37,791 nucleotides of DNA from an uncultured Ruminococcus sp. (GTDB lineage Bacteria > Bacillota > Clostridia > UBA1381): the NCBI GenBank assembly GCA_902783115.1, contig CACZPW010000082.1, positions 1-37,791 of the forward strand. The letters are read 5' to 3'. Within the stretch, counting starts at the first letter, position 1, and every line of letters starts with the position of its first letter. Below the pieces are notes generated by a model. The model saw only the letters and a program-made list of their open reading frames with translations, searched no databases and was not told the DNA's origin. This document shows, piece after piece, positions 1 through 37,791 of the stretch. The position numbers and the translations under genes are program-made.

Positions 1-242
1 AATACTTCCAGCCATTTCTGCATACTGTGTCGTAGCAGTTTCTTGCTCTCGTCATATTCTCTGGCTTGATTTTCAAACTCTCTTATGTAAGCTGTTATCT
101 TTTTGTTAGCCTCCTGTTTTGTAGTACCCGAAAACGATTTTCTTTTGCGTCTGCCCTGCTCGTCCATGTACCAAACAACTCCGCCCCACCTGCCGTCTGT
201 TCGTTTAAATACATTTCCGTTTGTCAGTAGCTTTTTCTGCAT
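1..242 (-). CDS. Tyrosine recombinase/integrase, N-terminal part (cut by window edge)
   Basis: Eighty codons run open from an ATG at 242 to the left edge, preceded by an AGGAGT ribosome-binding site. The product begins MQKKLLTNGNVFKRTDGRWG, then has a basic GRRKRKSFSG segment and a helix-rich stretch ending near KWLEV. A short three-stranded arm-binding domain followed by the start of an alpha-helical core-binding domain is typical of integrases of conjugative elements and phages in Bacillota. The catalytic domain with the R-H-R-Y residues would lie beyond the window, so I cannot say whether the gene is intact. It has its own promoter and is separated from the glycan locus by a terminator, so it is probably not part of that operon. 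Its presence suggests that an integrated element adjoins or includes the locus. Confidence 0.75.
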   Translation of the reverse strand, partial: MQKKLLTNGNVFKRTDGRWGGVVWYMDEQGRRKRKSFSGTTKQEANKKITAYIREFENQAREYDESKKLLRHSMQKWLEV

Positions 243-272
243 TGTATCATCACTCCTATTTTTGTAACACAC

Positions 273-301
273 ACAATACTCTAAAAACCACTACAAGTCA
301 A
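273..301 (-). promoter_or_regulatory. Promoter of the integrase gene
   Basis: On the minus strand a -35 box TTGACT (301-296) and a -10 box TATTGT (278-273) are separated by exactly 17 nt. The predicted start is about 25 nt upstream of the integrase ribosome-binding site. It is a good sigma-A-type match, and nothing else in this stretch explains how the gene is transcribed. Confidence 0.6.
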
Positions 302-342
302 GTGTTTTAGCAAACGATTTAAAAGAAAAAATCAAAACAAAA

Positions 343-383
343 AATCCGAATTGCTCAGTGAAATTTTTTCACAAATTCGGATT
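343..383 (-). terminator. Rho-independent terminator after the GH36 gene
   Basis: Perfect 10-bp arms (343-352 and 374-383) enclose a second 6-bp stem (358-363 with 367-372). Read on the minus strand, the hairpin is followed by TTTTTTGTTTTGATTTTTTC, a good U-rich run. It lies about 100 nt past the GH36 stop codon and would end the long enzyme operon. The stretch between the stop and the hairpin (384-482) is AT-rich and I see no gene in it. Confidence 0.75.
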
Positions 384-482
384 AATTTTGCTTATTATCG
401 AAAGTTTAAGTTTTAATTTTTCTACAGTATTTATCAAAAATATGCCTTGACTCCGCTCTTCCTTTCTTTTAGTTCTGACCTT

Positions 483-2669
483 TTAACTTAACACCTTATC
501 AAAAATCAATATTTCAGAGTGAAATTCTTTGGAAGAATCGAAGTACAGACCTACATTCATAAGATAATTTCCACTGTACTTTCTTCTACTGTTTTTTTCT
601 ATGTACTGTGTATTCTCATCAAGCCCACACAGCTTGACACAAACTTTTCCCATTTGACATCTTGCAAACATTGTAAAATACATTAACACAACCGTGTTTT
701 TATACGCATATTCCCAAGCCGTATTCATACCGTCAAACGGGCTTTTTAATCTGTACATATCACCCTTGTGAACAGTCTCTCTAATCTCTTTGTACAGGAT
801 TATTTGTTGCCTTACCGTTTCAATTTCTTCATCAGTCAAAGTATTTAAATCAAGTTCATATCCAAGCTGTCCTGCCATTGCAACATCACCACGCATTTTA
901 AGCGGTGTGGTTCTTCCGACTTGATGATTTGGAACAGCAGAAATATGTGCTCCCATAGTTGATGAGGGCATAACCATACTTGTTCCATGCTGAATATATA
1001 ATCTTTCTATTGCATCGGTATTGTCGCTTGTCCAATACTGCGGATAATAGTAAAGCATTCCTGCATCAAATCTTCCTCCACCGCCTGAGCATCCCTCAAA
1101 TAAAATTTCAGGGAACGCTGATGTTAAGCGCTCCAATACATTGTAAAGTCCCAATATATACCTATGCGGTAATTCCTGCTGTCTTTGACAGGACAAGCTT
1201 GCAGAACCAATTTCAGATATATTCCTGTTATAGTCCCACTTTACATATGAAATAGGTGCGGATTTTAAAACAGAGGTTACAGCCTCTACGATATAGTCAC
1301 ACACCTCCTGTCTTGACAAGTCAAGAACAAGCTGATTTCTTGACGGTGTTCTTGGGCGTCCCTCAACATGAATACACCAATCGGGGTGGTGTCTGTAAAG
1401 CTCGCTATCCTCAGAAATCATTTCAGGCTCAAACCATAACCCGAATTTCATCCCCATATCCGTAATCTTCTGTGCCAGGCTTTCAGTACCGTCAGGTAAT
1501 TTGTTTCTGTCAACCACCCAATCGCCGAGTGAGCAGTTATCACTGTTCCTTTTGCCAAACCAGCCGTCGTCAAGAACCATAAGCTCCACTCCGACAGACT
1601 TTGCCTTTTTTGCAATATTTAATATTTTTTCTTCATTAAAATCAAAGTATGTAGCTTCCCAGTTATTGATAAGCACAGGTCTTTCAATATCACGGTATCT
1701 GCCCCTTACAAGACGAGTCCGATAAAGCTTATGGTATATTCTTGACATCTTACCAAAGCCCTCGTCTGAATATGTTAAAACCACCTCGGGAGCTTGAAAT
1801 TCCTCCAAAGGCTCTAAAAGCCAATTAAACCCGAATGGATTTATCCCTATATTAACTCTTGTAACATCAACAGAATTTACTTCTGTCTGTTCTATGTGGT
1901 TACCGCTATACACTAAGCTAAACCCATACACATCCCCTTGCGATTCGGTAGCATACGTTCTTGCAAGGGCTAAAAACGGACTGTGATTGTGACTGCTTGA
2001 AACACGCTTGCTGCCAACAGCCATTATTCCGTTCATAAGAGGTCGCTTTTGAATATTTCTCTCTCTTGCCCAAGCACCCTCAAGATGCACAAAATCGTAG
2101 TCCTTATCAAACAGGTATGTTGTACTGCTGAGTACACTTTTTATGTTGATTTTCTCTTTACCTTTATTCTTTACCGTTACACTCTTAGCTATTGCATCAA
2201 TTGTGTTAAAGGCGGTATATGAAAGAACTATTTCAAGACCTGTAAGCTTATCACAAAGAGTTATTAAAAGAGTGTCTGCTTCATCTGATGCCTCTACATA
2301 TGTAGCCGGCAAGCCACACAGGGGCTTTTTCCCTTTTATTATTTCATAACCTGAATATTCAAGCTTTGTTACGGCACTTCCGTTTTCGTATTCTGCATGA
2401 AATGCCGGAGTCCTGAAATCTGCACTTCCGTAACACGGATACTCCATAGGCAGTAAATTTGTACAAGCACCCGTCTTATCAATATCTGTCGGGGAAAATG
2501 CCAACTGTTCCGCAACAGGGAGATGTTCGCTTACCTTTGGGAACTTATCAATCTTTTTTCCATAATACAAGTGTAATAAATATTTCTCACAATATATACC
2601 CATAACATAGCTTGTTTTTGGTGTGTGCAGATAGAATACACTATCATTTGAATCATATATAATACTCAT
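483..2669 (-). CDS. GH36 alpha-galactosidase, cytoplasmic
   Basis: The 728-residue product has the usual length of bacterial GH36 alpha-galactosidases, which release terminal alpha-galactose by a retaining mechanism. Visible family signatures are NNWEATYFDF at the start of the TIM barrel, YVKWDYNRN with the nucleophile Asp at about residue 479, and TSDNTDAIERLY with the acid/base Asp at about 549. An N-terminal beta-sandwich occupies roughly residues 1-310 and a short beta domain follows the barrel. There is no signal peptide, so it should act on imported oligosaccharides. It is the last gene of the co-directional enzyme series. No ribosome-binding site lies within the usual distance of the ATG; an AAAGGA lies about 38 nt upstream, beyond an inverted repeat. 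Confidence 0.93.
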   Translation of the reverse strand: MSIIYDSNDSVFYLHTPKTSYVMGIYCEKYLLHLYYGKKIDKFPKVSEHLPVAEQLAFSPTDIDKTGACTNLLPMEYPCYGSADFRTPAFHAEYENGSAVTKLEYSGYEIIKGKKPLCGLPATYVEASDEADTLLITLCDKLTGLEIVLSYTAFNTIDAIAKSVTVKNKGKEKINIKSVLSSTTYLFDKDYDFVHLEGAWARERNIQKRPLMNGIMAVGSKRVSSSHNHSPFLALARTYATESQGDVYGFSLVYSGNHIEQTEVNSVDVTRVNIGINPFGFNWLLEPLEEFQAPEVVLTYSDEGFGKMSRIYHKLYRTRLVRGRYRDIERPVLINNWEATYFDFNEEKILNIAKKAKSVGVELMVLDDGWFGKRNSDNCSLGDWVVDRNKLPDGTESLAQKITDMGMKFGLWFEPEMISEDSELYRHHPDWCIHVEGRPRTPSRNQLVLDLSRQEVCDYIVEAVTSVLKSAPISYVKWDYNRNISEIGSASLSCQRQQELPHRYILGLYNVLERLTSAFPEILFEGCSGGGGRFDAGMLYYYPQYWTSDNTDAIERLYIQHGTSMVMPSSTMGAHISAVPNHQVGRTTPLKMRGDVAMAGQLGYELDLNTLTDEEIETVRQQIILYKEIRETVHKGDMYRLKSPFDGMNTAWEYAYKNTVVLMYFTMFARCQMGKVCVKLCGLDENTQYIEKNSRRKYSGNYLMNVGLYFDSSKEFHSEILIFDKVLS

Positions 2670-2680
2670 TGTTTACATTC

Positions 2681-2704
2681 ATAATATATCAATCAGTATA
2701 TTAT
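2681..2704 (-). promoter_or_regulatory. Inverted repeat in the GH36 leader
   Basis: Perfect 8-bp AT-rich arms (2681-2688 and 2697-2704) with an 8-nt spacer lie 11 nt upstream of the GH36 ATG. The only purine-rich Shine-Dalgarno candidate (AAAGGA, 2713-2708) is on the far side. If the RNA folds, that site is brought to about 14 nt from the start codon. The repeat could instead be an operator. The rest of the 119-nt gap shows no convincing promoter. Confidence 0.35.
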
Positions 2705-2788
2705 CTGTCCTTTCCCTGATTTTTATATTTAGCATAGAATTTGAAAATTAACAGTTAAGTCCCATATTTGAAGCTCATTTTAAAAACC

Positions 2789-3952
2789 TTATATACACGA
2801 ATAGAGGATATTTCTTAATCTTGGCTGATAATAACCCTCCTGCGGATTTAGCATATGGTGAGCATAGAACATTGAAAGATTTAACTCTGTATCAATAAGC
2901 GCTGTTGCACCTGCGGCACCGCCCCAGCCAAACTCGCCGACAGAGCCGTTTGAACCGCCCGCAGCCTTATCCACCATTGTTCTTACACCCAGCCCGTAGC
3001 CATAGCCCTTAAGCTGAGACCAGTTAAAGTTTGTAAGCTGCTCTTTATCGAGCTGATTTAACTTCATAAGCTCAACGGTATTTGGACTTAATATACGCTC
3101 CCCGTTGATACCTGTGCCTTTATTGGATAGAGCCGCACAAAACAGTGCATAATCGTCAACTGTAGTAATTATCCCTGCGCCGCCGCTGTCGTAATTTTCA
3201 CCAAATACAAGGCTATTTGAAAGTCCTGCATTTACTATTGCACCGTTTTTGTGTATTCCGCTCTGAAGCTTGACTATATCAGCCTCATCATTGGTTTTAT
3301 AACAGTAGAGCTGTGCCATCTTTTCCTTTATTTGCGGTGTCATATGGTAATATGAATTTTTCATATCAAGCCTGTCAAAAATATTCTCCTTTACATACTC
3401 GGAAAACTTTTTCCCCGAAATTACCTCAACAACCGCCGCTAATACATCATGGCACAAGCTGTATCGCCACATTTTGCCCGGCTCAAATGCCAACGGCTCT
3501 TTTGCAAGGCATTTTATAACCGTCAGTGTGTCCATTTTCCCGTTTGTAAGCTCGTTTGCCTCTTTGAATGCGTCAGTGTCAGTCTCATATGTAAAGCCTG
3601 CGCTCATGGTAAACAAATTCTGCATCGTTATAGGGTTATCTGCCTTTTTAAGACTATTATCGTCCTTAATATACATTTGGGAAAATTCGGGAATGTATTC
3701 ATAAATCGGATCACTGAGCAAAAACTTTCCTTGTTCATATAACTGCAACGCCGCCGTTACGGTAGCTATCTTTGAACAGGAATATATAAATAAATGTTCA
3801 TTACCCGTCATTTTAATCTTATTTTCAAGGTCGGAATAGCCCGAACTGTATTTAAACACCTTTTCTCCGTCTTTATAGATAACTATGCTGTCCCCCGGAA
3901 CGATTTCCTGCGTAAGCCTATCCATAAAATTTTTCATAAACTCAAAATTCAT
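2789..3952 (-). CDS. Beta-lactamase-fold serine hydrolase (probable esterase)
   Basis: This 387-residue protein belongs to the beta-lactamase/penicillin-binding-protein-like serine hydrolases (PF00144, COG1680). The SxxK motif is S58-C-S-K61 in FIYSCSKIAT. The conserved Tyr is probably Y164 in WRYSLCHD, where the usual YxN reads Y-S-L. The late glycine-rich motif is EFGWGGAAG. There is no signal peptide or membrane segment, so a cell-wall or antibiotic role is unlikely. The gene sits in a row of sugar hydrolases and esterases, 15 nt after the GH29-like gene, with a GAGG ribosome-binding site. A carboxylesterase or sugar-ester hydrolase role is the most reasonable inference. The family is broad, so the substrate cannot be read from the sequence. 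Confidence 0.85.
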   Translation of the reverse strand: MNFEFMKNFMDRLTQEIVPGDSIVIYKDGEKVFKYSSGYSDLENKIKMTGNEHLFIYSCSKIATVTAALQLYEQGKFLLSDPIYEYIPEFSQMYIKDDNSLKKADNPITMQNLFTMSAGFTYETDTDAFKEANELTNGKMDTLTVIKCLAKEPLAFEPGKMWRYSLCHDVLAAVVEVISGKKFSEYVKENIFDRLDMKNSYYHMTPQIKEKMAQLYCYKTNDEADIVKLQSGIHKNGAIVNAGLSNSLVFGENYDSGGAGIITTVDDYALFCAALSNKGTGINGERILSPNTVELMKLNQLDKEQLTNFNWSQLKGYGYGLGVRTMVDKAAGGSNGSVGEFGWGGAAGATALIDTELNLSMFYAHHMLNPQEGYYQPRLRNILYSCI

Positions 3953-3967
3953 AATGTTTTTCCTCTG

Positions 3968-4885
3968 TCATAAAACTTTTTTCAATCCGCACACCTGTTC
4001 AAGCGTTTTGGGAGCAATTGTGCCATCCTCAAAAATGCCCATATTAAGAGTAAGCGCACCCTTTTTCTCAAGACATTCTTTTACATAATCATACAACTCC
4101 CGATTTGAAAATCTCGGCCCGGGCATCTCTTTTCCTGCCTCCAAAAGCCATGTGCAGTCAAGATATGTCAGGGCATGCCATTGCTTATCCGTAGAATTGC
4201 AGTCCCAAGGATAATACACAATCTCGTTTATCTCGCCGGGAAGGTACTCTTCCTCTTCAAAAACACATTCCATAAGATTTGCACCCGTACCCATTGCAAC
4301 AGCCGCTTTTTTATTTCCTGCTTTTGCCACCGCAAACCACCGTTTACGGTCAAATCTGACATTTGACCAGTCATTGGTACGGACAAAGTCTTTTTCACTT
4401 GCATCATAACACCCGTCAAACCACCAGCCACTGAGCTTAGTACCAAGCTTTTTTGCATAATATTCTATGACATTATACCATATTTCCATAAATTCTGCCT
4501 TGTCCGGTGAATTATCCCATAAAAACGCATTTCGCATCGCATCACTTTGAAAATCCATTTCAGTAGGTATGTATGCCATAAAGCGTATGCCTCTTGCCGT
4601 GACTTCATTTGCAATTTCAAGTACCAAATCACGCTTTGAGCATCTGTTTTGTATTCTTTCCTCAATATACGGGTTTTCAGACCAATAAAACCCGCTGTTT
4701 TGCCCAAACGGAAATATTAGCCAGCCTGCTCCCGTTTTTTCTATATTATCCGCAAATGCTTTTACATCAAATACCTCTGCCATTTGTTGGGGAGAAAGTT
4801 TTTTTACTCCGCCCATGCCACCTATATGAGGTAAATAATGAACCATAACACCGTATTTGCCACTCATCCACTCAACTTTACTCAT
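3968..4885 (-). CDS. GH29-like alpha-L-fucosidase, short form
   Basis: The protein begins MSKVEWMSGKYGVMVHYLPH, matching the FG(M/V)xxHW region at the start of GH29 alpha-L-fucosidase TIM barrels. It contains SGWWFDGCYD, where the Asp in WFDG (about residue 157) corresponds to the GH29 nucleophile. At 305 residues it is essentially only the barrel; typical GH29 enzymes are 430-500 residues and carry a C-terminal beta-sandwich. I place the start at 4885 because AGGAG lies 9 nt upstream of that ATG; the in-frame ATG at 4903 has only GAGGG at very short spacing. No signal peptide is present, so it is probably intracellular. It could belong to a related GH clan rather than true GH29. The acid/base residue is not obvious. 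Confidence 0.72.
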   Translation of the reverse strand: MSKVEWMSGKYGVMVHYLPHIGGMGGVKKLSPQQMAEVFDVKAFADNIEKTGAGWLIFPFGQNSGFYWSENPYIEERIQNRCSKRDLVLEIANEVTARGIRFMAYIPTEMDFQSDAMRNAFLWDNSPDKAEFMEIWYNVIEYYAKKLGTKLSGWWFDGCYDASEKDFVRTNDWSNVRFDRKRWFAVAKAGNKKAAVAMGTGANLMECVFEEEEYLPGEINEIVYYPWDCNSTDKQWHALTYLDCTWLLEAGKEMPGPRFSNRELYDYVKECLEKKGALTLNMGIFEDGTIAPKTLEQVCGLKKVL

Positions 4886-4915
4886 ATCAAAAATCTCCTG
4901 CATTTTCCCTCGTTT

Positions 4916-5893
4916 TTATTCGATATTTCTCGCTTTTAATTCTTTGATTAAATTATCCGCAATAATCCTATGCCCCTCACGCATGGGGTGAAACGGTTCA
5001 AGCGGCACCCAGCCTGCTGTATTTATATAGTCAACATTTTTGCCTGTCCGATTATTATAATCCTTAACAAAGCCGTCAAGCTCATCACTGCACCAACCGC
5101 AAAACGCACCTAAAACTATTATTTTTGCCGACGGGTGCCGTTTTGAAATTACATCAAGTAATTGCTCATACATTTTTAAATATGTGCCCACCTCTTGAAG
5201 CCTGTCATTTGCTCCGGGATTGGTTATTATATACTCAGGCTCACTCATATCGGTAAGCTGATTTTCATAGCAGTAGTCATATGACAAGTCAAGTCTTGGA
5301 ACTGCGCCTGCACCGCCTCTTGTAACCCCTACTGCGCCGTAGCCCATGATAAGCGGTTCAAAACCCAGCTCTGTTGCGGTAAGATAGGCATAGGTTGCAG
5401 TGGAATCATCCTGAAACGGCCTGTTCATGGCTTCATCATCCATCCCCTTGCAGTAATCGGCATCAATTAACACGCCCTCGGTTATAGAGTCTCCCACAAA
5501 CTCCATATACCGCCTTTTAACACTTGGAAGCTCCTTGGCACCGTCAGCCTCAAAACCCATAAACGCAAATTTTGCAACAAGCGGTTCATACCAGCGATGC
5601 TGGCGCTCCATAGAGCTTTTGCAGATTACCGTAACCTTATGAATACCGTCGGTACCGGCACATATCCGCATAAACCTGTCAATAGCCGCCTCAACTCTTG
5701 CACCGTTATCAACCTCAATCCACACATGAGGATACGGGTGCACATTGAACACCATATCAAAATGCATAATTGCCATTTTTCCGGTAAACATAAACTCAAT
5801 TTTACTTCCGTTAGCGGTAGTAACCGCATAGCGCTCACTCTTTGCCCAGCGCCCTGTAAGCCTTACCGATTTATCATCATACTTAAAAAACAT
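4916..5893 (-). CDS. SGNH/GDSL carbohydrate esterase with N-terminal beta domain
   Basis: An N-terminal beta-sandwich (residues 1-115), as in CE2-type acetyl esterases, precedes an SGNH hydrolase domain. Block I is FVGDSITEG with Ser at about 136, block III is NPGANDR, and block V is EPFHPMREGH with His at about 302. The position three residues before the His, normally Asp, is Glu here. These enzymes remove O-acetyl groups from sugars. There is no signal peptide, so it would act on imported oligosaccharides. The start is the ATG at 5893, which has GGAG 10 nt upstream; an upstream in-frame TTG at 5902 almost touches that site and is unlikely. It lies in the operon between the alpha/beta hydrolase and the fucosidase-like gene. 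Confidence 0.85.
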   Translation of the reverse strand: MFFKYDDKSVRLTGRWAKSERYAVTTANGSKIEFMFTGKMAIMHFDMVFNVHPYPHVWIEVDNGARVEAAIDRFMRICAGTDGIHKVTVICKSSMERQHRWYEPLVAKFAFMGFEADGAKELPSVKRRYMEFVGDSITEGVLIDADYCKGMDDEAMNRPFQDDSTATYAYLTATELGFEPLIMGYGAVGVTRGGAGAVPRLDLSYDYCYENQLTDMSEPEYIITNPGANDRLQEVGTYLKMYEQLLDVISKRHPSAKIIVLGAFCGWCSDELDGFVKDYNNRTGKNVDYINTAGWVPLEPFHPMREGHRIIADNLIKELKARNIE

Positions 5894-5930
5894 AATTACC
5901 AAGCTCCTTCTGATATGCAGAATATCTTAT

Positions 5931-6647
5931 TTATCCGGCATATTTATTTATAAAATCAATTATCGCTGTGTTATCTTCAAGACCATGCGGATGATGGTCC
6001 GCATTATTTTTGATTATTACTTCTATTACAGCATTCTTTTGGCGGTATATCTTTACAAGTAATTTGCCGTTCTCATTATAAGGCACAACGCTATCACTGT
6101 CACCGCAAACAAGAATTATAGGTATATTAAGCTCTGCAATATGCTCAACATGGTCAAGAGGATGATTTCGATATGATATTAAATCAACAAGACTCATACC
6201 TGTAGCCTTTTCAAATTCGGGAAACATATCTTTTGTTCCTTTTCCTAAACCCGCCGGGCATGAAAGAAGATTAACTACCGGTGCATCAAGATACATACAT
6301 GAAACATACTCGGGATATTTAGATGCAAAATATATGCCATGCATACCGCCACAACTCATGCCGATTACAGAACATCTTTTTTCAAGACCATAATTTTTGT
6401 GCATATAATCAACAACCATCGCTTTTGCTTCGGTATCCTCCGGCAAATGCCATCTCGTTTTATTCTCAATATACACAAGAAAATATCCCTGTCTGAGCAA
6501 CTCTATCTGTACCTTAGGAAATGCATCAAAATATTCGGTCTTTATTACCCAATGTCCGTTTTGTGTTTCTTGGCCGGGATGCACAATTATCAGTTTCCTG
6601 CCCTTAATATACTTTTCTTCGGCATAAAAGCCGTTATAATTCTCCAT
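5931..6647 (-). CDS. Alpha/beta hydrolase (probable esterase)
   Basis: This 238-residue single-domain alpha/beta hydrolase has the nucleophile elbow G-M-S-C-G (Ser about 98), an Asp in CGDSDSVVPYN (about 180) and a His in the ADHHPHG segment (about 216-219). The region around the Asp and the lack of a lid resemble prolyl-oligopeptidase-like and acetylxylan-esterase-like hydrolases. There is no signal peptide. AGGAG stands 7 nt before the ATG. The neighbouring SGNH esterase begins 37 nt downstream. Removal of acyl groups from imported sugars is the likely role, inferred from context; the fold alone does not define the substrate. Confidence 0.82.
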   Translation of the reverse strand: MENYNGFYAEEKYIKGRKLIIVHPGQETQNGHWVIKTEYFDAFPKVQIELLRQGYFLVYIENKTRWHLPEDTEAKAMVVDYMHKNYGLEKRCSVIGMSCGGMHGIYFASKYPEYVSCMYLDAPVVNLLSCPAGLGKGTKDMFPEFEKATGMSLVDLISYRNHPLDHVEHIAELNIPIILVCGDSDSVVPYNENGKLLVKIYRQKNAVIEVIIKNNADHHPHGLEDNTAIIDFINKYAG

Positions 6648-6740
6648 TATAATTCTCCTTATTCAAAAGCAACCATCTGTTGATATTCACTGTGGGGACA
6701 TATAACTTTTTGTATAAAAAGGAAGATAAATCCTGCTCCG

Positions 6741-6761
6741 GCACAGAGTGTTACTCTGTGC
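6741..6761 (-). other. Intercistronic hairpin between GH2 and alpha/beta hydrolase genes
   Basis: Perfect 9-bp arms (6741-6749 and 6753-6761) enclose a 3-nt loop in the 133-nt gap after the GH2 gene. No U-run follows directly; the first T-rich stretch is about 20 nt further on. It is more likely an RNA-processing or 3'-end-protecting hairpin than a strong terminator. The rest of the gap holds no gene. Confidence 0.5.
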
Positions 6762-6780
6762 TGTAAACAGATTGCTTGTT

Positions 6781-9597
6781 TTATTTGTCCCCATTGCCAT
6801 AAAGATTGCTTAAAAATCTGTTTGCAACAGGATTTTCCTGTCTCAAATCGAGCTGGCATATTACATAACGCTTACATTCATACACTTTTTCGGCACAGGC
6901 AAGCGCCCTGTTCCATTCTCCGTTTGCGTCAACATTTCCGCTTGTTAAAATCGGAGTAAAGCCGTTTGCGGTGAAGGTAGTTTGGAGTATAGGAGTTATC
7001 ATATCGCTTTTTTTATCGTACCAATACGAAAAATCCTTTTCCTTAAATTCAGCTACCGCACGGTGTCCCGTTTTCCTTGACACAAAATGCAATGGTAACA
7101 TTCCGCAAGGGCTTACTGCTACCTTTTCGCCTGCTATTTCATGCTCTCCCACGCTCAGCTTTTCTATAAAAACAACCTCATCATTTTCACAAATTTCCCT
7201 ATATTCAAACACATCCACGCATATATCGTTATAGGTTACAAAACCGCCATTCATATCGATTAATATTGCCCGTATCATTATACTCGCCCTGTCATCAGTA
7301 TCGGCGCAAAGCTCTGCAGTGGCAGCATATGCCGAATTGCAGTCATTTACAGTTACTACTGTTTCATTTCCTGCCCTGTATTCACCGTTGGTGTAATATT
7401 CAAAACGGAGCTTATAATCCCCCGACACATTTGTATCATTACATACAAATGCTTCAATCTTTATCTTCTCACCGCTAAAATACGCAAATCTGTCAGTTCT
7501 TAACGACACCATTATCGGTTCAAGAGCATTTCTGTATGCAAAATATGCGGGCTTTGGATTGCGGTGGCAATCCATAATCGTTTTCATCCAGCCCGACGGC
7601 CACGCATCTATAAACAAATGTATTGCATTTGAGATCATTTTGTTATCACGCCGAAATGCCTCGGTCATAAATTGTGTTGCAAACGCCTGGAATCCCTGAC
7701 TTTTTTTAACCCATTCCTCCATTGTATCGGGAGTGTCATAGAAGAAATAATGGAAAGCTCCTGTCTGCGCTCGTATTATGTTCTTGGGGTTAAAAGGCTC
7801 TTTTATCCAGTCCTTGGGGTATTCCTCACGCATGACATCGGCAAAATCGAGCCCCTCCGCACCGTATTCGCCACAGCCATAGTACCAGTCCGGCTTAACA
7901 CTCAGCCAGTAGCCTTTATTAAGCCTTCCTATATCTATACCGTGACCGTTATACCACATGGGATAACAGTGATTGTCCGGCATACCCTCAGTCGGCGGAT
8001 CATAGTCTCCGTCAACATGCTTAATTACCCTGTCGGGATTTTGCATATGCACCGCAATATCACACATTGTGAAAAAGCCCTCAAGCTCCTGTCTGTCAAG
8101 ATGCCGGTGCGGCTCATTGTTTGCATTTGGAAACGGCTCATTTATATAGCTTATAAGCACATTACACGGATGCTTTCGTATCAGCTTTTCCATTTCCTCC
8201 GCCTGCCGTACACCCTCACACAGCTTTGTGCGCCGCATACAGCCAAACAGTGGCAAATCACTTTGAGTCATAAGCCCCAGCCTGTCACAGTATTGATAAA
8301 CCTCATCCTGAACAGGTCTTTGTGTGAGGCGTAAAAAATTCATATTGCACAGCTTTGCAAGTAATATATCGTCAATAAGCTGATTTATATCCCCACGCAT
8401 AACATCCTGCTGTTCAAAACCCATTGTGTTTGCACCGCGCAAGCGGATTTTTCTTCCGTTAAGATAAAACATACCCTTAGGGCTTGAGTCCGTATCCTGC
8501 ACAAAGCTTCTCATGCCGAATTGTTGCTTTTTGCTGTCTGATATATTTCCTTCAAAAACAATACTTACCTGCGCCTGATACAGGTACGGGGTATCAAGCT
8601 CCCAGATTTTTGCGTCGGGGATTTCAATGGGTATTTTAAAAATATTTTTCCCGTGCTTTAGAGGCATAGGTATCCCCTTGCCTATCTGCTCCTTTACCAT
8701 TGACTCGGTAAGACTGTCACCCCGTCCCACAGTTTTTGTAGTTTCGGGTGTATATCTGTAGCTTTTTATAACTGTTTCGTTAAAATTCTGACCGTAAATG
8801 GATATGTCTATCTCAATGTACTTATCCCTATAATCCGCATTTTCAATCTCAACCCATACTTCCGCCTTGCCGTCAAGTGGGCGTACAAACAAATCTGTAA
8901 TGCTTAACCTGTTTCTTATCTCAAATCTGACATCGTTATATATGCCCATACCCGCAGGACAGTGATGCCAGCCCTCTATGGCATCGTCCCAACCGGGACC
9001 GGTTGCGGCATAGAGCTTATCGCCCTCGCATTTTTCCTGGTCTGCAAAGGCATTGCCCATATATATGTAATCATTATACAGCTCTATTTTAAGAGAGTTT
9101 TTGCCGTTTTTTATTACATCGCTGACCTCAAATTCAAACGGAGAGAAAAAGCCCTCATGTGTGCCTACACATATACCGTTTATGTATACGACAGCATAAT
9201 AATCCGCACCGTCAAAGCAAATATATGCCGCCTTGTCCTCTGTAAGGGCTGCGTCAAACTCAGCCTCATATACCTGCCTTTGCCTGCCCAAGGGCCCTTG
9301 ATAATGCGGAATTGTTATATCATCTCCGTCAAGGGTAAAATTCTTTATATGCGTTATTTCTCTGTATTCCCTAAGCTTTGGCGCATTATCGGAAAGGAAC
9401 ACCTTATACCTATCACGCATAAGGACAAGCTGTTTATAAAGCTCGTCCTTAGTGCTTATTTTAGGCTTTACACTAAAAGCACCCTGGTTTTTGTCTAATA
9501 CCACAAGATTTTCGTCAAATTCCGGCGGTGTGGGTGTGTATAATAAATCCTCTCTGCCGCCTATTCCGTTTGCGGCTATCTGTGCAAATACATCCAC
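6781..9597 (-). CDS. GH2 family glycoside hydrolase
   Basis: The 938-residue protein has the GH2 order: a jelly-roll sugar-binding domain (about 60-240), an Ig-like domain (240-375), a TIM barrel (about 380-690) and C-terminal beta domains. The barrel begins LRGANTMGFEQQDVMRGD, carries the acid/base Glu in YINEPFPN (about 487) and a likely nucleophile Glu in CGEYGAEG (about 577). GH2 enzymes hydrolyse beta-galactosides, beta-glucuronides, beta-mannosides or alpha-arabinosides; the sequence alone does not choose. No signal peptide is present. The start is GTG at 9597, supported by AAGGAG 8 nt upstream. That site overlaps the stop codon of the rhamnosidase gene, so the two genes are probably translationally coupled. 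Confidence 0.9.
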   Translation of the reverse strand: MDVFAQIAANGIGGREDLLYTPTPPEFDENLVVLDKNQGAFSVKPKISTKDELYKQLVLMRDRYKVFLSDNAPKLREYREITHIKNFTLDGDDITIPHYQGPLGRQRQVYEAEFDAALTEDKAAYICFDGADYYAVVYINGICVGTHEGFFSPFEFEVSDVIKNGKNSLKIELYNDYIYMGNAFADQEKCEGDKLYAATGPGWDDAIEGWHHCPAGMGIYNDVRFEIRNRLSITDLFVRPLDGKAEVWVEIENADYRDKYIEIDISIYGQNFNETVIKSYRYTPETTKTVGRGDSLTESMVKEQIGKGIPMPLKHGKNIFKIPIEIPDAKIWELDTPYLYQAQVSIVFEGNISDSKKQQFGMRSFVQDTDSSPKGMFYLNGRKIRLRGANTMGFEQQDVMRGDINQLIDDILLAKLCNMNFLRLTQRPVQDEVYQYCDRLGLMTQSDLPLFGCMRRTKLCEGVRQAEEMEKLIRKHPCNVLISYINEPFPNANNEPHRHLDRQELEGFFTMCDIAVHMQNPDRVIKHVDGDYDPPTEGMPDNHCYPMWYNGHGIDIGRLNKGYWLSVKPDWYYGCGEYGAEGLDFADVMREEYPKDWIKEPFNPKNIIRAQTGAFHYFFYDTPDTMEEWVKKSQGFQAFATQFMTEAFRRDNKMISNAIHLFIDAWPSGWMKTIMDCHRNPKPAYFAYRNALEPIMVSLRTDRFAYFSGEKIKIEAFVCNDTNVSGDYKLRFEYYTNGEYRAGNETVVTVNDCNSAYAATAELCADTDDRASIMIRAILIDMNGGFVTYNDICVDVFEYREICENDEVVFIEKLSVGEHEIAGEKVAVSPCGMLPLHFVSRKTGHRAVAEFKEKDFSYWYDKKSDMITPILQTTFTANGFTPILTSGNVDANGEWNRALACAEKVYECKRYVICQLDLRQENPVANRFLSNLYGNGDK

Positions 9598-9609
9598 TTG
9601 TCTTTCTCC

Positions 9610-12096
9610 TTAACTCTGCATTTCAATGTTGAAGCTATAGCTTCCCGACCCTTCTTCGTATATATCGCCGTTTGGCATAACTATTTTTGCGCTCGTATTG
9701 CAGGGGATTACAACATTGAGAACGAACTTATCTCCGTTAACTCTCCAGTCGGTGCCAAGGGTTCCGTACACAGTTTCTATTGATGTCTTGGCATGGCTTA
9801 TCCGCTTATCCAATACAGGCTTAATCAAAATTCTTTTATACCCTGCCTCAAGCGGTGTTATACCGCCTATTTTTGTGTACATAAAATCCGCAACCGAGCC
9901 GTAAGCATAGTGATTATACGAATTCATACTGTCGCTCCAAAATGAGCCGTCCTGCTTTATTCCGTCCCAATGCTCCCATATTGTTGTTGCACCCATAATA
10001 ACGGAGTATAGCCATGACGGATATTCTTTTTGCAAAAGCAAGTCATACGCCTTTTTTGTATACCCGTTTTCGTACAATGCATCAAGCAGATACGGCGTAC
10101 CTAAAAAGCCCGTTGTAAGTCTGTCATTATTTTCTTCAATCAACCTGTTAAGAATTTTGGCATTTTTCTCGGGATTTGTTGAAAGTCCGAATTTTAATGC
10201 AAGCACATTGGCAGTCTGAGTGTTATCACAAAGCCTACCCGACGGCGTTATGAACTCAAATTCGATATTTTCCTTGATTTTTTTATATAAATCACTGTAC
10301 TCCTGTGCATCGTCCTCATATCCGAGCACCCTTGCAGTATCAACAAGGATTTTACATGACAGTGCATAATATGCGCTTGCTATAAAATCCTTTGATGTCA
10401 TGCCGTCACGCTTTTCCTCACGGCAGTCAAGGGCGAGCCAGTCGCCAAGCTGAAATCCCGTGTTCCATAAATACGGATTATCTCCCTGCGCCTTTATATA
10501 TTCAACCCATTTTTTCATTGACGGGTACTGGTTTTTAAGCACCCTCTTATCTCCGTAAGCAAAATATATCTCCCACGGACAAACAGTGGCGGCATCTCCC
10601 CAGCCTGCGGCTGTAAGCGTTTCATTCATAGACGGAACAAATATAAGTGTTGCCCCGTCCTCTGTTTGATCCGCACGCATATCACCAAGCCATTTTTTAA
10701 AAAACAGTGCTGTGTTCATATTCTGTGCGGCAGTCTTGCAAAACACCTGCGCATCACCCGTCCAGCCAACGCGCTCATCACGCTGAGGACAGTCAGTGGG
10801 AATATCTACAAAGTTACTTTTCTGTCCCCATATTACATTCCTGTACAGACGGTTTACAAGCTCATCGGAGCATTCAAACTGCCCTGTCCTCTTCATATCA
10901 CTGCATATAACACATGCACGGAAATTGTCAGGTAACACCTCTTGAGGAAACTCATCAAGCCTTATATACCTAAATCCCTGAAATGACATTCTTGAATGGT
11001 ATTCTTCCTCACCGTTTCCCGAAAGAGTGTATATGACAGTCTGCTTTGCGGTCCTTAAATTGCCGGTGTAAAAATTGCCGTCCCTGTCAAGCACCTCGGC
11101 ATGAGATATTTTTACTCTATCTCCCTTTTTGCCATTTACCTTGAATTTTACCCAACCTGTCATATTCTGACCAAAATCTATTACCGTTTCACCCTTGGGC
11201 GTTATTATAAGCTCCTTGGGGGTTAAGGTTTCAATAACCCTTACCGGCTCATTTATCTGCGCCGTTAAATTTGAGTAACCGTGGTCTGAAATGCAAAATT
11301 TCACATTTATATTATCTGAAAAACTGTTATCAAAAATTTCACCGTCATAAATCTCTGAAAAGCGAAGCTTCGACTCCTTGCAGTCCCATGTTTCATCCGT
11401 TGTGATTATATATTCACCATCATCATTTTCTATGCTCATCTGCATCATAACCGACGGCTTCATATTATACGGATTCTGACCTTTCTGGAACGGATACCTT
11501 CCCGTACACCAGCCCTTTGCAAGATATATCTCCAAAAGATTAACGCCTTCTCTAAGGTACTTACAAACATCATATGTCTGGTATTGTAATCTTTTCTTAT
11601 AGCTTGTAAAGCCGGGTGTAAGCAAATCATCGGACACTTTTTCTCCATTTATATATATCTCGTACAAGCCGTATGCACAGGCATAAATACGAGCCCTCCT
11701 CATGCCTTTACATACGGTAATCTCCTTTGAGAATACAGGAACAACCTCGCTTACATCGCAAGGAGTAAGCCACTTTGCTTGCCATAATTTTATATCTGTA
11801 ACGCCCATTTCAAATGAGCCTTCAATCCAGTCTGATTCTTCACCATAATTGTCCCAGACCTTCACCCTTACTTTATAAGCGGTTTGGGGCATAAGACAAG
11901 CTCCTGAATATTCTATATGTGTTGACTCAGCACTTTCTACCCTGCCACTGTCCCAGGCTCCGCCTACAACTATTCTGTATGCTGTCTGAACCGTATTATC
12001 CTTATCGGATTGCAATTTCCACGAAAACGCAGGTATACCGTCAATACCTACCGGATTATTCATATATTCCGTTAAAAGCTCATAGCATTTTATCAT
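9610..12096 (-). CDS. GH78 alpha-L-rhamnosidase
   Basis: The protein has the standard multidomain GH78 layout: an N-terminal Fn3-like domain (MNNPVGID...FSWKL), a beta-sandwich with the W-x-A-x-W-like KLWQAKWLTP segment, and an (alpha/alpha)6 barrel. Catalytic signatures are DCPQRDERVGWTGDAQ, with the acid Glu about residue 441, and WEHWDGI, with the base Glu about residue 708. It releases alpha-L-rhamnose by inversion. About 828 residues and no signal peptide indicate an intracellular enzyme acting on imported oligosaccharides. I place the start at the ATG at 12096, which follows GGGGTG at suitable spacing; longer in-frame extension would run into the intercistronic hairpin. The gene follows the substrate-binding-protein gene and is coupled to GH2. 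Confidence 0.93.
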   Translation of the reverse strand: MIKCYELLTEYMNNPVGIDGIPAFSWKLQSDKDNTVQTAYRIVVGGAWDSGRVESAESTHIEYSGACLMPQTAYKVRVKVWDNYGEESDWIEGSFEMGVTDIKLWQAKWLTPCDVSEVVPVFSKEITVCKGMRRARIYACAYGLYEIYINGEKVSDDLLTPGFTSYKKRLQYQTYDVCKYLREGVNLLEIYLAKGWCTGRYPFQKGQNPYNMKPSVMMQMSIENDDGEYIITTDETWDCKESKLRFSEIYDGEIFDNSFSDNINVKFCISDHGYSNLTAQINEPVRVIETLTPKELIITPKGETVIDFGQNMTGWVKFKVNGKKGDRVKISHAEVLDRDGNFYTGNLRTAKQTVIYTLSGNGEEEYHSRMSFQGFRYIRLDEFPQEVLPDNFRACVICSDMKRTGQFECSDELVNRLYRNVIWGQKSNFVDIPTDCPQRDERVGWTGDAQVFCKTAAQNMNTALFFKKWLGDMRADQTEDGATLIFVPSMNETLTAAGWGDAATVCPWEIYFAYGDKRVLKNQYPSMKKWVEYIKAQGDNPYLWNTGFQLGDWLALDCREEKRDGMTSKDFIASAYYALSCKILVDTARVLGYEDDAQEYSDLYKKIKENIEFEFITPSGRLCDNTQTANVLALKFGLSTNPEKNAKILNRLIEENNDRLTTGFLGTPYLLDALYENGYTKKAYDLLLQKEYPSWLYSVIMGATTIWEHWDGIKQDGSFWSDSMNSYNHYAYGSVADFMYTKIGGITPLEAGYKRILIKPVLDKRISHAKTSIETVYGTLGTDWRVNGDKFVLNVVIPCNTSAKIVMPNGDIYEEGSGSYSFNIEMQS

Positions 12097-12124
12097 ACCT
12101 TCACCCCATGAAAACAAAATATCA

Positions 12125-12148
12125 GGGGCTGCTACATAGTGCAGCCCC
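12125..12148 (-). terminator. Hairpin between binding-protein and rhamnosidase genes (partial terminator/attenuator)
   Basis: Perfect 8-bp GC-rich arms (12125-12132 and 12141-12148) with an 8-nt loop are followed on the minus strand by TGATATTTTGTTTT. It begins 12 nt after the binding-protein stop codon. A leaky terminator here would give more binding protein than downstream enzymes, a common arrangement in ABC-importer operons. The level of read-through cannot be read from the sequence. Confidence 0.6.
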
Positions 12149-12160
12149 CTCAAAGCTCAA

Positions 12161-13645
12161 TTACTTGTCTAAAAATTCATCGTACTGCTTTTGCAGTTCA
12201 TCTCTTATTTTATGAATACCCGCCTTATCAAGCTTATCTGCATACTCTGCCTCCCAGCTTGAAACTGCAACTGTTCCGAACTGTCTTTTTGCCTTATACT
12301 CATCTGCAACATTTGATACATTTGCAAGCTCGTTGGTTATTGAATCGGTATTTGGAACAAAGCCAAGCATCTTTGACTTTATTGCCTCATTATTCATTTT
12401 TTCTGTAAGCTTCCATGTATCGTCTGCCTGATCCTCAAGCAACAGCGCATTAAACTGGTTACCGAATCTCCATGCGTTCTGACCCATTGAGTTATAGCCT
12501 GAATCTGCAATTTCGGTAACATGGCCTGTTTCACCAAGGGTATAGTGTGTTCCCTCGATACCCCAGCAGATTATGTTAAACAGCTCTTTATTCGTGTTTA
12601 TGAGCTTTAAGAATTCAACCGCCTCTTTCGGATGCTTTGAGTCTGCACCTACAGATGTCATTGTCGCAAGTGCGGAGGTTCTGCCCACATATGGCTTGTT
12701 TAAAATCGCATAAACCTGCTCCTCACCGTAGCGCTCTGTGTCATAAGGCTCCTGTCCCGGCTTCCATGTGTTTGAACGGACAGCAATCTTTCTCCACTCG
12801 TCATTGCTTGTAACGGCTGTACCAACGCTTGAAATGTCGTTTCTTATATAGCCCTTGTTAAACCACTCGTTAAGCTTCTCGGCACTGTATTTGCCCTCTT
12901 CGGTTTCCATATCGACAAACATCTCGTTTGAGTCGCTGTTACGGCGGATATATACCTCTGATATAACCTGCTCATAGAACGGATCTCTGATAAGGTTATA
13001 TGTTGGGTTCATAACATATAAATCAGGACGGGCCTTATGAACTCTTTCAAATAAATCGTCCAAAAGTGCGGTATACGCCTTGATGTCATCAAAATTCTCT
13101 GCGTTTATAGCAGCATTTTCAATGGTTTTCATATCAAAGCCGATTTCTTCTGCAAGGCTCTTATCCATACTGATTGTAATAGGATTTGAAACAACCTGAA
13201 TATTCGGTATTCCGTAAATTCTGCCGTCAACCGTTGCCGACTGCAAATAGAACTCAGGTATAACCTCATCAAGACCTACCTCACTTATGTAGTCTGTAAT
13301 ATCATATAATCCTCCAAGCGATACAGCCTCCTGATATGGGTTGATATAACCCGTAAAAGCAAGGTCATATGCCTCATGTGCCGCCATGATATTTTTCATC
13401 TTGCTTGTGTATGAAGCGCTGTCAATGTAGCGCATATCAAGCTTCATGCCAATCTGTGGCTCTATTATCTCATTTGCCTTTGCAAGTACTGCGTCTAAAT
13501 CCGCCGGCTTATCGCCAAACACATACCACACAAGAGTATTGCTATCAGCCTTGTTTTTACCTGCACAGCCTGTAAGTCCGGCTGCCAAAGATACAACTAT
13601 TGCCGCGCACATTAAAACGGACAATATTTTCTTAATTTTGCTCAT
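12161..13645 (-). CDS. ABC sugar importer, extracellular binding lipoprotein (LplA-type)
   Basis: The product starts with a lipoprotein signal peptide: basic MSKIKK, a hydrophobic stretch, and lipobox L-T-G-C with the acylated Cys at 27. The 494-residue mature fold is that of a family-1 extracellular solute-binding protein. The C-terminal segment (KSKMLGFVPNTDSITNELANV) and the WGIEGTHY motif are characteristic of the LplA/YtcQ branch with a DUF3502-type C-terminus, which binds oligosaccharides. It should be anchored to the outer face of the membrane and feed the two permeases encoded just upstream. AGGAGG lies 7 nt before the ATG. The ATPase is absent and is presumably shared (MsmX-type), as usual for this family. 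Confidence 0.92.
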   Translation of the reverse strand: MSKIKKILSVLMCAAIVVSLAAGLTGCAGKNKADSNTLVWYVFGDKPADLDAVLAKANEIIEPQIGMKLDMRYIDSASYTSKMKNIMAAHEAYDLAFTGYINPYQEAVSLGGLYDITDYISEVGLDEVIPEFYLQSATVDGRIYGIPNIQVVSNPITISMDKSLAEEIGFDMKTIENAAINAENFDDIKAYTALLDDLFERVHKARPDLYVMNPTYNLIRDPFYEQVISEVYIRRNSDSNEMFVDMETEEGKYSAEKLNEWFNKGYIRNDISSVGTAVTSNDEWRKIAVRSNTWKPGQEPYDTERYGEEQVYAILNKPYVGRTSALATMTSVGADSKHPKEAVEFLKLINTNKELFNIICWGIEGTHYTLGETGHVTEIADSGYNSMGQNAWRFGNQFNALLLEDQADDTWKLTEKMNNEAIKSKMLGFVPNTDSITNELANVSNVADEYKAKRQFGTVAVSSWEAEYADKLDKAGIHKIRDELQKQYDEFLDK

Positions 13646-13672
13646 TATTTTATCCTCCTAATATTAAAACCG

Positions 13673-14551
13673 TTAACCTTTTACCGAACCTACCGTAAGT
13701 CCCTTTACAAAGTACTTCTGGAAGAACGGGAATACGATAAGTGCAGGTCCTGCCGCTACAACAGCCATGGCCATTCTTACAGTTTCTGTAGGAACCTTTG
13801 CCAAATCGCTCATTTGTGCGGCGGTTGCATTCTCTTTTAAGATATTTATATCCTCTACTATTTTCTGAAGCAAATACTGCAAGCTGTACAGCTTTGAATC
13901 AGTTATGTAAATAAGCGCTGTGTTCCAGTCGTTCCACTTTGACAGGAACACAAACAGTGCCACCGTAGCCAATACAGGCTTTGAAAGCGGAATAATAATC
14001 CTGAAGAAGATAGTATATTCCGAAGCACCGTCAATTTTTGCCGATTCCACAATCGCCTCGGGAATACCTGCAAAAAATGTCCTCATCATAAACACATACC
14101 ACGGGCTTATAAGTCCGGGCAATATATATACCCACAATGTATTATTCAGGTGCAGTACACTCGCAACAATTATATATGTCGGTACAAGTCCGCCGCTGAA
14201 AAGCATTGTAAAGTACAAATAGAAATTTATCACATTTCTGCCTCTTAAACCTCGCCTTGATAATGGATAGGCAATCATCGCCATTAAAAGCACACCGAAA
14301 ACCATCGAGATTACCGAAAATGCGAAGGTTACACCGTATGCATTCAAAATCTGCGTCGGATTTTTAAGAACATACGCATATGCGGAAAAATCAACAGGGT
14401 TCGGGATCACCTTATACCCCGATTCCAGTAACTGAGCCGGGTTTGACAGTGATGCGCTCACCAGAAGCAAAAACGGAAAGATTACCAGTGCGCACAGGAG
14501 AGCAAAAAATGTACATAAAATTATCTGAGTTATCTTTTTTTCTTTTTTCAT
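13673..14551 (-). CDS. ABC sugar importer permease (LplC/YtcP-type)
   Basis: This membrane protein of about 292 residues has some six hydrophobic helices and the EAA loop ESAKIDGASEYTIFFRIIIP, which contacts the ATPase. The C-terminus ...KGLTVGSVKG is typical of the LplC/YtcP subgroup of MalG-like permeases. It forms the channel with the neighbouring permease. I use the ATG at 14551, with AGGAG 9 nt upstream, instead of the GTG two codons earlier, which is only 3 nt from the ribosome-binding site. The AAGGAG overlaps the stop codon of the preceding permease gene, so the pair is probably coupled. Confidence 0.93.
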   Translation of the reverse strand: MKKEKKITQIILCTFFALLCALVIFPFLLLVSASLSNPAQLLESGYKVIPNPVDFSAYAYVLKNPTQILNAYGVTFAFSVISMVFGVLLMAMIAYPLSRRGLRGRNVINFYLYFTMLFSGGLVPTYIIVASVLHLNNTLWVYILPGLISPWYVFMMRTFFAGIPEAIVESAKIDGASEYTIFFRIIIPLSKPVLATVALFVFLSKWNDWNTALIYITDSKLYSLQYLLQKIVEDINILKENATAAQMSDLAKVPTETVRMAMAVVAAGPALIVFPFFQKYFVKGLTVGSVKG

Positions 14552-14564
14552 TTTCACACTCTCC

Positions 14565-15503
14565 TTAGAACAATCCCAAATCGTTGTCTATCTTTTTAGA
14601 CACCGCATTGGTCGCAATAACCAATATCATACCTACAACCGACTGTAACAAGCCTACCGCAGCTGTAAGACCGTAGGAATTACCCGAAGCATTATCTTTG
14701 AAGCTCCTGAAAATATAGGTATCTATAACATTTGTCGTAGAATACAAATTACCGCTTGCTCCGTCCTGTGTTACTGTATAGAACAGTCCGAAATCCGCTC
14801 TGAATATGTTACCTATTTTTAGAATGGTAAGAATGGTTATAAGCGGTACAAGGCTTGGTATTGTAATATAAATCGCACGCTCAAATTTGTTTGCGCCGTC
14901 AACCTCCGCCGCCTCATGCAAAGCCGAATCAATTCCCATCAGTGCCGCATAATACACCACTGAATCCATACCGATGTTTTTCCAGACAAAAGTAACCGAT
15001 AGAATTGCCGGCCACGCCATGGGCTTGTTATACCAGTCGATTGCATCCATTCCGAATACTCCCAAAAGCTGGTTAAGATAACCATAGTTTACATTCAGTA
15101 TTGCATTTACTATGTATGCAACAACAACCCATGAGAGGAAATGCGGAGTTATTAAAATCGTCTGGAAAGTTTTTGTAGCATTTCTGCTTGTTACCTCAAA
15201 CAGAAGCACCGCCAATACAACCGATGAGAACACGCTAAGCACTATAAACAAAAAGTTATTAAGCAAGGTGTTCCTTATAAGCTGTAAAAACACATCGGAC
15301 TGAACAAAGAATTTGAAATTATCAAATCCCACCCATGGGCTCCCGAACATACCCAAATTGAATTTATAGTTTTTAAATGCAATTATAATACCTGCCATAG
15401 GCATATAGCAGAACACAAAAACCAAAATTATCGGAATTGCACAAAGTGAGTATAACTGTATATCGCTGAGTGTAAGCTTGTGCTTCTTATCATGTTTTTT
15501 CAT
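14565..15503 (-). CDS. ABC sugar importer permease (LplB-type)
   Basis: This is a 312-residue membrane protein with a cytoplasmic N-terminus, about six hydrophobic helices and the EAA loop HEAAEVDGANKFERAIYITI. The segment MPMAGIIIAFKNYKFNLGMF near residues 30-50 is typical of LplB/UgpA-type permeases of complex-oligosaccharide importers. It pairs with the LplC-type permease encoded 13 nt downstream. AGGAGG lies 10 nt before the ATG. The gene follows GH3 by 46 nt. Confidence 0.93.
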   Translation of the reverse strand: MKKHDKKHKLTLSDIQLYSLCAIPIILVFVFCYMPMAGIIIAFKNYKFNLGMFGSPWVGFDNFKFFVQSDVFLQLIRNTLLNNFLFIVLSVFSSVVLAVLLFEVTSRNATKTFQTILITPHFLSWVVVAYIVNAILNVNYGYLNQLLGVFGMDAIDWYNKPMAWPAILSVTFVWKNIGMDSVVYYAALMGIDSALHEAAEVDGANKFERAIYITIPSLVPLITILTILKIGNIFRADFGLFYTVTQDGASGNLYSTTNVIDTYIFRSFKDNASGNSYGLTAAVGLLQSVVGMILVIATNAVSKKIDNDLGLF

Positions 15504-15549
15504 GAAGAAATATCCTCCTCTTTTATACTACAGCATTCTTCTTAATATA

Positions 15550-17607
15550 TCAAGATTGTCCAAGCATGGCAAACCTTGTTGAGCCTTTATTTATTGAATA
15601 TTCATCAGTGCCCACTATACTGCAGGATTTACTGAGCCGTATATCTGCCGAGGATGCGCCAATCTTAATATTATATGTACCACTCTCTACATGCCATTTT
15701 TTAAGACAAATATTATAATACGCAAAATCAGACTCTGAGAGTGTAAATGTTACAGTTCTTATCTCTCCGGGCTCAAGGTGTACCTTTTTAAAGCCTTTAA
15801 GCTCCTTGTCCGGTCTGTCAACCGTATTTTCCGATTGCGATAAATACAATTCAACAACCTCTTTACCTGCAACCTTGCCGATATTTTTTACCTTACACGA
15901 TACACTCGCTTTTAACTTACCCGGTTCGCTCTGAACAAGCGAAATATCAAGGTCTGAATACTCAAACTGAGTATATGAGAGTCCATGCCCGAATGGAAAC
16001 CATATTTTATCCTTATGCCTGTCATAGTATCTGTAACCCACATAAAGACCTTCTCTGTAACAGGTTATTCTTCCGTCCCCATAAGGCTCGATATCCATTC
16101 TGTCCTTTATAGCAAAGGTTTCGGAAAGCTTTCCGCTTGGATTTTGATAACCAAACAATATATCTGCAACAGCCTTTCCTCCTGCCTCTCCGCTAAACCA
16201 CATCTGAACAACGCCCTTGACACGGTTATACCATCTTCCCGGCAGCATTGCCGAACCTGACTGCATAACCACAACAACATTGTCGCACACATTGCAGGCG
16301 GCATCTACCATACCGTTTACATAATTGGGGAATGTAAGATTTTCCCTGTCCCAATGCTCTGTTTCTGTATCGGACCCAAAGTTATTGCTTATAAACAGAA
16401 CCATCATATCATATTTTTCATCAGAATATACCAAATCATTGATTTTTGCAATATCCTCCGCACCCATATATCCGTCGGGCTGTATGCGGTCATATTGCAG
16501 GTTAATCCCCTCCGCCTTGGCATATTTTATCATATAATCGATAGGCTTATCAATCATTTTCGGATTGACATTGACCTTGCCGCTTCCGGCACCCATAATT
16601 AAAGGAATTTGCGCAGCTCTGCCGAATACCGCTATTTTCTTGTATTTATCGGAGGTTATTGGAAGGATATTATCATCATTCTGAAGCAGGGTGATTCCCT
16701 CAATCGCCGCATCATATGCAACATTGTGCTCCGCTTGGCGGCAGTATTCTTTACCATCTATCTGCATATCCTTGATTCGGTTGATAAACGCAAGGACTCT
16801 GTCGGCCGACTTGTCGATTTCCTCCTCACTTATCGTCCCGTTTTTAAGACCTTTTCTTAAATCCTCAAGAATATTATTATTGCACGGCATATCAATATTG
16901 AGTCCGGCTTTTATTGCCTTGCACGCATCATGTACGGCGCCCCAATCTGATATTACAACTCCGTCATAACCCCATTCATCTCTTAATATATCTGTCAGTA
17001 AATACTTATTTTCCGAACACCATATTCCGTTTAGCTTATTATAAGCGCACATAACCGATGTGGGGTTTGAGTTTTTTATCGCTATCTCAAAGGGTTTTAA
17101 ATAAAGCTCTCTGAGTGTCCGCTCATCTATTTCCGCACTGTATGTACCGCGGTTATATTCCTGATTATTTGCCGCAAAATGTTTTAATGAGGAACCTATT
17201 CCCTCGGTTTCAAGACCGTTTACAAGCGCCGCAGCCATATGTCCGGTAAGAACAGGATCCTCTGAAAAGTACTCAAAGTTTCGTCCGCAATACGGAGTTC
17301 TTTTCATATTTAATCCGGGGCCCAAAAGCATTTCATAACCTAACCTTCGACACTCTCTTCCAAGTGATGCCCCGACTTTAAACGCCACATCCCTGCTCCA
17401 CGACGCTCCTACTGCCGATGCCGACGGGAAGCATACACATCCACCGTCGGAATTATCCGAATAATTTCGCACACCGCTCGGTCCGTCAACCATTGCAACC
17501 GGCTCGATTTCAAGCTCTTTTATTTCTCTTGTTTTATCATTATAGCCGGTAAACAGCTGTGACTTTATTTTTAATTCTAAATCACTTGACTTTATATTTT
17601 TTTTCAT
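15550..17607 (-). CDS. GH3 beta-glycosidase, cytoplasmic
   Basis: The product of about 685 residues has the GH3 order: TIM-barrel-like domain (about 1-290), alpha/beta sandwich (about 300-540) and a C-terminal Fn3-like domain. Key motifs are VDGPSGVR, KHFAANNQEYNR, and VVISDWGAVHD with the nucleophile Asp at about 221. GH3 enzymes remove beta-glucose, beta-xylose or related non-reducing ends; this length and architecture are common for beta-glucosidases. No signal peptide is visible. The ATG at 17607 is preferred over an in-frame GTG two codons earlier, but neither has a strong ribosome-binding site. It is the first gene of the import/degradation segment, after a long hairpin that separates it from the ~1700-aa surface protein gene. 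Confidence 0.92.
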   Translation of the reverse strand: MKKNIKSSDLELKIKSQLFTGYNDKTREIKELEIEPVAMVDGPSGVRNYSDNSDGGCVCFPSASAVGASWSRDVAFKVGASLGRECRRLGYEMLLGPGLNMKRTPYCGRNFEYFSEDPVLTGHMAAALVNGLETEGIGSSLKHFAANNQEYNRGTYSAEIDERTLRELYLKPFEIAIKNSNPTSVMCAYNKLNGIWCSENKYLLTDILRDEWGYDGVVISDWGAVHDACKAIKAGLNIDMPCNNNILEDLRKGLKNGTISEEEIDKSADRVLAFINRIKDMQIDGKEYCRQAEHNVAYDAAIEGITLLQNDDNILPITSDKYKKIAVFGRAAQIPLIMGAGSGKVNVNPKMIDKPIDYMIKYAKAEGINLQYDRIQPDGYMGAEDIAKINDLVYSDEKYDMMVLFISNNFGSDTETEHWDRENLTFPNYVNGMVDAACNVCDNVVVVMQSGSAMLPGRWYNRVKGVVQMWFSGEAGGKAVADILFGYQNPSGKLSETFAIKDRMDIEPYGDGRITCYREGLYVGYRYYDRHKDKIWFPFGHGLSYTQFEYSDLDISLVQSEPGKLKASVSCKVKNIGKVAGKEVVELYLSQSENTVDRPDKELKGFKKVHLEPGEIRTVTFTLSESDFAYYNICLKKWHVESGTYNIKIGASSADIRLSKSCSIVGTDEYSINKGSTRFAMLGQS

Positions 17608-17636
17608 CTTCACACCATATTTCTTTTAGAATTGTG

Positions 17637-17672
17637 TGCAGAGGTTGTTGCAAAAATGCAACAACCCTTGCA
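17637..17672 (-). terminator. Long hairpin after the ~1700-aa protein gene
   Basis: Fifteen-nucleotide arms (17637-17651 and 17658-17672) pair with one mismatch and one wobble around a 6-nt loop, about 30 nt after the stop codon. No U-run follows on the minus strand, so termination may be incomplete. It lies in the 95-nt gap before GH3, where I find no clear promoter; it probably marks a transcript segment boundary or processing site. Confidence 0.5.
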
Positions 17673-17702
17673 CTACTTAATTGCCGCATCAAGCAAATCA
17701 TA

Positions 17703-20700
17703 TTATTCCCCTATGGAAACTGCATCTGTCAAAGATTGCATCTGTGTAAGAGAGTTCCAAAGGAATGCCTTTGCAGATACCTCGCCCGTCTTTGGGGTAG
17801 CAGATACATTTATTGCTTTTTCCGTACCTGTTGCATCTGTGGTTGAAGAAACAGTGGTAAGACCCGTAAGAGCGCCTGTTTCATCATAGAACGCAAGCAC
17901 CATTGTTACAGGGATACTGCTATTAGCAGTATATTTAACAGATGCATTAACAGCTCTTCCCTCTGTAACTGTCGGCAAATCAAACTCGATATTGCCAAAT
18001 ACCGTTTTTTCCTCAATCAGCTCATCACCCTTTGTTAAGATTGAGTTTATCTTTACATTATGTGATGAAGTTGTTGCATCGTTAAGCACGGTAATTACTA
18101 CATTATGTTTGCCCTCGCCAAGGTCTGTTACCCTTACAGGCATAGGAGGTCCGCTCTGTACATAGGTTTCTGCCGATGCGACCTTAACCTCGCCGTCAAC
18201 CTCTACCTTAAATCTGCCGCCGGCGCTGTTTCTTGCAACATCTATAATCAGCTCATCACCCTCAAAATCATACTCAAATGAGTCGCCCGCATCTGTAAGT
18301 GTAAGGTCTACATTATCATAGTTGTATACATAGTTCTTATACTCTGTAAGAGGAGTAACAGCTGAATTTGCCAACGGCTTTACAAGATATTTAGCACAGT
18401 CGGAGGTCATAACGGCATTTACATAATCGCCGTATACCTTTGAGCCATTTGTTGCGCCCGATGTTGACGGGTGAGTTGAATCGGGAAGATAATTCTTAGC
18501 GTCCCAATCACTTGCAAACTGCGCATCTGTGTTATAAAGCGATCGTACATAGTCATGAATACTTATCGACTGTATTCCGTAAGCCCTTGCAATTCTCTCA
18601 TGCTCTGCCATAGCATATGTATTTGTATCAAAGTTCAATACTGTTGTATATACAAATATGATTACCGGCGGTTTTTCAAGCGCATTTAAGTTTCTTACTA
18701 TGGACTCCATATACTTAGCCGTTTGTGTATTTGCCGAATCATTTACGGCATATTCTACAAATACAATATCAGGGTCCTTTGAAATAACATCTCTGTTAAG
18801 TCTTATCCAGCCGTACTCAGCGCCCGTGCCTCCGATTGAAGCGTTATAGCAATTAGCATTGGGGAAATGCTCCTTGAACCAATTGGTGCTGTATACTCTC
18901 CAACCCTCCTGATTAGTTATAGAGCCTCCGAAATATACAACATTTAGTTCATCCTCGGCACTGTAGCCTGCAGGATATGCAAACTCTGCATTCTCGTCAT
19001 AGGCGGTTGTGAACAAAACATTTTGCTCTGATTCAGCGCCTGTTACCTCTGCAGGGATATTTAAGGTATACTTTGTGTTATACTCAAATCCCGACGGGAA
19101 TATAGTAACATCATTTCCGTCTGCTTCAACCTCTATTGCAACATCGTTTCCGTCCTCATCAACAAGAGTGATGCTGTCAAGATTTTGCGGAGTGTTGATT
19201 GATGTGAAATTAAATACATCACCGTCTTTAATAAGGGCTGAGCCTTCAAGTGCTATACCGTCATTGTAGGTCACATCTACCTTACCGTAATCTGCATCGA
19301 TAATTCTGAAATAATCAATGCTCAAAGGTGCGTCTGTGGCTCTTAACATACGGGCAAATCTGAAATCGCTTATTTCATATTTCTTGTGGTTATATATGAA
19401 TGAAAGCACTCCTGAATTTGCAATATTGCCGTTGCCGTCATCTACAGAAATCTGGTACTTCTGCGCTACAAAGTCAAATGCCATTGAAAGCGAATACCAT
19501 CTGTCAGGCTCAAGCACAAAATCATCATCATATACCGTAAACGGCGTACCCTCTGTGCCTGCAACAGCGTCATATCTTAAAACTCTGTTACTATCAACCT
19601 TTAAGAGTGCGATGTTATCGCCCAAGTACATAAACTGATCATCAACAGTACCCTCGCCAAGCTTGAATCTTGTTTCAATTATCACATTCTTCTTGCCTGT
19701 GCAGTCAAGCTGCTGAGAAGCTCTTGGAGACTTTGTTATAAATGTCTCGTTTGCAACTTCTTTAAATATAGGCATGAACGCTCTGTACTGATGATCTCCG
19801 CCGTATGTGGATGTGAACACACCGTCCTTAACATAAGTTGAGTTGTTTTCCACTGAGTACTTGTTTGCGTTAAGGCTAAGATACCAAACAGTATCGTCGT
19901 CATTACCGTCAAACTCGGCTCTGTACATATATTTCGCCTCATCTGCGGCTCTGAAATTAAACTCTGTATCATCAACCGTAAGAGTATGCTTTGTTCTCGG
20001 CACCAGTGCAGGTACGGTAAATACCGCTGTTTTTGCATCTTGTGATAACTCTGCTGTTACAGCATTATTATCAAGCTTAATGCTGTCCGCTGTCATTTCG
20101 CTCTTTGACTTAACCGTTACGATATCGCCGGGGCGTACATTTCCTGCACCGTCAATACTGTCATTATATTTTCCGAAAGTTGCCTCAGGAACAGGGATAA
20201 GTGATGCATCTGTTATATTAAGATAATCAAGCGTTGTTCCTGCAAAGCCACCGTATGCAAGCTGTACATATCTGATGTCTGATAAAGTTGACGCACAGTT
20301 AATAGCACTTGTGGTGTACTTGTTACCGCTGTCATCTGAAACTGTCAGTGTATATGTCTTGCCTGTACCGTTAAGCTTTATGGCAATGTTATACCATGTC
20401 TGATCCTTTAATAGTATGCCTGTTGATTCCTGATTTCCGCCGTTTCCGGAGGTTATAACGCCGTTAGCGTCTGTGATGATCATTATACCCTTGGTATAGT
20501 TATCTGCTCCCGCGCCCATAATGTTAAAGAGCGGATTGTTTCCGTCGCTTATATGGATAGTACCGTCCTCGTCCTTACTGTTTGCCTTGTACTTAACTCT
20601 TGTTTCGATAAGCAAATCCTTGCCCTGTGTAAGAGGAACGACTTTTTTAAACATAATTGTCGGCTTTACATTTCCACCGTACGGAACATTGAGTGTACCG

Positions 20701-22811
20701 CCCGATACGGTTGCATTTAAATAATCACCGAAAATATTTTGGTCACTGTCATTCTCTGCCAAAAGTGCCTTTGTGTTTACCATTCTGTATGCAACGGGGT
20801 CTGTATCAAACTCGTCACTGAACAAAATCCACTGCGGAGCCTTGGTTACAAATGAAACATCTGCCGGGGCGTTTCCGCCAAGCATAGGAATATGAATTGT
20901 ATATGTAGTAGCATTTTCAAGACCGCTGAGCGTAATAGTTGCGGAGTTTTCATCAACTGCTGTTACGCTCATCTGTGCATCGTTATTTACGGTTATTTTG
21001 CTAAGATCATTTGCTGCTACGGGGTTTTCAAAGAACACGGTTGCTGTAAGCTCTGTAGAAACATCTGTCTGACCGTTTAATGCCTCGTCATTTTCATCGT
21101 TTATAACCTCAACACTGCCCATCTTTGAAACATTTACATAATCAACCGTTGTTGATGTAAATGCACCGTATGCAAGCTGAATATATCTTAAATCAGGCAG
21201 AGTTGTTGCACTGTTAAGTGTACCGCTTGTGTATTTATTGCCGTTGTCATCAGCTACGGTATATTTGAAGGTTTTACCTGTACCGTCAATGATTATAGTA
21301 AAATTATACCAGGTCTGATCCTTTAAAACAAAGTCGGAAACCTCTTGATTTCCACCGTTTCCTGCACTTACATTTCCGTTTTCAAGACTGAAAAGAATGC
21401 CGTTTGTTGCGTAATTTGAACCCGTGCCTATGATATTGAAGAGAGGGTTGTTTCCGTTTGTAATCTTTAATGTCCCGTCCTCCTCCTTATATCCGTTTTC
21501 AGCCTTATACTTAACTCTTGTGTTTATTACCAGACCCTTCTGCTCAAGCGGTACTGCCTTATAAAGCATAATTGCAGGCTTTACATTTCCGCAATAACCC
21601 ACATTCAGATTTCCGCCTGATACTGTCGGGTGATAAGGCTCGCCGTTTATATCAAAATGACCGAAATTATTTCCGTCACTGTCGCTTTGATTTAAAGCTG
21701 CCTTTGTGTTTACTATTGCATAGGTTGAATTTGCCGTGTCAAAGCTCTCGTCAAACATTGCCCATTCGGCTGCAACTGTCTTAAACGAAATATCGCTTGC
21801 TCTGTTTCCGCCAAGCATTGGGATATGAACAGTGTAGCTTGACGAATTTTTAAGGCCTGTAAATGAAATTACGGCAAAATTTTCGTCTATTGCCTCAACC
21901 GTGAAATTTGCGCCGTTACTTACTGAAATACTTGCCAAATCGTCCTCGGTTATGGGATTGTCAAAAACTATGGTTGCCTCGAAGGTAGTCGGAACATCAA
22001 CCTGAGTGTCAAGAGGCTCGTCATTTTCACCGTTTATAATTTCAACAACGCCTAAATCCTCTACATCATAAATATTTATATAGTCCACAAATGTGTCGGT
22101 AAAAGCTCCGTATGCAAGCTGGATATACTGTATACTGCTTATAGCTGATACCGGCTTTAGTGTGGGGCTTGTATAAATATTATTGTTGTCGTCGGAAATT
22201 GTGTATGTAAATTCTCCGCCGTTATTTGAGACTTTAATACTGATATTATACCATGTATTATTCTGAAGATGCATATCCGAGGTTACTGTTGTTCCGTCAT
22301 AGCCACCGCCTGTTATAAGGGTGTTGCCGTTACCCGGCTCGGCAATAATAAGACCTCTTGTATAATTATCCGCACCTGAACCCATGATATTAAAGAGAGG
22401 GTTTCCGCCGTCTGCTATGGCGATACCGTCACTCTTTATGTAGCTTCCGCTTGCATTGTATCTGACTCTTGTATCAATTACAATGTCATGTCCGGACTCT
22501 ATTGTAATAGGATTTTTCAACATAACAGTCGGCTTTCTGTCACCGCACCAGCCGGCTTTAAGAGCACCGCCTGCTAAAACCGGGTGGAAATCACCACCGT
22601 TTACATCCCAGTAGCCGAATATGTTATTGTCACCGTCTCTTGCACTTAAAAGACTTTTTGTGTTGACAACTCTGTATGAAGTGCTTTCTGCGTCAAAGCT
22701 CTCGCTAAACAGCATCCAGCTTGGCAAATCGTCTGCCAGTACACTGACTGCGGGCAATGCCGAAAGAATCATTGCTACAGAAATAATCGCACTGATAATT
22801 CTCCTTTTCAT
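17703..22811 (-). CDS. Large secreted jelly-roll/Ig-repeat protein with SGNH esterase domain
   Basis: About 1702 residues. A signal peptide (MKRRIISAIISVAMILSALP, cleaved near VLA-DD) is followed by three homologous units, near residues 30, 347 and 657, each a concanavalin-like jelly-roll of about 220 residues. The first two carry a clear Ig-like module ending IPMLGGN.A.D(I/V)SF; a related Ig-like segment follows the third. A divergent jelly-roll starts near 960, then another Ig-like module. The SGNH hydrolase domain (about 1288-1470) has block I YFGGSITNQ, block III EYAVND and block V DSTHPS with the Asp-His pair. A beta domain and an Ig-like C-terminus ending AKAFLWNSL follow. It probably deacylates a polysaccharide outside the cell while the repeats bind glycan. 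No LPXTG or SLH anchor is visible. The ATG at 22811 has AGGAG 8 nt upstream. Confidence 0.85.
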   Translation of the reverse strand: MKRRIISAIISVAMILSALPAVSVLADDLPSWMLFSESFDAESTSYRVVNTKSLLSARDGDNNIFGYWDVNGGDFHPVLAGGALKAGWCGDRKPTVMLKNPITIESGHDIVIDTRVRYNASGSYIKSDGIAIADGGNPLFNIMGSGADNYTRGLIIAEPGNGNTLITGGGYDGTTVTSDMHLQNNTWYNISIKVSNNGGEFTYTISDDNNNIYTSPTLKPVSAISSIQYIQLAYGAFTDTFVDYINIYDVEDLGVVEIINGENDEPLDTQVDVPTTFEATIVFDNPITEDDLASISVSNGANFTVEAIDENFAVISFTGLKNSSSYTVHIPMLGGNRASDISFKTVAAEWAMFDESFDTANSTYAIVNTKAALNQSDSDGNNFGHFDINGEPYHPTVSGGNLNVGYCGNVKPAIMLYKAVPLEQKGLVINTRVKYKAENGYKEEDGTLKITNGNNPLFNIIGTGSNYATNGILFSLENGNVSAGNGGNQEVSDFVLKDQTWYNFTIIIDGTGKTFKYTVADDNGNKYTSGTLNSATTLPDLRYIQLAYGAFTSTTVDYVNVSKMGSVEVINDENDEALNGQTDVSTELTATVFFENPVAANDLSKITVNNDAQMSVTAVDENSATITLSGLENATTYTIHIPMLGGNAPADVSFVTKAPQWILFSDEFDTDPVAYRMVNTKALLAENDSDQNIFGDYLNATVSGGTLNVPYGGNVKPTIMFKKVVPLTQGKDLLIETRVKYKANSKDEDGTIHISDGNNPLFNIMGAGADNYTKGIMIITDANGVITSGNGGNQESTGILLKDQTWYNIAIKLNGTGKTYTLTVSDDSGNKYTTSAINCASTLSDIRYVQLAYGGFAGTTLDYLNITDASLIPVPEATFGKYNDSIDGAGNVRPGDIVTVKSKSEMTADSIKLDNNAVTAELSQDAKTAVFTVPALVPRTKHTLTVDDTEFNFRAADEAKYMYRAEFDGNDDDTVWYLSLNANKYSVENNSTYVKDGVFTSTYGGDHQYRAFMPIFKEVANETFITKSPRASQQLDCTGKKNVIIETRFKLGEGTVDDQFMYLGDNIALLKVDSNRVLRYDAVAGTEGTPFTVYDDDFVLEPDRWYSLSMAFDFVAQKYQISVDDGNGNIANSGVLSFIYNHKKYEISDFRFARMLRATDAPLSIDYFRIIDADYGKVDVTYNDGIALEGSALIKDGDVFNFTSINTPQNLDSITLVDEDGNDVAIEVEADGNDVTIFPSGFEYNTKYTLNIPAEVTGAESEQNVLFTTAYDENAEFAYPAGYSAEDELNVVYFGGSITNQEGWRVYSTNWFKEHFPNANCYNASIGGTGAEYGWIRLNRDVISKDPDIVFVEYAVNDSANTQTAKYMESIVRNLNALEKPPVIIFVYTTVLNFDTNTYAMAEHERIARAYGIQSISIHDYVRSLYNTDAQFASDWDAKNYLPDSTHPSTSGATNGSKVYGDYVNAVMTSDCAKYLVKPLANSAVTPLTEYKNYVYNYDNVDLTLTDAGDSFEYDFEGDELIIDVARNSAGGRFKVEVDGEVKVASAETYVQSGPPMPVRVTDLGEGKHNVVITVLNDATTSSHNVKINSILTKGDELIEEKTVFGNIEFDLPTVTEGRAVNASVKYTANSSIPVTMVLAFYDETGALTGLTTVSSTTDATGTEKAINVSATPKTGEVSAKAFLWNSLTQMQSLTDAVSIGE
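21130..21780 (-). repeat. Duplicated jelly-roll coding segment, copy in the ~1700-aa protein gene
   Basis: This stretch encodes the second jelly-roll of the ~1700-aa protein. It aligns with 23860-24510 in the 699-aa protein gene with very high nucleotide similarity, including a 55-nt exact match (21209-21263 with 23938-23992). Identity at silent positions implies recent duplication or gene conversion. Confidence 0.8.
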
Positions 22812-22900
22812 TCTCCTGTCTCCTTTTTTAATCACTTTTAAACAAAACAGACGGCTTATATACCGTTCTGTTATAACTTTTTTATATTTTTGCTCTCTCC

Positions 22901-23040
22901 CGTTTTGGTTTTTGAGAGTTTCCCCTCATCAAGCTGCTGCCAATCCTTCATATGATTATGGTAGCTCGGCTGTCACCGCTTTCGGTGGCTGACGAGTTTT
23001 TTTCGCTTGGTTTTGAGAGTTTCCCCTGTCAAGGGGCATT
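22901..23040 (-). repeat. Structured leader / palindromic intergenic repeat cluster
   Basis: Within the 411-nt gap before the ~1700-aa protein gene, two near-identical 21-22-nt direct repeats (22905-22926 and 23007-23027; core GAGAGTTTCCCCT) flank two hairpins. One hairpin is strong (22965-22996, four outer pairs and a 5-bp GC stem around a 4-nt loop); the other spans about 22931-22965. A third small palindrome (23023-23036, CCCC/GGGG) abuts the upstream repeat. From memory, the GCTGTCACCG...CGGTGGCTGA hairpin resembles dispersed palindromic repeats common in gut Clostridia. It would lie in the 5' UTR of the downstream gene if the candidate promoter at 23038-23065 is real. No known riboswitch matched on inspection. 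Confidence 0.55.
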
Positions 23041-23065
23041 ATATGGCATATCTTCTCTATGGCAC
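23038..23065 (-). promoter_or_regulatory. Candidate promoter for the ~1700-aa protein gene
   Basis: A perfect -10 TATAAT (23043-23038) is preceded after 16 nt by GTGCCA (23065-23060; 4 of 6 to the -35 consensus). Transcription would start near 23031, giving a leader of about 220 nt that begins at the structured repeat region. It is a prediction from sequence only. Confidence 0.4.
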
Positions 23066-23149
23066 AGCATATCCATGATACAGCCGCACCATTCGGAACA
23101 CACCCATCTAATGCCTCTTGACACAGGGAAGAAAGAGAGAGAGTTTTTT

Positions 23150-23208
23150 AAAACACATATCGCCTACCGTAAATTTTTTATCTGCGGCAAGATGCCAATG
23201 TGTGTTTT
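23150..23208 (-). terminator. Possible terminator after the 60-aa peptide gene
   Basis: Imperfect arms (AAAACACAT at 23150-23158 against ATGTGTGTTTT at 23198-23208), with additional inner pairing, start about 14 nt after the stop codon of the small gene. The inner GGCA/TGCC stem is followed by an A-rich, not U-rich, stretch, so termination strength is doubtful. The remaining sequence from 23066 to 23149 shows no gene. Confidence 0.3.
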
Positions 23209-23222
23209 ACTTTTTTAAGCTA

Positions 23223-23405
23223 TCAGTTATTTGGGACTCCTATATTGCTATCCCCATATGACCAATAATCCACATTTCCCGAGTCACTGCCTACCACAAT
23301 GCCACCGCTTTCAAAAGAATCCGGCAACATAGCGCTCGCAGTTAAAATATCCTCTGCTTCAAAGGTTATAACCTCGATAGCAGGCTTTATATATATCTCT
23401 TTCAT
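23223..23405 (-). CDS. Small peptide of unknown function (60 aa)
   Basis: A strong AGGAGG lies 8 nt before the ATG, and the gene begins 26 nt after the stop of the 699-aa protein gene, so it is a real, operon-borne small gene. The product starts MKEIYIKPAIEVITFEAEDI and has an LTAS segment, then a Gly/Ser/Asp-rich tail (ESGGIVVGSDSGNVDYW) ending GVPNN. It lacks Cys, a signal peptide and membrane segments. Short proteins with a Y-x-K-P-x-(I/L)-E...D-(I/V)-(I/L)-x-x-S N-terminus are, to my recollection, widespread and uncharacterised in gut Clostridia. A leader-plus-core division like a modified-peptide precursor is conceivable, but no modification enzyme is nearby. I do not assign a function. 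Confidence 0.75.
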   Translation of the reverse strand: MKEIYIKPAIEVITFEAEDILTASAMLPDSFESGGIVVGSDSGNVDYWSYGDSNIGVPNN

Positions 23406-23431
23406 TTTTTTATTCCTCCTGTCTAAGCCTA

Positions 23432-25531
23432 TCAGTTAAGATACCCGTCATTTTCGGTATATGTAAATGCCGGACCCCATGAGATTACGCCTGAATCTCT
23501 TAATACATAAGGAACTGCATACATATTTACATGATACTTTGTGGTATCGTCAATACCTGTAATATCATAACGGAATATTCCGCCCGATTGCAGGGAATGA
23601 TTGCCCTTTGCAAGACTTATGCTTCTGACTTTGCCAGAAACATCTGACGGCTTTTCGGTGTATGTATTTTCAGGTGTATCTGTCCACTCGTCAAAGTTTG
23701 TAAATACGAAACCGAAATCGCTTGTTGAAACTGTATTACCTGTTTCGGTAGTCGGCTTTGCCATAAATCTTAATGTGTTTGTTGTGTCAGTGTCATTTAC
23801 CTTGCCGTAGAATGCGCCCGACTCCCAGCTTACATTTGATGCACCGTTTCCTGTTGAAATATATAAATAATCAATTACAGTGTCTGTAAATGCGCCGTAT
23901 GCAAGCTGAATATATCTTAAATCAGGCAGGGTTGAAACACTGTTAAGTGTACCGCTTGTGTATTTATTGCCGTTGTCATCAGCTACGGTATAGCTGAAAG
24001 TTTTACCTGTGCTATTAACGGTTATTTCAAAGTTATACCAGGTCTGATTCATTAAAGTAAAGGTTGAAACCTCCTGAGTACCGCCATAGTTTCCTGCACT
24101 TACTTTTCCATCATTAAGAGTGAATATTATTCCGCTTGTCGCATAGTTTGAGCCTGTACCCATAATGTTAAACAGGGGATTATTGCCGTTTGTAATATTT
24201 AAGGTACCGTCATCACCCTTGTTCCCTGCTTGCGCATTATATTTTACTCTTGTTTTAATTACCAGTCCACCCTGCTCAAGTCCTATAGCTTTATAAAGCA
24301 TAATTGCAGGCTTTCTGTCTCCGCAATAACCCACATTGAGATTTCCGCCTGATACTGTCGGGTGATAAGCCTCACCGTTTATATCAAAGTGTCCGAAATT
24401 ATTTCCGTCGCTGTCACTCGGATTTAAATCTGCCTTCGCATTTACTATTGCATAGGTTGCATTTACTGCGTTAAAATCCTCTGTGAACATTGTTCCCTCT
24501 GATTTCATTGTTGTAAATGAAACATCGGTTGCCTTGTTTCCGCCAATTCTCGGAATACTAAGTGTATAGGTTGTGGAATTGCTAAGTCCCGTAATCGAAA
24601 GTACTGCGGAGGTACCGTTTGTTGATTTAACGCTCACAGCTCCACCGTTATTGACTGTAATCTTTGCTAAATCAGCCGCAGTTACAGGATCGTCAAATGT
24701 AAGTGCTGCATCAAAACTTGTAGGAAGATTGCTCTGTCCGTTAAGTGCAAGATTATTGTCTGTATTCTTTACATCAACATCAGCAAAATTGGCCGTATCA
24801 TAAATATTTATATAATCTACCGTTGTAGCGGTATTAGCAGTATAAGCAAGCTGAATGTATCTGATGTCAGTAATTGTTCCACCTGTATTAAGTGCCTTGC
24901 TTGTTGGGTATAATACATTTCCGCTATCATTCAAAACAGAATATGTAAAGGTTTTGCCATTTGACGCTAATGTAATACTGAAAATATACCAAGTGTCATT
25001 TTGAAGATTTAGAGTAGAAGTCTCTTGCGCTCCATTACCGTTACCAGCTGAAAGAAGCGTGCTGCTACTACCCGGCTGTGAAATAACAATACCTCTTGTA
25101 AAGTTATTTGCACCCGCACCCATAATATTAAAGAGTTGACTACCGTTGTCAGCTATTGCTATTCCGTTTTCTTTTATACAATTACTTTGGGCATTGTACT
25201 TAACTCTTGTTTCGATTATAATGTCATGTCCTGTCGGTACAGCTATGGCATCTTTTAACATAATCGTAGGCTTTACCCCTCCGCCTTGCGGAACATTGAG
25301 CATACCGCCCGACACCGTTGCACTTGCATAATCACCGAAAATGTTTCCGTCACTGTCATTGCTCTCTAAAAGTGCCCTTGCATTAACCATACGGTATGCC
25401 GCACTTGCCTCATCAAAGCTCTCGCTAAACAGTTGCCAGCTTGGTGTTTCGTCTGCCATGGCACTTATCCCCGGCAAAGCCGACACAAGCATTGCCAAAG
25501 AGATAAGAGCACTTAGAATTTTCTTTTTCAT
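23432..25531 (-). CDS. Secreted jelly-roll/Ig-repeat protein, no catalytic domain seen
   Basis: The 699-residue product has a signal peptide (MKKKILSALISLAMLVSALP, cleaved near SAMA-DE). It then carries a jelly-roll (about 30-245), an Ig-like module ending IPRIGGNKATDVSF (about 246-335), a second jelly-roll (about 345-560) and a C-terminal beta domain (about 565-699). The jelly-rolls are paralogous to those of the ~1700-aa protein, and the second copy is almost identical over long stretches. No hydrolase motif, SLH or LPXTG signal is visible. It is likely a secreted glycan-binding or cell-surface structural protein. AAGGAG precedes the ATG. The gene follows the 803-aa beta-helix gene by 24 nt and precedes the small peptide gene, indicating one transcript. 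Confidence 0.82.
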   Translation of the reverse strand: MKKKILSALISLAMLVSALPGISAMADETPSWQLFSESFDEASAAYRMVNARALLESNDSDGNIFGDYASATVSGGMLNVPQGGGVKPTIMLKDAIAVPTGHDIIIETRVKYNAQSNCIKENGIAIADNGSQLFNIMGAGANNFTRGIVISQPGSSSTLLSAGNGNGAQETSTLNLQNDTWYIFSITLASNGKTFTYSVLNDSGNVLYPTSKALNTGGTITDIRYIQLAYTANTATTVDYINIYDTANFADVDVKNTDNNLALNGQSNLPTSFDAALTFDDPVTAADLAKITVNNGGAVSVKSTNGTSAVLSITGLSNSTTYTLSIPRIGGNKATDVSFTTMKSEGTMFTEDFNAVNATYAIVNAKADLNPSDSDGNNFGHFDINGEAYHPTVSGGNLNVGYCGDRKPAIMLYKAIGLEQGGLVIKTRVKYNAQAGNKGDDGTLNITNGNNPLFNIMGTGSNYATSGIIFTLNDGKVSAGNYGGTQEVSTFTLMNQTWYNFEITVNSTGKTFSYTVADDNGNKYTSGTLNSVSTLPDLRYIQLAYGAFTDTVIDYLYISTGNGASNVSWESGAFYGKVNDTDTTNTLRFMAKPTTETGNTVSTSDFGFVFTNFDEWTDTPENTYTEKPSDVSGKVRSISLAKGNHSLQSGGIFRYDITGIDDTTKYHVNMYAVPYVLRDSGVISWGPAFTYTENDGYLN
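23860..24510 (-). repeat. Duplicated jelly-roll coding segment, copy in the 699-aa protein gene
   Basis: Partner of the segment at 21130-21780. It encodes the second jelly-roll of the 699-aa protein. The exact 55-nt block is at 23938-23992. The two copies are in direct orientation about 2.7 kb apart, so recombination between them could delete the small peptide gene and the start of the ~1700-aa gene. Confidence 0.8.
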
Positions 25532-25555
25532 TGTTTTTTTCTCCTTTTCTTTTTT

Positions 25556-27967
25556 TTATTTATTTTTTCTGAAACTGTCGGTATAAATACCGCAGTTATT
25601 TACAACATTATCGTACTGTGTCTTATGCTGTGCATCAAGAGCAGTATTGCCTGTACTGTTATTGTTAAGTATCAGATCCGCCATTTTCATTTCGCCGTAC
25701 GGATAAATCGGTGTATCAGTATTTACGAAATAGTTATTGGATATCCAGGTATTGCTTGCCTTGTTATCGGTTTTGTTGTTAACATAGGCAAGAATATCGC
25801 CGTAAGCATTCTGCCATACCTCAGATTTCCAGCTAACGCCCGGCTCTGTGCCGTTACTCTCGGGTATGCCCACGAGTTTGCCGAGGAACACATTGTTAAA
25901 TCCGTTATAACGCCCGTTTATCTCGTCCCAAACATTGTACTTAACTCCGTCTATGGTCTTAAATCTGTCCTTATGCCGTACAAATGCGCCTATATCGGAA
26001 TTTATTACGATATTGTCCCTGAAGGTGTTATAGATACCGCCGTGTACCAATAATACCCTGTCGACATTCTCAAATACATTGCCTACCGCACTTTGTCCGC
26101 TTAACCAATCGTCATAATAAACCGCTCCCAAACCGCTGTATGAATCATGGATATAGTTATACTGTACAACCGTTCCCAAATTTGACAAGTCGTTTCCCGA
26201 ATATACAATACCCGCATCGCTTGAGCGGTCTGTAAGACAGTTATAAATATCGTTATATTCGATTATGTGGTTATTGCCGTTATAGCTTACAGCAAGGTGA
26301 GGGGTATCGGTAACAGTGTTTCTCCGTGCCGTTACACCGCAGCCCTTTAATACAAGCGGAGCGCAGTTTGTTCTGTTTATCTGACTTACCCTATTAAACA
26401 GACAATTCTCAACCTTACTGTTTGAGCCTGTCAAGGTGTTTACATCTCCGCCGCTGATTACAAGACCGCTTCCGCCAAGGTTAGAAAAATCACAAGCGGA
26501 AACAATATTATTATTACCCTTTACATTAACGGCGTTCATACCGTTTGCAAAAGTACAGCCTGCAACCGATACATTATCAGCGTTTGCATTTATAAAATAA
26601 CCCTGTGTATTTTCAAACGCTATGTTCTTAACCGTTACATTTTTGCTTGATTGTATATTCAAAATATCTGCATTTGATGTATTTACGGTTATATCTGCAT
26701 TTTTGAATGTGTTATTACTTACATCAGCCTCGGCAGGATAGTAATAAAGCACATTATCCTTTATTACATATTCGCCCTCAATATCAAGCTCTGACGGTAT
26801 ATTGTATACATACCAGTCTCTGTCCTGCTTGCTTATCGGTCTTAAATCGTCAGACGGCATAGAGCCGCAGAAAAGCCTTTGCAAGGTAAGGGTTCTGCCT
26901 GTTATGGTGCTGTCTATATCACTACCTGCAACACTGTCTGTAATACTTGCAATCTTACCCTTTGTTATATCCCAGTCATAGAGCAACCAGCTTCTTACCC
27001 ATGCTTCTTCAATATTTTTCCAGTTCTTTATCTCGGCTGATTTTATCTGTGTCTTTCTGTTCTCGCTGTCCTTGCCAAGTCTTATGCTTCCCTTGCCGTA
27101 ACCGCTGTTTGGATACTTTGCAATCTGCTCTGTCTTGCTGTTATACGAAACTGTGGTATAAATAGGGTCGCTGTTTACATTCGTTCCGTCTGTATAGCTT
27201 AAATTTACACCGTATTTTGATAAATCAAGACTGTAAATTTTACCCTCAACGCTCTTGTCAAACATTGACAGCGCGGTAAGGTCTGTTACCTTTGTAAAAT
27301 CAGAGCCTTTAACTTTTATTCCGCTGTAGAATACTGTATTTTTTCCCTCACCCTCAATGGTAAGCGATGAAAGGTTTGATATATCCGTATCAGCTATATT
27401 AAGAGTATTGGGGAAATCATAGTTACCGTTATCAACTATGATTTTTATATCCTTGCCGTTATGATCTCCGTCGGAATTGAAGCCTTTTACAACCTCAAAT
27501 GCACCCGATACGGTTTTAAGCGGATTTGTGGCTGTTCCCGACTCCTTGTCGTTTCCGTCATTTGCCACATATACCTCTGTCTGCAATCTCTTTGTTTCAT
27601 CTTTAACATAAACGGAAAATGTCATATCCTCCGTATCGGCAATTCTTGTTTTTGTAAATTTCACCGGCACAGACTCTCCCGACTTAACCGACCTTGTGAG
27701 CTTTGAGCCTGCAATCTCTGACATATTCTTGTCAAGAAGCCTCATTGAAACATTGACCTGTTTGTCCGTACCGTAGTTCTCAATTGAGAAAGCAACATTT
27801 ACGGTGTTTTTTTCTGTTACTCCGATACTGTCAAGAGCAATGTCTAAATCCTCTATACGGCAGTCGGTATCAAACTCGCAGGTGCCCTGTGCCTTTACAT
27901 AACCTGCACCCGTTGACATTAGTGATGCCGATAAAACGATTGAAGCAAATTTTCTGAGCTTTATCAT
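25556..27967 (-). CDS. Secreted right-handed beta-helix protein (GH141-like)
   Basis: The 803-residue product has a signal peptide (residues 1-26), an Ig/CARDB-like beta domain (about 35-130) and a long right-handed parallel beta-helix (about 131-800). The helix opens with VYVANDGNDKESGTATNPLK, the usual start for extracellular helix enzymes. The segments NHIIEYNDIYN, SSDAGIVYSGND and VVQYNYIHD resemble those of GH141-like proteins (fucosidase or xylanase activities are reported for GH141). The fold is shared by pectate lyases and other families, so activity is uncertain. Its GGAGG is embedded in the last codons of the preceding SLH gene, whose stop lies 3 nt before the ATG, so translation is coupled. 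It is paralogous to the 1168-aa protein. Confidence 0.8.
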   Translation of the reverse strand: MIKLRKFASIVLSASLMSTGAGYVKAQGTCEFDTDCRIEDLDIALDSIGVTEKNTVNVAFSIENYGTDKQVNVSMRLLDKNMSEIAGSKLTRSVKSGESVPVKFTKTRIADTEDMTFSVYVKDETKRLQTEVYVANDGNDKESGTATNPLKTVSGAFEVVKGFNSDGDHNGKDIKIIVDNGNYDFPNTLNIADTDISNLSSLTIEGEGKNTVFYSGIKVKGSDFTKVTDLTALSMFDKSVEGKIYSLDLSKYGVNLSYTDGTNVNSDPIYTTVSYNSKTEQIAKYPNSGYGKGSIRLGKDSENRKTQIKSAEIKNWKNIEEAWVRSWLLYDWDITKGKIASITDSVAGSDIDSTITGRTLTLQRLFCGSMPSDDLRPISKQDRDWYVYNIPSELDIEGEYVIKDNVLYYYPAEADVSNNTFKNADITVNTSNADILNIQSSKNVTVKNIAFENTQGYFINANADNVSVAGCTFANGMNAVNVKGNNNIVSACDFSNLGGSGLVISGGDVNTLTGSNSKVENCLFNRVSQINRTNCAPLVLKGCGVTARRNTVTDTPHLAVSYNGNNHIIEYNDIYNCLTDRSSDAGIVYSGNDLSNLGTVVQYNYIHDSYSGLGAVYYDDWLSGQSAVGNVFENVDRVLLVHGGIYNTFRDNIVINSDIGAFVRHKDRFKTIDGVKYNVWDEINGRYNGFNNVFLGKLVGIPESNGTEPGVSWKSEVWQNAYGDILAYVNNKTDNKASNTWISNNYFVNTDTPIYPYGEMKMADLILNNNSTGNTALDAQHKTQYDNVVNNCGIYTDSFRKNK

Positions 27968-27970
27968 ATT

Positions 27971-30709
27971 TTATTCCTCCACATTTATTACAAACATACA
28001 CTTGAGCTTATTAAATTCAAGCATTGTAAATACTTCATCTCCGCCAAAAACTTCGCTGTAGGTAATCTCTTTGACAGATACATTATTGCCGTTTATTGTC
28101 ATGAGATAAAATCTTGCCGCCGGATCAACCTGCTGGATACACAATGCACCTTCACCGTTTCTGTAGCTGTAGAAATTATTATGGAGCTTTTTCTCAATCT
28201 CATAATATCCAACCTTGCGGTAAAGGTGAACAGGCGGTGACCATGTATCATGGACTGTGTCAAACTGAGCATTATTGCTCATACCGTACTCGCCTATTCT
28301 TCTTGCGTCAAACGCCTTTTCTATTGCCGATATGACACCCTTTGCATCAACATCATAGAAAATAATATCGCCTATGCCTATTGAATTAAATATTTGCTTA
28401 TTGATGTCTGTCATCTTCTCATTGTACTGTATGCCCATTACTCCGCCGTTTACTATGCCGTCAATTTGTGTAACAAAATCGCCGTCGCTGTTCCTGATAG
28501 TGAAAATGTCGCTGACAACCATAGGCTGTGCCTCACGGCTTACCTGCTGGCGATCCTGGGAAAGGTTACTGTGCCATACAACCGCCGCAACGGTGTTTGT
28601 GTCCTCATCAACATTATAGAAATCGTGTACAAACTTACCCTCGTTAGGTGTAGATGCCGACGGGAATTTGCCTGAAGCATAGCTTTGTTCAAGGTCGCCG
28701 TCGTTTATGTGAAATACTACAGTATTATCGTCCTGATAGAAGAAATTGAGCCATGTATCAACATAAAAGCCATACTGCGCTATATTAGACTTATCAATCA
28801 ACGATACGACTCCGTTTTTCTCCACCCGTATAACCGTTTTGTTATCCGCATCTTTAAATTCCGTATTTACATTTCCCTCATACTTTAATTCTTCCGGATA
28901 ATCAGCTGTGTAAACCGCTTTAAGTTTGTTATTTTCATCAAGCTTATACTTTATAAGCTGCGGCTTAAACTCTACCTCTTCGCCCGACCAACTCTTTGCA
29001 AAAAGCTCTGCAGCTTTATACGGGTCCTTTATTCTCATACCGTTATATATAGTTTTAGACGTACTCTCATACTTCTCAAACTCGTTATACGATGTAAGGA
29101 TTTTCAGCCTGACAAACTGCTCAGGCTCATATTGGCAATAGCCCGAAATAAGGTATCCATATTCATACTCATCAGCATAAACAGTTTCACCGTCAATCTC
29201 AATATTGCTCTTCTGGTATCCGTAAACAACATCTTTGTATACCCAGAAATAACCTATGGAATTGGAACGAATGCCGGATTTATCCATAAACGGTGAATAA
29301 TCATAGGTTGTACCGCTTATATCTATCCAGTCCTCGCCTATACTCTTTACCACACCGCCAATTTTGGTATCCTTTGAGTATGCCCGCGTTATACTGTGCT
29401 TACCTTCGCCCGTATTGTTCTCACCGATAAGGACTATCATATCCTTCTTGATGTTTAAATAATCAATTTTTTCGCCGTCTATGGTTACATCGTAGTACTT
29501 ATAACCCTTTTCATATTCATATTTGTTTGACGGATTAAAGTAGTCAATAAGAGTAACCTTTTCATTGTCCTCGGCAATGAACTCGGGCACAATCGCTTTT
29601 GTAACACTGAAAATGCTTGCGCAATCATATGTACCGTCGCCGTTATTATCAATAAAGGTTACATCGCCAAGCGATATGGCAAGATCTGATACGGAATAAA
29701 GAGGCTTTGCCACACCGTTAAAAATAATCGCTGTTTCGGATTTGATTTTTATAGAGCGCTTTGATAAGCTTTCATTCTCGTATACGAAATTTGTGCCTGA
29801 AAATGCACCATCATCATAGAGAATATGCTTTGACTCTACCGTAACCACTCTGTTCTTTGAATCGGCGGTTATGTATTTTATCTCGCCTGTTTCTGTTTCG
29901 TCCTCATAATATACATAGGCTATAACCGAATAACCCAGCATATTTTTTGCGGATGTCAAGCCTGCGCTCATCATTTCACCGTCAACCACAACATGACCCT
30001 CAGGCTGTGCATCATTTACATCTTTAATACCTGTTACATCATTTGCACTTACAACGCCTTTTACCTTGGCAATCTTATGGAAATAATACAGGGCTGTATC
30101 ATTTTTGCCCTTACCCGTTTCATAGGTCTTGTTTTCAATATCGTATAACACAACCGGACATTCACAGGCATTTGTAAGCAGAACTGCAAACGATGACATT
30201 GTAAGCTCATCATCCACCTGTTTTACACCCTTTGTAAGACCTATTGAGCTTGCTACCGAAATGTATCCCGTCGGATAACCGCCCCTTTGTCCTGCCTGCA
30301 TATCATAGCCAAGCACGCTTACAATAACCTTTACTGCCTGATTATATGTTACAGGCGATTCGGGATAAAAGTTTCCGCCCGAATATCCGACCATATACCC
30401 TAAATCCGCACCTCTTTCAATCTGTGCGGCATATGCGTAATCCTTGTCTACATCCTTAAATTTTGTTCCTGTTGCATCGTTTGGATGCACATTGATATTT
30501 GCAAAATTCAAGATTGCCGATATGAACTTCGCTCTTGATATTACCCCGTCAGACTCTACATCGGTATCCTCAATAATATCCAGCGCCTTGAGAAACTCAA
30601 GACGGGTTTCGTAGTTGTCGTTTCCGTTCTCTGAATCAAGTTCGGCAGCATATGCGCTAAATTGCATACTCATTGCCAGTGCAACAAGAATCAATATTAT
30701 TTTTTTCAT
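27971..30709 (-). CDS. SLH-domain surface protein, 912 aa, N-terminal SLH
   Basis: After a signal peptide (MKKIILILVALAMSMQFSAY, cleaved near AYA-AE), residues about 45-190 hold two recognisable SLH repeats and perhaps a third: VISRAKFISAILNFANI with FKDVDKDYAYAAQIERGADL, and FYPESPVTYNQAVKVIVSVL. SLH domains bind secondary cell-wall polymers. The remaining ~700 residues are predicted beta-rich small domains that I do not recognise; recurring patterns such as IGGVVKSIGEDWIDISG suggest repeated OB- or barrel-like folds. No catalytic motif is visible. It is encoded 10 nt after the 640-aa SLH gene (the AGGAGG overlaps that gene's stop) and is coupled to the downstream beta-helix gene. A surface scaffold or S-layer component is the likely role. 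Confidence 0.82.
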   Translation of the reverse strand: MKKIILILVALAMSMQFSAYAAELDSENGNDNYETRLEFLKALDIIEDTDVESDGVISRAKFISAILNFANINVHPNDATGTKFKDVDKDYAYAAQIERGADLGYMVGYSGGNFYPESPVTYNQAVKVIVSVLGYDMQAGQRGGYPTGYISVASSIGLTKGVKQVDDELTMSSFAVLLTNACECPVVLYDIENKTYETGKGKNDTALYYFHKIAKVKGVVSANDVTGIKDVNDAQPEGHVVVDGEMMSAGLTSAKNMLGYSVIAYVYYEDETETGEIKYITADSKNRVVTVESKHILYDDGAFSGTNFVYENESLSKRSIKIKSETAIIFNGVAKPLYSVSDLAISLGDVTFIDNNGDGTYDCASIFSVTKAIVPEFIAEDNEKVTLIDYFNPSNKYEYEKGYKYYDVTIDGEKIDYLNIKKDMIVLIGENNTGEGKHSITRAYSKDTKIGGVVKSIGEDWIDISGTTYDYSPFMDKSGIRSNSIGYFWVYKDVVYGYQKSNIEIDGETVYADEYEYGYLISGYCQYEPEQFVRLKILTSYNEFEKYESTSKTIYNGMRIKDPYKAAELFAKSWSGEEVEFKPQLIKYKLDENNKLKAVYTADYPEELKYEGNVNTEFKDADNKTVIRVEKNGVVSLIDKSNIAQYGFYVDTWLNFFYQDDNTVVFHINDGDLEQSYASGKFPSASTPNEGKFVHDFYNVDEDTNTVAAVVWHSNLSQDRQQVSREAQPMVVSDIFTIRNSDGDFVTQIDGIVNGGVMGIQYNEKMTDINKQIFNSIGIGDIIFYDVDAKGVISAIEKAFDARRIGEYGMSNNAQFDTVHDTWSPPVHLYRKVGYYEIEKKLHNNFYSYRNGEGALCIQQVDPAARFYLMTINGNNVSVKEITYSEVFGGDEVFTMLEFNKLKCMFVINVEE

Positions 30710-30719
30710 ATTTTACCTC

Positions 30720-32642
30720 CTACCTGATCTTGATAACCTGATATATCATCTGCGCCGCTTCGGCACGGGTAGCATATGATTTCGGGTCAAATTTTCCTCC
30801 CGAGCCTTTTACCGCACCCTTTTCAATAAGGAAATCCACCGCCTCACGGGCATAATCACTTACCGTATCCAAATCGGTAAGCGTTGCCGTCTCATCAATT
30901 TCAATATCAAGGTCAAGTCCGGCAGTTTTTACCGCTCTGTAAATAATCGCTGCCATGTCCTCTCTTGTAATATTTTTACCTATACCGAATTTTGTATCGC
31001 TTATGCCGTTTATAATACCGACAGACAGTCCTGTTGAGATTGGAGCCGCATACCATTGTTCGGTATCTACATCTTCAAATACTTCCTTTGAGGCTCCCAA
31101 AAAGTCGAATGCGTATACTATGATTTTGACAAATTCCTCACGCTTTACATTGTCCTGCGGGAAGAAATGACTATCATCCTTGCCTGATATTATTTTGTTA
31201 TCATAAAGGTGCTTAATTGCAGTTTTTGCCCACTCATAATTTCCGCAGTCATTGAAAATAAATCCGTCTGCAGGTTTTATTTCGTTGTCAGGCTCGGGAG
31301 AACGGTCTGTTACCGGTGCATTTATACCGCCTACCGACAATGTGCCGCCGGCGTGTGTTGTTCCGCCACCGCCTGAGTTGCCGCCACCACCGCCGGTCTG
31401 CGTTTCAGGTGTTGATGCTATTACCTTTTCTATCTCCCCTGCGGTTGAAAACGGCTTATAAAGCATCAGTCTTGCAGATATGTTTTTATTCTTTGCGTAT
31501 TTGTCCTCTACGCTCTTGCTAAAGCCCAGATAGTTTATATAAGCTGAAAGCACTGCGTCAATTTCTGCCGGTGCGGGAGCCTCATTCAACATTTCAACAA
31601 CTGTCATTTTGTTGAATATTGTCTCAAATTCAGTATTGTTCTTTGCCTGTTTTAATGCATCGTTTACAATCGTTTTTGAGCTTAATTTGCAATATTCATC
31701 ATACAGTGCAGGCGCACTGTTTGCTTTATATTCTTTTAAGATTTCTTCAGGTGATTTTCCATCTGAGGACCACGCCGTTACAATGCTCTTATACAAGCTG
31801 TCCTGAAACTTCTCTACATCGGCATAGCCGTCCGCTTTAAACAGCTCCTTGCAGGCCATTATCTGCGCTGTATCTGAAAGAGCATTAAAACGGGTAGTAT
31901 CACAGTAAAGCATTTTACTGTTTGCCTTTATGTAATCGGCAAGCTGCTTTGCTTTTGAGTTATCAGCGCTTTGCTTTACTATTTCGTTAAGACCCTCAAG
32001 CGCATTGTCGAGATCCTGCTTTGATGTGTAATATATGTTAGGATTGTAATAGTTCTTTGCGAGATTATCACCTACAATAAGAACACCGTATGCACCGCTC
32101 GATGCGGTATTGGGAAACTGATGACTTACCTGCTTTCCCTCGCCCGAGGCTCTGAACTCAACCACATCAAGCACTGTTTTTGTCATATCCGACTCGTCAA
32201 CCTCGCTCCATGTATATGATGTATTTTTATCAGTCTCCGATGGCTTTAATATGAACATTTTAAGTATCTCATCATTTAAAACCTTACCCTCAACACTGAG
32301 CATACCCTTGTTGTCTATCGATACATTTGATATTTCAAGAGTATTTTTATTATTGGTAAAAACAATTCTGTAACGCTTGCCTGTAGCCGTATTTTGTATT
32401 ACTGTCGTATTTGCCTTAGTCAGCGCCTGGCCTTCTTTGTATATTTTTGTTGCTTTCGAAACAGTTTCATAACCTGCACCGGTTATGTCGGGAATGGCAT
32501 CGCCGTCAATTTCCACATAGTACATGGTGTGATCATCGCTCCATATCCTATCGAGTGTACCGTAGAGGTTGGGCATAGCCGATGCAGATGTCTGCGCAAG
32601 CACAGACATCATCATAAGCAAGATTATTATTTTTTTCTTCAT
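30720..32642 (-). CDS. SLH-domain surface protein, 640 aa, C-terminal SLH
   Basis: The protein has a signal peptide (MKKKIIILLMMMSVLAQTSA), an uncharacterised region of about 390 residues (beta-rich to about 190, helical afterwards), a Gly-rich linker (about 417-427), and three C-terminal SLH repeats (about 461-520, 521-585, 586-640). The repeats contain DNVKREEFVKIIVYAF, NITREDMAAIIYRAVK and SYATRAEAAQMIYQVI. It should be held on the cell wall through the SLH repeats and display the N-terminal part. No enzyme motif was found. GGGAGG lies 7 nt before the ATG. Its upstream junction with the 1168-aa gene is interrupted by the inverted-repeat element at 32663-32759. Confidence 0.87.
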   Translation of the reverse strand: MKKKIIILLMMMSVLAQTSASAMPNLYGTLDRIWSDDHTMYYVEIDGDAIPDITGAGYETVSKATKIYKEGQALTKANTTVIQNTATGKRYRIVFTNNKNTLEISNVSIDNKGMLSVEGKVLNDEILKMFILKPSETDKNTSYTWSEVDESDMTKTVLDVVEFRASGEGKQVSHQFPNTASSGAYGVLIVGDNLAKNYYNPNIYYTSKQDLDNALEGLNEIVKQSADNSKAKQLADYIKANSKMLYCDTTRFNALSDTAQIMACKELFKADGYADVEKFQDSLYKSIVTAWSSDGKSPEEILKEYKANSAPALYDEYCKLSSKTIVNDALKQAKNNTEFETIFNKMTVVEMLNEAPAPAEIDAVLSAYINYLGFSKSVEDKYAKNKNISARLMLYKPFSTAGEIEKVIASTPETQTGGGGGNSGGGGTTHAGGTLSVGGINAPVTDRSPEPDNEIKPADGFIFNDCGNYEWAKTAIKHLYDNKIISGKDDSHFFPQDNVKREEFVKIIVYAFDFLGASKEVFEDVDTEQWYAAPISTGLSVGIINGISDTKFGIGKNITREDMAAIIYRAVKTAGLDLDIEIDETATLTDLDTVSDYAREAVDFLIEKGAVKGSGGKFDPKSYATRAEAAQMIYQVIKIR

Positions 32643-32662
32643 TCAGTTTCCTCCCTTATTGC

Positions 32663-32759
32663 TGATGTCGTCAGGCTGACCTATGTTCATAGCTACTCGC
32701 AAGACACCCTTTGTGGTGTTTTACAAGTATATTATTTCCTTAGCCTGATGACATTGTCG
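32663..32759. mobile_element. 97-bp MITE-like inverted-repeat element with 7-bp direct repeats
   Basis: Near-terminal 13-bp inverted repeats (32665-32677 and 32742-32754) match at 12 of 13 positions. The element is flanked by exact TTATTGC copies at 32656-32662 and 32760-32766. The right-hand copy contains the stop codon of the 1168-aa beta-helix gene; the left-hand copy abuts the GGGAGG of the SLH gene. Deleting the element and one copy leaves the stop codon 13 nt before the next ATG, like the neighbouring junctions. Inside are two further small stems (ACACC/GGTGT and CTATG/CATAG), giving a three-way-junction-like fold. No ORF. A non-autonomous insertion is the best reading; a structured regulatory RNA is the alternative. 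Confidence 0.6.
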
Positions 32760-35700
32760 TTATTGCGGGTCTGCGGTTAATTCAATCGTGCAATCACGCT
32801 CCGTTGCATATACTTCAAAATATCCTGCCGGCATAATCGGCTCGTCATTGTCGTTATACTCAACTATCGTTTTGCCGTCGACCTTGAAAAGAATATCAAC
32901 GCTTCCGTTATCATTATTAAGCGCCGAATATTCAATCTCATGTGTCTGACCTGAGAATATACAATCGTTTGGATATTCAACAAAGACAGAGTTTCCGCCA
33001 CCGAATTTCTGGAACTCGATTGTTTTCGCCTTTATAATAACGATATATTGACTGTTTCCGTTCCATGCAACCGCTGTCGGGCTTGCCTGCGCTCTTATTC
33101 CATAGCCTATGAAGCCGTTTCCGATATTGTCAATCTTTGCTTTGAATTTCATAATCTGATGCGTAGGTATTCGCTCTGCCGTACCGAATGTGGAATTTGC
33201 CTTACTCGTATGCGACAGCTTACCCGGTGAAATGGTAAACTGGTTCGGGGTTATGTTCCAATATCCGCCCGAAACAAGCTTATACATATCTACATATTCG
33301 GGATACTTCTTTGCGTCAAGTACATCAAACTGTGAATTTAATTCACCCACCATGCGGTTAATATCTCTTTGAGTTACACCTGCACTGTCCTTGCGCCCCT
33401 CATACATTTCGATAAGTTTTTCCATTTCCTCCTTTACGCCTGTCATATATCCGCCCGGCTTTTCGCTTTCAACAACGGTTGCGGCACGGTTCTTTAAAAG
33501 CTCTATTGCATCGTTTATCTTTTCTTTGTTAAGAACCTCCTTCGATTTTGTTGTAAAGCTATAGTATTGCTGGTTCGATTTTACCGGCGCATCGTCAAGC
33601 ATGGAATTTGTCTTATTAGGGATTGCCGTAACCTTCCAGTAATATCTTGTTTTATTGTAATTTAATCTGTTTATTGTAACGCTGTTTGCCTTTACATATT
33701 TATTTGAAATAATGTTTTTAAACTCGGCATCGGTTGAAAGTGTAAACAGATACTTTTCTGCATTATCCGCTCTCGTCCATTCAAATACGACTTCCGAGCC
33801 TTCTATATTTTCAGACTTGTTTTTAGGACTTACAAGGTCAAAATTACCCAAACGGTGAAGCTTTTTTCTGTCCTCATCAAGGTATATTCCCGCCTTATCG
33901 ATTATTTCCTGATACTTTGGCGGGATTACAAAATTCTTTGCCTCCTCCTTTGAAATGACAGTATTATCCTTTATAACCACATACGGCTCGACATTTGCAC
34001 CGATTGCCTCAACGCCCTGTGTAGTCTTATCGGTATTTGCAAGATTTACAAATGTATTTCCCGATACTTCACAGTCGTACGGAGGCACAACAGCCATTCC
34101 CTTATGTGCGTCAATGTGGTCAAAAATGCTTTTATATTTCTGCCACGGCTCGCTCTTGTACGGGTAATCGTAGAGTCGCCATAAAAATGTGTTTGCGCTA
34201 AAGCTTGTAGCGGTTGAGCTGTCCCAAAATCTTGCGGCGTTTCCGTCGGGAACTATTCTTGCCGCACAGCCCTTACCGTTTAATACAAGGCTGTCCTTCA
34301 TAGTGTTATACACACCGCCATGCACTATCATAGAGCTTCCCGTATTTATAAATACATTTGAATAGGCGTGATGATTTGACAATGTATCATCGTAGTAGAT
34401 TACACCCATTGACGGGGGTATATCGTGGAAGTAATTATATCTTACAACCGTATTCTGGTCGCAGATATTTCTGCCGCCGTATATAACGCCGGCGTCCTCT
34501 GCCTGGTCCTGAAGGTTGTCATAAAATTCATTGTATTCGGCAACATTATCGTTACCGCTCATACCAATCGCCGTATGCGGTCCGCCAACGATTTCATTAT
34601 GGGTTATCGTTTCACCTACGCCCTCAAACCTTATCGCACCGCAGTTTGTTCTCTGGATTGTGTTAAAATCCTTAAAAAAGCAGTTGCGCACAACACTGTT
34701 TGACGGAGTTAATGTCTGCCTGTCTCCGCCTCTTAGGGTTATGGGGTTTGCCGTAATGGAATAGAAATCACAGCCTGTAATGGTATTGTTAAAGCCACGC
34801 TCCAATATTCCGTCGGACACATTTTTGAATGTACATCCTTTTATTGTGATATTTCGGCAATTATCGTCAAGGTCTATCACCCTGTTTAGTGAATTTTCAA
34901 ATATAATTCCGTCAAAAACTACATTTTGACAGCCTTGCATGGTTATCATGGTGTTTGACAAAAGTGCAAACTGCACATAGTTATTCAAAAAGTCGGTGTT
35001 ATTCTTATCTCCCTCTACAGGATAAACAAATATTCTGTTTGTTTTCTTGTCAAAATAAAACTCACCGCTGCTGTCAAGCTCACTGAGCATATTGTATACA
35101 TAATATTCCTTGCCTGATAAGATACCGTACTCGGCACCCCTGTCCGAAGCGATGGAAAGGTCGCTCATACGAATGTCGGTTATTTTTCTGAACTCGCCTG
35201 CCCAACGCACCGCAAAATATCCGAATATTCTCGGATCTGTCTCATTTTGCCAGCGCTTCATACGGGTATCGTCTACAACAAACCGAAATCCCTTTGTTCT
35301 CCAGTTGTCGTGATCCTCCTCAAGCACCTCGCCCGTAAGGTTAAATGTTTTGTTGGGCCATCTGCAAACAGTTAAGTTTTCGCCTTTATAGTTTACATTC
35401 CACGAAGCAGGATCACCTGCCTTAAAGGATGTATCAAAACCCGCAAGCTGATCTGTTATATCCGCATACACAACATTGCTTGCATCGGGGATCATATTTA
35501 AAACAGCAGGATCTGTTATATCCTTAAATTCCGAGCCTTTTATGCTTATTCCGCCGTTAAATGAAACCCTCTCCCCGTTATATGCCTTAAATATGATAGG
35601 CGAGCCGTCAAGACCGCTTATCTGCTCATTGAATTTTATAGTGTCCTTTACGGTGTATGTACCTTCACGAAGGTATATTTCAATGCCTCCCAGGGGCAGT

Positions 35701-36266
35701 CCTATCTGCTTTTCAAGCTGTACTACCGTTCCGTATGCTCTCATAATATCAGGTAACGGAGCATTAAAGCTTCCTGTACCTGTTGAGCCTCCCTGAGCAG
35801 ACACATACACACCGAAAAGTCTGTCCATAAGCGACGGTAACTTTGACGGCATTGTATAATTCTGATACAAATATACCGTTTCACCGTTCATTTCCATACC
35901 TATACCGTTTTGTGATGCAAAATCATTTATATTAACATAATTTCCTACACCTAAAACCGCATTCGGAAATGCCTGCTTTACAAACGATACCGGCACATAT
36001 ACCGCCGACTCCTTTACATAGGCAACCTCACCGTCATTTTCGGATATTTTTTCCTTTTTACCGTGTATAAAGCCGTACTCTGCACCCGGCTGAAGCATAA
36101 TGGTATTTTCCATTATATTCCGTGCGTCATTTGAGTTTATGTTTTTAAACACACTCTCTGTAACCGCTTGCTCCTCACCTAAAGCAAAAGCTGTATCAGT
36201 GTGTGTCCAAGATATGGCATGGGCAAGCATTGCCGCTGCCATAATGATAATCAAAATCTTTTTCAT
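32760..36266 (-). CDS. Large secreted right-handed beta-helix protein (GH141-like), 1168 aa
   Basis: A signal peptide (about 1-29, ending AFA-LG) is followed by a small domain (about 50-130) resembling copper-amine-oxidase N-terminal/stalk-like modules (SAVYVPVSFVKQAF). A right-handed beta-helix follows (about 150-790), with motifs RWPNKTF, NVAEYNEFYDN, AEDAGVIYGGRN and VVRYNYFHDI. These parallel the 803-aa protein and recall GH141. An Fn3-like module (about 800-900), a helical FIVAR-like segment (about 905-985) and a C-terminal jelly-roll (about 1000-1168) complete it. It is probably an extracellular polysaccharide-degrading enzyme; linkage specificity cannot be assigned. The ATG has only a weak ribosome-binding site (GGTAAATT upstream). 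The gene lies 26 nt after the edge-truncated gene. Confidence 0.82.
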   Translation of the reverse strand: MKKILIIIMAAAMLAHAISWTHTDTAFALGEEQAVTESVFKNINSNDARNIMENTIMLQPGAEYGFIHGKKEKISENDGEVAYVKESAVYVPVSFVKQAFPNAVLGVGNYVNINDFASQNGIGMEMNGETVYLYQNYTMPSKLPSLMDRLFGVYVSAQGGSTGTGSFNAPLPDIMRAYGTVVQLEKQIGLPLGGIEIYLREGTYTVKDTIKFNEQISGLDGSPIIFKAYNGERVSFNGGISIKGSEFKDITDPAVLNMIPDASNVVYADITDQLAGFDTSFKAGDPASWNVNYKGENLTVCRWPNKTFNLTGEVLEEDHDNWRTKGFRFVVDDTRMKRWQNETDPRIFGYFAVRWAGEFRKITDIRMSDLSIASDRGAEYGILSGKEYYVYNMLSELDSSGEFYFDKKTNRIFVYPVEGDKNNTDFLNNYVQFALLSNTMITMQGCQNVVFDGIIFENSLNRVIDLDDNCRNITIKGCTFKNVSDGILERGFNNTITGCDFYSITANPITLRGGDRQTLTPSNSVVRNCFFKDFNTIQRTNCGAIRFEGVGETITHNEIVGGPHTAIGMSGNDNVAEYNEFYDNLQDQAEDAGVIYGGRNICDQNTVVRYNYFHDIPPSMGVIYYDDTLSNHHAYSNVFINTGSSMIVHGGVYNTMKDSLVLNGKGCAARIVPDGNAARFWDSSTATSFSANTFLWRLYDYPYKSEPWQKYKSIFDHIDAHKGMAVVPPYDCEVSGNTFVNLANTDKTTQGVEAIGANVEPYVVIKDNTVISKEEAKNFVIPPKYQEIIDKAGIYLDEDRKKLHRLGNFDLVSPKNKSENIEGSEVVFEWTRADNAEKYLFTLSTDAEFKNIISNKYVKANSVTINRLNYNKTRYYWKVTAIPNKTNSMLDDAPVKSNQQYYSFTTKSKEVLNKEKINDAIELLKNRAATVVESEKPGGYMTGVKEEMEKLIEMYEGRKDSAGVTQRDINRMVGELNSQFDVLDAKKYPEYVDMYKLVSGGYWNITPNQFTISPGKLSHTSKANSTFGTAERIPTHQIMKFKAKIDNIGNGFIGYGIRAQASPTAVAWNGNSQYIVIIKAKTIEFQKFGGGNSVFVEYPNDCIFSGQTHEIEYSALNNDNGSVDILFKVDGKTIVEYNDNDEPIMPAGYFEVYATERDCTIELTADPQ

Positions 36267-36292
36267 AATAATTTACCAAATATTTAACCAAA

Positions 36293-37791
36293 TTACTCTG
36301 CTATTGTTTTTCCGTTCCAGACATACGCCTTTACCGACATATCCTCCGGATTTTGAACCTCGCACTCTGCATATATTTCCTTTACGGAGGTGGCAGGAAC
36401 GGTTTCTCGTGTGTTCTTTATCTTTACAACATTTCCGTCCTTATCGTATACCGCCATTACTATACATACCGTTTTAGCCTTATCGGTTGTATTCATCGCC
36501 GTTACATGACAGGTTGCCGTTGTTGTGCTTACCTCTACCCCGTAATTCTTAATCTGTACAGGCTTTTGCTCGGTCTTGAACGAAATAATTGTTTCGTTCA
36601 TATTTTTGCCCTCGGTATCCTTAACAGATGCAGGAACTGTCAATGTGTAATCCTCATCATATTTTAGTCCTGCACTAAAATATATTACAGCCTTTCTTGC
36701 ATCGGCACTTATTTCTACAGGTACAATATTTCCGTCCGAATCGTTTACGGTTATTCCTGAGAGTGTGTTCTTGTCAATATCCTTTGAAAAGTCAAGCACA
36801 AAATCCGAATCATTTGATACATCACTATCCCCGTTTTTGATATTTGATGATGTTACTCTTATGTCGCTATCCCACATCTTTATGTAATCAATCTCAAGAT
36901 TTAATTGAGCGGTATAGCCTAAAAGCAAATGATAAATTGTATCATTTGAAAGTCCGTAAGAGGTCTGCACCCAGCTTGTTAAATCCGTAATGCCGTCAAA
37001 CTCATTGCCGTTATCATCGGCTATGCTTACCCCGAAGGTTTTTGTTACATTATTAAGATGAAGGCGTATTGTATACCATTCGTTATTCTTTATTTCAAAA
37101 TCGGTGTCCTTAAGAGTATTGTTTGCACTTGTTCCACCGTAAGAGAACTTACCGTTCTTTGCAAATACGGTTTCCTGATAGTTTGTTGTTGTTCCGAATA
37201 TATTCATTATTGGTGCATCAGAGGCAACTAAATTATCCGCCCTTTGCGATACCATTGTAAATTTTACTCTTTCCTCAACATAGATGTTTTCCCGTCCTGT
37301 AGCATCAATAGGATTGTTAAACGATAATGTAAGGTGCTGACTGCCCATATCATTACGGTCAACCTTCAATGTTCCGTTTGATATTTTTGAGCTTAAATTT
37401 TTGGGGTTTCCCGTATCTCTGTTAGGGGTCCAGACAAATGAAGAAGTATCGTCTGTGCCATCAAAATTAAGCTTCAATATGTATGATATATCATCTACCG
37501 TTGTAAAGCTCACATCTTTAGATGCGTTACCTGAAAGCTCGGGAATTGAGATTGTGTATTTTGTATATCCGGAAAGTGAGCCGGCACTCATTGTAAGTAC
37601 CTTTCCCCCATCTGACAGGCTCACATTCTCAAGGCTTGCGCCCTTGTCAATCGTAATTTTCTTTGCGTCATTTTCGGTAATCGGGAGTTCAAAAATAACT
37701 TTAAATACTGCCGCTTTGCTTACCTCATACGCACCGTCAAGAGGTTTGTTGTCAATCCCGTAAACAACCTTTACCTCAGGCGGGATATATT
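36293..37791 (-). CDS. Secreted Ig/jelly-roll protein, C-terminal part (cut by window edge)
   Basis: The frame is open from the right edge to a stop at 36293, giving at least 498 codons; a GTG at 37624 is internal, not a start. Order seen: an Ig-like module with IPELSGNASKDVSF, a jelly-roll (SYILKLNFDGTDDTSSFVWT to IDYIKMWD), a bacterial Big_5-like Ig module (VLDFSKDIDKNTLSGITV to FKTEQK), and a C-terminal Ig-like domain ending VKAYVWNGKTIAE. The first Ig module is paralogous to those of the ~1700- and 699-aa proteins, and the C-terminus matches the end of the ~1700-aa protein. The N-terminal part, possibly with a catalytic domain, lies outside the window. Confidence 0.82.
   Translation of the reverse strand, partial: YIPPEVKVVYGIDNKPLDGAYEVSKAAVFKVIFELPITENDAKKITIDKGASLENVSLSDGGKVLTMSAGSLSGYTKYTISIPELSGNASKDVSFTTVDDISYILKLNFDGTDDTSSFVWTPNRDTGNPKNLSSKISNGTLKVDRNDMGSQHLTLSFNNPIDATGRENIYVEERVKFTMVSQRADNLVASDAPIMNIFGTTTNYQETVFAKNGKFSYGGTSANNTLKDTDFEIKNNEWYTIRLHLNNVTKTFGVSIADDNGNEFDGITDLTSWVQTSYGLSNDTIYHLLLGYTAQLNLEIDYIKMWDSDIRVTSSNIKNGDSDVSNDSDFVLDFSKDIDKNTLSGITVNDSDGNIVPVEISADARKAVIYFSAGLKYDEDYTLTVPASVKDTEGKNMNETIISFKTEQKPVQIKNYGVEVSTTTATCHVTAMNTTDKAKTVCIVMAVYDKDGNVVKIKNTRETVPATSVKEIYAECEVQNPEDMSVKAYVWNGKTIAE

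Follow-up and report, generated by a model that had tools for sequence, protein, structure and literature searches.

A probable IS4-type MITE at a Shine-Dalgarno sequence in an uncultured Ruminococcus sp. and the family to which it belongs

Structure and boundaries of the element

The window (the whole stretch of DNA that was analysed, 37,791 nt) carries a tight operon on the minus strand, made up of carbohydrate-active genes and genes with SLH domains, in which an inverted-repeat sequence lies exactly between the stop codon of a 1168-aa gene and the Shine-Dalgarno sequence (SD) of the next gene. The original prediction was a miniature inverted-repeat transposable element (MITE) of 97 bp with 13-bp near-terminal inverted repeats and a flanking 7-bp direct repeat.

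Exact TTATTGC repeats were indeed present at 32656-32662 and 32760-32766, the right one including the TAA of the 1168-aa gene and the left one abutting the GGGAGG of the SLH gene. Comparison with sister copies in related genomes showed, however, that they are part of a 10-bp target duplication, GCAATAACGA and GCAATAAGGG, which is identical in 8 of 10 positions; both mismatches fall in the duplication copy that is not now used as SD. The 13-bp arms (32665-32677 and 32742-32754) were complementary in 12 of 13 positions as described, but the sister copies place the inverted repeats at the very ends of the element, and its length was revised from 97 to 94 bp (Table 1). Excision of the element together with one 10-bp copy gives the same 13-nt junction as in the original prediction, the neighbouring gaps in the operon being 3-26 nt. 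The duplication covers the stop codon of the 1168-aa gene as well as the beginning of the SD, so both genes retain their signals.

Table 1. Coordinates of the element at the junction, of its surroundings and of a second copy in the window
Feature	Position	Strand	Remarks
MITE	32663..32756	-	94 bp; model R1 78.3 bits, E 8.8e-14, full length 1-92; ends agree with sister copies
Left terminal inverted repeat CAATGTCATCAGGCTAAG	32739..32756	-	2 mismatches with family pattern CAATGTYGTCAAGYTAAG
Right terminal inverted repeat, read inward TGATGTCGTCAGGCTGAC	32663..32680	+	13/18 compared with the left one
Central hairpin CTTGTAAAACACCACAAAGGGTGTCTTGCGAG	32696..32727	-	minimum-energy fold; z-score of -4.4 refers to the whole region
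Upstream 10-bp target duplication copy GCAATAACGA	32757..32766	-	contains TAA stop of 1168-aa gene; length from sister copies
Downstream 10-bp target duplication copy GCAATAAGGG	32653..32662	-	extends into SD of SLH gene; length from sister copies
SD GGGAGG of SLH gene	32650..32655	-	8 nt 5' of ATG at 32642
Upstream 1168-aa gene	32760..36266	-	without Pfam match
Downstream 640-aa gene, three SLH domains	30720..32642	-	
Second, decayed element core	22942..23013	-	R1 57.5 bits, model positions 11-82; inverted repeats unrecognisable

Copies in related genomes

A profile model, R1, was built from an alignment of 16 copies. Counting the two strands of a palindromic place once, it detected 51 copies, spread over four genomes that belong to one family. 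G002, a congener, has 27 of them, G018, which belongs to another genus, has 21, G065 has one and the window has two. R1 found no copies in the 95 other genomes of the order that were searched, nor in a sample of 391 genomes of the class, in searches of a size at which filters may lose weak matches, and the core pattern was not found in the viral contigs searched. The source genome (an 82%-complete assembly in 290 contigs) contains one full-length copy and one decayed remnant. With BLAST, the window copy retrieved no second copy from the source genome, and from 150 relatives a single match over nearly the full element (G018, 68% identity) amid chance matches; the copy matched bears its own flanking repeat and has about 16 relatives within G018. 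The members of the family are 92-94 bp long and non-coding with terminal inverted repeats of about 15-18 bp, of which the window copy keeps the 12/13 core, and in G002 and G018 they are dispersed in the multiple copies expected of a bacterial MITE.

Most copies start with CAATG (or TAATG) and end with CATTG or CATTA. Their flanks are duplications of about 10 bp that differ from copy to copy, several of them exact (CCTAAAACAG, CTTTATTACC, CAAAGACAG and GATTAAAGG); the multiple copies with differing flanks that had been predicted were thus found, in the congener and in the other genus. The predicted empty site was found for a sister copy. In G002, an element is inserted between mraY and ftsW, where the congeners G001, G003 and G004 have a short junction without it (these and other gene names were assigned by reading the translations, with no family search behind them). 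The corresponding junction of the source genome has a different sequence. For the window locus itself, a search for orthologs of the SLH gene returned only SLH-domain paralogues.

Several minor observations were made on the copies. Head-to-tail arrays with a period of about 100 bp occur at two places in G002, with three copies at C64:13754-14045 (L087) and two at C59:3416-3610 (L088), and the spacer between their units is duplication-like. Four copies (L091, L098, L100 and L050) are shortened to 55-73 bp, keeping both ends with the central hairpin mostly or wholly gone, so the hairpin may be dispensable for mobility. The decayed copy in the window is bracketed by a 17-bp direct repeat, AGGGGAAACTCTCAAAA (22910-22926 and 23011-23027), which exceeds the 10-bp duplication of the family in length and has no further occurrence in the source genome and none in five other genomes searched; on the plus strand this copy shows a terminator-like hairpin followed by seven Ts. 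Upstream of ftsW in the source genome (L134, contig C215), an insertion of several hundred bases contains an additional open frame as well as short palindromic repeats around AAATCAT.

Source of mobility

A scan of four genomes for the terminal inverted repeat showed that five contig ends of G018 represent both ends of one multicopy insertion sequence (IS) with a 29-bp inverted repeat. Its end pairs, matched by eye, share the 10-bp flanks CACAACCACG and CATGGTTAAG, and its interior is unassembled. The family inverted repeat and the 10-bp duplications are common to the elements and to this IS. When its inverted repeat was scanned against named genomes, the matches listed included numerous further MITEs, their 10-bp duplications exact or nearly so, and two full IS elements, L209 and L239, whose ends are CAATGTCGTCAACTT and whose transposases belong to the IS4 family. 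L209 is 1549 bp long and encodes a protein of 397 aa (PF01609, E 7e-21; NF033592, 156.7 bits with a cutoff of 115) in which YRLRWGIESKYRELK reads as the YREK motif, Y-(2)-R-(3)-E-(6)-K. L239 measures 1521 bp, scores 180.2 bits with NF033592 and has a duplication identical in 10 of 10 positions.

The IS4 subgroup is characterized by ends of the type -AATR--------WTW, duplications of 10-13 bp and a length of 1400-1650 bp (De Palmenaer et al. 2008, PMC2266710). The family consensus CAATGTCGTCAAGTTAAG fits the ends in the form -AATR--------WTW----, duplications are about 10 bp in well-preserved copies, and L209 and L239 are autonomous elements whose ends are nearly identical and whose transposases have the YREK motif. 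Unlike members of the subgroup, the element is 94 bp long and non-coding, and its autonomous partner is unassembled in the source genome. In the window copy the WTW position has drifted, as has the right end. Taken together, the ends, the duplication length and the matching full-length IS elsewhere point to an IS4-subgroup transposase, which was probably also the mover of the window copy, judging from these sequence features. Against this weighs that L209 and L239 reside in other, unrelated genomes. A PF01609 search of the assembled contigs of G000 (the source genome) and G002 gave no match, and no IS4-subgroup transposase was found in either, so in these two genomes the partner has been lost, was missed in assembly or is foreign. 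The PF01609 transposases of G018 and G004 were considered as partner and rejected, as the family inverted repeat was not found in their surroundings and they are not similar to the transposase of L209.

Among the matches listed, loci L138-L241 comprise MITEs with ends CAATRYNGTCAACTTAAG and 10-bp duplications in Clostridia, Bacteroidetes, Bacillales and others; many of their targets in this set are palindromic.

The feature in the window is thus very probably a non-autonomous MITE of 92-94 bp with IS4-subgroup ends that was inserted long ago. An IS4-type DDE transposase acting in trans would have excised the element from another site and inserted it into GCAATAAGGGAGG, between the 1168-aa and SLH genes. 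Gap repair would then have duplicated 10 bp, leaving intact both the stop codon of the 1168-aa gene and the SD of the SLH gene.

Insertion sites

The position of insertions was assessed with a simple purpose-made gene caller for the 34 copies with both neighbours called. The duplication edge lay 4-22 nt from a start codon in 24 of them, against 7.4 expected from uniform placement in the same intergenic regions. When only intergenic regions of 100 nt or more were counted, this held for 13 of 19 copies against 1.9 expected, with an exact tail of 6e-10 that is optimistic because the 4-22 nt range was picked after the distances were known. A few copies in the sample are related by duplication, and the excess is still large. 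Elements were oriented with the gene in 19 cases and against it in five (p 0.007), a bias that is weaker (9:4) in long intergenic regions. Of 24 co-oriented copies, 19 have a G at flank position 10 and 16 have one at flank position 9; as this set was chosen for having an SD, the counts show phase and not an independent preference. Ten of the 13 sites not called SD-proximal, some of which are probably uncalled SDs, have at least three Gs in positions 8-13 on one side, compared with 25% of random positions. The similar-ended MITEs of other genomes, among the matches listed, lie mostly elsewhere, often at palindromes such as CCCTTTCAGGGG.

The family is thus statistically biased towards SDs. The cause may lie in the transposase, if it prefers a G tract at the duplication edge, or in selection for sites that are harmless. 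Selection can contribute, because stop codon, promoter and SD can all survive insertion here; it would not by itself predict such a sharp concentration near SDs. As a tentative extension, the transposase might recognise the context of SDs, an A-rich stretch with a G tract after it, so that a transcribed hairpin is repeatedly set, as a mobile leader, immediately 5' of SDs that the duplication preserves.

Effect in the operon

Between stop codon and SD, the mRNA is longer by about 104 nt of foldable spacer owing to the element, and the SD itself lies outside it. Averaged over the copies, the predicted openness of SD and start codon was the same with and without the element. An outward promoter was looked for in the window copy, giving only promoter-like matches of 9/12, and a terminator was not found. 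Most likely the insertion is largely tolerated, and any effect that it may have on translational coupling or mRNA decay would be modest at most.

A different outcome would be that the MITE, once transposed in, was kept 5' of SDs because its hairpin usefully changes translation or mRNA stability. The proximity to SDs and the 19:5 orientation bias would suit such recruitment, and MITE effects on transcripts have precedents (PMC2229807); for ERIC and NEMIS, useful hairpin effects on translation or mRNA stability have been proposed. We regard it as rather unlikely here, as the sequences decay without compensatory change, the SD is predicted to be as open as before, the downstream genes have no common function and the orientation bias falls to 9:4 in long intergenic regions.

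Folding and conservation

The element folds better than shuffled sequences on both strands, as is expected of any inverted repeat. Rfam gave no credible match at gathering or permissive thresholds. Stem covariation, named in the original prediction as a sign of a regulatory RNA, was 0.104 across the 16 copies against 0.101 in shuffles, with 173 of 500 shuffles equally high, and pairing was also not above shuffles. With covariation within the shuffle range, a conserved regulatory RNA is unsupported. Such an RNA, a riboswitch- or thermometer-like cis-acting leader of the SLH gene, would agree with the folding and with the location of the element immediately 5' of the SD, which most sister copies share in the same orientation. 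It is nevertheless highly improbable, since in addition to the points above the copies precede unrelated genes (ftsW, ftsH, an exonuclease III-like gene and a LepA-like gene, among others), carry target duplications on their flanks and leave the mean predicted SD openness equal. The insertion of a MITE, as originally proposed, was borne out by the multicopy family, the differing duplications, the empty site of a sister copy and the lack of stem covariation above shuffles.

A chance inverted repeat beside a chance 7-bp repeat would be compatible with the single full-length copy in the source genome, but its probability is negligible: the combination of an exact 7-bp repeat, spaced by about 100 bp, and 12/13 arms just within it occurred once in the 37.8-kb window and in 0 of 40 Markov-shuffled windows, and the dispersed family, with homologous copies in two genera, already refutes it.

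Comparison with known repeats

The element represents a new family of a known kind, the IS4-type MITE. MITEAba12 (PMC6382973) is likewise a non-autonomous element, of about 110 bp, whose parent IS was assigned by shared inverted repeats and duplication length; it differs in its parent IS and in its 9-bp duplications, and neither an orientation preference nor a target-sequence trend was reported for it. Correia/NEMIS, RUP and ERIC (PMC2229807, PMC10969869) are also small foldable mobile repeats near genes, often co-transcribed, and Correia copies lie predominantly immediately 5' of genes (PMC10969869). Most of these repeats have TA-type termini, in contrast to the IS4-like ends and ~10-bp duplications of the present family, for which no promoter or processing role was shown.

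In the literature searched, with incomplete coverage, no MITE phased to SDs was found. The MITE family defined here is dispersed in uncultured Clostridia and combines IS4-type ends with SD-phased insertions, a pattern of insertion that makes it testable whether a transposase uses ribosome-binding sites as safe targets or selection alone leaves elements there.

The source genome also contains another MITE, larger at about 200 bp, with ends CAATATTGTCAACTTAAG and several small inner hairpins. It was observed on contig C33 near 6020 on the minus strand (L119), with flanks CCAAACTGCGG and CCAAACTGCAG, and on contig C77 near 4804 (L120).
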